NCBI GenBank assembly: GCA_958296105.1
Contig: OY282441.1
Coordinates: 248,001 to 312,000, forward strand
DNA: 64,000 bases
Direction: 5' to 3'
Source of the DNA: an uncultured Dehalococcoidia bacterium
GTDB lineage: Bacteria; Chloroflexota; Dehalococcoidia; Lucifugimonadales; UBA1123
Shown: positions 1 to 64,000 of the stretch, piece by piece
How the letters are laid out: each line of letters begins with the position of its first letter
Position numbering within the stretch: the stretch's first letter is position 1
The notes under the pieces: model-generated
What the model was told of the DNA's origin: nothing
Seen by the model: the letters and a program-made list of their open reading frames with translations, nothing else
The model's database searches: none
Translations under genes and position numbers: made by a program

Positions 1-2
1 AA

Positions 3-62
3 GCGCTGTTCTCCGGCTGCCAAAATCCGGCGGCGGAGCTGGAATACCTGCCCATCCAATAG
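3..62 (+). CDS. C-terminal tail of an upstream gene (partial)
   Basis: An open frame enters from outside the window and ends at a TAG at 60-62 with the tail ALFSGCQNPAAELEYLPIQ. Nothing identifies the protein. It reads like genuine coding sequence and is followed 61 bases later by a well-placed ribosome binding site and the start of another gene, so it is probably the last gene of an operon that once continued rightwards. Confidence 0.3.
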   Translation, partial: ALFSGCQNPAAELEYLPIQ

Positions 63-123
63 TATAGTTGCCTGAACGACAAGTGCCGAATCGCCTGATA
101 TTATCATCCCATAGGAGGGAGCA

Positions 124-177
124 ATGGCCGGCGGCGATCTTGGCCTGATGGCCCACCTGTTCAGGAGAGCAGTATAA
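124..177 (+). pseudogene. truncated DUF1800-like gene start
   Basis: A GGAGG lies six bases before the ATG at 124. The following 17 codons read MAGGDLGLMAHLFRRAV and then a TAA. The LMAHLxRRA pattern is the usual N-terminus of DUF1800 proteins (about 450-500 residues, often paired with DUF1501 proteins). Everything after the first 15 or so residues is missing, so the gene was probably cut by the rearrangement that brought in the accessory DNA to the right. The identification rests on one short motif. Confidence 0.4.
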
Positions 178-344
178 GGACAAAGACTCCACGCCCAGCA
201 AACCCGTCTTCGACCGCTCGGCGCTGCTGAGAGACACTTGGGCGCGAATCCGGCGTCGGGGTGGAGGGTGACACATACGGACGCTTCAGTGGGCAAGAAG
301 AGCAGACAGCCATGGCCAGCGTCGCCGCGAAATTGGAGCTTTCT
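178..344. other. short gap, no gene seen
   Basis: This stretch between the DUF1800 relic and the protease gene shows no coding pattern. An in-frame ATG at 261 would extend the protease by 28 residues, but that extension lacks a signal peptide and was not used. Confidence 0.4.
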
Positions 345-1793
345 ATGAATCGAACCGGACTGAGTTTGTCTCTAGGCGTCGTTGCTTGTTTTTCGTTCAT
401 CGCGCTTGCATGTGGAACCTCACAGCCTGAGCCAACTCTGGCACAAGACATTCGCGCAACGGTGGTGGCCGAAATAACGGCAACTGCATTGGCGGCTCAT
501 ACGACTGCCCCGCTCCCTGCTGACACAGCGGTCACACAGCCAGTTTCATCCGGATCGTTGATTCCGGCTGCGCCCGAGATTTCATCAGGCATCCGAGCAT
601 CAGATCCCACCCAACCAGAGCCTACCCCCACCCCATCTCCAATATCCACGCCAGCCCCGATCGAGACCCCAACGCTGTCATCCATCGTGGAGGAGATTTC
701 TCCCAGCGTGGTTCAGGTAGTCACCCCGTCGGGTACCGGTTCGGGATTCGTTATTGACGAGTACGGGCGCGTGCTCACAAGCGCTCATGTCGTGGGGAGA
801 CTCGAGACGGTTATGGTGAAGTCATCTGGTGGACGGACATACACAGGTGAGGTGCTAGGCGTCGATGAGGTCGCAGATCTCGCACTCATCTACTTGGGGT
901 ATTCAGCCGCCCTCGACCCCGTCACGCTGAGCAGCTCGGACGAGATCGAGGTTGGAGAGGAAGTCATAGTCATAGGTTTCCCATTGGTGGATACGTTGGG
1001 AGTATCTCCGACGATCACAAGGGGAATAGTCTCTGCCAAGCGATCTTCGGAATCTGAGATTGCGCTGCTCCAGACAGACGCGGCGATCAATCCTGGCAGC
1101 AGCGGCGGGCCCTTACTTGATCGCAGCGGACAGGTCATCGGCGTGAATACGTCCAAGTTGTTCGAATCGGACGACGGCAGACCTCTGGAGGGAATTGGGA
1201 TGGCAGTATCAGTCGATGAAGTGCGTACCCGACTGCAATCATTGAAGCGGCGCAAGAGCGTTCTTCTGGACACGCCCTCAGAATTTGGGACGAGGGAATT
1301 GGCGTCCGCTTTGGAAGACCTTCTTCCAAGGTCATTTGAGCAGCTGGACCCAAAGGCTGAAGGACTGACTATCGACGACTTCGGAATTGAAGACTTCGAC
1401 AGAAACTTGGTAGCTTACGCTTCAGCCGACCCATTTCATTTGATTATGGCGTCCACTAAAGAGTTGAGCGATCTCGATCGAATTGCGCTCGAACACGAAC
1501 TATTGGACCTTCATGCCTTCAAAGGGGCTTTTGAGGAACCAATCAAGGATGATCCAGACGCCAGCATCAACGATTTTGGTCTGTTGAGCATGGGGCGGAT
1601 TGGAGACAGTGCCATCGGCGCATTCGTAGACCTCTTTGACGAGGGAGAAGTAAGAGCCGAACTTGCTATGTTCATTCGAGACAATTACGTTGTACTATTG
1701 GCCATACTCTACTTTCCTGCAACAGAACCCTCCGTCTCCGTGGAGGATGTGGCGAGAGCGATAGATGTGGCCATGATAGATCACTTGGATTGA
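345..1793 (+). CDS. secreted HtrA/S1C-type serine protease lipoprotein
   Basis: The predicted 482-residue protein begins with a lipoprotein signal (hydrophobic stretch ending LAC, Cys23). A Thr/Pro-rich spacer of about 90 residues follows, then a trypsin-fold domain. The catalytic triad is visible as His148 in TSAHVVG, Asp178 in ADLALI and Ser253 in NPGSSGGP, the arrangement of the DegP/HtrA (S1C) group. No PDZ domain is evident; the last 170 residues are unassigned. The start at 345 is preferred over 261 because it puts the signal peptide at the N-terminus and has a GGAG seven bases upstream. The protein probably acts outside the membrane on misfolded or surface proteins. It appears intact although its neighbours are decayed. 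Confidence 0.85.
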   Translation: MNRTGLSLSLGVVACFSFIALACGTSQPEPTLAQDIRATVVAEITATALAAHTTAPLPADTAVTQPVSSGSLIPAAPEISSGIRASDPTQPEPTPTPSPISTPAPIETPTLSSIVEEISPSVVQVVTPSGTGSGFVIDEYGRVLTSAHVVGRLETVMVKSSGGRTYTGEVLGVDEVADLALIYLGYSAALDPVTLSSSDEIEVGEEVIVIGFPLVDTLGVSPTITRGIVSAKRSSESEIALLQTDAAINPGSSGGPLLDRSGQVIGVNTSKLFESDDGRPLEGIGMAVSVDEVRTRLQSLKRRKSVLLDTPSEFGTRELASALEDLLPRSFEQLDPKAEGLTIDDFGIEDFDRNLVAYASADPFHLIMASTKELSDLDRIALEHELLDLHAFKGAFEEPIKDDPDASINDFGLLSMGRIGDSAIGAFVDLFDEGEVRAELAMFIRDNYVVLLAILYFPATEPSVSVEDVARAIDVAMIDHLD

Positions 1794-2628
1794 ATGGGAC
1801 TTTTGCAATCTTCCATCTATTCCCGTCACCGTCACCCCGCCGCGCGCACGAGAACCCACGCGCCTGCCCCATGTCCGGCATGGCTTCGGTGTCGCCGTGC
1901 CGTGTGCAGACCAGCGCTCCGCAGGAGTTGCCCAGCTCCAGCGCGCAGTGGACCTCGGGAAAGTCCGGATCCGGCAGGGCGCGACTTCGGACCACCATCT
2001 CCACCTCACCCATCCGCGCCATCGCGATGCGGTAGGCGGACTCGATTCGCTCGTCGGGGATGATATCGCAGACCCTGCTGCCCATGTCCACCGTCAGGAT
2101 CATGGCGTCCCGTGCCTTCCCGAACGCCGAGAAGGTGTACAGCGCCGCCTGCGTCACCACCTCCGTGCTGCTTCTCTCGACGACCAGCTCGCGCCAGCGT
2201 CGAAAGGCGTATGGCCCCCGCGTCTTGACCTCGATCACGACGTCGTCCAGTCCGCCCATGAAGGCGTCGTGACGCCCCTCCAGCATCTGCCCGCCGGCCT
2301 CGCTCCGGATCTGCCCGTTCTCGGCGTCCGCGTTCAGCCTGACCGTCCAGCCGTGTCCGGCCAGCCACTTCAGCGCCACCGGCTCCAGCGCCCTGCCCGC
2401 GTCCAGCATGATATGGGTGTCCGCGTCTAAGCGGCGGTCGGCGCGCGTCTCGCCCCTCACCGTGCGTTCGCAGCCCTCTCAGAACAGCGCGCGCCGACAG
2501 GCCGAGGCCGCCGCCGACATCCTGACGATAACCGTATCCGGGCTCTTCGCGCGCTTATCGTAGCCACGCAGCTCGATGTTCGGGCGCGCGTACACGCCGC
2601 CACCAGCGCCGTTGATTCCGTTGGTCAT
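1672..2628 (-). pseudogene. PD-(D/E)XK phage-type exonuclease, interrupted by one TGA
   Basis: From an ATG at 2628, preceded by a strong AGGAGGAG site, the frame reads about 49 residues to CRRALF and then meets a TGA at 2479-2481. The same frame continues without further stops. Downstream come a glycine-aspartate motif (GRHDAF) and DDVVIEVKTRG, the D...ExK catalytic core of PD-(D/E)XK exonucleases (YqaJ/Cas4/lambda-exo type), then a Cys-containing tail near residue 230. The first block resembles the CRRxLFxE start motif of these enzymes, and one TGG-to-TGA change would explain the stop. The C-terminal part runs into the protease gene on the other strand, so the true end is unclear. Its neighbours are annealing-protein and SSB relics, as in phage recombination modules. 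Confidence 0.6.
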
Positions 2629-2734
2629 CTGCGACCTCTCCTCCTGTGATCTCGCAGTTCGTCTTCCGCCGCGGCGAACATCTACGTATCAGGTACCGGG
2701 TGGGTTTGCGTTCGACGTCGAAAGCCCACGCGCC

Positions 2735-2766
2735 CTATCGGACTGAGTGGGTTTTGCTTGTCGTTA
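2735..2766 (+). terminator. hairpin with T run in the cassette A tail
   Basis: CCCAC and GTGGG pair around a loop containing CTATCGGACTG and are followed by TTTT. Related copies lie near 4327-4363 and 5790-5825, always next to the stronger minus-strand terminator of the coiled-coil gene. The cassette end therefore carries hairpins that could stop transcription from both sides. Confidence 0.45.
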
Positions 2767-2779
2767 GCTCAATGAACGC

Positions 2780-2817
2780 AAAAAGGGCCGGATGCCCCTT
2801 TCGGGAAACCTCCGGCC
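2780..2817 (-). terminator. Rho-independent terminator of coiled-coil gene A
   Basis: On the minus strand GGCCGGA and TCCGGCC form the stem with an inner CCC-GAAA-GGG hairpin, followed by TTTTT. It lies 33 bases past the stop codon of the gene ending at 2850. Near-identical copies follow genes B and C. Confidence 0.85.
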
Positions 2818-2849
2818 ATCGTGGATGGGTTGGTTATTCTGGACGGTGG

Positions 2850-3659
2850 CTAGTCCGCCTTGAACATCTGCGCGCGCAGCCTGTAGAAATGCGCCTCTTT
2901 CGAGTCGACTGCGTCCTGCGCGCGCCAGTTGACATTCATCCCGGATACGGCGGGGTAAGCGGGAAGACCCGTGAATCTGGTAAGCAGCCCAGCGTTGCGG
3001 ACGGCCCTTTCGATGTCCTTTGGATAGATCGTGTGCGAGACTTCCACGGAAACGTAGCAGTCCGCGCCCTCCGGGTCCGTGGCCAGTATGATTATGTCAG
3101 CGCCTTGGAAGCTGATCAGGTCGCTTTCGGAGATATCCGAGGTGTCGGCATCTTGCAGGATGTTGGCGAGGTCGGCTATGGAGAGAACAGACTTTATCCT
3201 GAATCCCATCCTCATCGGGATGAATGGGATGTGCCTGAGAGCTATCTCTCTGGCGTGGAAGCCCTTGATGTCGGCTACGTCATCGCGCAAGCCCTTGACG
3301 TCGGATTCGAGCGCCTCGAAGCGCGCGTTGGTGGACTCCATGAACCGCTGGAGGGTGTTCTCCGTGCGGAGCTGCGACTCTCGGAGCTCCCTGATAGCGG
3401 TCTCCTGCCGCGCTTGAGTCTCCAGGATCTGCGCGATGGCGGTCTCCTGCCGCGCTTGAGTCTCCAGGATCTGCGCGATGGTGGTCTCCTGCCGCGCCTG
3501 TGTCTCCAGGATCTGCGCCTGAACGGTCTCCAGCGTGTCGAACCTCTGCGGCAGCGCCAGCAGCTCGCTGGTCAGCAGACGCGCGCGAACCGCCTCCAGC
3601 CATTTCGGATTCTCGTCCATGACCCTGATGAAGTCTTCTATGGTGTCGATGGTTGCCAT
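2850..3659 (-). CDS. coiled-coil protein with nuclease-like C-terminal domain (cassette A)
   Basis: This 269-residue protein starts MATIDTIEDF. Residues about 40-110 are a coiled coil built from 14-residue repeats (ETQARQETAIAQIL). The C-terminal 130 residues form a compact domain with ADIIIL, then ADCYVSVEVSHTI. That layout resembles the D...ExK core of the restriction-endonuclease-like fold in DUF3782-type coiled-coil proteins, but with Ser where the Lys would be. The start at 3659 is chosen over an upstream ATG because paralogues B and C share the same MxTIxxIxDFIR start and because a GGAG precedes it. Function unknown. It is transcribed alone, with its own palindrome and terminator. It is cytoplasmic by lack of a signal peptide. 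Confidence 0.75.
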   Translation of the reverse strand: MATIDTIEDFIRVMDENPKWLEAVRARLLTSELLALPQRFDTLETVQAQILETQARQETTIAQILETQARQETAIAQILETQARQETAIRELRESQLRTENTLQRFMESTNARFEALESDVKGLRDDVADIKGFHAREIALRHIPFIPMRMGFRIKSVLSIADLANILQDADTSDISESDLISFQGADIIILATDPEGADCYVSVEVSHTIYPKDIERAVRNAGLLTRFTGLPAYPAVSGMNVNWRAQDAVDSKEAHFYRLRAQMFKAD

Positions 3660-3675
3660 TTCATATCTCCACTGG

Positions 3676-3690
3676 ATTGTAGTGTACAAT
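3676..3690 (-). promoter_or_regulatory. conserved palindrome upstream of gene A
   Basis: ATTGTA-GTG-TACAAT is a perfect inverted repeat with a 3-base centre, 17 bases before the start codon. The same TTGTA-GTG-TACAA element precedes genes B and C at nearly the same distance. It could be an operator, or its minus-strand TACACT could serve as a -10 box. Confidence 0.5.
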
Positions 3691-3754
3691 ACGAGGGACA
3701 GGCATTCCAGCGGAGCGTCTGCACCTGCCAATGGCCTATTCGACGCCGAAGCGT

Positions 3755-4241
3755 CTATCTGCGCTTGGTGTTCCGGTAGAGTTCGGTCAGGACATCTAGG
3801 TTCAGCCCCTCGAGGTCCACCCCGAACGGCTCCAACGAGCGCCTTCCTCCTCCCCAGCCGCGCGCCTCGCCCTCCCGAATCAGCGCCGCGATGGTCCTCG
3901 TCTTGTCGACCGTCGCACTCCGGAGCCGTCATCTACCCAATGCGAGCAGATCATGCACACCAGCTCGCTGGCGAGCTTCTCGCCGCGGGGGTAGACGTCG
4001 GATCCGCCTTGCGTCTGGCGCTGTTGGCCGTTGTTGTTCCTCGGCGGCGGGCACTGAGTCTGACGCCTCGGTCTGTTGCCCCCCAGCCGCGCCCCATTCA
4101 TACCCGGACCCGAGGCACGATACAGCCCGTTGCAGAAGGCGTTTCCGAACAGTCTGAGGGCGCGTCGCAGAGCGTCCGACTTCGCGCCCTTGTACGCCGT
4201 CTCGTTGCCGTCGGTGTTGTCGACCGCTCTGCGGGCTGTTC
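3755..4241 (-). pseudogene. Rad52-family single-strand annealing protein relic
   Basis: One minus frame reads ETAYKGAKSDALRRALRLFG then NAFCNGLY, which matches the conserved KGAxSDALKRAxRxFGxxFG core of Rad52/22-family annealing proteins. It continues through a Gln/Asn-rich linker to about 3880. The C-terminal tail (TIAALIREGEARGWGG ... LTELYRNTKRR, stop at 3755) is in a different frame, so at least one frameshift separates them. The N-terminal 100 or more residues are missing. Together with the exonuclease and SSB relics it marks a phage-type recombination module. It lies between coiled-coil cassettes A and B. Confidence 0.55.
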
Positions 4242-4383
4242 ATTCCGGTGATGCGTCCCGCTGCCATGTTCCGGTTTTGCCCGCTCGCCAGAGGCCTTTC
4301 GTCAGGCGTGTTTGCTCCAATCAAAAAGCCCCCGCGCCCTATCGGACTGAGTGGGTTTTGCTTGGCATTGGCTCGATGGACGC

Positions 4384-4422
4384 AAAAAGGGCCGGAGGCC
4401 CCTTTCGGGAAACCTCCGGCCC
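4384..4422 (-). terminator. Rho-independent terminator of coiled-coil gene B
   Basis: A perfect 10-bp stem (GGGCCGGAGG / CCTCCGGCCC) is followed on the minus strand by TTTTT. It lies 28 bases after the stop of gene B and is nearly identical to the terminators of cassettes A and C. Confidence 0.88.
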
Positions 4423-4450
4423 TCGTGGTGAAGTGATTGGGTTGGAGCGG

Positions 4451-5455
4451 TTAGTCCGCCTGCGCCAGCTTGTCCGGAATCTCGTACCAGAGCGCCTCCT
4501 TCGACTCTATGACGCCCCGGCGTATCCGATCGTTCAGATTCACGCCGGCGACCACCGCGTGAGCGGGGATCCCCGTGAACCGAGTGAGGAACTCAGCGTT
4601 GCGAATGGCTCTTCGGGTGTCGTCCCAGTGAACCGTGTACGAGATCTCCATGGCGATGTAGCAGTCCGCGCCTTCGGAGTCCGTGACTTCCATGATGAGA
4701 TCGGCGGTGCGGAAGCTCTGCAGATCCCCCCGATCAATGCCGGACGTGTCGCTGGACCTGATAATGCCCAGGATGTCCTTCCTGGAAAGGGCGGTCTGCA
4801 ACTCGAATCCGAGTTCCCAGGCTGCGCCGTCAGCGTCTGCGATGATCGCGTCCCTAGCGTACACACCCCTGATCTTGCCCACGTCCTTGTGGATCGCCTC
4901 GACTATCGATGCGAGTTTGGCAACCGTGCCTTCCAGCCTGACGTGAGACGCCGCAAGCTCCGCGACGGTGGTCTCCAGCCTGACGTGGGACGCCGCAAGC
5001 TCCGCGACGGTGGTCTCCAGCCTGACGTGGGACGCCGCAAGCTCCGCGACGGTGGTCTCCAGTGCATCGAGCCGCCTGTCGGTGGTCTCGACGAACTGCT
5101 GGAGGGTGTTTTCCAGCCTGGCGTGGGACGCCGCAAGCTCCGCGACGGTGGTCTCCAGTGCATCGAGCCGCCTGTCGGTGGTCTCGACGAACCGCTGGAA
5201 GGTGTTTTCCAGCCTGGCGTGGGACGCCGCCAGCTCCGCGACGGTGTTCTCCAGCGCCTCGAGCCGCCTGTCGGTGGTCTCGACGAACCGCTGGAAGGTG
5301 TTTTCCAGCCTGGCGTGGGACGCCGCCAGCTCCGCGACGACCTGCGGCAACCCCAGCAGCTCACGGGTGAGCACCCGGATGCGCACCTCCTCCAGCCAGT
5401 CCGGATTCTCGCCCAGAACCCGGATGAAGTCCTGTATGTTGTCGATGGTGGTCAT
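4451..5455 (-). CDS. coiled-coil protein with nuclease-like C-terminal domain (cassette B)
   Basis: This 334-residue paralogue of the gene at 2850-3659 starts MTTIDNIQDFIRVLGENPDW. The coiled coil (residues about 45-200) contains three copies of a 33-residue unit (ELAASHARLENTFQRFVET and onward) and three copies of a 14-residue unit (ELAASHVRLETTVA). The matching DNA repeats are 99 bp and 42 bp. The C-terminal domain keeps ADLIMEV and ADCYIAMEISYTV, again with Ser in the ExK position. The start at 5455 has a GGAGG eight bases upstream and matches the paralogues. The expanded repeat number compared with A suggests recombination-driven length change. Function unknown. Confidence 0.75.
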   Translation of the reverse strand: MTTIDNIQDFIRVLGENPDWLEEVRIRVLTRELLGLPQVVAELAASHARLENTFQRFVETTDRRLEALENTVAELAASHARLENTFQRFVETTDRRLDALETTVAELAASHARLENTLQQFVETTDRRLDALETTVAELAASHVRLETTVAELAASHVRLETTVAELAASHVRLEGTVAKLASIVEAIHKDVGKIRGVYARDAIIADADGAAWELGFELQTALSRKDILGIIRSSDTSGIDRGDLQSFRTADLIMEVTDSEGADCYIAMEISYTVHWDDTRRAIRNAEFLTRFTGIPAHAVVAGVNLNDRIRRGVIESKEALWYEIPDKLAQAD

Positions 5456-5472
5456 GTTTGCCTCCATTGAGT

Positions 5473-5485
5473 TTGTAGTGTACAG
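5473..5485 (-). promoter_or_regulatory. conserved palindrome upstream of gene B
   Basis: TTGTA-GTG-TACAG, the cassette element with one arm mismatch, lies 18 bases before the start codon. Confidence 0.45.
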
Positions 5486-5492
5486 AACGAGG

Positions 5493-5523
5493 GGCTGGCG
5501 TTCCATCGAATCGCCAGCCCCTG
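5493..5523 (-). terminator. 10-bp hairpin between the ssb relic and gene B
   Basis: GGGGCTGGCG and CGCCAGCCCC form a perfect stem with an 11-base loop. There is no clear T run, so it may be a terminator for the upstream gene or part of the cassette's 5' leader. Degenerate versions occur upstream of genes C (6831-6862) and A (about 3693-3729). Confidence 0.4.
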
Positions 5524-5540
5524 AACCACGTGGTGTTCTC

Positions 5541-5684
5541 CTAATGCTGGAACGCGCGGTCCGTCCAGCGCTCGTTCACCGTGAGGCTGAAGCGCGTCAC
5601 CGCCGTGCCGTCAGACAGGTACTGCATCTCCGGGTCGCCTCCGAGGTTGCCGATTCCCATGAACTTGTTCGTTCCTGAACTCTT
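5541..5684 (-). pseudogene. ssb: N-terminal fragment of single-stranded DNA-binding protein
   Basis: The minus strand reads TNKFMGIGNLGGDPEMQYL then SDGTAVTRFSLTVNERWTD and stops at TAG (5541). This is the beta1-beta3 start of bacterial/phage SSB (NKVxLIGNLGxDPExRYxxxGTAVxxFSLAVNxRW). Only about 45 of the usual 110-170 residues remain; the whole C-terminal OB half and the acidic tail are absent. No convincing start codon context is left. It lies between cassettes B and C, as part of the decayed phage replication/recombination set. Confidence 0.65.
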
Positions 5685-5843
5685 TCTCTGCGAGACCGTG
5701 TTGATTTTCGATTTGCGCCCCGCTGCGTCTGTTGCGTCTCGACCGCTCGCCAGCGGCCATCTTCAGGCGGGTTTCCGTTGGAAGAAGTCCCCGCGTCCTA
5801 TCGGAACAGCGGGGGCTTTGCTTGCTATTGACTCGATGAACGC

Positions 5844-5880
5844 AAAAAGGCCGGAGGCCCCTTTCGGGAAACCTCCGGCC
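5844..5880 (-). terminator. Rho-independent terminator of coiled-coil gene C
   Basis: GGCCGGAGG and CCTCCGGCC pair and are followed on the minus strand by TTTTT. It is the third copy of the cassette terminator, 32 bases past the stop of gene C. Confidence 0.87.
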
Positions 5881-5911
5881 CTCGTGGACGTGTTGGTTGG
5901 TTTCGCGGACG

Positions 5912-6796
5912 CTAGCGCTGCGACCTCATCAGGAACACCTCCACGCCTCTGCCATTGGCGTAGAGCCTGTCCTGCTCGGACATCTCGCTCCCGTACACGG
6001 CTGGCAGGACCTCCGCGTCCGGATAGACCGCGACAAGCGCTCCTGCGCTTTTCACCGCCCTGTCCACGTCCTCATGGTCGAGACGGTTGGACACCTCGAC
6101 GGGGACGTAGACCTCTTGTGTCGAGCCGCATCGGCGCGCGCTGGCGATCAGGTCAGTGTACATCAGCCGCGTGTACTGTTCCTCTGTGATGTCGTCTCGT
6201 TCCTCAGCGTAGTGGACGGCGCTGAGGAACGCGGGCAGATCCCCCGCCGGATAGAGCGCCCTGGCCACTCGGACTTTGCGCATCCCCAGCCTGGTGGCCA
6301 GCAGTCCATGGATTCTGCCCTGAAGCCGCATCTCCATGCGGTCGCCCTTCATGCTGTCGAGGTCGCGCTGCATAACGGACTGTGTCTGCGCCAACTGCGC
6401 GATGGTGGTCTCATGCCGCGCTTGGGTCTCCAGCATCTGAGCTTGCACGGTCTCCAGCGTGTTAAAGCGCGCGTTGGTGGACTCCATGAACCGCTGGAAG
6501 GTGTTCTCCGTGCTGACCTGTGACGCCGCCAGTTCAGCCATTGCGATCTCCAGCGTGTCGAAGCGCGCGTTGGTGGACTGGACGAACTGGTTGTGCGAAG
6601 TCGCCAGCTGTTGGAGGGTGTTCTCCGTGCTGACCTGCGACGCCGCCAGCTGTTGAACGACACCCTCCAGCGTGTCGAACCTCTGCGGCAGATCCAGCAG
6701 CTCGCGGGTCAGCAGCCGCGCGCGAACCGCCTACAGCCACTGCGGGTTCTCGTCCATGATTCGGATGAAGTCTTCTATGGTGGCGATGGTGGCCAT
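5912..6796 (-). pseudogene. coiled-coil cassette C, interrupted by one TAG
   Basis: From ATG 6796 the frame reads MATIATIEDFIRIMDENPQW then L and meets a TAG at 6731-6733, exactly where paralogue A has a GAG (Glu). It then continues open to 5912. Apart from that single G-to-T change the gene is complete, about 294 codons. It has LAASQVSTENTLQQL-type coiled-coil repeats and a C-terminal domain with YVPVEVSNRLDHEDVDRAV, the same ExS motif. The next in-frame ATG is at 6541, which would give a 209-residue product lacking the N-terminal domain. The lesion may be recent decay, a sequencing error, or a stop that is suppressed. Confidence 0.7.
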
Positions 6797-6813
6797 TTCA
6801 CCCCTCCACTGGG

Positions 6814-6826
6814 TTGTAGTGTACAA
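6814..6826 (-). promoter_or_regulatory. conserved palindrome upstream of gene C
   Basis: TTGTA-GTG-TACAA, a perfect inverted repeat 18 bases before the start codon, matches the elements upstream of genes A and B. Confidence 0.48.
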
Positions 6827-6869
6827 GACGAGGGGCAAGCGTTCCAGCGAATCGCCAGCCCATCAGCAA

Positions 6870-7132
6870 TTGTGGAAAGAAGGGGAGTGCCACTCTGGGC
6901 GAGCGCTCCCCTCGTGGAAACGGAGAATGGGGATGCTGCGACGCCCGCCTCCTATCGAGTCCACCTCTTGCCGGTGCCCTACCGGGCATCCCCACTGAAC
7001 CAGCGTTAGCCAGTCGAACACACCCTCGCCTCAGCCTCCATTGCGCGCATCGCCACCTCTAAGCAGCTTGCCCCTCAGCGGCGCGTCCTCAGCCGCAAGA
7101 CCCCGCGCCAGAGTTCGGTAATTCGCGCCGCG
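6870..7132. other. gap with hairpins, no gene seen
   Basis: No convincing coding frame. GGGGATGC (6931-6938) and GCATCCCC (about 6987-6994) are inverted repeats about 50 bases apart. A second GGGGAG...CTCCCC pair lies just before it. These may be old terminators of the element. Confidence 0.3.
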
Positions 7133-7627
7133 TCAGCCAAGCCAGTCCCTCAGCTCCCGCTCGAAGTTCACGTCGCCATCTGCCGCGCCCTCATGGGCGG
7201 AAGGGTTAGCCCCTTCCGGCGCCACGCCCAAGTCAGTCTCTGGACCGTCGGTGGAGAAGTACCTGACATAGGGAGCGACACGGTCGCGCGCCTTGGACGG
7301 ATGCTTCGCCCTGCGCTCGTATTCGAGGACGAATGGGAGGCTCAGGCGGCCTGCCCCCAGACAGCCCGGAGGCGTCCGGGTTGATCCCCAGCGTCCTAAC
7401 TCTATGCGAAAAGTATCTCGAAGCACTGTGCGGCGGCGTCAGGTATCGCTTGGTAGACTTGGGCGTCGAGGGGATGGAGTGCGGAACGGATGCGGCCAGT
7501 CACAGCGATTCGATACGGCGGCGAGCTCCAGACGGTCGAGAAGCGGCATCTCGCCAAGACTCAGCAGCGTCTTGACGAATCCAGACCCGTCGTTTGCGCT
7601 CAGCCCGTTCTTCGAGGAGCGCGGCAA
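7133..7627 (-). pseudogene. replication-relaxation protein relic, frameshifted
   Basis: Two minus-strand frames carry pieces of one protein. The first has LLSLGEMPLLDRLELAAVS, which resembles the N-terminal winged-helix start (LPLLDRLELAAL) of replication-relaxation proteins. The second (7133-7426) has LPFVLEYERRAKHPSKARD then RVAPYVRYFS, which resembles their C-terminal PFxLEYDRGTExPxKxxxKLxxY block. At least one frameshift and an internal deletion lie between. Such proteins are typical of Chloroflexota and Actinomycetota plasmids, phages and integrative elements. This supports the region being a decayed mobile replicon. Confidence 0.5.
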
Positions 7628-7893
7628 CGTCCTCCGCGGAGGACGTGTACGCCTCCGAGCGACACCCGATCCTCAGCGCAGTCTCCCAGTCGCCACGCTT
7701 GGGCGCGCGAAGGCGCATCAAGTGGGTCGTGTGGCACTCGCCGCCGGCGGTGACGCGGACGTAGCAGTGGTGGACGGGCAGGGAAGTGATGTCGTCCTCG
7801 CGCGTCTGGTCGTGTTCCAACTTCCATCGGACGGCGGGAGCGTCCCCTGATGCCGAACCACGGCGGCGTCAGGTTCAGAATGGACGCGGGCAT
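7628..7893 (-). pseudogene. unassigned decayed coding sequence
   Basis: A minus frame (KLEHDQTREDDITSLPVHH, CYVRVTAGGECHTTHLMRLR, PKRGDWETAL) looks protein-like and lies directly upstream of the replication-relaxation relic. It has no clear start and I do not recognise the family. It is probably another broken gene of the same element. Confidence 0.25.
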
Positions 7894-7901
7894 CTGAGCA
7901 G

Positions 7902-8363
7902 CTAGACGTCGGAAGCGCCCTCTCCGCCGTTCGCACCTCCGCCTCGCGCCTCCTCCAGCTGCCGCTCCAAGTCGCGGATGATCTCTTGAGCCTTTGCTTC
8001 TCGCTCAGCCCGCGCCTCTCGCTCCTTCTCCAGCTGCCGTTCCAGATTCCTGACGACCTCTTGCGCCTTCGCCTCAGCCTCCGCTCGCGCCTTCGCCTCC
8101 CACTTCTCCTTCATTCTAGCCATGATGATCATGCCGACGACCTCCACATGTAGAAATACGACCCATGACAAAGCCGCGCCCAAGCCGAGTCTGGGCACCA
8201 GTGCCAGATCTTCGATATAGACGTATGGGCGCAGAGCCTCCGAAAAGGCGTTCCACGAGAGTGAAATCAACCAGAACGAGATGGCCGCGATAAAGATCGA
8301 CCAATACTCCCGCAGCCAATCTCGCGATTCGTTTCGATCTCGCTCCTCCATCACCGACATCAT
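7902..8363 (-). CDS. small two-TM coiled-coil membrane protein
   Basis: This 153-residue protein begins MMSVMEERDRN with a GGAG about six bases upstream. Two hydrophobic segments follow (residues about 24-45 and 60-82). A charged coiled coil with duplicated EREAKAQEIIRDLERQLEE units fills residues 85-140. It has no signal peptide and no recognised domain. It is one of the few intact reading frames in the accessory region. A 22-base palindrome shared with the parA relic lies 12 bases upstream of the start, so the two may have been under one regulator. Role unknown; membrane-anchored coiled-coil proteins of mobile elements often act in exclusion or partitioning, but nothing here proves that. 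Confidence 0.6.
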   Translation of the reverse strand: MMSVMEERDRNESRDWLREYWSIFIAAISFWLISLSWNAFSEALRPYVYIEDLALVPRLGLGAALSWVVFLHVEVVGMIIMARMKEKWEAKARAEAEAKAQEVVRNLERQLEKEREARAEREAKAQEIIRDLERQLEEARGGGANGGEGASDV

Positions 8364-8374
8364 AGCATCTCCGA

Positions 8375-8396
8375 GCTAACTTGCTGGCGAGTTAGC
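8375..8396. promoter_or_regulatory. 22-base palindrome, copy 1
   Basis: GCTAACT and AGTTAGC arms flank an 8-base centre (TGCTGGCG). A second copy with the same GCTAAC/GTTAGC arms and TTGCTG centre lies at 12737-12758. One sits just upstream of the small membrane protein, the other upstream of the parA relic. An operator or parS-like site is likely. Confidence 0.55.
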
Positions 8397-8557
8397 AACG
8401 TGTCAGCCGCCGTCAAGACCGCGCTTCGCCAGCGCGTCCTCGACCCGCGGTCTAATGGCATCGAGGCAGGGTCACCCCTTCGGAGCGTGGCGACGGGCTT
8501 GAGCCGCTGAGTCATCTGTTCGGGCATACGAACCAGAACGCCCTTGCGAGGCCACAA
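8397..8557 (-). pseudogene. possible small ribbon-helix-helix-type gene relic
   Basis: The minus strand reads RKGVLVRMPEQMTQRLKPVA, similar to the first strand and helix of CopG/Arc-type small DNA-binding proteins. A second frame ends DAIRPRVEDALAKRGLDGG, similar to their C-terminal helix. A frameshift separates the halves. It lies next to a palindrome, as expected for a partition or plasmid-control regulator. Assignment is tentative. Confidence 0.25.
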
Positions 8558-8649
8558 GTCGTCGGAGCGCTTCGGCCTCGCTCCGGGGCCGCTCCCCCTT
8601 GGCGTTGGATCTGTCGCTTCCCCTCGGTCTAATGTTCATAGAAGTCATC

Positions 8650-8945
8650 TCATAAATACCTGAGCAAGATGACGATGGATCCGAGATGAACGAAGCCTAG
8701 GCAGCTTTCGGCATGGCACTCATACCTGACCACCAGTCTGCGGAAGTTGCCCAACCGGGCGAACAGTCTCTCGACCTTCCAGCGTCTCTTGCAACGTCGC
8801 AGCGGCCTTCCGTCTTGGGTCTTTGCGATTGCGTCTGTGAGGCGCAATCATGTCGATCCCTCTGTTCTTGAGCGCAGAATCGAGGGGGTCGGAGCCATAA
8901 GCGCGGTCCCGATGAGTCTTTGGAGCAGCTCATCGACCAGCATGT
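8650..8945 (-). pseudogene. IS5-family transposase C-terminal fragment
   Basis: The frame ending at 8650 reads [19 protein letters not shown] then [12 protein letters not shown] and [15 protein letters not shown], the C-terminal ExxR...N..R block of IS5-family DDE transposases. The preceding piece (LVDELLQRLIGTALM, and [14 protein letters not shown] in another frame) is out of frame. The first two-thirds of the transposase are absent; the sequence joins directly to a different transposase at about 8950. Confidence 0.75.
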
Positions 8946-8949
8946 CTTC

Positions 8950-9587
8950 CAACGTGGCTGCTAGCTGTCCTGTTGGATTTGAGCGCGATGATGAACTCCT
9001 TTGCCCAGATCGCTGTGGATGAACTCCATGTTCTCCTTGGACGAAAACCAGCTGTCTGCCAGAACATGGCGATACTCCAGCCCGTTGTTCTCGCATACTC
9101 TGAACATCCGACGCATCAGCTCGTTCTTGATGGTCTCACCCCTGCGTTTGAGTTGCCCTGTGGCTTCGTCTGTGAGCTCGACCGGCTTGTGGATGACCTC
9201 GAATGCCACAGGCAGCGTCACGCCCTCGGAGTGATGGACACAGCTGAGGATGTCGACGCCCTTGACCGAGCGTCCCTTGCTGTGATCGAAGTGCCAGGTG
9301 CCTATCTCGTTCTCGTCAGTGTGAGGCTTCTCTTGTATGGTGTCGTAGAAGATGAGCGCTCCATCCGAATGCTGTATCGTTCGCGCCATGGGCTTGACCA
9401 GCTTCCAGAGAGGGTTCTGGAGTCGTAGTCGTCCTCTGCGAGGAAGCGAGTCACCTTGTCATGGCTGATGGCGGCGTCTGTCATGGCAGACAGCCCCGTC
9501 GCCTTCGTCAGATAGTCGATATACAGTTCCAGCAGTTCTCTGTTCATCGCTCAAGGGTAGCATCTGCCTCAGTTTGCGCGTAAGGTC
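8950..9587 (-). pseudogene. IS4-superfamily transposase N-terminal half, frameshifted
   Basis: Starting at ATG 9547 the protein reads MNRELLELYIDYLTKATGLS then AISHDKVTRFLAEDDYDSRTL. It shifts frame near 9390 and continues MARTIQHSDGALIFYDTIQE, KPHTDENEIGTWHFDHSKGR and VLADSWFSSKENMEFIHSDL. These are the first DDE motifs of a transposase family within the IS4 superfamily (IS701-like). It stops at the junction with the IS5-like fragment near 8950. The outer end at about 9577-9587 carries TGCGCGTAAGGTCA, matching the inverted repeat ends of two other copies at 45.8 and 49.4 kb. Confidence 0.75.
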
Positions 9588-9596
9588 AGTAAGTAA

Positions 9597-12366
9597 CGCT
9601 GAACGTGAGTCAGACGGGGCAGACGCAGCTGGACTTGACGTGGGACGCAGCTGCGTCGAACGGGCCTGCGATAGAGTCGTATCGGCTGGAGCGTCTGGTT
9701 GGGAGCGTCAGCTGGGAGTTGCTGGCGAGTCCGGATGCGAGCGCGAGCGCGACCTCGTATTCGGACACTGGGTTGCGGCTGTTACGCTGTACGCGTACCG
9801 GATACGGGCGATGAATTCGGTGGGGGACGCGGTTCGGTTGGACTCTGTGAGCGTGCCGGACGGCGCTCCGGCCGCAGTGTCCGACCTGTCAGCGAGCGCT
9901 GCGAGCGGCGACGCAGGCTACACGCAGGTATATTTGACGTGGAGCGCGCCTGATGCGAACGGGTCTGTGATAACAGGCTACACGCTCCGTCGGAGCGCTG
10001 ATTTCGGGACGACGTGGACGGATGTATCGACTTCGATATCGGCGACCTCTGCAAGCTACGTAAACATGGGGTTGGCGCTTGGGACGTCGTACACGTACCA
10101 GATTCGAGCGGTGAACGGCGTGGGGCCTGCGGCATGGTCGGAATACGGCGTCTGTGCAGACGGAGAACGCCGCGCCGGATACTGTGTCGGACTCGAGCGC
10201 GACGGCTAACTGAGCGAGGAAGGTGGACTTGACGTGGAGCGCGCCTGCCGCGAACGGGTCTGCGATAACCGGGTACACGCTGCAACGCAAGACTGGCAGC
10301 GGGAGCTACACGGACATATCGGCCAGTATCTCGGAGAGCGCGACGACGTATTCGGACACGAGTCTGACGCCTAGGACGTCGTACACGTACCAGATTCGAG
10401 CAGTGAACGGCGTGGGGCCTGCGGCGTGGTCGAATACGGCGTCTGTGCAGACGGAGAGCGCTGCGCCGGACGCTGGGGATGACCTGAGTGCGAGCGCGAA
10501 CGCTACGCGGGGGATGGATTTGGCGTGGACTGCGCCGGCTGCGAACGGACAGCCCATCACGGGTTACGCGATCCAGAGGCGGATTGAAGGTTCCGCAGCT
10601 TGGGAGCTGGCGACTACGACGCCCATCATGGTGACCTCTACGAGCTATGTGGACAGCGGATTGACTGCTGGGACACGGTACGAGTACCAGATACGGGCGT
10701 CGAACTCAGTGGCCGCCGCCGCGTGGTCGAACACGGCAGTAGGCGAGATTGCGCCGCCCGGTACGCCTGAGGCGGTGACGGACCCTGCGGTTGCGACGTC
10801 GACGGCTTCGACGGTGTCGTTGATGTGGACAACGCCGGATGACAGCGGATCGCCGCTGACGGGGTACGAACTGCGTCGGATGGAGACCGGCGGCAGATGG
10901 GAAGAGGTGCCGGCCGCGATACCGGGGAGCGCGACGATGTACACGGACACGACTGCCCTGCCTGGCACGAATTACATGTACCAGATACGGGCGGTGAACG
11001 CGGTATCGGCGGGAGCGTTCGGACAGTGAACTGAAGTCCTGCATGCGTGACGGACTTGACTGCGACGCCGGAGTCTGGGGAGAATCGAGCTGCGGTGGAC
11101 CGTGCCAAGGGACAACGGGTCAGCGATAACGCGGTACGAACTGGAGCGGCGCGCCGGGAGCTGGAGCTGGGCGTCGGTGTCGTCGTCGATCAGCTCGGGC
11201 GCGACGTCGTATTCGGACACTGGGCTGACGGCTGGCGCGGCGTACACGTATCGGCTGCGCGCGGTGAACTCGGTGGGCGCAGCTGAGTGGTCGAACAAGG
11301 CGTCTGCGACCACGTCCCCGACGCCCTCGACCGGCGGCGATGGCGGCAGCGGCGGAGTTCACCGGCAGCCAGCTGTGGCCAGACCGGTGATCGGCTTTTC
11401 GCCCCATTCGCTCACCTTCAAGGCGGAGCAGGGCGGAGCCAATCCGAGAACACAGACCTTCGAGGTCTGGAACTCCGAAGAGGGCAGCATGAGCCCGGGT
11501 CTCCGAGAACGTGCCGTGGCTCAACGTCTCCCCTGCGTCTGGATCCTCGATCGGACCGGAGAGGAGAGCGCAGATAACCGCGTCCGTGGACGGCCTTGAG
11601 GCAGGTTCTCACAGCGCTGCAATCCTGATAACCAGCGGCAGCGCCAACAACTCGCCGCAGCGCGTCCGTGTCATCCTTACGGTGAACGAGTCTGCGCCTG
11701 ATCGACACCAACTGTTGCCCACCCACCGCGCGGAGATCGAAACGTGTGGCAGGACGGTTCGGTTGGTCGTTCCTGTAGGGGCAGCGCCCTCCAACTTGGA
11801 GGTCGAGTTTAGGAAGCTGGACGCGCAGTCCCTCGGCTCGCCCCCCGGTGACGCGGAGCGCCTCTCGCTCGCAGTCGAGCTGAATACCTTTGCAGCGGGC
11901 AGGGATACTCCCACGCCGACGACCTACGGGAGCGGGGTAGAGTTGATGTTCACCCTTCCGGAAGCCGGCTCGTCCGCGTGTGAAGCTGGGCGCGTGCGCG
12001 TATACCGTGTGAGCGGTTGGAGAATGGACTCTGCTGCTGTACTGTTGCCAAACCGACGAATCGGGTCGGGTATGGGCAGTGTCCGTGCTGACCTACTTCA
12101 GCGTATACGTGATGACCATAGACCAGGCCCAAGCGACGCCCACTCCCACCCCTACGGAAACACTGACGCCCGCGCCCGGCGCGCTCACGCCGACCCCGGT
12201 GTCGACCGACACGGGAGACATCCCGGCCGCCTCGTTCGATGCGTTGCTTGCTCTCTGCGCCGCTGCAGCCGGGCTGCTGATCATCGTGGGCGCTCCCTCT
12301 CCCTCACTGCCAGCAGGAGACCGGGCCCGCGCAGATAGCCGTAACTCCCCGCGCATTCGCCGCTGA
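9597..12366 (+). pseudogene. large fibronectin-III surface protein, multiply frameshifted
   Basis: Successive plus frames encode at least five FN3-like repeats of about 90-95 residues (LTWxAPxxNGxxITGYxLxR ... YxYQIRAVNxVGxAAWS). A BACON/Ig-like block follows (SPHSLTFKAEQGG ... VPWLNVSPASGS ... SGLxAGSHSAAILITS). Then comes a domain near 11.7-12.0 kb, a TPTPTPTETLTPAPG spacer and a hydrophobic anchor (DALLALCAAAAGLLIIVGA). Reading passes through at least five frame changes (about 9770, 10200, 11040, 11500, 12060), so no single product is possible as assembled. The N-terminus with its signal peptide is missing where the IS fragment joins. The intact ancestor was probably a cell-surface adhesin-like protein. 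Confidence 0.8.
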
Positions 12367-12693
12367 GCTTCTCGGCGTTCGACCGCCTCGCCCTGCCCAC
12401 CCGGTCGTCCAGCAGTCCGAGCGTCCACAGGTCTATCCCGGACGGCTGAACGGGAATGACGACTCGGTCGCACACTCGAAGGGTTCCCTCGATCTCGACA
12501 CTGCGCCGGAGGCGATGTCTATACCACGTCGTCGCAACGGCGCGACATCTCTCTAGCGGCGCGGGGAAGCCCCCTGCCTGTATACACCGACGAGAAGAAC
12601 GGCGCGGCCTGCGGTCGAGCGCATTCCGATCAGGTTGGTCACGACTGTCGCCTTGCCCGTTCCGCCCCTCTCTCCGAGCGTGGCGACGATCAT
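12290..12693 (-). pseudogene. ParA-type partition ATPase relic
   Basis: From ATG 12693, behind a GAGGTGA site, the frame reads MIVATLGERGGTGKATVVTN then LIGMRSTAGRAVLLVG and stops within 50 codons. This is the deviant Walker A start of ParA (KGGTGKTT) with Lys-to-Arg and Thr-to-Ala changes. The later motif CDRVVIPVQPSGIDLWTLGL then LDDRVGRAR, characteristic of short plasmid/phage ParA proteins, is found in another frame around 12.4 kb. The gene is therefore broken by frameshift and internal loss. It fits a formerly self-replicating element. Confidence 0.65.
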
Positions 12694-12736
12694 GCGGAGT
12701 CACCTCATACGCGCTTACCCAACAGATCAATAGCCT

Positions 12737-12758
12737 GCTAACTTGCTGTCAGGTTAGC
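12737..12758. promoter_or_regulatory. 22-base palindrome, copy 2
   Basis: GCTAAC and GTTAGC arms around TTGCTGTCAG lie 44 bases upstream of the parA relic start. It is the partner of the site at 8375-8396. Confidence 0.55.
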
Positions 12759-12786
12759 GCCAGTTTAGAAAGGTACAGTTCACCCC

Positions 12787-13155
12787 ATGAAGAAAATCTC
12801 GAATACGTCGACACGTACAGCCCGGAGCTTCCGCTGCGCCTTCAGCGGCGCTTGGACGATGCTGAGGTCTCAGAGGAACACCAAGATTCATCTGGCGGCT
12901 ACGCTGGCAGTCATAGGCTTGGGGATATGGTCAGGGCTGGGGAGCATCGAGTGGGCGCTGCTGGCAGTGGTAACGACCCTCGTGTGGGTCGCAGAGGGGA
13001 TCAACACCGCGCTGGAGACACTAGCCGACAGGGTTCAGCCGGAGTACGACCCTCTGATAGGCAGGGCGAAGGACGTGTCCGCCGGGGCCGTTCTCTTGGC
13101 GGCGATTGGCGCTGCCATCGTCGGGCTGCTCGTGTTCCTTCCGCGCCTGATCTAG
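12787..13155 (+). CDS. dgkA: diacylglycerol/undecaprenol kinase
   Basis: This 122-residue integral membrane enzyme of the prokaryotic DAGK family phosphorylates undecaprenol or diacylglycerol with ATP, recycling lipid carrier at the inner membrane. The family signature EGINTALETLADRVQPEYDP lies at about residues 76-95, followed by KDVSAGAVLLAA. Three hydrophobic segments are visible at about 35-52, 56-74 and 98-118, and the length is normal for the family. The start at 12787 follows immediately after the accessory region and marks the return of intact chromosomal genes. It ends tail-to-tail with the next gene, overlapping by 4 bases. Confidence 0.9.
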   Translation: MKKISNTSTRTARSFRCAFSGAWTMLRSQRNTKIHLAATLAVIGLGIWSGLGSIEWALLAVVTTLVWVAEGINTALETLADRVQPEYDPLIGRAKDVSAGAVLLAAIGAAIVGLLVFLPRLI

Positions 13156-13454
13156 CGCCTCCACGCCATCCAGAACACCGGTAGACCTCCGCCCGCAACG
13201 GCGAGAAGAACCGCCCCCACGGTGGCTCCGACTCCAGCCCATGCCACATCCCGAGTCATGTCCCACAACAGCTGAAATCCGCCAATGCAGCCCAGCGAGC
13301 CGCATAGCGCGGCAAGTACGAATCCCAGCCCTGCCGTCGCAGCTCTGAGAAGCGCAGACCCTGGACTCACTAGGGCGACGACCGCGAATCCGATCCCCAG
13401 GAACATGCCTATGGCCGCGCCGACCACGGAAGCCAGCAGGTGGTCGGGTTCCAT
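13152..13454 (-). CDS. small three- to four-TM membrane protein
   Basis: This 100-residue protein consists almost entirely of hydrophobic helices, rich in Gly and Ala (residues 5-28, 34-60 and 72-95). No family is recognised. A perfect CTATATATAG sits about 19 bases upstream of the start on the minus strand and is a good candidate -10 region. It converges on dgkA with overlapping stop codons. Confidence 0.55.
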   Translation of the reverse strand: MEPDHLLASVVGAAIGMFLGIGFAVVALVSPGSALLRAATAGLGFVLAALCGSLGCIGGFQLLWDMTRDVAWAGVGATVGAVLLAVAGGGLPVFWMAWRR

Positions 13455-13702
13455 GCTCTACTCCGGCCTTCCCTATATATAGGTATCCAGAGGCCGAAGC
13501 GCGGCTGCGGGTATAGCCACACGCACACCCGCTTGGATCGCCGCTCGGACTCATCCACAGCATGGCGCGCAGATGGACGCCCTTCATCAGTCCCAAGCTC
13601 AGGCACGCCGCCGACCTCAGCGCCGACACCTTCTACCCCAAGATCGTGCGGGGAGCTGCGGCGAGATATACCATGTCGCCCGGGACCGGGCGGGCAGGGC
13701 GT
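13455..13702. other. gap, no gene assigned
   Basis: Apart from the AT-rich promoter element at 13473-13482 I see no supported gene. Short frames on both strands have mildly protein-like stretches (for example PRDPNELWIDGLV on the plus strand near 13.72 kb), but none has a start site or recognisable family. Confidence 0.3.
13473..13482 (-). promoter_or_regulatory. CTATATATAG promoter-like element
   Basis: This 10-base palindrome containing TATATA also occurs upstream of the GHKL ATPase gene (26601-26610) and of the fused CoA-transferase gene (35251-35260). It stands out in such GC-rich DNA and is probably a -10 region. Confidence 0.4.
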
Positions 13703-14227
13703 TCACGCTTCCGCGCGACCCGAACGAGCTCTGGATCGACGGGCTGGTTTGCGCCTGCTGCTGCCGTGATCCCAGCCGGGCAGGGCGGCCGCCTGCCGGA
13801 TCCACGCCGACATCTGCTCCACGTCGAGTTCCCCCTCGTGGATGTCGACCCAGCGCGCATCCTTGTCCTTGCCCGAGCCGGGCGGTACGGGTTGCAGCGA
13901 CGCCCCTCGGAAGAATGTCACCTTGACGTAGCGAGTAAAGACATGGAACGACACGAACCACCCCTGACCCTCCACCCCATAGAAGGGCGAGTTCCACCTC
14001 ACGGCCTTGCGCGCGTCAGGCACGTTGCGCGCGATGATCTCGTCTAGGCAGCGCCCAAGCTCACTCTTCCAGCCGGGCATAGCCGCGATGTAGGCTTGCA
14101 CGGGAGCGTCGCCGTCGCCCTTCGCAATCTGCGGGTTGCCGCCTGAGAGGAGCGCCGGCCCCGCGCCTGCTTGGGCGTCGGTCTTCTCCGCGCCCCTCGC
14201 TGGCTTCATGGACGTCTTGCCTGACAT
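13703..14227 (-). CDS. DUF1801-family protein
   Basis: This protein of about 174 residues contains a YdhG/DUF1801 core: PVQAYIAAMPGWKSELGRCL, RWNSPFYGVEGQGWFVSF, YVKVTFFRGASLQP and DARWVDIHEGELDVEQM. Family members are small alpha/beta proteins of unknown biochemical role, often annotated as iron-chaperone-like. The start at 14227 (MSGKTSMKPARG) is chosen because a 72-bp tandem duplication just upstream repeats the same MSGKTSMK start. An alternative ATG at 14332 would read through the out-of-register copy. The Arg-rich last 20 residues look like read-through of a lost stop. Confidence 0.65.
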   Translation of the reverse strand: MSGKTSMKPARGAEKTDAQAGAGPALLSGGNPQIAKGDGDAPVQAYIAAMPGWKSELGRCLDEIIARNVPDARKAVRWNSPFYGVEGQGWFVSFHVFTRYVKVTFFRGASLQPVPPGSGKDKDARWVDIHEGELDVEQMSAWIRQAAALPGWDHGSSRRKPARRSRARSGRAEA

Positions 14228-14401
14228 CGCCTTCACACCTGCGCCTTCCATCCCGTGTTCACTGTTGGCTCTCGTTTCATGGACGTCTTGCCCGACATCC
14301 GCGTTTACCCCAACCCCGAGCTTCGCGCGCATGTCGCCACTGTTACGCTACCCCTCATCGTTTGTGAGGAGATCGACCAAAGACTGCGATGAGCAGCCCT
14401 T

Positions 14402-14478
14402 TGGTGGGCGGTAGAGGACTCGAACCTCTGGCCTTCTGTGTGTAAGACAGACGCTCTAACCAACTGAGCTAACCGCCC
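14402..14478 (-). tRNA. tRNA-Val (anticodon TAC)
   Basis: A GGGCGGT/ACCGCCC acceptor stem, TAGCTCAG D arm, CTTACAC anticodon loop giving TAC, GGTTCGAGTCC T arm and encoded CCA are all present. The gene is 77 nt. Confidence 0.95.
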
Positions 14479-14584
14479 GCGAAGTGTGCGTGACCCCTGC
14501 GACTGACTCTCCCCGTAGCGGGAGTGTGGGGATCTGCCCCGAGCTCGATTCGGGCGTGAAGGAAGTGAGGGTCGGGGAGGGGAG

Positions 14585-14658
14585 CGCGCTTGGCGGGACT
14601 CGAACCCACGGCCTCAGCCTCCGCAGGGCTGCGCTCTATCCGTCTGAGCTACAAGCGC
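14585..14658 (-). tRNA. tRNA-Arg (anticodon GCG)
   Basis: A GCGCTTG/CAAGCGC acceptor stem, CTGCGGA anticodon loop giving GCG and GGTTCGAGTCC T arm are present. The 3' CCA is not encoded. A GCG rather than ACG anticodon means no inosine is needed to read CGC. The gene is 74 nt. Confidence 0.93.
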
Positions 14659-14692
14659 GCGCTTTTCATTCCAGCCCCATCTTGTGAAGGGC

Positions 14693-14778
14693 TGGTGCCG
14701 AAGGAGGGATTCGAACCCACACACCCGTAAGGATACTACGTCCTGAACGTAGCGCGTCTACCATTTCGCCACTCCGGC
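14693..14778 (-). tRNA. tRNA-Leu (anticodon CAG)
   Basis: A class II tRNA of 86 nt with a long variable arm (GTATCCTTACGGGTGTG), anticodon loop TTCAGGA giving CAG, and encoded CCA. Confidence 0.95.
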
Positions 14779-14845
14779 AATCTCGTTTCGAGCGCTGCTC
14801 GCTGCCCTTCGGAGCCGGCCTCGCCCAATCCAAAGACCAAAGCCT

Positions 14846-14921
14846 TGGTGGGCGATCGAGGATTTGAACCTCGGACCTCTCGCGTGTGAGGCGAGCGCTC
14901 TAACCACTGAGCTAATCGCCC
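14846..14921 (-). tRNA. tRNA-Val (anticodon CAC)
   Basis: A GGGCGAT/ATCGCCC acceptor stem, anticodon loop CTCACAC giving CAC, and encoded CCA; 76 nt. It is the second valine tRNA of the cluster. Confidence 0.95.
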
Positions 14922-14989
14922 CGGCTTCTCCGTTGCCGGCCCGCAACCCTCTGCTGTTAACATCAGCGCCATTCCCGCCAGCGCGAGAG

Positions 14990-15061
14990 TGGCAACGACA
15001 GGGTTCGAACCTGTGACCTAGCGCTTATGAAGCGCCCGCTCTACCGCTGAGCTACGTTGCC
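14990..15061 (-). tRNA. tRNA-Met (anticodon CAT), elongator type
   Basis: A GGCAACG/CGTTGCC acceptor stem with anticodon loop TTCATAA giving CAT. The fully paired first acceptor base pair and lack of a run of three G-C pairs in the anticodon stem favour an elongator. A CAT anticodon could also belong to a lysidine-modified Ile tRNA. CCA is not encoded. Confidence 0.9.
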
Positions 15062-15153
15062 ACACAGGGTCGCCCGTAAGAGAATGATAGAGTATGCGCG
15101 CTCGCAGTGTCAAACCCCCTGCCGCGCTCATCGTCTCGATCCTCGCCCAGCCT

Positions 15154-15936
15154 CTACTCATACTCCCCGGTCAGCGGACGCGACCGCGACCGCGACAGCC
15201 GCCTCGGCAGGCCCCTGAAGAACCCGCCCCAGGTCGGCGGATCGGGCCGTGTCCGAAGCAGATTCCGCACTGCGCCACTGCCCCCGCTGCGCAGCGGCTC
15301 GCCGTGTCCGCCGCACACCGCCTCGAACTCCATCTCCGCCAGACGCTTCAGAGAGCGAACGTAGCTGGCGCGACTGTATCCCGGAAACGGCACCGATCTG
15401 CTGATCCGCTCCCCGTCGCTGAAGATCGTATCGCCCGAAAACAGTATCCCAGACTCCTCCATCAGGAAGCACAGGCTGCCCGGCGTATGGCCCGGCGTGT
15501 GGATAGCGCGGATCCCGCCGTGAATCGGAAGCACGTCCCCATCCTCCACCAGACGGCGCGCCACCGCAGGCCCTCGCAGAGGCAGCGGCGAGCGAACCAT
15601 CCCCAGCGTACCCCTGTACGCCAGCGCCCGCCGCCCGTCCGAGGTCGCCACCGTATCCGCTCGGTGAGCGACTATCGCCGCGCCCGTAGCCTTGCTCAGC
15701 GCGCCCGCCGCGCCCGTGTGATCCGGGTGTCCGTGCGTAACCAGTATCGTGCGCAGATCCCTAGCGCGCCTGCCGATCGACTCGATGTACGCCAGCGCAC
15801 CCCCGCCGCTCCACGGCAGACCCGAATCAACCAGCGTCAGCCCTTCCCCCTCTATCAGGTACACCCTCGACAACCTGACACTCGGCAGCATATGAACACC
15901 TGAGAATATCTCCAACGCCCGCTCCAGCTGTCCCAC
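15154..15936 (-). CDS. MBL-fold metallohydrolase
   Basis: This 260-residue beta-lactamase-fold hydrolase has the metal site THGHPDHTG (HxHxDH) near residues 68-76, then HTPGHTPGSL near 148 and GDTIF near 168. The C-terminal HGEP adds the last His. Substrate is unknown; the layout fits glyoxalase-II/quorum-lactonase-like hydrolases. The GTG start at 15936 gives the usual N-terminal strand; an ATG at 15891 is possible. The last 30 residues are Arg-rich and unusual. It is divergent from the next gene across a short AT-rich promoter gap. Confidence 0.8.
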   Translation of the reverse strand: MGQLERALEIFSGVHMLPSVRLSRVYLIEGEGLTLVDSGLPWSGGGALAYIESIGRRARDLRTILVTHGHPDHTGAAGALSKATGAAIVAHRADTVATSDGRRALAYRGTLGMVRSPLPLRGPAVARRLVEDGDVLPIHGGIRAIHTPGHTPGSLCFLMEESGILFSGDTIFSDGERISRSVPFPGYSRASYVRSLKRLAEMEFEAVCGGHGEPLRSGGSGAVRNLLRTRPDPPTWGGFFRGLPRRLSRSRSRPLTGEYE

Positions 15937-15992
15937 TAAACACCGCTCGCTAGACTATAATAATACCCCAAATACACATACGGAGAGAGCCA

Positions 15993-16838
15993 GTGAACAT
16001 AGGCATATCCACATTCCCAACCGACTACTCCGTCGACATCGCAACCCTCGCCAGCAGGGCAGAGCAGATGGGCTTCGAGTCTCTGTGGCTGCCGGAGCAT
16101 CCCATCATCCCGGTGACCACCTCCAGCCCATGGCCCGGCTCGCCAGACGGCGTCATCCCGAAGGTATACGCCGACATCGTCGACCCCTTCGTCGCGCTCG
16201 GCAGAGCGTCCGCAGTCACCTCCACCATCAAGCTGGGCACAGGCATATGCTTGGTGCCGGAGCGAAACCCCCTGCTTCTCGCCAAGGAGGTCGCCACACT
16301 CGACATGTACTCCGGAGGAAGATTCCTGTTCGGAATCGGCGCGGGCTGGCTCAGGGAGGAGACCGAGATCATGGGCGGCGACTTCGCCCACCGATGGACG
16401 CAGACCCGCGAAGCCATTCTCGCCATGAAGTCCCTATGGACAGACGTAGAGAGCGAGTACCACGGCGCATACTACGACTTCCCACCTGTATACTCGTTCC
16501 CGCGCTCGGCGCAGCGTCCCCATCCGCCCGTACTGCTCGGAGGAATGGCGCGCAGCGTCTTCAGGCGCGTCGTCCAGTGGGGAGACGGATGGATGCCCAA
16601 CCGCGTAACCCCGGGCGACATCCGAGACGGACGCGCCCAGCTCGACGCCCTCGCCGCCGAGTCCGGACGCGACCCCGCCACGATAACCATCTCCGTATTC
16701 GGCCAGCCCGCCGACAGGCAGCTAGTGACCGACCTCTTCGACGCCGGCGCCGATCGCGTCATGATCCGAGTCGAGACCGCCGACGAAGCCGCCACCAACG
16801 CGCAGCTCGAACACATAGCCGAGACCGTCCTGTCCTGA
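15993..16838 (+). CDS. LLM-class (F420-type) oxidoreductase
   Basis: This 281-residue luciferase-like TIM-barrel protein has WLPEHPIIP at about residue 31, LGTGICLVPERNPLLLAKEV at 74-93, GRFLFGIGAGWLREE at 104-118 and PPVLLGG at 174. These match the short F420-dependent LLM subfamily of Chloroflexota and Actinomycetota, which uses reduced deazaflavin to act on unknown small molecules. The GTG start at 15993 follows GGAGAG at a proper distance. The promoter region between this gene and the divergent hydrolase contains TATAATAATA. A second, FMN-type LLM gene lies just downstream on the other strand. Confidence 0.88.
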   Translation: MNIGISTFPTDYSVDIATLASRAEQMGFESLWLPEHPIIPVTTSSPWPGSPDGVIPKVYADIVDPFVALGRASAVTSTIKLGTGICLVPERNPLLLAKEVATLDMYSGGRFLFGIGAGWLREETEIMGGDFAHRWTQTREAILAMKSLWTDVESEYHGAYYDFPPVYSFPRSAQRPHPPVLLGGMARSVFRRVVQWGDGWMPNRVTPGDIRDGRAQLDALAAESGRDPATITISVFGQPADRQLVTDLFDAGADRVMIRVETADEAATNAQLEHIAETVLS

Positions 16839-17066
16839 TCCGAGGTCACACCGTCGTTCTTCGCCGCCTACTAATCTCTGGGCTGACACCGTGAAATCCC
16901 CTCTCCCTCTATGCCCTCTCCCTCTATGGAAGAGGTTGAGCGTCTGCGCCATTCTGGGCTGACACCATGAAATCCCCCTCCTTATAATAAGGAGAAGGCT
17001 AGGGTGAGGGTGACATCCCACCCACGAAATCGAAACAGGCCCCTGCCTGACGATGTAACGCCGCCT
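16839..17066. repeat. intergenic repeat family, first site
   Basis: GGGCTGACACC(G/A)TGAAATCCC occurs twice (about 16880 and 16956). Near 16990 lies GGCTAGGGTGAGGGTGACA, the signature end of a repeat also seen at 27330-27515. The two flanking genes converge here, so it may act as terminator or REP-like spacer. Confidence 0.5.
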
Positions 17067-18113
17067 TCAGCGTTGATTATCCCCAAAGCTCGGCATCACC
17101 TTCTCACCCAGCAGCCTGATAGACTCCCGAACCCCCTGCGTCTCCATCTCGCCGATGTTCAGCTTCATCATCAGGTTGCGAACCCCTGCGTCGCGCAGCT
17201 CGGCTATCTGCTCCCCCACCTGATCCGGCGTCCCCACGATGCACGCCTTCTCGAAGTCCTCCCCGGCCGGCAGCGGCTTGGTCGCGTCCAGCGGAGCGAA
17301 CCCCTCCGGATTGTACATCTCCCGCGCCTCCCTGAAGTGCTTGCGCTCCCGCCTGAACCCCGGCTCGCACATCTCACGCGCCTCGTCGTAGCTCTCGGCA
17401 ACGAACACGTTCTTCGAGAACCAGCACTCGTCCAGCCTCGCCTCGATGTATCGTTCATCGAACCCCGCGCCCGCCATCTCGTCGCGATACCCCTCCATCC
17501 GCGCCCTGAACACCCCCAGATCCTGCGTCCCCATGAGTATGGGACGCCCGAGCCGCGCCATAGCCAGAGTGGACTCTTCGCTGATGCACGCGCGCACCAG
17601 CGGCGGATGCGGCACTTGGAACGGCTTGGGCCTCAGACCCGGAAAGGCGACGTTCCAGAAGCGCCCCTCGTGCCTCACCTCGTCCTGAGTCCAAGCCGCC
17701 GTCATCAGCGCCTCCGCCTCCGCCAGCCTCTCCGCCCCCTCGCGCATCGGAACCCCGAAGCCGATGTACTCGTATGTGTTGAACGCCGATCCGCGCCCCG
17801 TTCCCACGATCAGCCGCCCGTGACTCAGGTTGTCCAGAAGCGCAGTCTGCGCCGCCAGCCTGACAGGATGATGGAACGCCATCTCCACCACCGCGAACCC
17901 GATCTTGATGCGCCGCGTTCTTGCCGCCACCGCCGCCCCGAACACCACCGGATCCACGTATGCGCACGCCCCGTCGAAGTGATGCTCCGTCAGCCAGGCC
18001 GCGTCGAACCCCATCTCGTCCTGAAGCTCGATCTCCCTCAGCGTGTCGTCTATCACCGCCCCGTCCCTGCCCGGATCGTGACTCACCGGAAACACGAAAG
18101 ACCCGAATCTCAT
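17067..18113 (-). CDS. LLM-class flavin-dependent monooxygenase
   Basis: This protein of about 348 residues has a bacterial-luciferase-like TIM barrel: GFDAAWLTEHHFDG (residues 35-48), IKIGFAVVEMAFHHPVRLAA (70-89) and SHGRLIVGTGRG (99-110). EHHF and HPVRLAEQ are hallmarks of the FMN-type alkanal monooxygenase-like group. The ATG at 18113 is preferred over the GTG two codons earlier because AGGGGG lies five bases before it. Substrate unknown. It converges with the F420-type gene at 15993-16838. Confidence 0.88.
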   Translation of the reverse strand: MRFGSFVFPVSHDPGRDGAVIDDTLREIELQDEMGFDAAWLTEHHFDGACAYVDPVVFGAAVAARTRRIKIGFAVVEMAFHHPVRLAAQTALLDNLSHGRLIVGTGRGSAFNTYEYIGFGVPMREGAERLAEAEALMTAAWTQDEVRHEGRFWNVAFPGLRPKPFQVPHPPLVRACISEESTLAMARLGRPILMGTQDLGVFRARMEGYRDEMAGAGFDERYIEARLDECWFSKNVFVAESYDEAREMCEPGFRRERKHFREAREMYNPEGFAPLDATKPLPAGEDFEKACIVGTPDQVGEQIAELRDAGVRNLMMKLNIGEMETQGVRESIRLLGEKVMPSFGDNQR

Positions 18114-18409
18114 GTACACCCCCTAATTGCGCCGCGACTATGCCCAACGCCCCCAAGTGTACACCACTGGACGGCGCAGGATTTGCCCGCCCGATTATGA
18201 AAGCCGTTGGAAATTCGCAAAAGCCCTGATGCGTCGCCAAGAGAGTGGGGAGGAGGCGCGCCCGCCGTGGCGTGGCGGGTTCACCTCTCCCCCTCGAAAA
18301 CTGCGCTTTTGCAACTTTCCGATCGCTCTTCTCACGTTGCCATCCCTCCGTTCTCCATATACACTGATCCTGTACGTCCATGCGAACAGTTGCGCCCGGA
18401 GCCGCCCCC

Positions 18410-19792
18410 ATGACCCAAGACACCCGCGCCCAGCAGCTCAGGCAGAAGTCCACCCGCTACCTGTGGATGCACAACAGAGACTGGATCCAGATGGCGGAGG
18501 AGGGCGAGCCTATGATCGCCGTCAGCGGCGAGGGCGTCCGCGTCACCGACTCCGAAGGCAGCAGCTGGATCGACGTCAACGGCGGCTACAACTCCGTCAA
18601 CGTGGGATACGGTCGAACCGAGATCGCAGACGCCGCCTTCGAGCAGATGAACCGCGTCTCCTACTTCCCCAACGGAACCACCACCGAGCCTACCGCCTCG
18701 CTCGCCCGAAAGCTCGCCCAGATCACCCCCGGAACCCTCTCGCGCGTATTCCCCGTATCCGGCGGCTCCGAGGCGAACGAGACCGCCATCAAGATAGCCC
18801 GCGCCTACCACAAGCGGCGCGGAGACGCAGGACGCTACAAGATAATCAGCCGAGTCGGCTCCTACCACGGAACCACCGCCGGCGTCCTGTGGCTTGGCGG
18901 AACCCCCCAAACCCAGCGCGCCGACTTCGAGCCTGCATACCCCGGCATGGTGTACGCCCCCGCGCCCCTGCCGTACCGCTCCGAGATCGAGGGCGAGACC
19001 GCCTCCGAGTGCGCCATCCGCTGCGCCAGCGCCATAGAAGACATCATCCGGCTAGAAGGCCCAGACACCATCGCCGCCGTCATAGGCGAGCCTGTCGCCG
19101 TGCCGCTCGGCGCAGTCGTCCCCTCGGACGAGTACTGGCCCATGCTCCGCGACATCTGCGACCGATACGGCGTACTCCTCATCGCAGACGAGGTCATCAA
19201 CGGCTTCGGGCGAACCGGCAAGATGTTCGCCATGGAGCATTGGGACGTAGTCCCAGACATAATGACCATCGCCAAGGGCATAATCAGCTCATACCTGCCC
19301 CTCGCCGCCGCCATCGCCACCGAAGAAGTGGCGGCAGCCTTCGCAGGCGAGGAAGACTACCTGCGCCACGTCCTCACCTCCAGCGGACACCCCGTATCAG
19401 CCGCCGCGTCCCTCAAGAACATCGAGATAATCGAGAGCGAGCGCCTCGTGGACAACGCCGCCAGGGTCGGCGCGTACTTCAAGGAGCAGCTCGAAGGAAT
19501 GAGCGGCGATCACCCCTCCATCGGCGATGTCAGAGGCATAGGCCTTCTCGTCGCCATGGAGCTGGTCAAAGACCGCGAGACCAAGCAGACGTTCGCCCCC
19601 GAAGACCGCGTGGCGGATCGCCTCAACGAGAGCTTCAAGAAGCGCGGCATCATCCTGAGAACCGCCGGCCCCGTCATCAACATGGGGCCTCCACTGTGCA
19701 TCACCGAATCCGAAGTGGACGAGATAATCCACGCCTTGGACCTCAGCCTGTGGGAGCTGGAGGGAGAGCTTGGGATGGCCCAGTATGCCTGA
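18410..19792 (+). CDS. class III PLP aminotransferase (copy 1)
   Basis: This 460-residue PLP fold-type I enzyme of the omega-aminotransferase/glutamate-1-semialdehyde mutase-like family has SGGSEANETAIKIARAYHK (residues about 114-132), SYHGTTAG (146-153), LLIADEVINGFGRTG (252-266) and the PLP lysine in TIAKGI (about 285). The start at 18410 has GGAG eight bases upstream; an ATG ten codons earlier lacks a site. It probably moves an amino group between an omega-amino donor and an oxo acid; the donor cannot be read from sequence. The next gene is a close paralogue overlapping by 8 bases, so the pair is translated together and might form a heterodimer. Confidence 0.88.
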   Translation: MTQDTRAQQLRQKSTRYLWMHNRDWIQMAEEGEPMIAVSGEGVRVTDSEGSSWIDVNGGYNSVNVGYGRTEIADAAFEQMNRVSYFPNGTTTEPTASLARKLAQITPGTLSRVFPVSGGSEANETAIKIARAYHKRRGDAGRYKIISRVGSYHGTTAGVLWLGGTPQTQRADFEPAYPGMVYAPAPLPYRSEIEGETASECAIRCASAIEDIIRLEGPDTIAAVIGEPVAVPLGAVVPSDEYWPMLRDICDRYGVLLIADEVINGFGRTGKMFAMEHWDVVPDIMTIAKGIISSYLPLAAAIATEEVAAAFAGEEDYLRHVLTSSGHPVSAAASLKNIEIIESERLVDNAARVGAYFKEQLEGMSGDHPSIGDVRGIGLLVAMELVKDRETKQTFAPEDRVADRLNESFKKRGIILRTAGPVINMGPPLCITESEVDEIIHALDLSLWELEGELGMAQYA

Positions 19793-21149
19793 CACCGACA
19801 CCGCGACCAGCGCAGCCCAGACCGCGCTCGATCACCTGTGGATGCACAACCGAAGCTGGGCAGCCGACGCCGAGCTTGGCGGCCCCAGAGTCATCACGGA
19901 AGGGCAGGGGATTCGCGTAACCGACTCGCGCGGGCGCAGCTGGATAGACGTAAACGGCGGCTACATGTGCGTCAACATCGGCTACGGCAGGCGCGAGCTT
20001 GCCCACGCCATGCGCGAGCAGATGGAGCGCCTCGTCTACTTCCCGCAGGGCGCCACCACCGAACCCCTCGTGGATCTCGCCGCCAAGCTCGCACAGATCA
20101 CCCCCGGAGACCTGGAGCGCTCATGGCCCGTCACCGGCGGCTCCGAGGCGAACGAGACCGCCATCAAGATAGCCCGCGCCTACCACAAGCGGCGCGGAGA
20201 GCCCGGACGCTACAAGATCATAAGCCGCCTCCGCTCCTACCACGGCGCGCTCGGAGCCACCATGTGGCTCGGCGGCGAGGGCGGACGCGAGGACTACGAA
20301 CCCGCGCCGCCCGGCATGATCTACGCCCCCCACCCGGACGACTACAACTCCGGCGTCCCGGACGATACACCCTCGCGCTGCGCCGTCCGCTCCGCGCAGG
20401 CGATCGAGCGTCTCATCGAGTTCCACGGCGCATCCTCCGTAGCCGCCGTGATCGCAGAGCCTGTGTCTTCATCCGCAGGCGCCGCCGTCCCCGGAGACGA
20501 ATACTGGCCCATGCTGCGCCAGATATGCGACAGATACAGCGTGGCGCTGATAGCCGACGAGGTGATCACCGGATTCGGTCGCACCGGAACCATGTTCGCC
20601 ATGGAGCATTGGAACGTGACGCCCGACATTATGACCATGGCCAAGGGCATAACGTCCAGCTACCTCCCCTTGGCCAACGCCATCGTCTCGCCGCGCATAG
20701 CCGACGTGTTCGCGGGTTCGGACAACATCTTCAGACAGGCGCTCACGTTCGGAGGCCACCCCGTCACCGCCGCAGTCGCGCTCAGGAACATCGAGATAAT
20801 AGAGAGCGAGCGCCTCGTGGAGAACTCCCGCGTCGTGGGCGCGCATCTTCTCGGAAGGCTGACCGCCCTCGCCGAAGACCACCCCATCATCGGCCACGTT
20901 CGCGGACTAGGCCTTCTCATCGGCATGGAGATGGTCGCCGACCGCGACACCCGCGCCCGCTTCCCCAAGGACATCCAGCTAGGCCGTCGCCTGCGCCTGG
21001 CCTTCGAGTCCGAGGGCTTGATACTCTCCCCCGGCGATGAGCGTATCACCATAGGCCCGCCCCTGTGCATCACCACAGAAGAAGCCGACGAGCTGACCGC
21101 CAAGCTAGACCGCGCCATCGCCAAAGTGGAGCGCGACTTGAGGAGATAG
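19785..21149 (+). CDS. class III PLP aminotransferase (copy 2)
   Basis: This 454-residue paralogue of the preceding gene shares long identical stretches (GGSEANETAIKIARAYHKRR, ADEVITGFGRTGTMFAMEHW, IMTMAKGITSSYLPLA with the PLP Lys). It starts inside the end of copy 1 (ATG 19785, stop of copy 1 at 19790-19792). Its last 35 codons (from 21032) are repeated without a mismatch for 105 bases at 26869-26973, on the far side of a defence-like island. The C-terminus differs after the repeat: DLRR here, EPAG in the distal copy. One of the two ends is therefore likely to have been supplied by the incoming DNA. Confidence 0.88.
   Translation: MPDTDTATSAAQTALDHLWMHNRSWAADAELGGPRVITEGQGIRVTDSRGRSWIDVNGGYMCVNIGYGRRELAHAMREQMERLVYFPQGATTEPLVDLAAKLAQITPGDLERSWPVTGGSEANETAIKIARAYHKRRGEPGRYKIISRLRSYHGALGATMWLGGEGGREDYEPAPPGMIYAPHPDDYNSGVPDDTPSRCAVRSAQAIERLIEFHGASSVAAVIAEPVSSSAGAAVPGDEYWPMLRQICDRYSVALIADEVITGFGRTGTMFAMEHWNVTPDIMTMAKGITSSYLPLANAIVSPRIADVFAGSDNIFRQALTFGGHPVTAAVALRNIEIIESERLVENSRVVGAHLLGRLTALAEDHPIIGHVRGLGLLIGMEMVADRDTRARFPKDIQLGRRLRLAFESEGLILSPGDERITIGPPLCITTEEADELTAKLDRAIAKVERDLRR
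21032..21136 (+). repeat. 105-bp direct repeat, left copy
   Basis: This perfect match to 26869-26973 lies inside the 3' end of the aminotransferase gene. With the right copy it brackets the GHKL/Vsr/Dcm gene island. It is the expected footprint of an integration or recombination event at a gene 3' end. Confidence 0.9.
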
Positions 21150-21163
21150 GGCAGGGCGTCGGT

Positions 21164-22483
21164 TCAGACCCCGTCCAGCGTCGCCAGCGCCGCCACCCCA
21201 GCAGCGTACCCGATCTGAGGCGGTACCGCGTCGCCTATTATGTTGGCGAGGCTCGTGCGCGTTGGAGCGCTGCCGTTGATCAGCTTGAATTCGAAGCTGT
21301 CTGGGAAGCCCTGTATTCTGGCCGCTTCGTGCGCCGTCAGCGTCCGCCTTCTGGATGGGTGGATGTGCCTCCCGCGCCCCGGCGTGTTGAACCCGGTGGT
21401 CACGGTCCCAGCCGGCCTGTCCCATCGCAGACGCCCGTATATCGAAGGGTAGGTATGCCCGCCCTTGTGACTGTCCGGGCGCATCTCGTTTTCGAGGTCG
21501 TACTCATCGTTGTCGAAAAGGTGGTCGATTCTGCGCCTGTTGACTTCGGAAAGCTCGGCGCTGGCGTCTATCGTCGCTTCCGACCTCGTATCTTCCAGAT
21601 CGCCTATGGCCCAGCGCAGATCCCGCTCCCTTCTGGAAAGCGCCTCCAAGACTGCGTTTATGTCGGGCTTCCTGGTCTTGCTCGCAATCAGGATATGCCG
21701 CTTTCTGGTTTGTGGAAGTCCAAGCGATACCGCGTCCGCCAAGCCCTCGGCGATTAGATAGCCGCTGGACTCGAACAGACTCTTGGCTTGTTCCAAGATG
21801 TGGCGGCTGTCGTGCTGGATACCCGGAACGTTCTCGACTATGGCAGCCTCCGCGTCCAGCGCGACCGCCAGCGCCGGCATTACCGCGTAGTATGCGTTGC
21901 GCGGGTCGGAACGCCTCGTCAGGTTGTTAGAAGTGGAGTGGCCCTCGCAAGGCGGGCCTCCAAGCAGAATATCCACCTTGCCTTCGCAAGCCTGAAGCTC
22001 CTCTGTCAGCAGACTCGGCCTGCTCAAGAACTTCGTTCTCGACCTGCGCGCCGAGTAGTTGATGGTAACCGATGTCCACAGGTTGCGCGTCGAGTGGCTC
22101 GCGGGGTCGAAATTCCTTCTGTACACCTCCAGAGCGACAGAGTCCACGTCCACCGCCAAGACGTTCACCGGGCGCAGACCACATGCCCGCGCAGCCTCTC
22201 GCGCGCCGTAAGACAGCCCGCCCGCTCCACAGAACACGTCTGCTACTCTGACCGTCTTCTTCGGTTTTGGATGACCGCCCTCCGGCGTGTAATCCACTGC
22301 CCCGAGCAGGAAAGCCTTGTCCCAAATCGCCTTCAGCGCCTCTTGGGAAGTGTCCTCCCATGAAGTATCCTCCCATAAGGATGCGTCCACTGGAACCCTG
22401 GATGTGCCTGACGATCCGCCTACGCGCAGCTCTCTGACGATCTCGCGCCCGTCGAAAGTGAAGTTTTCGCATACGGTTGGCAC
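21164..22483 (-). CDS. dcm: C5-cytosine DNA methyltransferase
   Basis: This 439-residue methyltransferase transfers methyl from SAM to C5 of cytosine. Motif I is ADVFCGAGGLSYG (residues 81-93), motif IV GGPPCEGHS with catalytic Cys179, motif VI ENVP (217-220), motif VIII QTRKRHIL and motif X NIIGDAVPPQIG near the end. An extra 75-residue N-terminal segment precedes motif I. The target-recognition region between VIII and X is of normal length; its sequence specificity cannot be read. It is the last gene of a five-gene operon with 2-13-base gaps, three bases after vsr. It is the likely self-protection partner of the island. Confidence 0.93.
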   Translation of the reverse strand: MPTVCENFTFDGREIVRELRVGGSSGTSRVPVDASLWEDTSWEDTSQEALKAIWDKAFLLGAVDYTPEGGHPKPKKTVRVADVFCGAGGLSYGAREAARACGLRPVNVLAVDVDSVALEVYRRNFDPASHSTRNLWTSVTINYSARRSRTKFLSRPSLLTEELQACEGKVDILLGGPPCEGHSTSNNLTRRSDPRNAYYAVMPALAVALDAEAAIVENVPGIQHDSRHILEQAKSLFESSGYLIAEGLADAVSLGLPQTRKRHILIASKTRKPDINAVLEALSRRERDLRWAIGDLEDTRSEATIDASAELSEVNRRRIDHLFDNDEYDLENEMRPDSHKGGHTYPSIYGRLRWDRPAGTVTTGFNTPGRGRHIHPSRRRTLTAHEAARIQGFPDSFEFKLINGSAPTRTSLANIIGDAVPPQIGYAAGVAALATLDGV

Positions 22484-22486
22484 AGG

Positions 22487-22930
22487 TCAGCGTGGCGCAG
22501 AAGCTCTCGACTCGACGTTTCCTATCTTCTCCATCAGCAGAGCCTCCAGCGATGATTCGTTCTCGGTTTCACACTGCCATATGACAACTGGCGAGTATCC
22601 CAAGTTTTTCAACTCCAGCATTTTTCGCCCATCCCGCTCCAGGTTCCGCTGGAACTTGGCAGCCCAGAATTCACGGTTCTTCTTGGGCATCGTGGCTTTC
22701 TTGCAGCCCTCGTGCCTGTGCCAGAAACAGCCATGAACGAAAACGGGCACCTCGTCCGGAGTAATCCATATATCCGGACGCCCCGGCTTGCCCTCGACGT
22801 TGACCTCGAACTCGACTCCCAGCGACTCCAGAGCTCGCCGCGCCGCGATCTCGGGTGAAGTCCCTGATTGGCGCACCGCCCGCATCTTCTTGCTGGTCGT
22901 CTCGTCCGCAGGCTCTGGCAGTCGTGACAC
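22487..22930 (-). CDS. vsr: very short patch repair endonuclease
   Basis: This 147-residue Vsr family nuclease nicks at T:G mismatches produced by deamination of 5-methylcytosine. The sequence shows the start SKKMRAVRQSGTSPE, the core GRPDIWI and the zinc/metal motif FVHGCFWHRHEGC, then WAAKFQRNLERD, all typical of Vsr at full length. It lies three bases downstream of an uncharacterised gene and three bases upstream of the cytosine methyltransferase, the classical pairing. In this operon it is the only protein with a recognised nuclease fold, so it may serve in restriction as well as repair, which is inference. Confidence 0.93.
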   Translation of the reverse strand: MSRLPEPADETTSKKMRAVRQSGTSPEIAARRALESLGVEFEVNVEGKPGRPDIWITPDEVPVFVHGCFWHRHEGCKKATMPKKNREFWAAKFQRNLERDGRKMLELKNLGYSPVVIWQCETENESSLEALLMEKIGNVESRASAPR

Positions 22931-22933
22931 GCG

Positions 22934-23689
22934 CTAGCTCCTCCGCAGGTCCGAGCTCTTCTCTTCGAGCATGTCCCTGATCTCTTCGTCGCTCATGTAC
23001 TCGAACGAGACCGTGCTGTGCAGCCTGCGAAGACGTTTGTACAGCTCTCTGATACCGTTCTCGTTCGTTAGATGGAGATAGTTTTTGACTGTACTCGAGT
23101 ATGGGTCTCTATACTGAAATCTCACCAATTCCCGCGCAAGATTTCTGCACCAGCCATAACGCGGCCGTATGACGCCCGACTCCCAGAAATCAGTGGACGA
23201 CAGACGAGCGGCGAGATGGTAGGGGTCGTCGCTGTCTCCGTCGTAAGCCATGTCCGCCCTGAACCAGAGGATCGCCAGCCTGTTGTACTCTGCGCGAGTA
23301 TCTATTCCGTAGTTCGCCAAGTGCGCCGGTGGGCCGCTTCCGGACAGGTCGCCGTTTCTGAACTCGATAATGTCCCCGAACTTCTCGACTGCAAGCCACC
23401 GCCAGAAGCCTTCGGACGCCGCAAGATTGGGCGGAAGAGCGAGCGTTTCGTGAACTATTCTGCAAGCGTCCTTGTCGAATATATTTCCCTTGAGTATCTT
23501 TCCGACTTCTGGAAGTCCGCTCTTGAGTGCGCGAAGCTTCACTGCCGCGCGCTCCGCCTTCGACTCGTCCCAAAACTCGCCTTCCCCAACGTTGCCAACG
23601 CTCGAATCCAGCACCTTGTACGCCCGGCCTTGCCTGCGCTCCGTTACCGCCAGCCTCGCCACCTCGTTGGTCAGCGTCTTGCCCCTCAT
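22934..23689 (-). CDS. DUF6339-like protein of the GHKL/Dcm/Vsr operon
   Basis: This 251-residue soluble protein has the conserved-looking central segment FWRWLAVEKFGDIIEFRNG, then ANYGIDTRAEYNRLAILWFR, DPYHLAARLSSTDFWESGVI and RYGWCRNLARELVRFQYRDP. This resembles proteins I know as DUF6339, found beside Vsr and cytosine methyltransferases. No catalytic motif is obvious. The arrangement of Trp and Arg residues suggests a helical nucleic-acid-associated or adaptor protein, but that is inference. It begins 13 bases after the preceding gene and ends 3 bases before vsr, so it is part of the same transcript. Confidence 0.7.
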   Translation of the reverse strand: MRGKTLTNEVARLAVTERRQGRAYKVLDSSVGNVGEGEFWDESKAERAAVKLRALKSGLPEVGKILKGNIFDKDACRIVHETLALPPNLAASEGFWRWLAVEKFGDIIEFRNGDLSGSGPPAHLANYGIDTRAEYNRLAILWFRADMAYDGDSDDPYHLAARLSSTDFWESGVIRPRYGWCRNLARELVRFQYRDPYSSTVKNYLHLTNENGIRELYKRLRRLHSTVSFEYMSDEEIRDMLEEKSSDLRRS

Positions 23690-23702
23690 GTCGCAGTCCT
23701 CG

Positions 23703-24680
23703 TCACGCCACCACCCTGAGAATCTTGGCGATCAGCGCGCGCAGTTCCGCCAAGCTGTCATCCTGATCCGCCAAGCCTTCGATCTCCGCGTAGGGCTTTC
23801 CGCTGGCCCTCGACAGGTGAGCGAACACCTGACCCGCAAGCGTTTCGGTATCGTCTTCGTTCGGCTCCTCCTCTATGTTCGCAAGAACGTCCGACCATAT
23901 CTGAGTGGTTATCTCCGCCGCCAGCATCTTCCAAGCCAGATCGCCCGCGCTCCGAACCGCGCCCATATCGGTCAGAGACCTCTCGGCCCTCTTGTTCACC
24001 AGAACGGTCAGGACTTCATGCACGGGGCGGCTGAATCTGTCCTCGTCATCCGCCGAGTCGTTCCACCGAATAGCCCACAGCAGCTCTCGCGGATATTCGC
24101 TGTCGCCTCCGAACTCCACCCACTCGAACGGGAAGGTGGACGTGTCCACACTCTCCCTGATCGAAAACTCCCTTCGGCACAGTACCTTGCCCAATTCCAG
24201 ACCAAGCCGCGCCAGTCTCGTCGAGTTGCGCGAGACGCGAATCGCCACAATGAAATCTATGCCCCTGCCGGACTGAAGATGTCCGAGCTTGTTCGGACTG
24301 GGCGACCACGGCTCGGCGGGGAGAGCGTCTATGCGCCACTGCTCCAGCGCATCGTACCTCTTGAGATGCCGACTCCGAACGGACACCCCCACACTCAGAT
24401 CGCCGCCGCTCACACCCAGCCTGTCCGTCAGATCTTCTATGCCGTCTACCACTATATCCAGTCTGGGTTCTAACGGCGTGTTCACTTCCAGCGGGTTTAG
24501 AGTATATGTTTCGCCATCCACCCATCCGCGATTGGGGAAAGGCGCGAACCGACACTTTGCCAGCGCGCTGCCCAAGAGTCTGAATATGCCGTGTGGGCTG
24601 CTGCCGTCTCCAAACGGCGGAATCAGCCGCCGTTCTCTGCGCCGAGCGCGCATGTGTCTCGAAGCTCTTTCGGTGGTCAT
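23703..24680 (-). CDS. uncharacterised protein of the GHKL/Dcm/Vsr operon
   Basis: This 325-residue soluble protein of unknown family has a basic N-terminus (RASRHMRARRRERRLIPPFG), a middle beta-rich half and an acidic helical C-terminus (NIEEEPNEDDTETLAGQV). I see no nuclease, helicase or DNA-binding motif I can name. Its start lies two bases after the stop of the GHKL ATPase gene and its stop 13 bases before the DUF6339-like gene, which implies co-translation with the ATPase and probably a shared complex. Confidence 0.7.
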   Translation of the reverse strand: MTTERASRHMRARRRERRLIPPFGDGSSPHGIFRLLGSALAKCRFAPFPNRGWVDGETYTLNPLEVNTPLEPRLDIVVDGIEDLTDRLGVSGGDLSVGVSVRSRHLKRYDALEQWRIDALPAEPWSPSPNKLGHLQSGRGIDFIVAIRVSRNSTRLARLGLELGKVLCRREFSIRESVDTSTFPFEWVEFGGDSEYPRELLWAIRWNDSADDEDRFSRPVHEVLTVLVNKRAERSLTDMGAVRSAGDLAWKMLAAEITTQIWSDVLANIEEEPNEDDTETLAGQVFAHLSRASGKPYAEIEGLADQDDSLAELRALIAKILRVVA

Positions 24681-24682
24681 GT

Positions 24683-26572
24683 TTACGTAACGGATACCTG
24701 CTGGGACGGCGCGAACTGTCTCTGAGCCTCGACTTCCACGTCGAGACTGGCGTACAGCTCCCGGTCGAACTTCTCCGATTTGGCCTCCACCACGACTGTC
24801 TTGTACTTGAAGATTCTTATGTTCACGTCGAAATCGTTCGAGACGGGCGCGCGTTTTCCATCCACCTTGACCGACTCCAGCGCTATCCTCTCGCTCGTAT
24901 CCCGCCGCATGTTGTCATCTATTACGACAGTCGGGCGCAGGGACATCTTCACGTCCGCGCTGTCCTCGTCCGCATCGTATCTCAACTCGATCTTCACGGT
25001 TGCGGTGACACTCGACTGAGTCGGAGTGTTTTCCCTGCCTTCGCGTATATTCAACTCGAACGGGTCGCTGTTTGGTACCGGAGCGGGTCGCGGCCCCAGC
25101 CCTCTGCCCGACATCACCCTCTCCAGAATGGACGCCAGCTTTCTCGTTCCGTCTACCGGGGGCGGCGGGGCTGAGTTTGTTTGCCTTCTGAAATCCCGCG
25201 CCTGCCTCCGTATCCTGTCCACGATGCTCTTGACCAGCTTCTGCGCCGTCTCCCCCTTCTCGGGATCGTTCGGGTAGGCGTCCCTTAGTCGTTGCGAATT
25301 GTGGTCCCATACGTTGTGCGCCGGCGGCTCGGACAGGTGCAGCGCCTCCTCCGATTCGCTGTGGCTCACGAACGTTCCCACGAAGCTGCCCGCGCCGCTG
25401 CCGCCCGGCTCCATGTACTGAACCACCATGCGCGGCCCGCTTCGCACCAGCGCCACAGTATTCTTCAGGTGGAGATCCCCTTCTTCGTCATCCTCCGTTT
25501 CGTCCGGCGGCAGAGACTTCAGCGCGAGCGAGCCGGGCTTCGAGCCGTGAGCCGTCCTGAGCCGAATCTCTCGCTCGCCATCCTCCTTTGGCACGCCCTC
25601 CTCGATCAGTGAATAGCATCTGACATAGGGTTCGAGATCGGAGCGACGGCGCGGGTCCGGGGGTGGGAATTCCGCGCAGTCCTCCATCAGATCCACCGAG
25701 AGCTGGTTCGAGTGGATTCGCGGCCACCAGTAATCCTCGGTCGCCTTTTTGAACTCCCCCATGTCTATGCTGGAGCCGAATATCATTATGGAAGTACCGG
25801 TATCCTCCTGATCCCTGACCTCGAACCCCAGCCTTCCCGCCACTTCGTGCGCCATCTCGTCCACGAGCGGCCTGCACTCGATAGATCCGCTCGCGCTCTC
25901 ACGGTGAAATCCGAACAGCGCGCGACCTTTGTACTTGATACCGTCATCGCCCTCGTGTCCGTCGAACGTCGCGCACCCGAACAGCCGCGCGTGGCTCCCC
26001 TTTTCGTTCCCATGCTCACTGGGCGCGAATACGCTGTAGACCATGAACGTGTTGCAGTCGGACGCCTCTTCGTACACCTCCTTGCCGAACCCATACGACC
26101 CGCCTCGGCTTCCCGAAGCGCTCGTCGTATCCTGTCCAAAAGACAGGCACAGCTCATCGAAACGGTCTTTGCCGTCTCTTTCGTCGTAGCCCAGCCCGCA
26201 GGTGTTGTAGTCTTCTATGACCGTGACCCGGAAGGACGAGGATACCCCCCCCCTGCACATATGTTCGTATGCGTTCCCAGACTTCAGGCCGAGCTTGTCC
26301 AGCCTTGCGAACGGGGAGTCTCCGTCTCCGAACCCTATCAGATCTCGAAAGCTCGAAACTGCCTCTCCGGAGACGACCACGCTGCGCACGGAAACATCGG
26401 TCTTCTCTCCCCCTAGAGTCGCGTCCACGCTGTTCTGAATCGCCTCGCGCGCGACTCGCGCCTCTGTGGAAAGCCCCGCGCCTTCGAGCAAGTGCCGCCG
26501 AGACGTTGATCTGCCGCGATCGTTGGGGTCTTCCTTGACGAAAAACCACTTGGCATCGTGCTGAAAACTCAT
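24683..26572 (-). CDS. GHKL (MORC/MutL-like) ATPase, first gene of the defence-like operon
   Basis: This protein of about 629 residues has an N-terminal GHKL ATPase domain. The N-box AREAIQNSVDA carries Glu43 and Asn47. The G1 box reads VIEDYNTCGLG (from about 119), the ATP-lid is GSRGGSYGFGKEVYEEAS (155-172) and the closing DTGTSIMIFG lies at about 257. The C-terminal half is a helical then beta-rich domain of unknown role. GHKL ATPases of this kind act as ATP-driven clamps and occur in restriction-modification operons together with methyltransferases and nucleases. The start at 26572 has GGGGGTGAG just upstream; an ATG nine codons earlier does not. A CTATATATAG promoter-like box lies 29 bases upstream, so it probably leads the operon. 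Confidence 0.85.
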   Translation of the reverse strand: MSFQHDAKWFFVKEDPNDRGRSTSRRHLLEGAGLSTEARVAREAIQNSVDATLGGEKTDVSVRSVVVSGEAVSSFRDLIGFGDGDSPFARLDKLGLKSGNAYEHMCRGGVSSSFRVTVIEDYNTCGLGYDERDGKDRFDELCLSFGQDTTSASGSRGGSYGFGKEVYEEASDCNTFMVYSVFAPSEHGNEKGSHARLFGCATFDGHEGDDGIKYKGRALFGFHRESASGSIECRPLVDEMAHEVAGRLGFEVRDQEDTGTSIMIFGSSIDMGEFKKATEDYWWPRIHSNQLSVDLMEDCAEFPPPDPRRRSDLEPYVRCYSLIEEGVPKEDGEREIRLRTAHGSKPGSLALKSLPPDETEDDEEGDLHLKNTVALVRSGPRMVVQYMEPGGSGAGSFVGTFVSHSESEEALHLSEPPAHNVWDHNSQRLRDAYPNDPEKGETAQKLVKSIVDRIRRQARDFRRQTNSAPPPPVDGTRKLASILERVMSGRGLGPRPAPVPNSDPFELNIREGRENTPTQSSVTATVKIELRYDADEDSADVKMSLRPTVVIDDNMRRDTSERIALESVKVDGKRAPVSNDFDVNIRIFKYKTVVVEAKSEKFDRELYASLDVEVEAQRQFAPSQQVSVT

Positions 26573-26600
26573 GCTCACCCCCGTATGCCCTCGCCGCACT

Positions 26601-26610
26601 CTATATATAG
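26601..26610 (-). promoter_or_regulatory. CTATATATAG promoter-like element of the island operon
   Basis: The 10-base AT palindrome lies 29 bases before the GHKL ATPase start and matches those at 13473 and 35251. It is the best promoter candidate for the five-gene operon. Confidence 0.45.
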
Positions 26611-26629
26611 AACAGCCAACGATACTATG

Positions 26630-26868
26630 TCACTCTCTCGCGCTGGTGTAAAGTGAGAGTTTGACGCATCTCGAATACGAAACCGGGCAACGCCCCTTCA
26701 CCTCCGACCGTCTGCGGATAACCCAGCAGATCGCGCCCGGTATCGGGTCGCCGGTATCGGGTCGCCGGTATCGGGTCGCCAGATGTGAACCTGCCGACTG
26801 CGCGAGTCTATCGGCAGCCAGACATACTCTGTCGATGATGTACCGCTCCATTCCATCTTTCGCATCAG
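26630..26868. other. island right flank, no intact gene
   Basis: No complete gene. A minus frame (MEWSGTSSTEYVWLPIDSRS then RQVHIWRP) has a protein-like ending and could be a relic of a longer gene cut off by the direct repeat. It contains a 14-bp triplet repeat. Confidence 0.35.
26739..26780 (+). repeat. three exact 14-bp tandem repeats
   Basis: GGTATCGGGTCGCC is present three times without a mismatch. It lies 89 bases inside the right direct repeat of the island and could be an integrase or regulator binding array, or just slippage. Confidence 0.8.
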
Positions 26869-26973
26869 CGGCGATGAGCGTATCACCATAGGCCCGCCCC
26901 TGTGCATCACCACAGAAGAAGCCGACGAGCTGACCGCCAAGCTAGACCGCGCCATCGCCAAAGTGGAGCGCGA
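26869..26973 (+). repeat. 105-bp direct repeat, right copy
   Basis: This is identical to 21032-21136, the last 35 codons of the aminotransferase gene. Afterwards it reads through a different ending (EPAG) to a TAG at 26983-26985. It is therefore an orphan 3' gene end marking the right boundary of the island. Confidence 0.9.
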
Positions 26974-27011
26974 GCCGGCAGGGTAGGGGAACGGGATTTT
27001 CTAGGCAGCGC

Positions 27012-27039
27012 AAAAAGGGCGACCCGACACCGGTCGCCC
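27012..27039 (-). terminator. Rho-independent terminator of the small basic protein gene
   Basis: GGGCGACC and GGTCGCCC form an 8-bp perfect stem followed on the minus strand by TTTTT. Confidence 0.88.
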
Positions 27040-27062
27040 TTGCAAAACCCTAGCGACCGACC

Positions 27063-27224
27063 CTAGCGCTTGCCTCTGTTCTTCGATGCTGCTCTCTGAG
27101 CGCGAGCGGCGAAGGATCCCTTCGCCACTTTGCCCCCGCCTGCCTTCGCAGTCGCAGACTGGATACGAGATGCCGCCTTGCCGCTGGTCTTGCCCTTGCC
27201 GCTGCCTCTTCCACCTTTCGCCAT
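27063..27224 (-). CDS. small Lys/Gly/Ala-rich basic protein
   Basis: This 53-residue protein starts MAKGGRGSGKGKTSGKAASR and ends AARAQRAASKNRGKR. About a third of its residues are Lys or Arg and there are no acidic residues. The start has AGGAGGGG about seven bases upstream, and a strong terminator follows, so it is a genuine single-gene unit. No family is recognised; the composition resembles histone-H1-like or other nucleic-acid-coating proteins, which is inference. Confidence 0.65.
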   Translation of the reverse strand: MAKGGRGSGKGKTSGKAASRIQSATAKAGGGKVAKGSFAARAQRAASKNRGKR

Positions 27225-27324
27225 GATGCCCCTCCTCATGGAGTCGTAACTTATTGGATGTATCAGACATCCAAGCATATCAAAAATTCCACACTTCAGC
27301 AAGTGTCCACAGATGAGCGACGCC

Positions 27325-27515
27325 CAAGAAATCGTAAGCCCCCTCTCCCTTGACGGAGGAAGGCTGTCATAAGTCCCCTCTCCCTCGACGTAAGAAGGCT
27401 GTCATAAGTCCCCTCTCCCTCGACGGGAGAGGGCTAGGGTGAGGGTGTCACCATTGACCCAACCTTCCCCTCGACGGGAGAAGGCTAGGGTGAGGATGCC
27501 GCCATCGACCCAGCC
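27325..27515. repeat. intergenic repeat cluster (CTCTCCCT...GGGAGA...GGGTGAGG)
   Basis: Four partly degraded copies of a unit built from CCCCTCTCCCTCGACGGGAG and AAGGCTAGGGTGAGGGTG. CTGTCATAAGT links copies 1-3. Related sequence lies at 16880-17010, 44066-44091 and 63296-63325. It is a dispersed palindromic repeat of this genome placed upstream of purA; no coding frame is seen here. Confidence 0.7.
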
Positions 27516-27637
27516 TTCCCCCTCGCGCCCGCCATTTGTGCTATACTCAACTTTGTGCGCGTTGCCCCTGCGCGATGTCCTTTCCTATCGGCCGATGGCT
27601 CATTGCGACGCAGCGCGCCCAAGAACAGTCTCTCTAA

Positions 27638-28963
<1,326 letters not shown>

Positions 28964-29000
28964 CAGCGTCCGCAGAGGGCAGGGGAGACCCGTCGACAGA

Positions 29001-30401
29001 CTACACGCTGAACACCACCCGCCCCGCCGTCTGATCGCGGTTCAGCCTGCGGTTCAGGTACAGCCCCTCCAGAACGAACTCCACCGCCGAGGCGATGGCG
29101 GAAGGATCGTCCGAAGACTCTATGCGAGACAGCATCTCTCGCATGTTCGCCATACGCGGCAGCATGTCGGCGTAGACGTCGGATGGCACGTCCGTACCTG
29201 CTTCCACCGTAAGCCCCTCCTCGAACCGCATCAGCACCGCATCGAACTCGCGCGGGCTGAAGTAGCGCCCGAAGGTGTTCTGCACGGCCTTCTTCACCAG
29301 CCCGTCCACCACCTTGAACTCGCGCCCCTCCTCCACACTCTCCATCTCCACCTTGCCGTTGGTGGATGCCACGATGGACGGAAGATCGCTCACCCTCGGA
29401 CTCGCCGCCTCCCCAAGCCGCAGGCTGCGCTTGAACGCGCTGCCGATCACAGTCTCGTAGTTGGCGATGGACACGCGCAGACTCACGCCAGACCGCTGGT
29501 TGATCTCCGGGCTTCGCCGCGCCAAGGTCGTGATCTCCGCCACCACCTCCTTCATGTAGCGAGGCACCGCCACAGACTCCGCCGAGTCCGCGAACCTCCT
29601 GTGTTCCTGCTCCATTATCCTGATCTCGTCCTCTATGCGGCGCGGGTAGTGCGTCCGTATCTGCGCCCCGTAGCGGTCCTTCAGCGGCGTGATGATCCGC
29701 CCCCGGTTCGTGTAGTCCTCCGGGTTCGCGCTCGCCACCAGCATAACGTCCAGCGGCAGCATCACGCGGTAGCCCTTGATCTGCACGTCCCGCTCCTGCA
29801 TCAGGTTGAACAGGCTAACCTGTATCCGCTCCGACAGGTCGGGCAGCTCGTTGATGCAGAATATCCCCCGATTCGTGCGCGGTATCAGCCCGTAGTGGAT
29901 CGCCAGCTCGTCCGACAGGTAGCGCCCCTCCGCTATCTTTATCGGGTCTATCTCGCCGATCAGGTCGGCAACCGTGATGTCCGGAGTCGCCAGCTTCTCG
30001 GAGTAGCGCTCATCCCGTCCGATCCACCTGATGGCAGCCTCGTCTCCCCTCTCGCCCACGTTCCGCTTGCACTCCGCGCAGATCGGAGCGAACGGATTGT
30101 CGTTCAGCTCGCAGCCGTCCATCACCGGAATCGCCTCGTCCAGCAGGCCCGCGATGTGTCGAATCAGCCTGGACTTCGCCTGACCTCGCTCACCGAGCAG
30201 AATCATGTCCTGCCCCGCCAGAATCGCATTCTCCAGCTGCGGAATCACAGACTCCTCGAACCCCACGATGCCCTCGAACATCTCCTGCTTCCCCCTGATT
30301 CGGGAGATGAGGTTCTTCCTGACTTCCTGTTTGACCGGCAATACCTTGTAACCGGACTGTCGAAGATCTCCGACCGTCTTGGCTCTCGAATCGGGCGCCA
30401 T
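29001..30401 (-). CDS. MoxR/magnesium-chelatase-type AAA+ ATPase
   Basis: This AAA+ protein of about 466 residues has a GERGQAKSR Walker A (GxxGxxKS, near residue 75), a Cys cluster PICAECKRN near 105 that may bind zinc, and FCINELPDL as Walker B (near 190). Sensor-1 is ASANPEDYTNRG, and a C-terminal helical lid follows. Members of the MoxR/Mg-chelatase class act as chaperone-like remodelers, usually beside a von Willebrand A-domain gene; none is next to it here. The ATG at 30401 has AGGAG nine bases upstream; ATGs further upstream run into the divergent promoter region. It shares a 131-bp intergenic region with an MBL-fold gene. Confidence 0.85.
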   Translation of the reverse strand: MAPDSRAKTVGDLRQSGYKVLPVKQEVRKNLISRIRGKQEMFEGIVGFEESVIPQLENAILAGQDMILLGERGQAKSRLIRHIAGLLDEAIPVMDGCELNDNPFAPICAECKRNVGERGDEAAIRWIGRDERYSEKLATPDITVADLIGEIDPIKIAEGRYLSDELAIHYGLIPRTNRGIFCINELPDLSERIQVSLFNLMQERDVQIKGYRVMLPLDVMLVASANPEDYTNRGRIITPLKDRYGAQIRTHYPRRIEDEIRIMEQEHRRFADSAESVAVPRYMKEVVAEITTLARRSPEINQRSGVSLRVSIANYETVIGSAFKRSLRLGEAASPRVSDLPSIVASTNGKVEMESVEEGREFKVVDGLVKKAVQNTFGRYFSPREFDAVLMRFEEGLTVEAGTDVPSDVYADMLPRMANMREMLSRIESSDDPSAIASAVEFVLEGLYLNRRLNRDQTAGRVVFSV

Positions 30402-30472
30402 TCGGCTCTGCTCCTGTGCGCGGCGTGCCGGACTGTACGACCGTGCCATGCGCCGCCGCGAAGAATATGATA

Positions 30473-30491
30473 GTGTCAGACAGTCTGGCAC
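30473..30491. promoter_or_regulatory. 19-bp palindrome between divergent genes
   Basis: GTGTCAGAC and GTCTGGCAC around a single A form a near-perfect inverted repeat (8 of 9 pairs). It lies midway between the MoxR-type ATPase gene and the MBL-fold gene. It is a good operator candidate for both. Confidence 0.5.
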
Positions 30492-30531
30492 ACGCGCATA
30501 GAAGTTGCAACCGCCGAACCGGAGCCGTCCC

Positions 30532-31347
30532 ATGCCCAGCTACATATGCCGCACCTGCGGAGTCCAGTTCGCAGAGTCACCGCAGCCGCCTTCCGAGTGT
30601 CCCATCTGCCTAGACCCGCGCCAGTACGTCGGCTGGGGCGGCCAGCAGTGGACGACTATGGACGCTCTCGCGCGCGAGGGATACCGCAGCGAGCTGCGCC
30701 CAGAGGAAGAAGACCTGCTCGGAATCGGCGTGACCCCCTCGTTCTCGATAGGGCAGCGCGCTCTCTTGGTGCGCGCGCCCGGCGGCAACGTCCTGTACGA
30801 CTGCGTCAGCCTGATCGACGATGCCGCCATAGCCGAGATACGGCGCTGGGGAGGTATAGACTTCATCTGCTTCTCCCATCCCCACTTCTACGACAGCATG
30901 GCAGAGTTCAGCCGCGCCTTCGACAACGCCCCGATAATAGTCCCCGAAGCCGACCGTCAACACGTCATGCGCCCCGATCCCGCCATCCGCTACTGGGACG
31001 GCAGCCCGCTCGAGCTGGTTCGCGGCGTGACCCTGATCCAGTGCGGCGGCCACTTCGACGGAAGCGCCGTCCTCCACTGGGCGGACGGCGCGAACGGGAA
31101 GGGCGCGCTGCTCGTTGGAGACAGCATAACCGTCGTCCCCGACAGGCGATACGTCAGCTTTATGACCAGCTACCCGAACCTCATCCCCATGTCCGAGGAG
31201 AAGGTGAGCCGCATACTCCACTCCATCGAACCCTACCCCTTCGAGCGCATCTACGGCGGCTGGTGGGACAGGAACGTGACGTCGGCCGCCAAAGAAGCGG
31301 TCAGACGCTCCGCCGACAGATACATCCAGCACATGAGAGGGCGCTAG
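30532..31347 (+). CDS. MBL-fold hydrolase with N-terminal zinc ribbon
   Basis: The 271-residue protein begins with a rubredoxin-like ribbon: YICRTCGVQF at 4-13 and ECPICLDPRQY at 22-32, two CxxC pairs. A beta-lactamase-fold domain follows with LLVRAPGGNVLYDC, FICFSHPHFYDSMAEF (HxH at about 123-125) and IQCGGHFDGSAVLHW, then LLVGDSI. The His set is variant (SHPHFYDS instead of THxHxDH), so the metal site may be altered. The ATG at 30532 has GGAG at 30521-30524. Function unknown; the ribbon suggests zinc or iron binding. It is transcribed away from the MoxR-type gene. Confidence 0.78.
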   Translation: MPSYICRTCGVQFAESPQPPSECPICLDPRQYVGWGGQQWTTMDALAREGYRSELRPEEEDLLGIGVTPSFSIGQRALLVRAPGGNVLYDCVSLIDDAAIAEIRRWGGIDFICFSHPHFYDSMAEFSRAFDNAPIIVPEADRQHVMRPDPAIRYWDGSPLELVRGVTLIQCGGHFDGSAVLHWADGANGKGALLVGDSITVVPDRRYVSFMTSYPNLIPMSEEKVSRILHSIEPYPFERIYGGWWDRNVTSAAKEAVRRSADRYIQHMRGR

Positions 31348-31353
31348 GGGACG

Positions 31354-32853
31354 CTATGGCTGACCGCTCCTCGTTCGATCCACGGCGCGCAGCCATCCCG
31401 CGTAAAGCCCCTCTCGCTCCCTCTCGCCCATGCGCGGCTCGAACACCGCGTCGGCATTCCACAGCGCCGCCAGCTCGTCTTGGCTTCCCCAGAACCCCGC
31501 GCCCAGCCCGGCAAGGTATCCCGCGCCCAGCGCGGTCGTCTCACGCGCTGCCGCTCGCTCTATCGTCAAGCCCAGTATGTCCGCTTGAAACTGCATCATC
31601 AGCGCGTTGCCAGTCGCTCCGCCATCGACCCTGAGAGACGAGGGCGCTACGCCCGTATCCCGCCGCATGGCGTCCAGCACGTCGCGCGTCTGGTAGGCTG
31701 TCGCCTCCAGCGCGGCGCGCGCCACGTGCGCCCGTCCCGTCCCGCGCGTCAGCCCCGTGATCGCGCCCCTCGCGTACATGTCCCAGTGCGGCGCGCCCAG
31801 ACCTGCGAACGCCGGAACCAGATAGACGCCCCCGCTGTCCGCCACCTCGCCCGCCAGCGTCTCCGACTCGGACGCGCTCCCGATGATGCCCAGACCGTCC
31901 CTGAGCCACTGCACCGTCGCCCCCGCCGAGAACACGCTGCCCTCCAGCGCGTAGCTCGTCTCTCCCCCAACAGTCCAGGCGACCGTCGAGATAAGCCCCG
32001 CCCCAGACTCCACGCGCCGCGCCCCCGTGTTGGTCAGCGCGAAGCACCCCGTGCCGTATGTGTTCTTGACATCGCCGGAATCGAAACACGCCTGCCCGAA
32101 CAGCGAAGCGTGCTGATCCCCCGCCACGCCAGCTATCGGCACAGGCTGCCCTGCGGACATCTCCCCAGACACGTACCCGAGAACCTCGCTCGAAGACCTC
32201 ACCTCCGGCAGCATCGCGCGCGGAATCCGCAGCGCGTCCAGCAGCTCATCGTCCCAGTCCAGCCTGTCTATGTCGAACAGCATGGTGCGGCTCGCGTTGG
32301 TCGTGTCCGTGACGTGGACTCTGCCATTCGTGAAGTTCCACATCAGCCACGAATCCACCGTGCCGCAGGCAAGCTCGCCCCGCTGCGCGCGCCGCTGACC
32401 GTCCGGGACGCTGTCCAGCAGCCACCTGATCTTCGTTCCGCTGAAGTAGGCGTCTATCGGAAGCCCCGTCTTCTTCCTGATCGTCTCCTCCAGCCCGCGC
32501 CCCTTCAGCTCCTCGCACAGCCCCGCCGTCCTGCGACACTGCCACACGATGGCGTTGGACACCGGCCGCCCGCTGATCCGATCCCACATAACCACCGTCT
32601 CGCGCTGGTTCGCAATCCCAATCGCCGCAATCGAACGCGGGTGAGCCTCCGCCAGCTCCAACAGCTCCTCCATCACGTCGAGGCAAGACTCGAACAGCTC
32701 CGCAGGGTCATGCTCCACCCAGCCGGGGCGAGGGTATATCTGCCGTATCTCCCTGCTCACCGTCCACAGCGGCGCGCCTGTGGCGTCTATCAGCATCGCC
32801 GTCGTGCCGCTCGTCCCTTGGTCGAGCGCGAGTATGTAACCTGAAGAAGCCAT
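31354..32853 (-). CDS. glpK: glycerol kinase
   Basis: This 499-residue FGGY-family kinase phosphorylates glycerol to sn-glycerol 3-phosphate with ATP. It shows ALDQGTSGTTAMLID (residues 9-23), PRPGWVEHDP (43-52), GIANQRETVVMWDRISGRPV (78-97) and NAIVWQCRRTA. TGCFALTNTG follows, then the C-terminal LRVDGGATGNALMMQFQADI. Length and motifs match GlpK. A promoter-like TTGACA-18-CTAATT lies upstream on the minus strand. No glpD or glpF is nearby. The sequence IRWLLD and the KKTGLPIDAYFSGTK block place it with true glycerol kinases rather than xylulokinases. Confidence 0.95.
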   Translation of the reverse strand: MASSGYILALDQGTSGTTAMLIDATGAPLWTVSREIRQIYPRPGWVEHDPAELFESCLDVMEELLELAEAHPRSIAAIGIANQRETVVMWDRISGRPVSNAIVWQCRRTAGLCEELKGRGLEETIRKKTGLPIDAYFSGTKIRWLLDSVPDGQRRAQRGELACGTVDSWLMWNFTNGRVHVTDTTNASRTMLFDIDRLDWDDELLDALRIPRAMLPEVRSSSEVLGYVSGEMSAGQPVPIAGVAGDQHASLFGQACFDSGDVKNTYGTGCFALTNTGARRVESGAGLISTVAWTVGGETSYALEGSVFSAGATVQWLRDGLGIIGSASESETLAGEVADSGGVYLVPAFAGLGAPHWDMYARGAITGLTRGTGRAHVARAALEATAYQTRDVLDAMRRDTGVAPSSLRVDGGATGNALMMQFQADILGLTIERAAARETTALGAGYLAGLGAGFWGSQDELAALWNADAVFEPRMGEREREGLYAGWLRAVDRTRSGQP

Positions 32854-32880
32854 CGTCGCCCCCTAATGCAGTTAGCCAAT

Positions 32881-32910
32881 AATTAGCCACGCCGCGCGCG
32901 GTTGTGTCAA
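32881..32910 (-). promoter_or_regulatory. glpK promoter
   Basis: On the minus strand TTGACA (32910-32905) and CTAATT (32886-32881) are separated by 18 bases and lie 28 bases before the glpK start. This is a good sigma-70-type match. Confidence 0.65.
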
Positions 32911-32959
32911 GATGTCCCATCCACCATAATGACAGAATCACCGACGCAGAGGAGAAGAC

Positions 32960-33658
32960 ATGGGCTTTTCGGACGAGCTAAGAAGCAGGGGCGCTCACGT
33001 CTGGGACAGCGAGAAAGAGCACCCATTCGTAACCGGAATCGGAGACGGCAGCCTATCCCTCGACAGGTTCAGGTACTACATGAGGCAGGATTACGTGTTC
33101 CTCATAGACTTCTGCCGCGCCATCTCCCTAGCCGTCGCCAAGGCCCCGTCCCTCGAAGACATGAGCTGGTTCGCCCGCCTGATAGATGAGACGCTCAACA
33201 CCGAGATGGCGCTTCACGTCGGCTTCTGCGCAGACTTCGGAATAACCGAGCGCGAGCTGCTCGACACCTCGCCCTCGCCCACCACGTGGGCATACACCCG
33301 CCACATGATGAACACCGCGCACGCCGGATCGGTGGGCGAGGTGGCGGCGGTCATACTGCCATGTTCATGGGGCTACGCCGAGATTGGCCAGAAGCTCTAC
33401 GCTCAGGGTTTGCCCCGCAGCCAGCCGCTCTATGCGCGCTGGATAGAGATGTACAACTCTCCCGAGTTCGAAGAGCTTGCCATCTGGCTGCGCGGATTCA
33501 TAGACCGCTGCGCCCAGACCGCAGGCAGCGCAGACCTCGCCTCCATGGAGCGCGCCTTTATGATCAGCAGCCAGTACGAGTACATGTTCTGGGACGCCGC
33601 TTGGAGAATGGAGGATTGGCCCGTCTCCGCAGCCCCCGCCGTGTCGAATTGCGCCTGA
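32960..33658 (+). CDS. tenA: TenA/thiaminase II-family protein
   Basis: This 232-residue all-helical TenA-family protein hydrolyses aminopyrimidine breakdown products of thiamine to salvage HMP. It has HPFVTGIGDGSLSLDRFRYY (residues 21-40) and MRQDYVFLIDFCRAISLAVA (41-60), then ETLNTEMALH, the conserved WGYAEIG motif and a C-terminal EYMFWDAAW. The ATG has AGGAGAAG upstream. It overlaps or abuts the MFS transporter gene that follows. thiE is elsewhere in the window (50.3 kb), and there is no TPP riboswitch in front of this gene. Confidence 0.88.
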   Translation: MGFSDELRSRGAHVWDSEKEHPFVTGIGDGSLSLDRFRYYMRQDYVFLIDFCRAISLAVAKAPSLEDMSWFARLIDETLNTEMALHVGFCADFGITERELLDTSPSPTTWAYTRHMMNTAHAGSVGEVAAVILPCSWGYAEIGQKLYAQGLPRSQPLYARWIEMYNSPEFEELAIWLRGFIDRCAQTAGSADLASMERAFMISSQYEYMFWDAAWRMEDWPVSAAPAVSNCA

Positions 33659-35187
33659 TCACCCCCCAAAACTATAGATATTGGGCGTTCGTGGCGCTGG
33701 CGCTCGGCCTGTTCATCTCGGTCGCCGATCTCGGCAGCGTCATGGTCGCGCTCCCGACCATATCCAGCTACTTCGAGACCGATCTGCCAACCACCCAGTG
33801 GGTTCTCATCGGATACACGCTCACCGTGAGCGTCCTGCTGCTTCCCATGGGGCGGCTCGCCGACATCGTGGGGCGCAAGCTCGTATACGTGATCGGCACG
33901 CTCGTAGTGGTTGTCTCCGGCATCGCGGCGGGCATGGCGCCGGACATCGGCTTCCTCATCGCCGCCAAGGTGGTGCAGGGGGCAGGCGCCGCGATGACAC
34001 AGGGGACGTCCATGGCCATGCTCGTAGCCAGCTTCCCCGCCGAGGAGCGCGGCAAGGCGCTCGGCCTCCAGATGAGCATAGTCGGCAGCGGCGGAGTCGC
34101 CGGGCCTGCGCTCGGAGGGCTGATAGTCGGAGGGCTGGGCTGGCAGTGGGTGTTCTTCGCCGCGTCCATCGGCGCATTGGTCGCCGTACTCGCCGCTATC
34201 ATCGTCATAGACTCCAGCCGCGCCGGACGCGCCGCCGCGCGCGGAATTAAGTTCGACTGGCTTGGCGCGGCTCTCTCCACAGGCGCGCTCGTGGCTTTCC
34301 TTCAGGGCATGACGTGGGCGCCCGCCATAGGCTACGGCAGCCCGATCATCGTATCGGCATTCCTCGCCTTCGCCGGCCTGCTCGCCGCGTTCGTCTATCA
34401 GGAGCTGCGCTCACCGTTCCCGATGATGGACGTCAGGCTGTTCCAGCGGCGGCTGTTTTCGATGGGCGTGCTGGCGAGCTTCCTAAACTTCTTGGGCATG
34501 TCCTCCGTCAGATTCCTGATGCCCTTCTACCTCCAGGCAGTCTTGGGACTGTCCCCAACGCAGATTGGTCTCGTCATCGTGCCGGGCGCGGTGTGCATGA
34601 TGATCACCGGGCCGCTGAGCGGACGCTTCTCGGACAGGTTCGGCTGGCGCTGGTTCACTATGGGCGGAATGCTCACCTCCACGACCGGACTGATCATCCT
34701 CGCCACACTCAGGACGGATTCCCCCCTCGCGCTCGCCATGGCAGGCATGATACTCCAGAGCATGGGAGTCGGCATATTCAACGCGCCCAACAACAGCTCC
34801 ATCCTGAGCGCCGTCGAGCAGAGCAAGTACGGCGTGATAACCGGCTTCCTCAACCTCGTCAGAAACTCCGGCAACCTGTGCAGCGTGGCGATGGGCACCG
34901 CCATAGTCACCGGAACGATGGGCGCGCTCGGCTACGCCCCCACGCTCGCCGCCGTGTCCGCCGGAGGCGGCGAGGGCGTGCTGACAGCCTTCACGACCGG
35001 ACTGCGCTTCGCATACTCGAGCATGGCCGTAATCGTGTTCATGGGAGCGATCGCCTCCGCCTTCAAGGGCGCGAGGGTGAACACGCCGCCGCTCACCCCG
35101 AACCCTCCCGCAAACAGAGCCGCCGCCAAACAGCCGTCACAGTCAGCAGATCCAGCAGCGCCGTCCACCCCTCCACTCCGTCGATGA
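33649..35187 (+). CDS. MFS drug/solute efflux transporter (DHA2/EmrB-type)
   Basis: This inner-membrane protein of about 512 residues has 14 predicted hydrophobic helices: the first is YWAFVALALGLFISVADLGS, motif A GRLADIVGRKLVY follows the second, and GPALGGLIVGGLGWQWVFF is the antiporter motif C region. The frame extends far upstream through tenA, but that part is tenA read out of frame. The start is therefore a TTG at 33649 or a CTG at 33655 whose last two bases form the tenA stop (CTGA overlap). Coupling with tenA suggests a linked role such as pyrimidine or thiamine-fragment transport, which is inference. Confidence 0.82.
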   Translation: MRLITPQNYRYWAFVALALGLFISVADLGSVMVALPTISSYFETDLPTTQWVLIGYTLTVSVLLLPMGRLADIVGRKLVYVIGTLVVVVSGIAAGMAPDIGFLIAAKVVQGAGAAMTQGTSMAMLVASFPAEERGKALGLQMSIVGSGGVAGPALGGLIVGGLGWQWVFFAASIGALVAVLAAIIVIDSSRAGRAAARGIKFDWLGAALSTGALVAFLQGMTWAPAIGYGSPIIVSAFLAFAGLLAAFVYQELRSPFPMMDVRLFQRRLFSMGVLASFLNFLGMSSVRFLMPFYLQAVLGLSPTQIGLVIVPGAVCMMITGPLSGRFSDRFGWRWFTMGGMLTSTTGLIILATLRTDSPLALAMAGMILQSMGVGIFNAPNNSSILSAVEQSKYGVITGFLNLVRNSGNLCSVAMGTAIVTGTMGALGYAPTLAAVSAGGGEGVLTAFTTGLRFAYSSMAVIVFMGAIASAFKGARVNTPPLTPNPPANRAAAKQPSQSADPAAPSTPPLRR

Positions 35188-35250
35188 TCTTTCGGACAAA
35201 CCATGAATCCCGTACACTCTGCGACCCGGCAAATCCCCAATATCCCTTCC

Positions 35251-35260
35251 CTATATATAG
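35251..35260 (+). promoter_or_regulatory. CTATATATAG promoter-like element
   Basis: The same 10-base AT palindrome as at 13473 and 26601, here 111 bases before the fused CoA-transferase gene. Confidence 0.35.
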
Positions 35261-35370
35261 AGGGGCAGGGTGGGGGCGTTCCCCACGAACAGCCACCTGT
35301 GCGGCGTCATACCGCCTTCTGTTAAACTTCCGAGCGAACGCCCTGAAACACCAGCCGTCCCGGCAATGTA

Positions 35371-37896
35371 ATGCCAGCCCCAACCCCTGACTCCCAGCCC
35401 CTATCCCCGTACACCGCGCTCGACCTCAGCGAGGGCGGCTTCAACTGGTGCGCCAAGCTGCTCGCAGATTTGGGAGCCGACGTCATCAAGATCGAGCCGC
35501 CCGGCGGCAGTCCCACGCGGCGGCGCGGACCGTTCGCGGTCGGCAGCAGCGGAACGCCCCTGAGCCTGTTCTGGGCAGCTTACTGCGTGAACAAGCGCGG
35601 CGTTACGCTCGACATCCATTCACAGCAGGGCGCTGACACCCTCCGCGCCCTCGCCCAGGATGCCGACATCCTCATCGAGTCGTTCGCGCCCGGCCGCCTC
35701 GCCTCGCTCGGACTCGGCTACGAGGACATCGCGCGCGTCAACCCCGCTCTCGTGTACACCTCTATCACCCCCTTCGGACAGACAGGCCCCTACGCGCGCT
35801 ACCAGGCCCCCGATCTGGTCGCTTGGTCCATGGGCGGCATGACCTACATCTGCGGCGACTCCGACCGCCCCCCGGTTCGCGTCAGCGCGCCGCAGGCAGA
35901 GCTTCACGCCGCAGCCCAAGCCGCCGCCGGCACGATGGCGGCGTTCTGGCATCGTCAGATGACGGGCGAGGGCCAGCACGTAGACGTCTCCATGCAGACG
36001 GCAGTCATGTGGACGCTGATGAACGCCACCCCGTTTCCCCCTCTGCACGGGGTGAACATCGAGCGCGACGGCGCTTTCCGCTCGCGCGGGCAGCTCGCCG
36101 TTCGGCAGGTGTTCGCCTGCGCGGATGGCCACGTCAGCGCGCTAATGTCGCCCGCGACCCTGTCGGGAATCACCGAGTGGATGGCAGAAGACGATACAGG
36201 CCCGGAGTGGCTTCTACAGATAGACTGGGAAGACTGGAGCATCCCCTCCGCCGCGCTCGACGGAGACACCGCCAGCCTGCTGGAACAGTTCGAGTCCATC
36301 CAGCGCGAGGTCGAAAAATTCTTCGCATCCCGCACCAAGCGCGAGCTGTACGAACGCGCCATCAGCCACAGGCTGCTCCTTGCCCCATGTCAGACCGTCG
36401 AGGACATCGCCCTAAGCGAGCAGCTCGCCGCGCGAGACTTCTGGCGAGACCTCGAATACCGCGAGATTGGCAGCTCGCTGACCCACCTCGGCCCGTTCGT
36501 CAAGCTGAGCGAAAGCCCCATATCCATAACCCGCCCCGCGCCCACAGTTGGCCAGCACGACGATCGAATCCTGACAGCCTTGAAATCAGCTCCGCCTCAG
36601 CCTGGAACCCCTGCGGCAGGGGACGCCCCCGCGCCCCGCGCCGCCAGCCGTCATATGCCGTTCCACGGGCTGAAGGTTCTAGACTTCACTTGGGTCGGAG
36701 TCGGCCCCATCACCACCAAGCACCTCGCCGACTTCGGAGCGGACGTGATCCGCATAGAGTCCGTATCCAGGCCCGACGTTCTCAGGAACGGCGCGCCGTT
36801 CAAGGACGGCAAGCCCGGAATCAACCGCAGCCAGTTCTCCGCCAACTACAACTCCAGCAAACGCGGACTGGGCTTGAACCTCGCCCTCCCCGAGGGGCGC
36901 GACCTCGCCCGCCGCATCATCAGCGAGTGGCAGCCAGACATCATAGCCGAGAGCTTCACCCCCCGCGTCATGCCCGGATGGGGACTTGGCTACTCGGACG
37001 CTCGCCAGCTCGCGCCCGGCGTCATATTCTTCAGCACGTGCCAGCAGGGACAGACAGGCCCCCACTCCAGCTACGCCGGCTTCGGACAGCTCGCCGGCGC
37101 GCTCGCCGGCTTCTACCACGTCACCGGCTGGCACGACCGAGACCCCGCAGGCCCATACGGCGCATACTCCGACTTCGTGAACCCGCCCAACGCAGTCGCC
37201 GCCATCGTCGCCGCGCTCGAATACCGCAGACGCACCGGGAGCGGACAGCGCATCGACCTATCTCAGTACGAATGCGCCGCCCACTTCCTGGCTCCGTCCA
37301 TCATGGACTACTTCGCCAGCGGCAGCGTCCTCGACAGGCGCGGGAACGAGGACGACTTGGCAGCCCCTCACGGCGTCTACCGCTGCGCAGACCGCGAGCG
37401 CATCTACACAGGCGTTGGACCGTCTTGGATCGCCATAGCCGTATCGGATGATCGCCAGTGGCAGGCGCTGTGCGCCCACGTGGGACGCCCGGATCTGGCT
37501 GATTCCCCCCGCTTCTCGGACGCCGAATCGCGCCGCCGTCGCCGCGCCGAGCTGGACGCGCTGCTGTCATCGTGGACGCGAGACAAAGACGCTAGGCGAC
37601 TCATGGACGAGCTTCAGGCGGCAGGCGTCCCCGCGGGGATGGCGCAAAGCCAAGCCGACCTGTGGGAAGACCCGCAAATAGCCCATCGCGGCTTCTTTCA
37701 GTGGCTCGACCATGCCGAATGCGGCCCCATGCCGTACGACGGGATCACGTATCGCCTGTCCAAGACTCCCGGCGCCGTCAGAATGCCCCAGGCGCTCGTG
37801 GGTCAGCACAACTCGGAGATCTTAAGCCAGATTCTGGGCATGGACGATACCGCCGTCGCCGCGCTGCTCGCCGATGGCGTACTGGAACAGTCTTGA
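35371..37896 (+). CDS. fused double-domain class III (CaiB/BaiF) CoA-transferase
   Basis: The 841-residue protein has two tandem CaiB/BaiF folds joined by a Pro/Ala-rich linker near residue 410-430. Domain 1 shows LLADLGADVIKIEPPGG, SFAPGRLASLGLGYEDI and GEGQHVDVSMQTAVM. Domain 2 shows LADFGADVIRIES, SFTPRVMPGWGLGY and GSGQRIDLSQYECAA. In single-domain enzymes the catalytic Asp follows the SMQ-type segment (VSMQDAV in formyl-CoA transferase). Here domain 1 has Thr and domain 2 Glu at that place, so the chemistry may be split or changed. The next gene is a single-domain relative with Asp (AMSDGV), which suggests a shared CoA-transfer pathway for an unknown acid. Confidence 0.87.
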   Translation: MPAPTPDSQPLSPYTALDLSEGGFNWCAKLLADLGADVIKIEPPGGSPTRRRGPFAVGSSGTPLSLFWAAYCVNKRGVTLDIHSQQGADTLRALAQDADILIESFAPGRLASLGLGYEDIARVNPALVYTSITPFGQTGPYARYQAPDLVAWSMGGMTYICGDSDRPPVRVSAPQAELHAAAQAAAGTMAAFWHRQMTGEGQHVDVSMQTAVMWTLMNATPFPPLHGVNIERDGAFRSRGQLAVRQVFACADGHVSALMSPATLSGITEWMAEDDTGPEWLLQIDWEDWSIPSAALDGDTASLLEQFESIQREVEKFFASRTKRELYERAISHRLLLAPCQTVEDIALSEQLAARDFWRDLEYREIGSSLTHLGPFVKLSESPISITRPAPTVGQHDDRILTALKSAPPQPGTPAAGDAPAPRAASRHMPFHGLKVLDFTWVGVGPITTKHLADFGADVIRIESVSRPDVLRNGAPFKDGKPGINRSQFSANYNSSKRGLGLNLALPEGRDLARRIISEWQPDIIAESFTPRVMPGWGLGYSDARQLAPGVIFFSTCQQGQTGPHSSYAGFGQLAGALAGFYHVTGWHDRDPAGPYGAYSDFVNPPNAVAAIVAALEYRRRTGSGQRIDLSQYECAAHFLAPSIMDYFASGSVLDRRGNEDDLAAPHGVYRCADRERIYTGVGPSWIAIAVSDDRQWQALCAHVGRPDLADSPRFSDAESRRRRRAELDALLSSWTRDKDARRLMDELQAAGVPAGMAQSQADLWEDPQIAHRGFFQWLDHAECGPMPYDGITYRLSKTPGAVRMPQALVGQHNSEILSQILGMDDTAVAALLADGVLEQS

Positions 37897-37924
37897 CCAA
37901 CGCTTGACCAACGGAGGATGTCCC

Positions 37925-39118
37925 ATGCCAATGGCGTTAGAGGGTATCAAGATAGTCGATCTCTCCCGAATGGCCCCCGGCCCTTTTTGCACTATGGTTC
38001 TAGGCGACCTCGGCGCGGACGTCATCAGAGTAGAGGAGCCCGGCGGCGGCAGGATGGCGCGTGAGCGCAGCGCCGAAATCGACCAGACGCAGACGCGGCG
38101 CAGGGCGGCGTTCAACGCCCTCAACCGCAACAAGCGCAGCATCGCGCTCGACCTGAAGAACCCGGACGCTCAGCGCGCGCTCCACGATCTCACGAAGGAC
38201 GCCGACGTGTTCGTGGAGGGTTTTCGCCCCGGCGTGGTATCGCGTCTCGGCTGCGACTACCGCACCCTGAGCGCGATCAACCCGCGCTTGGTGTACTGCT
38301 CCATCTCCGGCTACGGACAGGATGGGCCATACTCGTCCCTCGTCGGACACGACATCAACTACATCTCGGTCGGCGGCGCGCTCGGCGTCATCGGCCCCAG
38401 AGACGGCGCGCCCGTCATCCCGTACAACATCATCGCCGACTACGCCGGCGGCGGCTTTCACGCCGCCACCGCTATACTCGCCGCGCTCATGGCGCGCGAG
38501 CGCGCGGGCAGGGGACAGTACGTGGACGTAGCCATGTCGGACGGCGTCGCCTACATGCTCGCCTCGCTCATGTCGGAATACTTCTCCGGCGGCGCGCCTC
38601 CCGAGCGAGGACGGACGAATCTCAACGGCGGCGCTCCGTACTACAACGTCTACAGATGCCGCGATGGACGCTACCTGAGCGTCGGCTGCATCGAGCCGTG
38701 GTTCTGGTCTGCCCTCTGCGAAGCGCTCGGACGCGAAGACCTGATCGCCGGCCAGTTCGACCCCGACCGCGCCGAATATATCGAAAACGAGCTGGCGCGC
38801 GCGTTCGAGACCAGAGACAGAGATGACTGGTGGGAAACACTCTCCGCAGTCAGCAGCATAGCGGTGACCAGAGTGACCACCATAGAGGAGGCGGCGCGCG
38901 ATCCGCAGAACCTGCACCGCCGCATGGTGATAGAAGCCGGACAGGTGGACGGCGAGACGGTGAAGCAGGTGGGCATAGGCCCCAAGCTCTCCGACACTCC
39001 CGGCTCGGTCAGGTCGCTCGGCGCGACCGTTGGCCAGCACACCGACCGCATCTTGAGCGATCTGGGCTACTCTGCGCGGCGGATAGCGCGGCTGAGAGAG
39101 TCCGGAGCGGTAGAGTAG
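37925..39118 (+). CDS. class III (CaiB/BaiF) CoA-transferase
   Basis: This 397-residue family III CoA-transferase moves CoA between carboxylic acids through an aspartyl-CoA anhydride. It shows LSRMAPGPFCTMVLGDLGAD (residues 14-33), NRNKRSIALDLK, EGFRPGVVSRLG and GRGQYVDVAMSDGVAYM with the expected Asp. The ATG at 37925 has GGAGG eight bases before it. It starts 28 bases after the double-domain gene and is clearly in the same operon. Its 3' end overlaps that of pncB on the other strand by about 50 bases. Confidence 0.9.
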   Translation: MPMALEGIKIVDLSRMAPGPFCTMVLGDLGADVIRVEEPGGGRMARERSAEIDQTQTRRRAAFNALNRNKRSIALDLKNPDAQRALHDLTKDADVFVEGFRPGVVSRLGCDYRTLSAINPRLVYCSISGYGQDGPYSSLVGHDINYISVGGALGVIGPRDGAPVIPYNIIADYAGGGFHAATAILAALMARERAGRGQYVDVAMSDGVAYMLASLMSEYFSGGAPPERGRTNLNGGAPYYNVYRCRDGRYLSVGCIEPWFWSALCEALGREDLIAGQFDPDRAEYIENELARAFETRDRDDWWETLSAVSSIAVTRVTTIEEAARDPQNLHRRMVIEAGQVDGETVKQVGIGPKLSDTPGSVRSLGATVGQHTDRILSDLGYSARRIARLRESGAVE

Positions 39119-40482
39119 GCGCGTCCGCTCTCCGAGCGCAGCCTTTCCGAAACCTCAGCCGCCAGCCCTTCCAGCTCCGCCGCCACCCTCACATCGTACC
39201 CGCCCGATGGCTTCACCCCGCGCAGACCTCTCGGCAGCTGCGCGATCCGACCCGCATGGAACGCCCGCGCCGACTCCAGATCTGGAAGCGGCGCGGTCAA
39301 GCTCCCGCGTTCGATCACCGTACCAAGCAGCGGCGCGCTCGAATCTGGCAGCCGAGTTTCCATGCCCTTCGCGTGGATCACGTCCCGCCTCATCGCGCCC
39401 TCATCGTCGAACAGCCTCGACACCTGCTTCGCCATAGGCAGAGACACCTTGCCCTCGCTGAGCTTCATCATCGGCTTCCCGCCGTACTCCACCAGCTTGT
39501 ATACGAAGTCCGTATAGGGCGCGTCCGCAGACGTGCCTACCCTCGTCCCCACTCCGAACCCGTCTATGGGAGCGCCGCGCCGCGCCAGCTCGTCTATCGC
39601 GTACTCGTCCAGCCCGCCGCTGGCGAGTATCCGAACGTGGGACAGCCCCGCATCGTCCAGCATCCGCCTCGCCTCTCTGGACAGCGAATCCATGTCCCCG
39701 CTGTCCAGCCGCACCGCGCGCAGGCGGCGGCCGTCCGATTCCATCTCGCCCGCAACGGCAATCGCGCTGCGCACCCCGCCCACCGTGTCATACGTATCCA
39801 CCAAGAACGTGCTGGAATCGGGAAACGATCTGGCGTAGCTCCTGAACGCCTCGCGCTCGTCATCGAACGACGATATGAACGAGTGAGCCATCGTGCCGAC
39901 TGCGGGAATGCCGTAGGCGTCCGCCGCCGCGATGTTGCTGCTGCCATCGAACCCGGCCATGTAAGACGCCCTCGCCAGCTTCATGGCAGCGTCTCGCCCG
40001 TGCGCGCGCCGCGCCCCGAAGTCCACCACCTGCCGACCGTTGGCGGCATCCACCACGCGCGCCGCCTTCGCAGCCAGCATAGACTCCAGGCTGATCTGGT
40101 TTACCAGATACGTCTCCAGCAGCTGGCACTCGATGATCGGGCCGCTCACCTCCAGCGCCGGCTCGGCCGGAAAGAACACCTCGCCCTCTGCCATTGCGCG
40201 CGCGCTGCCCGTAAACCGAACAGAGCGCAGATAGTCCAGAAATCCGCCATCGAAGATACCGAGCCTTTCGAGCGCCGCCAAGTCGCGCTCGGAGAACCCA
40301 AACCCGCCCATGTACTCGACCGCCGACTCCAGGCCGCAGAACACATAGTACGCCCTGTTCGACGGAAACCCGCGAAAGTACAGGCTGAAAGTAGCGTCTC
40401 CCGTCTGCCCACTCTGGAAATAGGCTTGCGCCATAGTCAGCTGATACAGGTCTGTAAACAGCGCGTCTGAGAATTGCGGCAT
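39067..40482 (-). CDS. pncB: nicotinate phosphoribosyltransferase
   Basis: This enzyme of about 471 residues converts nicotinate and PRPP to nicotinate mononucleotide in NAD salvage. The N-terminus reads FTDLYQLTMAQAYFQSG. Further motifs are NQISLESMLAAKAARVV, DFGARRAHG, YMAGFDGSSN, GTMAHSFI, AVRLDSGDMDSLS, ILASGGLDEYAI and FGVGTRVGTS, all characteristic of the PncB2-like group. The ATG at 40482 is chosen because family homology begins there; an ATG 49 codons upstream adds an unrelated segment. It converges with the CoA-transferase gene. Confidence 0.92.
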   Translation of the reverse strand: MPQFSDALFTDLYQLTMAQAYFQSGQTGDATFSLYFRGFPSNRAYYVFCGLESAVEYMGGFGFSERDLAALERLGIFDGGFLDYLRSVRFTGSARAMAEGEVFFPAEPALEVSGPIIECQLLETYLVNQISLESMLAAKAARVVDAANGRQVVDFGARRAHGRDAAMKLARASYMAGFDGSSNIAAADAYGIPAVGTMAHSFISSFDDEREAFRSYARSFPDSSTFLVDTYDTVGGVRSAIAVAGEMESDGRRLRAVRLDSGDMDSLSREARRMLDDAGLSHVRILASGGLDEYAIDELARRGAPIDGFGVGTRVGTSADAPYTDFVYKLVEYGGKPMMKLSEGKVSLPMAKQVSRLFDDEGAMRRDVIHAKGMETRLPDSSAPLLGTVIERGSLTAPLPDLESARAFHAGRIAQLPRGLRGVKPSGGYDVRVAAELEGLAAEVSERLRSESGRAYSTAPDSLSRAIRRAE

Positions 40483-40648
40483 GTCGCGGCCTGTGGCTGG
40501 ATATTGTGGCTGGATATTACTGATTAGGCCGTCGTTCCAGCGAATGCGAGAAGCTGGGGAAAATGGGCAGATCTCATCTTCCAAACCCAAAATATCGGAA
40601 CTATCAAGAGTGATTGACGGCGTGTTCATAGCCTCGCCTGTTTCAACC

Positions 40649-42466
40649 TTAGAGTGGAAGTATATTTATCTTGATGCGTTCCCAGCGTTCCTTTGCCCAC
40701 TGACGTCGTTCAGCAAACTTCCTGCGCTGTTCGTCTCTGAGCCGATTCCGCGCAATCCGCCCTTCGGCGAGAGCTTTGTCTATCGCCTGCTCAACCGTCA
40801 TCTGGTCGGACTTATCCGAGTTGCACGGGGCGCACGCCAAGGCGCGGTTCCAACAGTCGTCATTGCTGCCGTCGCGGGAGTTTGGTTCTACGTGATCAAG
40901 ATGCAGCAGACGGCGATCTTCGTCCATCTCGCTGCCGCAGTACCAGCACGCCGGCCCCCACTCATCAACGAACGCTTCCCATATCTGAATACCTGTCTCA
41001 ACGGGCTTTTGGCGGAATTGGATAGGTTTCAGGATTCGGATGCTAGGCTCTTGCTGTTCGTCATTCGTGCGGCGCACTGGCAGGTCATGCGGCCCCCTCA
41101 CTTTGATGATGCGTTTGTCGCCCAATTCCAGCTTGACGCCCTCTCCGGGCCTGTCGGGAGCTATTTCGGAGTATTCCCCCTCCGTGAGTATGCCAAGTTT
41201 GGGGTGCTTGTGGAACTGACGCCTAACGACAGTCCATGCGCGGAGAGACATATCACAGGCGATCCAGTGCCGTCCTGTCAATTCAGCCGCAACGGGAACA
41301 TAGGCGCAACCGGCGAAGCAGTCGAGTACTAGGTCGCCAGGGTTGCTCGACGACTCTATTATGCGTCGAGCCAACGCCTGGGGCTTCTGTGTCGGGTAGC
41401 CTGTGCGCTCAGTGGCGCTAGACCCAAGAGGGTTGATGTCGGTCCAAATGTCATTGACTTTCGTTCCGAGCGAAGCCGCCAAGTATCGTTTGAGCGCAGG
41501 AATACCACCTTGCTTTTCCGGCCAGAGAATGAGTCCGGCGGCATCTAAAGCGTCCAAGCGGGCATGAACACCCGGAATAGACTGATAGCCCAGAATGACA
41601 TTCTCGTCTATCCACGCCGCATATGCACCAGTTCGGGGCGCGGACCAATGGCGACCTGAATTGGTGGGGTCTATTCCTTTCCACGCCTGCCCGCTTTCCC
41701 CCTCACTAATATTCGCCCCCGTTAGGTCGCCAGACCTAAAACGCCCGAAGATGTCATCCCGCATACGATAGGCTTTCCTGACATAGCCATTGTCCAGCGC
41801 GCCATAGGCGTTATTCCATACCGGAGCGTCGCTTTTGGAGTAGAAGAGGATGGTGTCATGAACACGCCCATACTGCTCGCCATCACTGCGTCCAGAGGTT
41901 CGCCGCCACACAATCTCATTCCTGAAATTCTGTTGTCCAAACACGGCGTCCATCATCTGCCGAAGGTAGGCGTTGGCTTCGTGGTCGCAGTGCAGATAGA
42001 CGCTTCCGGTCGACTTGAGGATACGCCGTATCTCGATCATCCGCATCGTCATAAAGGCGATATATCCCGCGGTGCTGTCGGAATGAGTGTACCGAGTGGC
42101 TTCTATCAGGTGGCGCGCCGGAGGGCATACGGCTTCCAGCATATCCCAATCGGCTTCTGTCACCTGATAACGGAAGTCCCATATTTCCTTGAATGAAGCC
42201 GTTATCCCAGACTGGTCTGGAAACTCCAATCCAGCTTCGTAGGCGTCGGACTCGTTCTGGATTCCCCAAGAAATGAGGAGATCGTATTCGTGTTCCAGTT
42301 CGGCATCTGTAAGTGGCGGCCTCAGCCTGCCCGTGAATGTCTGATTCTTTCCAAACGGCGGGTCAATAACCACCAGGTCAACGCTCTCCGTATCCAGCGC
42401 CTTTAGGAACGGCAGGTTGTCGCTGATGAAGACCGTCCTGTTGAGATCTTCTGTGTTCGGAGTCAT
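40649..42466 (-). CDS. DNA methyltransferase fused to HNH endonuclease
   Basis: The 605-residue protein has an N-terminal beta-class amino-methyltransferase (N6-adenine or N4-cytosine): motif IV VVIDPPFGKN (DPPF, residues 35-38) comes before motif I DLVLDCFAGCAYVPVAAELT (about 386-405), with YPTQKPQALARRII between. A separate C-terminal HNH nuclease follows: CWYCG (507-511), LHLDHVEP with the HxxH pair (522-525), Asn540 and CAPC (545-548). One chain thus holds modification and cleavage domains, unlike standard type III Mod proteins. A small upstream frame ends two bases before its ATG. The C-terminus is basic and helical (RRQWAKERWERIK). Confidence 0.88.
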   Translation of the reverse strand: MTPNTEDLNRTVFISDNLPFLKALDTESVDLVVIDPPFGKNQTFTGRLRPPLTDAELEHEYDLLISWGIQNESDAYEAGLEFPDQSGITASFKEIWDFRYQVTEADWDMLEAVCPPARHLIEATRYTHSDSTAGYIAFMTMRMIEIRRILKSTGSVYLHCDHEANAYLRQMMDAVFGQQNFRNEIVWRRTSGRSDGEQYGRVHDTILFYSKSDAPVWNNAYGALDNGYVRKAYRMRDDIFGRFRSGDLTGANISEGESGQAWKGIDPTNSGRHWSAPRTGAYAAWIDENVILGYQSIPGVHARLDALDAAGLILWPEKQGGIPALKRYLAASLGTKVNDIWTDINPLGSSATERTGYPTQKPQALARRIIESSSNPGDLVLDCFAGCAYVPVAAELTGRHWIACDMSLRAWTVVRRQFHKHPKLGILTEGEYSEIAPDRPGEGVKLELGDKRIIKVRGPHDLPVRRTNDEQQEPSIRILKPIQFRQKPVETGIQIWEAFVDEWGPACWYCGSEMDEDRRLLHLDHVEPNSRDGSNDDCWNRALACAPCNSDKSDQMTVEQAIDKALAEGRIARNRLRDEQRRKFAERRQWAKERWERIKINILPL

Positions 42467-42468
42467 AG

Positions 42469-42700
42469 CTAAACCAACCTCATCTGCCCGTTCAGGCGCA
42501 TCTCAACCGGCTCAATCAAGTCCGCGTATAGCAGATGCCTGCCTATCATCCCCTGAACGATAGAAGCCATCTGCGCCAGCGTGTCCAATGGGCGGGTGTT
42601 GTGCCGCCCCTCTCTATATACAAAGAGGATCCAGAACCATGCAATCCATCTCTCCGTCCCGAATTCCCGCCCACGCGCGCCGACAGGATGACATCGCTTG
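42469..42700 (-). pseudogene. C-terminal remnant upstream of the methyltransferase-HNH gene
   Basis: A minus frame without a start reads RWIAWFWILFVYREGRHNTR, PLDTLAQMASIVQGMIGRHL and LYADLIEPVEMRLNGQMRLV, then TAG at 42469-42471, two bases before the ATG of the next gene. The spacing is typical of an operon, and the sequence looks truly coding at its end. Farther upstream it degrades. It is probably the tail of a former partner gene. Family not recognised. Confidence 0.35.
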
Positions 42701-42894
42701 TGGCGACTCCCCCCTGAACGCGCCGAGACCGTTTCCCCTTTGGCGGAAGGCCTCCGAGCTGCGCCTCGCCGCCGTCCGCTCGTCTATTGGCAGCCAATCG
42801 CTTCTCTCGCCTGTATATTGCGTCTGCGCAAGTGTAAAATTGGCTGGCGGCATCGTCAAGCGCCGCCAAACATCATCTCTCAGGAAAGACCGAC

Positions 42895-44034
42895 ATGACA
42901 TCGCCCCGACCCACTCTTCCGACCGCGTCCCCCGAGTCCGCCGGCATAGACCCCGACCGACTCGCGCGCCTTCACGCGCTCATCGAAAGCCACATAGCCG
43001 AGGGTCGCTACCCCGGCGCTCAGACAGCCCTGGCGCGCAGCGGCAGGATGATCGAAACCGCCACGTTCGGCAACGCCCGCATCGAGCCGCAGCCCGTCGC
43101 CGCGAACGACTCCACACTGTGGCTCATGTTCTCCCAGACTAAGGTCATCGTCGCCGCCGCGCTCTGGCAGCTCGTGGAGGCAGGAGCGCTCAGGTTCGCA
43201 GACCGCATAGCCGACCACATCCCCGAGTTCGCTGCGAACGGCAAGGGAGACGTAACCATCTTTCAGCTGATCACCCATCAGGGCGGCTTTCCGTCCGCCG
43301 AAGTGCCGCAGGAGGCTTGGGAAGACCATGAGCTTCTCCGAAAAGTCGTAAGCGCCTTCTCACTGGAGTGGACCCCCGGCTCCAAGATCCACTACCACGG
43401 CCTATCCGCCCACTGGGTAGCCGCCGCCCTCATCGAAGCCGTCACGGGCGAAGACTACCGAGACCGCATCAAGAACGACCTGCTCATCCCGCTCGGTTTG
43501 GACGACGACATCTTCGTCGGCGTCAGCGAGCAGGCAGACGACAGATGCGCCCACATCCACCAGCTCGCCGAAGACGGCGGCATGATCCGCGCCCCGCTCG
43601 ACACCCGCGCTTGGAGAGCCGCGGGCGTCCCCGGCGGCGGAGGCTACGCCACCGCTCGCGGAATGGCGGCGTTCTACCAGATGCTTCTAGCCGGCGGAAC
43701 ACTCATGGGAACGAGGGCGCTTGGACCTAGAGTCATCCAGTTCGCCACCCGAAACCACACCGGCGACCGCATCGACGAGAGCATGGGGATGCCCATGCAC
43801 CGCGGACTCGGCCCCCACGTCAGGGGCGAGTCCCCCACGATCCGCGGACTGGGAACCATCGCCTCCCCATCCACCTTCGGACACGGGGGCGCCGGAACGT
43901 CCTACTCATGGGCGGATCCCGACTCCGGAGTCTCGTTCACCTACCTGACCAGCTGCATGGCGCCTGAGCCGTGGCACAGCATCAGGCTGGATAGAGTGTC
44001 CAACATCGTCCACTCCAGCATCCTCGAGCCGTAA
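42895..44034 (+). CDS. serine beta-lactamase-fold hydrolase
   Basis: This 379-residue class C beta-lactamase/esterase-family protein has the nucleophile motif FSQTKV (SxxK, Ser about 79). The second motif is YHGLSAHWVA (YxG/S, about 165) and the third HGGAGTSYSW replaces the KTG box, as in EstB-like esterases rather than true beta-lactamases. It has no signal peptide, so it is probably cytoplasmic and acts on a small ester or amide. The ATG at 42895 lies 11 bases after AGGAAAG. It converges on the selenoprotein gene across a perfect hairpin. Confidence 0.88.
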   Translation: MTSPRPTLPTASPESAGIDPDRLARLHALIESHIAEGRYPGAQTALARSGRMIETATFGNARIEPQPVAANDSTLWLMFSQTKVIVAAALWQLVEAGALRFADRIADHIPEFAANGKGDVTIFQLITHQGGFPSAEVPQEAWEDHELLRKVVSAFSLEWTPGSKIHYHGLSAHWVAAALIEAVTGEDYRDRIKNDLLIPLGLDDDIFVGVSEQADDRCAHIHQLAEDGGMIRAPLDTRAWRAAGVPGGGGYATARGMAAFYQMLLAGGTLMGTRALGPRVIQFATRNHTGDRIDESMGMPMHRGLGPHVRGESPTIRGLGTIASPSTFGHGGAGTSYSWADPDSGVSFTYLTSCMAPEPWHSIRLDRVSNIVHSSILEP

Positions 44035-44065
44035 TCCCCACCGACGAGAGCGGGGCAAGACGTAA

Positions 44066-44091
44066 CCCCTCTCCCAAGCAGGGGAGAGGGG
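44066..44091. terminator. bidirectional hairpin between convergent genes
   Basis: CCCCTCTCCC pairs with GGGAGAGGGG around a 6-base loop. It lies between the converging hydrolase and selenoprotein genes. Its core matches the dispersed intergenic repeat family. Confidence 0.55.
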
Positions 44092-44136
44092 TCGAGTGAG
44101 CTTCGGCGCAGCGAAGATCGAACTGAAGATCGAACC

Positions 44137-44667
44137 TCAGCGACGCGCCATGAGAATAGCCAAGACGTCGGGCGCGGCTTTGGACGCCAGCCCCCTGAGC
44201 TGGGACATCGTGCGACTGCCGAGAGGGTGGGGGACTACCACGTAGGGATAGTCCGGCGCTCCCCCGAGCGCAGCCATCGCGTCCGCGCTGGTGACGAACG
44301 GCTCCGTGCAGATAACCGCCGTGGGAACGCCCCTGCGCTCCAGAGTAAGTCCGTCGTGCACACTGCACGACGAGCAAGACCCTCAATCACCGGACGACGT
44401 GATCACCACGTCGCACAGGTCGACCAGCTCGTCGATTATCTCCTCCGGGCATGGGCGCGATGCGTTGAGCTTGTTCCGCTCCACCACCTCCCCGAACTCG
44501 AACCTGTCCGCCAGCACGTCGTGAAGCGCAGTCAGCATCTCCTCCGAATTCAGCTTGCCGTTCGCCAGCAGGCCGACGGTCGCCCCGTCCAGCGAAGCCG
44601 GCCTGTCCGCTATCACCCCGTCCGCCGGAAGCGGAGCCACAGTTGGGTCGAGTACAATCGTTGACAT
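44137..44667 (-). CDS. UGSC-family selenoprotein (in-frame UGA = selenocysteine)
   Basis: Read through the TGA at 44383-44385, the gene encodes 176 residues. The N-terminal part (MSTIVLDPTVAPL ... LDGATVGLLANGKLNSEEM ... ELVDLCDVVITSSGD) is followed by Sec95-Gly-Ser-Cys, then SSCSVHDGLTLERRGVPTAV and ICTEPFVTSADAMAALGG. The U-G-S-C motif gives its name to the UGSC family, in which Cys or Sec occupies this place, so the TGA is in the expected spot and both halves match the family. A hairpin with features of a bacterial SECIS starts 10 bases after the UGA. The ATG has GGGAGG six bases upstream. It lies 42 bases after its partner gene. It probably has a thiol/selenol redox role, which is inference. 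Confidence 0.85.
44352..44372 (-). promoter_or_regulatory. SECIS-like hairpin
   Basis: On the coding strand CGTCGTGCA and TGCACGACG pair perfectly (9 bp) around a GTG loop, 10 bases after the UGA codon. The apical GTGCA-GTG-TGCAC resembles the upper stem-loop of E. coli fdhF SECIS (a GU in the loop, similar distance). Confidence 0.7.
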
Positions 44668-44709
44668 GGAGAACCTCCCTGCTGTTTGGTCTGTTGCCTG
44701 CCTTGCCCC

Positions 44710-45744
44710 TTATTCGATCATCTTGGTCACCGAGCGCGAGCCTGTGCCGCCGCTCCACAGCGGTATGACGCACGAGAACGCCCCCGCAAGCCCGCCCGCG
44801 ACCACGACGGTAATCGCGTCCGCCGACGCTGCCGAGTGGAGACGGTCGTTCGCCTCCCCGACAGAATCGCGGATCAGCCGCCCGCCCGCGCGCCAGTCCG
44901 AAATCGAGCGCTGAGCCGTCTGGTGCAGGAACTCCTTGACCTGCCGCTTGCTCCAGCCCGCGCGCTCCAGATTGCCCACGTGTTCCGGACACAGAACCAC
45001 CACTATCTCACCTTGCCCCCAGCCCGCGCCGCCGGCGAACAGCGCGTCCCTGAACGAAACCAGTATCTCCTCCGGCTTCTGGAATGCGTGGTTGTCGACC
45101 TGTATCGGAGAGAGCGCCGCGAACAGCGAGATCGCGCTGTCCTGCGCGGAGTACCCCCTGTCCGTCTGGAGCGGATCCCACGGCGAAACGCCTTCCGCCT
45201 CCGCCATGCACCAGCTGTACTTGCCCGGATGCCCCAGCGTGGCTTTGTCTATCTCCCCGGACTGCGACCCTGTGGCGTTTATGATGATCAGTCGGATCGC
45301 CCTTCCGATGGTCGCGTTGGCGCGATGTCCCGGACCGAACACGCTCACGCCCGAATTCAGCCCGACCTGCTCGGCGATGGGCCCGTTCACCACTGCAAGG
45401 ACAGCCGATCCCTGCGTGCTGGCAGTGACCGCGTGCAGATTGAACTGCGGCTCGCACATCGCTTCGACCGCCGCCGCCACTATCCGAAAGTATTCGGGAC
45501 GGCAGCCCGCCATGACCGCGTTGACCGCCGCCTTCTCCGCGGTTATCACGCGCCCTTTCGTGGGTTCCGCCCCCAGTATGTCGGACGGCATTCGGCCGGC
45601 GGCGTCGAGACACGCCGACACCAGATCGGGAGTGGGCGGAACTATCGGCAGCCCGTCCGTCCAGCCCCTCTCCATGTAGGCGTCTACGACCTCGTTCCAG
45701 CCCTCGAACTCGATCCGATCCGAAACCAGATTAGCGCTCGTCAT
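44710..45744 (-). CDS. uncharacterised partner of the UGSC selenoprotein
   Basis: The 344-residue protein starts MTSANLVSDRIEFEGWNEVV with GGAAGGG upstream. It has conserved-looking blocks RGWTDGLPIVPPTPDLV, AVNAVMAGCRPEYFRIVAAA, NLHAVTASTQGSAVLAVVNG and SGVSVFGPGHRANATIGRAI, followed by GHPGKYSWCMAE. I have seen this kind of protein beside UGSC genes but know no biochemical assignment. Cys residues in MAGCRPEY and YSWCMAE could take part in thiol chemistry. It is the first gene of the two-gene operon, 42 bases before the selenoprotein. Confidence 0.7.
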   Translation of the reverse strand: MTSANLVSDRIEFEGWNEVVDAYMERGWTDGLPIVPPTPDLVSACLDAAGRMPSDILGAEPTKGRVITAEKAAVNAVMAGCRPEYFRIVAAAVEAMCEPQFNLHAVTASTQGSAVLAVVNGPIAEQVGLNSGVSVFGPGHRANATIGRAIRLIIINATGSQSGEIDKATLGHPGKYSWCMAEAEGVSPWDPLQTDRGYSAQDSAISLFAALSPIQVDNHAFQKPEEILVSFRDALFAGGAGWGQGEIVVVLCPEHVGNLERAGWSKRQVKEFLHQTAQRSISDWRAGGRLIRDSVGEANDRLHSAASADAITVVVAGGLAGAFSCVIPLWSGGTGSRSVTKMIE

Positions 45745-45788
45745 GTGTCGCCCTTCCCAATCGCTATACCGCGATTATATGAACCCGC

Positions 45789-45985
45789 CTTACGCAGTCT
45801 TGAGTAGTTGGAGTTCGTCGAAGGCATGGCGGAGGTCCTTGAGATGTATGCGGGTTCTGAGCGGGAAATGATACATCCAGTGTCTCACACTGAGCCATTC
45901 CAAGCGACAGATCGAAGCGAGCTTAGCAGATAGTCTCTAACAGTTCCAGCAGTTCTTTGTTCGTGGATCGAGGGCAGCGTCTGCG
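45789..45985 (-). mobile_element. internally deleted IS4-superfamily element, left copy
   Basis: CTTACGCAGTCTTGAG at the left end is followed on the minus strand by a transposase C-terminus (RHWMYHFPLRTRIHLKDLRH then [11 protein letters not shown]). After a deletion the transposase N-terminus follows (KELLELY equivalent, near 45940-45963). It is about 200 bp long, with nearly the same structure as 49361-49589. The outer right terminus is degraded. Confidence 0.65.
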
Positions 45986-46184
45986 CGCCTCTCGTCACGA
46001 CGCCTCAGTGTTCGGATGCTGTCTCGTGAGCAGGCGAGTGAAGGCGTCAGCTGAATGCTCTATGAGCTGCGGTTATGAAGTATATGCAGTCGTTGGTCAT
46101 CACGTTTGGGTGGGTCGATCTGACCTGCTAGCTGCGTAAGCCCTACCTCTATCGTAACGAGGAGGGGTCAATCGCTCACTGCCG
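45986..46184. other. gap, no gene seen
   Basis: About 200 bases between the left IS remnant and the propeller lipoprotein stop. Only a short frame of no recognisable family lies here. Confidence 0.35.
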
Positions 46185-49100
46185 TCACCAGGCCGGGTCC
46201 CGATCAGACGCAGTATGATTCGTGAGACGGGTGACTCCCGAGCCATCCGCGTTCATCACGTAGATCTCATCGTTCCTGTCCCGACGAGACCGAAACGCTA
46301 TGTGCTGTCCGTCCGGAGACCAAGAGGGGGACAGATCCCGCGCAGTATGATTCGTGAGACGGGTGACTCCCGAACCGTCCGCATTCATCACGTAGATCTC
46401 ATCGTTCCCGTCCCGGCGAGACTCGAACGCTATGCGCCGTCCGTCCGGAGACCAAGCGGGGCGGCCATCCCGCGCAGTATGATTCGTGAGCCGCGTCACT
46501 CCCGATCCGTCCGCGTTCATCACATATATCTCATCGTTCCCGTCCCGACGAGAGACAAACGCTATGCGCCGTCCGTCCGGAGACCAGGACGGGTCATCAT
46601 CATTCTCACGATGATCCGTGAGCCGGGTGACGCCCTTGCCATCCGCATTTATCACGTATATATCGGGGTTCCCGTTCCGATAAGACTCGAACGCTATGCG
46701 CCGTCCGTCCGGAGACCAGGCGGGGTACCCATTATCCTCGGGAGTATTCGTGAGACGGGTGACTCCCGAACCGTCCGCGTTCATCACGTATATCTCGTAG
46801 CCCCCGTCCCGAGTGGACTCGAACGCTATGCGCCGTCCGTCCGGAGACCAAGCCGGGATGGTATCCACCCCACGATTATTCGTGAGACGGGTGACTCCCG
46901 AACCGTCCGCGTTCATCACGTATATCTCAGCGTTCCCGTCCCGAGTGGAGACAAACGCTATCTTCCCGGATGATGTGGGCGTGGGTGTGTGCGTCGGGGT
47001 CGGCGTGGGAGTCGGCGTGGGTGTGTGCGTCGGGGTCGGCGTGGGTGTGTGCGTCGGGGTCGGCGTGGGCGTGAGTGTAGGCGTCGGGGTCGGCGTGGGC
47101 GTGAGTGTAGGCACAGGCGTATGCGTAGGTGTGGGCGTGAGTGTAGGCACAGGCGTGGGTGTGTGCGTAGGGGTCGGTGTGGGCGTGTGCGTAGGTGTCG
47201 GCGTGGGCGAGGGGGTAGGCACAGGCGTGGGGGTATGCGTAGGTGTGGATGTGTGCGTAGGTGTCGGCACAGGCGTGTGCGTAGGTGTGGGTGTATGCGT
47301 GGGTGTCGGCGTCGGCGTATGCGTGGGGATAGGCATAGGCGAGACGTGTGTAGGCGTGTGCGTGGGTGTCGGCGTTGACGTGGGTGTCGGCGTATGCGTC
47401 GGAGTAGGCGTGGGTGTCGGCGTTGACGTGGGTGTCGGCGTAGTCGCAGGCGTATGCGTCACAACTCCTGCGCTTGTCCACCAGGCCGGGTCCCGATCAG
47501 ACTCAGGATGATCCGTGAGACGGGTGACTCCCGAACCGTCCGCGTTCATCACGTAGATCTCATCGTTCCAGTCCCGACGAGAGGTAAACACTATGCGCCG
47601 TCCGTCTGGAGACCAGGACATGGGGGCCCCATCCCACGCAGGATGATCGGTGAGCCGCGTCACTCCCGAACCATCTGCGTTCATCACGTATATATTCCTG
47701 TTCCCGTCCCGATCAGAAGTAAACGCTATCTGCCGTCCGTCCGAAGACCAGGCGGGGTACCCATCATTCTCAGGATGATCCGTGAGACGGGTGACTCCTG
47801 AACCGTCCGCGTTCATCACGTAGATCTCGGGGTTCCCGTCCCGACGAGAGACAAACGCTATACGCTGACCGTCCGGAGACCAAGACGGGTCATCGTCATT
47901 CTCAGGATGATCCGTGAGACGGGTGACTCCCGAACCGTCCGCGTTCATCACGTAGATCTCGGGGTTCCCGTTCCGATAAGACTCGAACGCTATGCGCCGA
48001 CCATCCGGAGACCAAGCGGGGTACCCATTATCCTCAGGAGTATCCGTGAGACGGGTGACTTCAGAACCGTCCGCGTTCATCACGTATATCTCGTAGCCCC
48101 CGTCCCGAGTGGACTCGAACGCTATGCGCCGTCTGTCTGGAGACCAAGCCGGGATAGTATCCACCCCAGGATGATCCGTGAGACGGGTGACTTCAGAGCC
48201 GTCCGCGTTCATCACGTAGATCTCATCGTTCCCGTCCCGAGTGGAGACAAACGCTATCTTCCCGGATGACGTGGGCGTGGGTGTAGGCGTGTGCATCACA
48301 ACGCCTGCACTTGTCCACCAGGCCGGGTCCCGATCAGACTCAGTATGATCCGTGAGACGGGTGACTCCCGATCCGTCAGCGTTCATCACGTATATCTCAT
48401 CGTTCCAGTCCCGACGAGAGGTAAACGCTATGCGCCGTCCGTCCGGAGACCAGGACATGGGGGCCCCATCCCACGCAGGATGATCGGTGAGCCGCGTCAC
48501 TCCCGAACCGTCTGCGTTCATCACGTATATATTCCTGTTCCCGTCCCGATCAGAAGTAAACGCTATCTGCCGTCCGTCCGAAGACCAGGCGGGGTACCCA
48601 TCATTCTCAGGATGATCCGTGAGACGGGTGACTCCCGAACCGTCCGCGTTCATCACGTAGATCTCGGGGTTCCCGTCCCGACGAGAGACAAACGCTATAC
48701 GTTGACCGTCCGGAGACCAAGACGGGTCATCATCATTCTCAGGAGTATCCGTGAGACGGGTGACTCCCGAACCGTCTGCGTTCATCACGTATATCTCGGC
48801 GTTCCCGTTCCGATAAGACTCGAACGCTATGCGTCGACCGTCCGGAGACCAAGCGGGGTACCCATTATCCTCGGGAGTATCCGTGAGACGGGTGACTTCA
48901 GAGCCATCAGCGTTCATCACGTATATCTCGTAGCCCCCGTCCCGAGTGGACTCGAACGCTATGCGCCGTCTGTCCGGAGACCAAGCCGGGATAGTATCCA
49001 CCCCAGGATGATCCGTGAGACGGGTGACTTCAGAGCCGTCCGCGTTCATCACGTAGATCTCATCGTTCCCGTCCCGAGTGGAGACAAACGCTATCTTCCC

Positions 49101-49358
49101 GGATGACGTGGGCGTGGGTGTAGGCTGAGCTGGGGCTGCGGGCTGAGCCGGGGGTGTAGGCTGAACTGGGGCTGCGAGCTTTTCGACCTCGGTGACGACG
49201 GTTCTAACTACGTCTTGCTCGGCTACCACAGGAGAGGAGCTCGCGGGGGGGGGGGGGGGGGTAGGTAGGGGATCCTGCGCGCACGCGACGGCGAAGACAA
49301 CGGTCAGCATGAGGGAGAGGGCTTTCGGAATTCGACCTCTTCCAGCAAGCTGATTCAT
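46185..49358 (-). CDS. TolB-like propeller-repeat lipoprotein, 18 PD40 repeats
   Basis: This protein of about 1057 residues begins [20 protein letters not shown] then VFAVACAQ, a lipoprotein signal. A Pro run encoded by a 17-base homopolymer and a TPTPT spacer follow. Next come three blocks of six PD40/WD40-like repeats ([19 protein letters not shown], then [18 protein letters not shown]), each block the right size for a six-bladed TolB propeller. Blocks 1 and 2 are an 837-bp near-exact duplication. Blocks 2 and 3 are separated by a 150-residue Thr-Pro stalk (47450-46970). The protein is probably anchored outside the membrane and binds other proteins or polymers. The start codon directly abuts an IS end whose AAGG would serve as the ribosome site. 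Confidence 0.85.
46970..47450 (-). repeat. Thr-Pro stalk low-complexity repeat
   Basis: About 480 bp of irregular GTGGGCGT/GTGTGCGTAGG-type 6-12-base repeats encode (TP/TH)n, for example [17 protein letters not shown]. It links propeller blocks 2 and 3 and is likely to vary in length between strains. Confidence 0.85.
47461..49134 (-). repeat. 837-bp tandem intragenic duplication
   Basis: The two propeller blocks at about 47461-48297 and 48298-49134 match nearly base for base at an offset of 837 (exactly 279 codons). The copies differ only by scattered substitutions. Confidence 0.85.
49245..49261 (-). repeat. 17-base G/C homopolymer inside the lipoprotein gene
   Basis: Seventeen consecutive G on the plus strand (C on the coding strand) encode a proline run just after the lipoprotein signal. 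A change of one base shifts the frame and truncates the product, the usual design of a slipped-strand contingency locus. Confidence 0.85.
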
Positions 49359-49360
49359 TC

Positions 49361-49589
49361 TGACCTTACGCAGTCTTGAGTAGCTGGAGTTCGTCGAAGG
49401 CATGGCAGATGTCCCTGAGATATATGCGGGTTCTAAGCGAGAAGTGACGCAGCCAGTGTCTCACACTAAGCCATTCCAAGCAACAGACCGAAACGAGCTT
49501 GGCAGATAGTCTCCATGTAGTACAGTTCCAGCAGCTCTTTGTTCATGGCTCGAGGGCAGCATCTGCTTCGGTTTGTGCGTAAGATCAGT
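49361..49589 (-). mobile_element. internally deleted IS4-superfamily element, right copy
   Basis: The terminal inverted repeats TGACCTTACGCA (49361-49372) and TGCGTAAGATCA (49576-49587) match in 11 of 12 positions. Inside, the minus strand has the transposase C-terminus ([20 protein letters not shown] then [11 protein letters not shown]) fused by deletion to the N-terminus (MNKELLELY region). The transposase core is gone, so it could move only in trans. Its left end sits two bases before the lipoprotein start codon. Confidence 0.75.
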
Positions 49590-49618
49590 TATGAACCCGC
49601 GCGTGAGCGGTCAATCGG

Positions 49619-50287
49619 TCAATCGGCATCCAGCTTCCTGTTCAGCTCGGCAAGCTGACGTTCCAAGCTGCGCTGTCTCAGCGCAATCGTGATGTCTCCC
49701 CGCGTGCGCTCGATCACGCCGCGCATAACGTCAGTCGTCCTTCGCAGCCCTCTGGTGACCCCGTCCGGATAGTCCAGCGTCGCCAGAACCGCGTATACCT
49801 CGTCCATGATCCGAAGCAGCCTCTCGCAGCGCGCGAACTCGTCCTTCCGCAGCAGGTCGAGCGTCAGACGCCGCATCTCGCCAATGGACTCGGCAAGCCC
49901 GTTCATGTAGACCGCCGCGCCCACCCCCATCTCGTCCATAGTGGGAAGGCGCGACCCCTCGGCGAACGCGAGCGTGGCGCGCGCCTCCACGAACTCCTTC
50001 AGCGCATCCTCTACGTAGCCGCCGTAGTACACCTCCGGGTGAGCCGCGCGCTCCGCCTCCACCTCCGAGCGCAGCGCGCCCGCCTGCGCAATCAGCCTTC
50101 GCGCCTCATCGAAGTCTCCCCTGTGCGCAGCCCGTATCGCGTTTGCCGACGCCCGAGTCACTTGGCGCGACCTCGAAAGCGCGCGCTCGCGCGCCGCGTG
50201 CGCGTTCCCAAGCAGACGCTCCGCCGCCTCGCCCGCTTCGCGCACTGCGGCTATCGCATCCTCGACAGACGCGCCTATCTCGCGCAC
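49619..50287 (-). CDS. translin-family protein
   Basis: This 222-residue all-helical protein matches the translin fold: RQVTRASANAIRAAHRGDFD at about 41-60, YVEDALKEFVEARATLAFAE at about 92-111, GLAESIGEMRRLTLDLLRKD at about 131-150, and CERLLRIMDEVYAVLATLDY then PDGVTRGLRRTTDVMRG towards the end. Translins bind single-stranded RNA or DNA as ring octamers and, with TRAX, cleave RNA in eukaryotes; prokaryotic members have been less studied. The gene starts 12 bases after the stop of thiE, so the two are probably co-transcribed. The ATG at 50287 gives the complete first helix. Confidence 0.8.
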   Translation of the reverse strand: MREIGASVEDAIAAVREAGEAAERLLGNAHAARERALSRSRQVTRASANAIRAAHRGDFDEARRLIAQAGALRSEVEAERAAHPEVYYGGYVEDALKEFVEARATLAFAEGSRLPTMDEMGVGAAVYMNGLAESIGEMRRLTLDLLRKDEFARCERLLRIMDEVYAVLATLDYPDGVTRGLRRTTDVMRGVIERTRGDITIALRQRSLERQLAELNRKLDAD

Positions 50288-50299
50288 GACAGCCCCGAC

Positions 50300-51421
50300 T
50301 CAGACGCTCTCATCATAGAGCCTCACCAGCTCTTCGGTCGCCGCCTTCGGGTCGTCCGCGAACGTGATCGCGCTCACCACGCACACCGAATCCGCCCCCG
50401 CGCCGACCACCTCCCCGATGTTCGATCTGTCTATTCCGCCGATGGCTACCACCGGCCGCTTCACCGCCTCCTTGACCTGCGCAACCGTCTTGGGGCCTAG
50501 AGCCTTCCGCCCCGACTTCCCCATCGTGACAGTCGGATAGATCGCGCCGACCGCCACGTAGTCCACCTCCGCGACCCGCGCCCTCATCGCCTCCTCGACG
50601 CTGCCGTTGGAGTTTCCGATCATCTGGCGCGGCGTCAGGACGCGGCGAGCGTCCTCGATCCGCATGTCCGTCTGTCCCACGTGCAGGACGTCCGCGTCCG
50701 ACACGAGCGCGATGTCCGCGTGATCGTTCATCACGAACAGCGCCCCGTACTCTTCGCAGATGGACTTCAGAAGGCGCGCCGTCTCCGCCATCGGCCCCTT
50801 GTCGCTCACCTTGTCGCGCAGCTGCACGACCTTGGCGCCGCCCTCCAGCGCCTGCCGCGCCACTTCTGTCACCGCGCGCCCCCGCGTCGCTTCGGGATCG
50901 ACTATCACGTAGACCCCCCGCAGCTTCCGCGCTCTCACCGCCCTGATATCCGCCCCCAGCTTACGCTCTGCGCGATCCAGAACCATGCGCGCGCGCCGCT
51001 CGAAGCCCTCGTCGATCGGAGAGTATCCCCCCCCTTTCGCGGACGCCAGCGAGACCACCGCCGCCCGAATCGCCCCTATAGCGTCCAGCGCCAGCGAAGC
51101 CCGATCGTCCGCAAGCTCGGCGTAGATCTGCCTTCGGCGCGCGCCCTCCGCGCGGCTTAGGTCCGCGGCATCCGCCACGCCCAGAGCGCCCAGAGATTCG
51201 CGCATCATCTTGATGTCCGAGTACAGTCCAAGCGGCGCGGTGACGTACACCTCCAGCAGGCGGATGCCTTCCACCAGCGCGCGCGTCTGCGCTTCCACGT
51301 AAGGGTTCAACGTCTCATCCCAAGTCTCGAAATGCTCGATTGCGATTGTAACACAGCCGCGCCGCCGGCACTCGCGCCATCTCCCCTGCGGCTCTCGCTG
51401 CGAGATGTCCCGCTTGCCCAT
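50300..51421 (-). CDS. thiE: thiamine phosphate synthase with extra N-terminal helical domain
   Basis: The C-terminal 210 residues are ThiE: GVYVIVDPEATRG, ALEGGAKVVQLRDK with the pyrophosphate-binding RDK, LFVMNDHADIALVSDADVLH, VGQTDM, YVAVGAIYPT and VVAIGGIDRSNIGEVVGAGA. It joins HMP-PP and thiazole phosphate. The N-terminal 150 residues (ETWDETLNPYVEAQTRALVE through RMVLDRAERKLGADIRAVRA) form an extra helical domain not needed for this reaction. The start is uncertain; ATG 51421 is used, an ATG at 51475 is possible, and homology-like sequence begins only near residue 24. It lies upstream of a translin-family gene; tenA is at 33 kb. Confidence 0.85.
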   Translation of the reverse strand: MGKRDISQREPQGRWRECRRRGCVTIAIEHFETWDETLNPYVEAQTRALVEGIRLLEVYVTAPLGLYSDIKMMRESLGALGVADAADLSRAEGARRRQIYAELADDRASLALDAIGAIRAAVVSLASAKGGGYSPIDEGFERRARMVLDRAERKLGADIRAVRARKLRGVYVIVDPEATRGRAVTEVARQALEGGAKVVQLRDKVSDKGPMAETARLLKSICEEYGALFVMNDHADIALVSDADVLHVGQTDMRIEDARRVLTPRQMIGNSNGSVEEAMRARVAEVDYVAVGAIYPTVTMGKSGRKALGPKTVAQVKEAVKRPVVAIGGIDRSNIGEVVGAGADSVCVVSAITFADDPKAATEELVRLYDESV

Positions 51422-51524
51422 CCCTGATTTTCCATTGCGCGCGCCACTAGCCACTGGCACACACTCCGCATACAATAAGCCCTAGACACAGTACACCAGA
51501 CCCGAACCCGTTGGAGTTATTTAG

Positions 51525-52589
51525 GTGTCCCAGCATAACGTTGCAGTGATAAGAGGCGACGGCATAGGCATCGAAGTTATCGAAGAGGGAATCAAGGTTC
51601 TCGACGCCGTTGGGCGCGAGTACGGCATAACGTGGCGCTGGACAGAGCATCCTTGGGGCAGCGAATACTACCGCCAGCGCGGGGTCGTCATGCCCGCAGA
51701 CGCCCTGGACACCCTGAGCGAGTCCGACGCCATCTTCCTAGGCGCGGTGGGACACCCAGACTTCCAGGATCACGTCACACTCGGCGGCTTGCTCCTGCCG
51801 ATTCGCAGATCGTTCGATCAGTACGTATGCGAGCGTCCGAGCGTGCTGTACGAGGGGATAGAATCGCCCCTCGCAGGCTACTCGCACGGAGATATAGACA
51901 TGCTCGTCATCCGCGAGAACACCGAGGGCGAGTACGCCGACGTTGGCGGCTTCCTCTACCCATACTCCCCCGAGGAGCTGGCAGTGCAGTCAGGCGTGTT
52001 CACGCGGCGCGGATGCGAGCGCATCATCAGATACGCCTTCGAGTCGGCGCGTCGCAGAGACCGCGCCCGTCACGTCACCTCGATAACCAAATCCAACGCG
52101 CTCGGATACGGCATGATCGTTTGGGACAGGGCATTCGAGCGCGTCTCCGCCCAGTACCCCGATATCCAGACCAGCTCGCTGCTCATAGATGCCGCCTGCA
52201 TGGACTTCATACGCCGCCCCGAATCGTTCGACGTGGTCGTGGGCAGCAACCTGTTCGGCGACATCCTGACGGACATAGGCGCGATAATCACCGGCAGCAT
52301 GGGGCTTGCGCCCAGCGGAAACATAGACCCCGAGCGCCGCTTCCCCTCCATGTTCGAACCCGTCCACGGCTCCGCTCCCGACATAATGGGGCAGGGGACA
52401 GCCAACCCGCTCGCCGCCATACTCTCGGCCGCCATGATGCTCGAACACCTCGGAGAGAGCGCCGCGGCGGAATCCGTCCAGCGCGCCGTCATCGGAGTGG
52501 TCGCGCTCGGAGAGACCCTCACCCCGGACCTCGGCGGCTCCTCCAGCACCTCCGACGTGGGAGACGCCGTAGTCGCCGCCCTCACGTGA
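51525..52589 (+). CDS. isocitrate/isopropylmalate dehydrogenase-family enzyme (tartrate/malate type)
   Basis: This 354-residue beta-decarboxylating dehydrogenase oxidises a D-malate-like hydroxyacid with NAD. It has the N-terminal GDGIGIEVIEEGIKVLD, IRRSFDQYVCERPSVLYEGI with the substrate Arg set, ENTEGEYADVGG, ITKSNALGYGMIVWDR with catalytic Lys, VVGSNLFGDILTDIGAIITG, and HGSAPDIMGQGTANPLAAIL. Differences from LeuB at the substrate loop favour tartrate or D-malate dehydrogenase. A true LeuB is encoded at 59302. The GTG start at 51525 yields the typical N-terminus. It probably works with the dihydropyrimidinase gene that follows, 100 bases downstream. Confidence 0.85.
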   Translation: MSQHNVAVIRGDGIGIEVIEEGIKVLDAVGREYGITWRWTEHPWGSEYYRQRGVVMPADALDTLSESDAIFLGAVGHPDFQDHVTLGGLLLPIRRSFDQYVCERPSVLYEGIESPLAGYSHGDIDMLVIRENTEGEYADVGGFLYPYSPEELAVQSGVFTRRGCERIIRYAFESARRRDRARHVTSITKSNALGYGMIVWDRAFERVSAQYPDIQTSSLLIDAACMDFIRRPESFDVVVGSNLFGDILTDIGAIITGSMGLAPSGNIDPERRFPSMFEPVHGSAPDIMGQGTANPLAAILSAAMMLEHLGESAAAESVQRAVIGVVALGETLTPDLGGSSSTSDVGDAVVAALT

Positions 52590-52689
52590 CACACCGCCAG
52601 AATCGGAATTCGCAGGATTGCGGGATTTGGACGAATCGACAGCACATACAGGAGCGGCTCTCCAGTCGCCCCATCGAAGGAGAACCCAA

Positions 52690-54096
52690 ATGATCCTCAT
52701 TACAGGCGGAACGGTCGTCACCCCATTCGGCGCGGGCGAATTCGACATCTGGATAGAGGGCGAAACCATCAACGCCGTCTCCGAGCCGGGAACAGTCGCC
52801 GGCCCCGGCGTCCGCGTCATAGACGCCGCCGGAAAGATAGTCGTACCCGGCGGCATAGAGCCGCACGCCCACATCGGCGGCGCTCGCCAGCCGGAGCGCT
52901 CCGGCGCCGAACCCGTATCCCTCGCCGCCGTGTGGGGCGGCACGACCACCGTCTTGGACTTCGCCACCCAGATCCCCGGCCACGACCTCCACCACGCCAT
53001 AGGCGAAGCCGCCGAGCGCTGGCAGGGCAGCGCCTACACCGACTACTCGTACCACCCCATATTCACCAACGGCGCGGACAGAGCCTCCATAGCCCAGATA
53101 GGCGAGCTGGTGGAGGACGGCTTCCCCAGCTTCAAGATATTCACAACGTCCATCCGCCCGCCCAGCCCGCAGATGCAGGACAACAAGACCGACTTCGGAC
53201 GCCTCACCTCTATTATGGAGAACGTCGCCCAGGCCGGCGGAATGCTCCTCGTCCACTCCGAAGACGACGACATGGTCCACTACAACTACGGCAACGCCCA
53301 CGAAGACGGATCCATGGACTGGTGGAACATGCACCACATCCACTCCAACCTGTCCGAAGACGTATCCTTCCGCCGCGTCATACGGCTGGCGTCCAAGACA
53401 GGCTGCCCCGTGTACTTCGTCCACGTCAGCGCGAAAGAGGGCGTCGAAGCCGTCGGACAGGCGCGAATGCTCGGAATGCCCATCTATGGCGAAACCCTGC
53501 ACAACTACGCCTGCTTCAACGCAGACAGCTACCGCGAAGACAACGGCATGAAGTACCACACCTACCCATCCCTCAAGTTCGAAGACGACAGAGCCGAGCT
53601 GTGGAACGGCCTGCTGGACGGACGCCTGTCCACCGTCGCAACCGACCTCGTATCCACCACGTGGGAAGAGAAGACACGCTTCAAGACCGTCGCAGACGTC
53701 ACCGGCGGACACAACGGCATCGAAACGCGCATGGGCATAGCCTACTCCGTGGGCGTCGCAGAGCTGGGCATGAGCCTCGATCGCTTCGTGGACATCACCT
53801 CCGCCAACGCCGCCAAGATATTCGGCATGTACCCTCAGAAGGGCGCCATAGCCCCCGGCTCGGACGCCGACATCTGCATCCTCGACCCGTCCTTCGACCG
53901 CCCCCTCACCCTGGAAGACCTCCATCTGGAGGACTACTCCATCTGGGAAGGCTGGCATGTCCACGCATGGCCCCAGACCGTGCTTCTCAGGGGCAAAGTG
54001 GTCATAGACGAGCGCAAGCTCACCGGCTCCCCAGCCGATGGCCGCCTGCTCCAGCGCAGCGTATCCGCCGAAATCACCCGCCGCCCCGCGTGCTGA
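52690..54096 (+). CDS. dihydropyrimidinase/hydantoinase
   Basis: This 468-residue amidohydrolase of the D-hydantoinase group opens the dihydropyrimidine ring. The binuclear metal ligands are visible: PHAHIGG (His59, His61), carboxylated Lys149 in FPSFKIF, His189 in LLVHSED, His245 in YFVHVSAKEG and Asp319 in VATDLVS. Only part of the substrate-loop residues of classical dihydropyrimidinase is conserved, so substrate could be another cyclic amide. The ATG at 52690 has AAGGAG about seven bases upstream; an earlier in-frame ATG lacks family homology. Confidence 0.9.
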   Translation: MILITGGTVVTPFGAGEFDIWIEGETINAVSEPGTVAGPGVRVIDAAGKIVVPGGIEPHAHIGGARQPERSGAEPVSLAAVWGGTTTVLDFATQIPGHDLHHAIGEAAERWQGSAYTDYSYHPIFTNGADRASIAQIGELVEDGFPSFKIFTTSIRPPSPQMQDNKTDFGRLTSIMENVAQAGGMLLVHSEDDDMVHYNYGNAHEDGSMDWWNMHHIHSNLSEDVSFRRVIRLASKTGCPVYFVHVSAKEGVEAVGQARMLGMPIYGETLHNYACFNADSYREDNGMKYHTYPSLKFEDDRAELWNGLLDGRLSTVATDLVSTTWEEKTRFKTVADVTGGHNGIETRMGIAYSVGVAELGMSLDRFVDITSANAAKIFGMYPQKGAIAPGSDADICILDPSFDRPLTLEDLHLEDYSIWEGWHVHAWPQTVLLRGKVVIDERKLTGSPADGRLLQRSVSAEITRRPAC

Positions 54097-54190
54097 ACCG
54101 CCCGCCCGCCGAACCCGTGTGACACGCGCCGGCGAGTGGCTGCCCAGTGCCAGTGAGTGAGCCAGAGCATCGGCGTCGACCATTCGTAAT

Positions 54191-54219
54191 TTGACTCCAC
54201 AGCCGCCCGTATGCTAATT
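54191..54219 (+). promoter_or_regulatory. promoter of the leuS T-box transcript
   Basis: TTGACT and CTAATT are separated by 17 bases with TG in the extended -10 position. Transcription would start near 54226, just before the T-box leader. Confidence 0.7.
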
Positions 54220-54246
54220 TCTCGAAAACATTAGCCCAAGCCCCAA

Positions 54247-54489
54247 AGGCGATGAAGGGGAGCAGTAGCGGCAGGTATCTGCGCCAGCGAGCCGGAGATG
54301 GTGGAAGCCCGGCGCAGTGACCGCCGCGAACTCGCCCCTGAGCTTTCCGCCCGAACCCCATTCAGTAGGGCGGAACGGCAGGCGCCGTTACCGCCGAACG
54401 AGTGTCCGCCTCAGCGCGGAAACCAGGGTGGTACCGCGGGTACGCATTTGACCCGTCCCTTGTGGGGGCGGGTCGCTCTTTTTCAGGGG
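54247..54489 (+). ncRNA. T-box leader of leuS
   Basis: The leader has the conserved AGGGTGGTACCGCG antiterminator (T-box) sequence at 54425-54438 and the stem I start GATGAAGGGGAGCAGTAGC at 54251. A likely specifier CTC (Leu) at 54331-54333 lies within GAACTCG. It ends in a terminator, stem GACCCG/CGGGTC, followed by CTCTTTTT (54450-54484). Uncharged tRNA-Leu is expected to pair with the specifier and the bulge, preventing termination and turning on leuS. Confidence 0.92.
54450..54484 (+). terminator. conditional terminator in the leuS T-box
   Basis: GACCCGTCCC and GGGGGCGGGTC pair around TTGT and are followed by GCTCTTTTT. The alternative pairing with the T-box sequence would disrupt it. 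Confidence 0.85.
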
Positions 54490-54523
54490 CCGAACGCGGC
54501 CCAAGACGGAGGAAGATTCAGAC

Positions 54524-56998
54524 ATGGCCACGTCTACCGAAAGACAGTCCAGAATCGCATACCCCCACGGCGAGATGCGCGCCAGATGGCTCGACCGCTG
54601 GGAGAGCGACGGCATCTACCGCGTCCGAGACGACGACCCCCGCCCCAAGTGGTACGAGCTGCACATGTACCCGTACCCCTCCGGAGACCTCCACATAGGC
54701 CACTGGTTCGCCATGTCCGGCGCAGACGCCCACGCCCGCTTCATGTCCATGAAGGGCTTCAACGTCCTGCACCCCATGGGCTTCGACGCCTTCGGACTCA
54801 ACGCCGAAAACGCCGCCATCAAGAACGGCGTCCATCCGCGCGCGTGGACCATGTCCAACATGGACAACATGCGCCGCCAGCTCCGCTCCATGGCCCCCAT
54901 GTACGACTGGGAGCGCGAAATCGCCACCTGCCTTCCCGACTACTACAGGTGGAACCAGTGGTTCTTCCTCCAGCTCTACGAGAACGGCTTGGCGTACAGG
55001 GCTAACGCCCCCGTCAACTGGTGTCCATCCTGCCAAACCGTCCTCGCCAACGAGCAGGTCATCGCCGGCATATGCGAGCGCTGCGACTCCGCCGTAGTAC
55101 ACAAAGACATGGAGCAGTGGTTCTTCAAGATAACCAAATACGCGGACGAGCTGCTCGACCACTCCTCCATAGACTGGCCCGAGCGCATCAACGTCATGCA
55201 GACCAACTGGATAGGGCGCTCCGAAGGCGTGGAAGTCGATTTCGACATCTCCGAATACGGCCTAGATGAGAAGTCCATCCGCACCTACACCACACGCATA
55301 GACACCGTGTTCGGCGTGACGTTCGTAGTCCTCGCCCCCGAGCACCCGCTGGTGGATCGTCTGACCACCCAGGACCGCCGCCCCGAAGTCCAAGCCTACG
55401 TCGAACAGGCGCGCCTCCAGACCGAGATAGACCGCCTGTCCACCGAGAAGGAAAAGACCGGCGTCTTCACCGGCGCATACGCCGTCAACAACCTCAACGG
55501 CGAGCGCGTCCCCATACTCGTGGCGGATTACGTCCTGCTCAGCTACGGCACCGGCATGGTCATGGGCGTCCCCGCCCACGACGAGCGCGATTTCACGTTC
55601 GCCAAGAAGTACGATCTGCCCATCCGCGTCGTGATAGCCCCGCCCGACTGGGACGGCTCCGCCCTCGACGAGGCATACCTGGCCCCCGGCGTACAGGTCA
55701 ACTCCGGCGAGTTCGACGGCGTCCCCAGCTCCGAGGGCATCGAGAAGATAGCCGACCACATCGAGCGCATGGGATGGGGCGAGCGCGCCATCAACTACCG
55801 TATGCGAGACTGGCTGATCAGCCGCCAGCGCTACTGGGGAACGCCCATCCCCGTAGTATTCTGCCAGCAATGCGGCGAAGTGCCGATTCCAGAATCTGAT
55901 CTGCCCGTGCTTCTGCCCGAAGACGCCGAGTTCTTGCCCACTGGCGACTCCCCGCTCGCGCTGCACGAGGGCTTCGCCAGCGCCCAGTGTCCGCGATGCG
56001 GCGGCAGCGCGCGGCGCGAGACCGACACCATGGATACCTTCGTGGATTCGTCTTGGTACTTCCTGCGCTACACCAGCCCAAATTTCCACGAAGCCCCCTT
56101 CGACCCCGAAGCAGTCGGAATGTGGAACCCCGTAGACCAGTACACCGGCGGAGTCGAACACGCCGTGATGCACCTGCTCTATGCCAGGTTCTTCGTCAAG
56201 GCGCTGCGCGACCTCGGAATAGTGGACTTCGACGAACCTTTCCTACGCCTAGTCAACCAGGGAACCATCGTCTTCGACCACCAGAAGATGAGCAAGTCGC
56301 GCGGCAACGTCATAGCGCCGGACGACTACGTTCAAGACGTGGGAACGGACGTGGTTCGCGCCTATCTCATGTTCATGGGACCCTGGGAGCAGGGCGGCGA
56401 GTGGAGCGACCACGGCATCACCGGCATCGTCCGCTGGACGAACCGCGTTTGGGACCTCTGCCACCGCGATTCCCGAATTCTGGACGACATCCCCGCCGAC
56501 GCCGACGCCGTCCGCGACCTGCGCCGCTCGCTCCACCAGACCATAAAGAAGGTGGGCGACGATATCGAGGGCTTCAAGTTCAACACCGCCATAGCCGCCA
56601 TGATGGAGTTCTCCAACACGCTGGGCAGTACGTGGGATGCCAAGCGCATAGACGCCCAGACATGGAACGACTCGCTCCGAAACCTCGCGCTGATGATGTC
56701 CCCCATCGCGCCTATCCTCGCAGAAGAGCTGTGGGAGCGTCTCGGACACCCCTTCAGCGTCCACCAGCAGGCTTGGCCGCAGTGGGACGCCGACCTAGCC
56801 GCCGCGGACATGATAACGCTAGTGGTTCAGGTCAACGGACGCCTGCGCGACCGAATCGAAGTCCCCGCAGACATAACCGAGCAGGACGCCAAGACCCGCG
56901 CCCTCGAATCCGACAGAGTAAAGGCGCACACCGAGGGCAAGACCGTCAGGCGCGTAATCTACGTCCCCGGCCGCCTAGTAAACGTGGTCGCAAGCTGA
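54524..56998 (+). CDS. leuS: leucyl-tRNA synthetase
   Basis: This 824-residue class I synthetase charges tRNA-Leu. It has DLHIGHW (HIGH, 57-60), KMSKSRGNV (about 587), the CP1 editing domain with TYTTRIDTVFGVTFVVLAPE (about 257) and GTGMVMGVPAHDERD, and a zinc-ribbon-like CPSCQTV...CERC at about 168-190. C-terminal anticodon and LeuRS-specific domains are present. The ATG at 54524 follows GGAGGAAG. It is controlled by the preceding T-box. Confidence 0.97.
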   Translation: MATSTERQSRIAYPHGEMRARWLDRWESDGIYRVRDDDPRPKWYELHMYPYPSGDLHIGHWFAMSGADAHARFMSMKGFNVLHPMGFDAFGLNAENAAIKNGVHPRAWTMSNMDNMRRQLRSMAPMYDWEREIATCLPDYYRWNQWFFLQLYENGLAYRANAPVNWCPSCQTVLANEQVIAGICERCDSAVVHKDMEQWFFKITKYADELLDHSSIDWPERINVMQTNWIGRSEGVEVDFDISEYGLDEKSIRTYTTRIDTVFGVTFVVLAPEHPLVDRLTTQDRRPEVQAYVEQARLQTEIDRLSTEKEKTGVFTGAYAVNNLNGERVPILVADYVLLSYGTGMVMGVPAHDERDFTFAKKYDLPIRVVIAPPDWDGSALDEAYLAPGVQVNSGEFDGVPSSEGIEKIADHIERMGWGERAINYRMRDWLISRQRYWGTPIPVVFCQQCGEVPIPESDLPVLLPEDAEFLPTGDSPLALHEGFASAQCPRCGGSARRETDTMDTFVDSSWYFLRYTSPNFHEAPFDPEAVGMWNPVDQYTGGVEHAVMHLLYARFFVKALRDLGIVDFDEPFLRLVNQGTIVFDHQKMSKSRGNVIAPDDYVQDVGTDVVRAYLMFMGPWEQGGEWSDHGITGIVRWTNRVWDLCHRDSRILDDIPADADAVRDLRRSLHQTIKKVGDDIEGFKFNTAIAAMMEFSNTLGSTWDAKRIDAQTWNDSLRNLALMMSPIAPILAEELWERLGHPFSVHQQAWPQWDADLAAADMITLVVQVNGRLRDRIEVPADITEQDAKTRALESDRVKAHTEGKTVRRVIYVPGRLVNVVAS

Positions 56999-57110
56999 CT
57001 GCAAGCTGACTGACAGAGCGCGAGCATGATTCAGCATCCACGCGATGCGCTCGCCGCCCTAGAAATCATCGAAGACGGCGCCCGGCCCGCGCCCCCCAAC
57101 GGAGACGCCA

Positions 57111-58013
57111 ATGACCACACTGAAAGCCAAACACCGAGCTACGCCCGTAGCCGATGCCGAGCGTCGCGCCCTCTGGGCCATGTACCCTCCGGAGGATGGA
57201 ATACCCATGCCGGACGCACGTTATCAGTTTCCCTACTTCGTGGACATCGCGGCGATTCTCCGCACCCGATACGCGGACGCGGAAGGCGTCTTGGTGGGCG
57301 GAAACAACTTCATCTACTACGACGAAGAGGATTCCGATGCGTCCATCGCTCCGGACTGCTTCGTGGCATTCGGCATGGACCTCGATCAGGCTGAGGACGA
57401 CGGAGCGTTCTACCTCTGGCGTCTTGGCAAGATGCCCGACTTCGTGCTGGAAATCGGCTCCGCGAGTACGAGCAGGCGAGACCGGACCTTCAAGTTCAGC
57501 CTGTACCGCAGGCTGGGCGCGTTGGAATACTGGATGTTCGACCCGTCCGGCGGCAATCACTACGGCTTTCCGCTGAGGGGCTATCGGCTGGTGAACGGGG
57601 AGTACGAGGCTATCGAGATACACAGTGGACAGGACGGCGACATCCGACTGCGCAGCGATCTTCTGGGACTCGATCTGTGCTGGGGCGACGGCAATCTGCG
57701 CTTCTACGACCCGGCGACAGGCGAGTACCTCCGCACCCCGCAGGAGTCCGAAGCCGCGTACCTAGAATCTCAGGCCGCGCTCACACGGTCCGAAGCCGCG
57801 CGCATCGAATCCGAAGTCGCGCTCACACAGTCCGAGTACGCGCGTCAGACCGCCGAATCCGAGCGTCAGGCTGCCCAATCCGAGCTTGCCCAGTCCGAAG
57901 CTGCGCGTCAGGCTGCCCAATCCGAGCTTGCCCAGTCCGAAGCTGCGCGTCAGGCCGCCCAATCCGAGATCGAAAATCTCAGAGCCAAGATCGAAAGGCT
58001 GCGAAATAGCTGA
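57111..58013 (+). CDS. Uma2-family endonuclease-like protein with C-terminal coiled-coil repeats
   Basis: The 300-residue protein has an N-terminal Uma2/DUF820 PD-(D/E)XK-like domain: NNFIYYDEEDSDASIAPDCF (about residue 64-83), MPDFVLEIGSASTSRRD (core strand and Glu; about 107-123) and FSLYRRLGALEYWMFDPSG. Residues 210-290 are a coiled coil of 7- and 14-residue repeats (SEAARQAAQSELAQ). Ala/Gln-rich coiled-coil tails on Uma2 proteins are common in Chloroflexota and Cyanobacteria. Function is unknown, with inferred nuclease activity. No RNA or DNA partner is visible. The start has GGAG upstream. Confidence 0.82.
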   Translation: MTTLKAKHRATPVADAERRALWAMYPPEDGIPMPDARYQFPYFVDIAAILRTRYADAEGVLVGGNNFIYYDEEDSDASIAPDCFVAFGMDLDQAEDDGAFYLWRLGKMPDFVLEIGSASTSRRDRTFKFSLYRRLGALEYWMFDPSGGNHYGFPLRGYRLVNGEYEAIEIHSGQDGDIRLRSDLLGLDLCWGDGNLRFYDPATGEYLRTPQESEAAYLESQAALTRSEAARIESEVALTQSEYARQTAESERQAAQSELAQSEAARQAAQSELAQSEAARQAAQSEIENLRAKIERLRNS

Positions 58014-58048
58014 CGGAAGATCTGACCGTCGCAAGGCGGCATTCTCAG

Positions 58049-59224
58049 CTAGGCGATCACCTTGAAGCTGTACTGAGTCGTGTTCAGCGACCCATCCGAG
58101 AACCGCCCCATCCGCAGCGGCGATATGTCCACCAGCTTCGCCTCGCCGTCCAGTATCAGCTCCGCCATGCACACGCCCACCGCGGGCGCCAGCTTGAACC
58201 CGTGTCCGCTGAAGCCCGTGCAAACGTACAGCCCCTCGATTCCGTCCACCCTGTCCATCACCGGGTGCAGGTCGGGCGTGGTGGTGTACAGCCCCGCGTA
58301 CCCGTGCGCCAGCCGCCCGTCCTCTATGCCCGGGATGCGCCTCGCCAGCCGTCCCCACACGTCCTGAACGAAGTCCGTACTCGCTCGCTGGTTGTACGTG
58401 TCCGGGTCCGCCTCCTCCTCCCGGTTGCCGTTGCCCACCAGCGTAAGGTTGTCCGCCTCCGGCCTGAAGTAGATGAGATTCGCCATGTCGCCGCCGCCCG
58501 GATGATATCCGACTCCCGTCTCCGACCGCCGTATCAGAATGACCTCGTGGCGCGTGGGCATGAGCGGAAGCTCCACGCCCAAGCCCCTCAGAAATCGAGA
58601 AGACCATGGCCCGGTCGCCACGACCGCCGTATCGGTTTCGTAAGTCTCGTTCGCCGTCTCCACACCAGCCACCCGGCCGCCGCGGATCGCCACCCGCGTA
58701 GCCGGAGACTCCAGCGAGACGGACGCCCCCAGCTCTCTCGCGCGGCTCACGAACGCCAGCGCCGTGCCGGACGGGTCGCCGTGTCCGGACTGCGCCTCCC
58801 ACGCGAAGCGCTCGTCCTCGCCCAGATGGAACGCCGGCGCAAGCTCGCGCGCCTCGACCCAGTCCACGATGCGCGTGTCTATGCCCACTCGCCGCTGCAT
58901 TTCGATGTTCTGGAAGAAGCCCGCCGCCTCATGCTGCGGCGCGAACACCATGTACCCCGTCTCCACGAAGCCCGGATCGCCGTCGCCGCCGACCGCATCG
59001 CCCCAATTCCTGAACACCGCCAGACTCTCCCACGCAAGGCGCGCGTTGACCTCCGTAGAGTAGTGCATCCTGATCGCGCCGGACGACCTGCCAGTCGACC
59101 CCGACCCCAGAGTGTCGCGCTCCAGCAGGACGGGCGAGCGAACGCCGCCCGCCGCCAAGCTGTACAGGATGCTTGCGCCCATCACTCCGCCCCCGATGAT
59201 CACAGCTTCGGATGTAACAGTCAT
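58049..59224 (-). CDS. FAD-dependent amine oxidoreductase (DadA/sarcosine oxidase-like)
   Basis: This protein of about 391 residues begins [20 protein letters not shown], the FAD-binding GxGxxG, and contains the [17 protein letters not shown] substrate loop. [20 protein letters not shown] lies in the middle, and the C-terminus [20 protein letters not shown] is the FAD pyrophosphate site of the DAO/sarcosine oxidase family. It oxidises a secondary or D-amine, releasing H2O2 or passing electrons on; the substrate is unknown. ATG 59224 lies five bases after GGAG; an upstream in-frame start crosses the promoter. It is divergent from leuB. Confidence 0.87.
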
Positions 59225-59253
59225 CTGACTCCGCCTTTCGACCATATTTCGCT

Positions 59254-59261
59254 TATAATAC
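59254..59261. promoter_or_regulatory. shared -10 region of divergent promoters
   Basis: TATAATAC on the plus strand and GTATTATA on the minus strand can act as -10 boxes for leuB and the FAD oxidoreductase gene, respectively. A -35 cannot be assigned with confidence. Confidence 0.4.
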
Positions 59262-59301
59262 GCGCGGCATCGAACATACACAAACACAGGAGAGCGCGCT
59301 A

Positions 59302-60399
59302 ATGAATCTCAAAATCGCCATTCTGCCCGGAGACGGCATTGGCCCGGAGGTAATGGCCGAGGCGATCAAAGTCCTCGAAGCCGTGGGACGGCGCTTCGGA
59401 CACGCCATCGACCTGGAATACGGACGCATAGGCGGCAACGCCATAGACGACTTCGGAACGCCCCTGCCGGATGAGACCGTCGATCTGTGCCGACGCTCCG
59501 ACGCCATCCTGTTCGGCGCCGTCGGCGGCCCCAAGTGGGACAGCCCAGACGCGGCAGCGCGCCCAGAGGACGGCATTCTGGCGATCCGAAAGAGCCTCGG
59601 CCTGTTCGCCAACCTGCGCCCCGTCAAGGTCTATCCGTCGCTCATCAACTCCAGCCCCGTCAAACCCTCCCTGCTCGAAGGCGTCGACATGATCGTACTG
59701 CGCGAGCTGACGGGCGGCCTCTACTTCGCGCGCCCCAAGCGACGCTGGACCACCAAGAGCGGACGCAGGGGAGTCGACACCCTGAGATACACCGAACACG
59801 AGATAGAGCGCATCGTCAGAGTCGCGTTCGAGCTTGCCAGAGGACGAAGCAAGCGCCTGACCAGCGTGGACAAGGCAAACGTGCTGGAGTCATCGCGGCT
59901 GTGGCGGCAGGTCGCCGACGAAGTCCACGAAGACTACCCAGACGTCGAGCTGGAGCATATCTTGGTCGACGCCGCCGCTATGTCACTGATACGCAGCCCC
60001 GCCAGCTACGACGTCATCGTGGCGGAGAACATGTTCGGAGACATCCTCACGGACGAGGCATCCGTGCTGTCCGGCTCGATGGGGATGCAGCCCTCCGCCT
60101 CGCTCGCAGGACTCCCCGGCGTAACCGAAAACGCCGAATCAGCCATCAGCCTGTACGAGCCGATCCACGGCTCAGCGCCCGACATAGCAGGGCAGGGCAT
60201 AGCCAACCCCATCGGCATGGCGCTCAGCGCGGCAATGATGCTCAGGCACTCGTTCGGCCTGGAAGACGAAGCCCAAGCAGTCGAGGCATCGGTGGAAGGC
60301 GTTCTCGCAGAGGGCTACCGCACGCCCGACATCGCCTCCGACGGCGGCGACGTGGTCGGAACCGAGCGCATGGGAACAGTCATCGCAGGCAGGGTGTAG
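59302..60399 (+). CDS. leuB: 3-isopropylmalate dehydrogenase
   Basis: This 365-residue enzyme catalyses the NAD-dependent oxidative decarboxylation of 3-isopropylmalate, the third step of leucine synthesis. It has [50 protein letters not shown] (LeuB loop), [15 protein letters not shown] with catalytic Lys, and [40 protein letters not shown] lies near the C-terminus. No other leu genes are nearby. ATG 59302 has AGGAGA nine bases upstream. Its spacing from the divergent gene leaves a shared 77-bp promoter region. Confidence 0.94.
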
Positions 60400-60497
60400 G
60401 CACAAGGCGACGCATGACGAAACAGCATGACCTAGCGGCAGAATCAGAACCCCATCTCCTCCACGCTGCGCGCGACAGCCGGAAAGCCCCACCCAAT

Positions 60498-60527
60498 TTG
60501 ACCCCCCCTTTTGCCCCAAACTAGAAT
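60498..60527 (+). promoter_or_regulatory. valS promoter
   Basis: TTGACC (60498-60503) and TAGAAT (60522-60527) are 18 bases apart and lie 31 bases before the valS start. Confidence 0.65.
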
Positions 60528-60558
60528 GGAGCCACGTCCCAATCACAGGAGGAGCAAC

Positions 60559-63234
<2,676 letters not shown>

Positions 63235-63293
63235 CCGCCCCCCAGCTTGCCAAGCAGGCGGCGAACGCCCAAGCCAGCCATGAACCGCAGCCA

Positions 63294-63325
63294 TCCCTCC
63301 CGCTCTCCCTCGATGGGAGAGCGGG
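63294..63325 (+). terminator. valS 3' hairpin
   Basis: CTCCCGCTCTCCC and GGGAGAGCGGGAG form a 13-bp perfect stem around TCGAT. There is no T run; it also fits the dispersed CTCTCCC/GGGAGAG repeat family. Confidence 0.55.
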
Positions 63326-63376
63326 AGAGACATCAGCCGCATCCACCTGACCCCTCGCCCCCGTCGGGAGGCTGAC

Positions 63377-64000
63377 CTGACCATCCTCCGATCAGTCATC
63401 CCATCAGTAGACCGAGACGGGCGCATCGTCATTGCCGCCGCCGCCGTCCGCTCCTTGGACTACGGATTCCTCAGCGTCTTTCTCGGCGTCTACCTCGACC
63501 TGCTGGAGTTCACCGCGTTTCAGGCAGGCCTCGTGTTCAGCGCGATCATGGCAGGCGGCGCACTCTCCAACGTCATCGCAAGCTGGCGCGGAGACTACAT
63601 AGGCCGCAGGCGGATGCTCGTAGCCATGGCCGCGCTCATGGGAATCGGCGGCATCCTCTTTCCGCTCACCGAGCAGACGGCCATGCTGATCGCCATATCC
63701 CTGATCGCCATGACCACCTCCACAGGCGGAGACCGAACCGCCTTCCTGTCGCTCGACATGGCAATCCTAGCCCAGTCCGGCCGCGCGAATCAGAGCACCC
63801 TAGTATTCAGCTGGTACAACCTCGCCGGCCGCCTCACCAAGGCCGCCGGATCTCTGCTGATAGTCATTCCCGCCGCGCTCCAGCTGCTGCTCGGCATGGA
63901 TGCGGTCGCCTCGTTCAAGGTCATGTTCTTCGGATACGCGCTCGTCGCCTTCGCAGGGTGCGCCATCTACTGGAAGCTCAGCCCACAGATCGAGACGGCG
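63377..64000 (+). CDS. MFS transporter, N-terminal part (runs off the window)
   Basis: An open frame to the window end encodes LTILRSVIPSVDRDGRIVIA, VRSLDYGFLSVFLGVYLDLL, SWRGDYIGRRRMLVAMAALM (motif A) and five or six hydrophobic helices. No ATG, GTG or TTG lies near the N-terminus. A CTG at 63377 has GGGAGG exactly five bases before it, so it is the probable start. The family assignment is MFS by motif A and helix pattern; the substrate is unknown. Confidence 0.75.
   Translation, partial: MTILRSVIPSVDRDGRIVIAAAAVRSLDYGFLSVFLGVYLDLLEFTAFQAGLVFSAIMAGGALSNVIASWRGDYIGRRRMLVAMAALMGIGGILFPLTEQTAMLIAISLIAMTTSTGGDRTAFLSLDMAILAQSGRANQSTLVFSWYNLAGRLTKAAGSLLIVIPAALQLLLGMDAVASFKVMFFGYALVAFAGCAIYWKLSPQIETA

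What the first reader, a model, noticed from the sequence alone, without database searches (positions are those of the whole stretch)
44137..44667. Selenoprotein hidden behind an in-frame UGA: UGSC family with SECIS-like hairpin
The UGA falls exactly at the U of the UGSC motif. The frame continues for 81 conserved-looking codons to a normal stop. A perfect 9-bp hairpin with a GU-containing loop begins 10 bases after it. Standard gene calling would split it into two hypothetical genes.
Basis: partly seen in the sequence, partly recalled or inferred. Interest (0 to 1): 0.85.

Follow-up and report, generated by a model that had tools for sequence, protein, structure and literature searches.

The report
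UGSC-family selenoprotein with obligate partner gene
One gene that looks broken by a stop codon is in fact a selenium-containing protein of a known but functionally unexplained bacterial family, and it travels everywhere with a neighbouring gene that no family database searched here has yet named.

Summary
Window 44667..44137 (minus strand) is a 176-codon UGSC-family gene with an in-frame UGA at codon 95, the U of U-G-S-C. Both halves match the same family profile in register. A 9-bp hairpin starts 10 nt after the UGA and meets the published bacterial SECIS rules. The same single-contig genome holds tRNA-Sec(UCA), selA, selB and selD, and two more UGSC paralogues with TGA at the same site. In 60 genomes of the order, 79 of 81 matches hold exactly one in-frame TGA; 15 of 16 distant loci carry Cys there. 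Coding constraint continues after the UGA and the SECIS stem shows compensatory changes. So it is a genuine selenoprotein, but of a family known since 2008. UGSC and partner occur in the same 29 of 60 genomes, and the partner is next to UGSC in all 16 distant loci. Most likely they form a GrdB-like two-part reductase; its substrate is unknown.

The parts
44137..44667 (-). UGSC-family selenoprotein gene, 176 codons plus terminal TGA
   Evidence: PF24696 3.2e-56; NF041046 145.4 bits, above cut-off; SD-like GGGAGG just upstream of the ATG
44383..44385 (-). in-frame UGA read as selenocysteine (Sec95, U of UGSC)
   Evidence: 79 of 81 matches in relatives have exactly one TGA and no other stop; Cys at this site in 15 of 16 distant loci
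44352..44372 (-). bacterial SECIS hairpin, 9 bp, GUG loop, starts 10 nt after the UGA
   Evidence: fold -17 kcal/mol; 4 of 8 stem pairs with two-sided changes, covariation score 0/500 shuffles; meets model in PMC13188914
44710..45744 (-). companion gene, 344 aa, 42 nt upstream in the same direction; no Pfam or NCBIfam family
   Evidence: next to or fused with UGSC in 28 of 32 order-level loci and all 16 distant loci; same 29 of 60 genomes; no family model
44137..44139 (-). terminal UGA, read as stop
   Evidence: family profile ends 2-3 residues earlier; no fold better than chance after it (z -0.31)

Best explanation
The gene makes an 18-kDa selenoprotein. SelB with Sec-tRNA(Sec) reads UGA at codon 95 as selenocysteine, guided by the hairpin that begins 10 nt downstream (supported by comparative evidence). 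The protein is a stand-alone version of the Sec-bearing domain of the GrdB/PrdB reductase family: Sec95 lies at the start of a helix after a strand of a Rossmann/flavodoxin-like fold, with resolving Cys98 in a UxxC motif (homology and predicted structure computed here; chemistry inferred). It works together with the companion protein encoded directly upstream, as one two-part enzyme: the companion probably shapes the substrate site, and the Sec selenolate attacks or reduces the substrate and is reset through a Sec-Cys bond by a thioredoxin-reductase-like or thioredoxin donor (inferred). Substrate unknown. The selenoprotein reading alone is about 0.98 likely; the confidence given here is for the whole mechanism.
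For: Sec decoding: tRNA-Sec 66.2 bits with anticodon TCA, selB 329.7 bits, selA 524 bits, selD 379 bits with its own TGA in a SCAGUASK context. Two paralogues with TGA at the same place. 79 of 81 matches in the order keep TGA; 27 of the 29 UGSC genomes have selA and the two exceptions are 81-83% complete. dN/dS 0.05-0.23 after the UGA, 0.09-0.33 before it. Compensatory changes in the stem. Two-part enzyme: identical presence pattern in 60 genomes, adjacency, and fusion in the genome's own paralogue L011, 32% identical to the companion. GrdB kinship: TIGR01917 6.1e-6 over residues 70-155; hhalign E 1.1e-5, probability 82%, Sec aligned with Sec. Structure pLDDT 89.9. A Pyr_redox_2 flavoprotein gene sits directly after UGSC in L053.
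Against: No expression, mass-spectrometry or selenium data. Kinship to GrdB is only moderate (82% probability, about 100 residues). The flavoprotein neighbour was seen in one locus. The companion has no clear fold match and no family model links it to the GrdE/PrdA partner, so 'GrdB-like reductase' is an analogy. The genome's second UGSC (L010) has no companion next to it.
Confidence: 0.55

Rival explanations
1. It is a selenoprotein as described, but it acts as a general thiol redox protein (thioredoxin- or peroxiredoxin-like), as the 2008 authors suggested, and the companion is its redox client.
For: UxxC motif; [quoted passage not shown]
Against: The confident model has a Rossmann/flavodoxin-like order of strands and helices and its listed structure matches are flavodoxin, receiver-domain, PurE and LarB types; kinship is to GrdB.
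Confidence: 0.25
2. Sec95 or its neighbours bind a metal or cofactor and the pair is a non-redox enzyme, such as a lyase or hydrolase.
For: The companion's weak best fold matches are class I fumarase and cyclic amide hydrolases.
Against: These matches are at noise level (Z under 5, TM at most 0.30); invariant C98 beside Sec suggests redox cycling.
Confidence: 0.1
3. Pseudogene or sequencing error: the UGA is a true stop.
For: None beyond the ordinary reading of the codon.
Against: Same TGA in dozens of genomes, full Sec machinery, purifying selection after the UGA, SECIS covariation.
Confidence: 0.01

Closest known systems
UGSC family (seleno)protein, NCBIfam NF041046 / Pfam PF24696; UGSC-containing protein of the Global Ocean Sampling study (PMC2398784)
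   Same: Full-length match above curated cut-offs, UGSC motif with Sec, bSECIS, Sec and Cys members, fusion with an unnamed domain in some members
   Different: No essential difference; here the fold is modelled, the GrdB link is shown, and the partner's strict co-occurrence is measured
GrdB / glycine-betaine-sarcosine reductase selenoprotein B (TIGR01917, TIGR01918, PF07355)
   Same: About 100 residues around Sec align, Sec to Sec; the window protein has U-x-x-C-x-x-C, as the literature gives for GrdB (PMC13188914, PMC6778437)
   Different: Lacks the roughly 320 residues in front of the Sec domain; far below the family cut-off; different partner; five of the six GrdB-like tails read in relatives have UGTSTRSG without that Cys

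Membership tests
UGSC family (seleno)protein (NF041046 / PF24696) | whole-protein profile score above curated cut-off | tested here: met
   145.4 vs 125 bits; 190.6 vs 25 bits
UGSC family (seleno)protein (NF041046 / PF24696) | Sec or Cys in the U/C-G-S-C motif | tested here: met
   in-frame TGA at codon 95; Cys in distant homologues
Bacterial selenoprotein gene | Sec machinery in the same genome | tested here: met
   tRNA-Sec, selA, selB, selD
Bacterial selenoprotein gene | bSECIS: apical loop 3-9 nt, upper stem 4-16 bp, G in first two loop positions, 16-37 nt from UGA, energy at most -7.5 kcal/mol | tested here: met
   loop GUG (or A-GUG-U), 9 bp, G first, 19 nt from UGA, -17 kcal/mol (model from PMC13188914)
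Bacterial selenoprotein gene | Sec physically present in the protein | not testable with these tools
   needs 75Se labelling or mass spectrometry
GrdB (TIGR01917 / PF07355) | whole-protein score above curated cut-off | tested here: not met
   25.4 vs 602.2 bits, only residues 70-155 match; no PF07355 match in Pfam scan
GrdB (TIGR01917 / PF07355) | homologous Sec domain | tested here: met
   hhalign E 1.1e-5, probability 82%, Sec on Sec
Thioredoxin-fold selenoproteins | thioredoxin fold | tested here: inconclusive
   model pLDDT 89.9 is Rossmann/flavodoxin-like and none of the listed best matches is a thioredoxin, but an unlisted fold is not excluded

The most novel reading that the evidence does not exclude
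UGSC and its unnamed companion are the two subunits of an undescribed class of selenium-dependent reductase, built from a minimal GrdB-type Sec domain and a new partner fold, spread over several bacterial phyla in Sec and Cys forms and present in up to five copies per genome in this order.
Probability: 0.35. Interest if true: 0.6.

Novelty: new member of a known kind. Interest (0 to 1): 0.33.

Why it matters
UGSC proteins are among the most abundant selenoproteins in aquatic metagenomes (255 sequences in GOS, PMC2398784), yet in the literature read here their function remains uncharacterised. An obligate partner and a link to glycine/proline reductases give a concrete target for biochemistry: co-express the two and look for a reductase. 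It also shows that plain ORF calling would split dozens of such genes in this lineage.

Tried and rejected
Sequence search of the PDB with the UGSC profile gave only non-credible hits, and none for the companion. Companion against Pfam and NCBIfam: nothing credible. Companion fold: best Foldseek E 5.9e-3 with TM at most 0.30, best Z 4.9, so no fold claim is made. No thioredoxin-fold entry appears among the listed UGSC structure matches. Readthrough of the terminal UGA was rejected: the fold after it is no better than shuffles and the family ends there. Gene neighbourhoods of named Cys-type loci were mostly unrelated; only the flavoprotein in L053 was suggestive. Paper searches for 'UGSC family' and for SAR202 with selenoprotein found nothing.

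Full report
Observation. On the minus strand, the frame from ATG 44667 to TGA 44137 has one in-frame TGA at 44385-44383 (codon 95 of 176); 81 codons follow it. The standard ORF list splits it into 94 and 74 aa. Read through, it matches Pfam UGSC (3.2e-56) and NCBIfam NF041046 (145.4 bits, cut-off 125). The two halves on their own match consecutive parts of the same profile (positions 1-68 and 77-146).

Is the UGA read as selenocysteine? The genome is one contig of 3.18 Mb. It has a tRNA-Sec with anticodon TCA (66.2 bits), SelB (329.7 bits), SelA (524 bits) and SelD (379 bits), all over the curated cut-offs. SelD itself has an in-frame TGA (..SLASCAGUASKF..). There are two more UGSC paralogues, each with one TGA at the motif.

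Relatives. In 60 genomes (the window's own plus 59 of the same genus, family and order), 29 have UGSC. Of 81 matches, 79 have exactly one TGA and no other stop, one has a TGA and two TAG, and one weak partial match has none. selA is in 27 of the 29; the other two, G006 and G030, are bins 83% and 81% complete. Outside this group, 16 loci were found with a pattern that requires a Cys codon in the motif. In the alignments the best UGSC match reads Cys at the window's UGA position in 15 of them, from Actinomycetota, Chelatococcus, Binatia and a deltaproteobacterial bin; in a Myxococcales bin it again reads a stop, SD*GACTSW. That scan was biased towards Cys forms and says nothing about their frequency.

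Constraint. Against nine relatives, dN/dS is 0.09-0.33 before the UGA and 0.05-0.23 after it, and changes pile up at third codon positions on both sides. Synonymous sites are near saturation in several pairs, so the ratios are rough, but a decaying tail is excluded.

SECIS. The hairpin at 44372-44352 has 9 bp and a GUG loop (or A-GUG-U with A-U pairing). The loop starts 19 nt after the UGA and the 41-nt fold is -17 kcal/mol, with 2 of 200 shuffles as good. It meets all four conditions of the published bacterial model as given in PMC13188914. Over 30 distinct sequences, four of eight tested stem pairs show changes on both sides (for example C-G to G-C at the innermost pair in five sequences), with covariation score 0.125 against 0.041 in shuffles and 0 of 500 reaching it. 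Related sequences inflate that control, but the slid versions (at most 0.068) also fall short. The inner pairs are kept in nearly all sequences; the outer pairs are looser.

The terminal UGA. The gene also ends in UGA. The fold after it is no better than shuffles, and Pfam UGSC is matched to position 171 of 172 by then. In most relatives the terminal stop is TAG or TAA.

The companion. A 344-aa gene (45744-44710) lies 42 nt upstream in the same direction. It has no Pfam or NCBIfam family even with 28 relatives scanned. It is adjacent to or fused with UGSC in 28 of 32 order-level loci and in all 16 distant loci. A profile of it finds exactly the same 29 of 60 genomes as UGSC, and the same 31 lack both. 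In the genome's third UGSC paralogue the two are one reading frame, UGSC first, 32% identical to the stand-alone companion. The 2008 GOS paper had noted a UGSC/Unknown_1 fusion; whether Unknown_1 is this protein could not be checked, because its supplement was not read.

Fold and kinship. The UGSC model (pLDDT 89.9) alternates strands and helices in a Rossmann/flavodoxin-like way; Sec95 sits just before helix 96-111, after strand 87-91. Structure matches are of the flavodoxin, receiver-domain, PurE and LarB type with middling Z (best 11.1), so they show a common arrangement, not a function. By sequence, residues 70-155 match GrdB (TIGR01917 6.1e-6). A profile comparison with five GrdB-like selenoproteins from relatives gives E 1.1e-5, probability 82%, with Sec aligned to Sec. 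The companion model (pLDDT 88.5) has no convincing fold match.

Mechanism. Shown by comparison: a conserved Sec-coding gene with a covarying SECIS, in a genome with full machinery, tied to a companion. Inferred: Sec95 with Cys98 as a redox pair in a two-part reductase that works like GrdB, with the companion in the place of the GrdE/PrdA partner. A Pyr_redox_2 flavoprotein directly after UGSC in Chelatococcus (L053) fits an electron donor, but it is one case. The substrate is not known.

Verdict. The protein belongs to a family known since 2008 with curated models, so the finding is a new member of a known kind. The part worth carrying forward is the unnamed obligate partner and the GrdB link.

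Noticed in passing
L010 minus strand, about 2023-3069 (own genome near position 1,863,000): A lipoprotein-like ORF with a TlpA/thioredoxin-like domain has an in-frame TGA in FFATFUGTCRSEL, followed by a stem-loop with an AGUUG loop: another likely selenoprotein, next to the second UGSC paralogue.
   Followed up: partly
L020 (own genome 539652-540569): selD is itself a selenoprotein gene, with TGA in SLASCAGUASKF.
   Followed up: partly
G003:C2:979027-979476: A UGSC copy in a same-genus genome has one TGA and two TAG inside: probably a decayed or frameshifted copy.
   Followed up: no
G000:C1:2621283-2622335: The third companion gene of the genome lies far from the second UGSC (1863015), so this pair is not linked on the chromosome.
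   Followed up: no
window 46185-49403 (minus strand): A 1072-aa protein of repeated TolB/WD40-like blades ([16 protein letters not shown]) with long Thr-Pro tracts and duplicated segments.
   Followed up: no
G004, G005, G006, G007 (same family): Many GrdB-like selenoprotein genes (4 to 10 matches per genome) in family members, none in the four genomes of the window's genus; five of the six tails read here carry UGTSTRSG instead of UGTC.
   Followed up: partly
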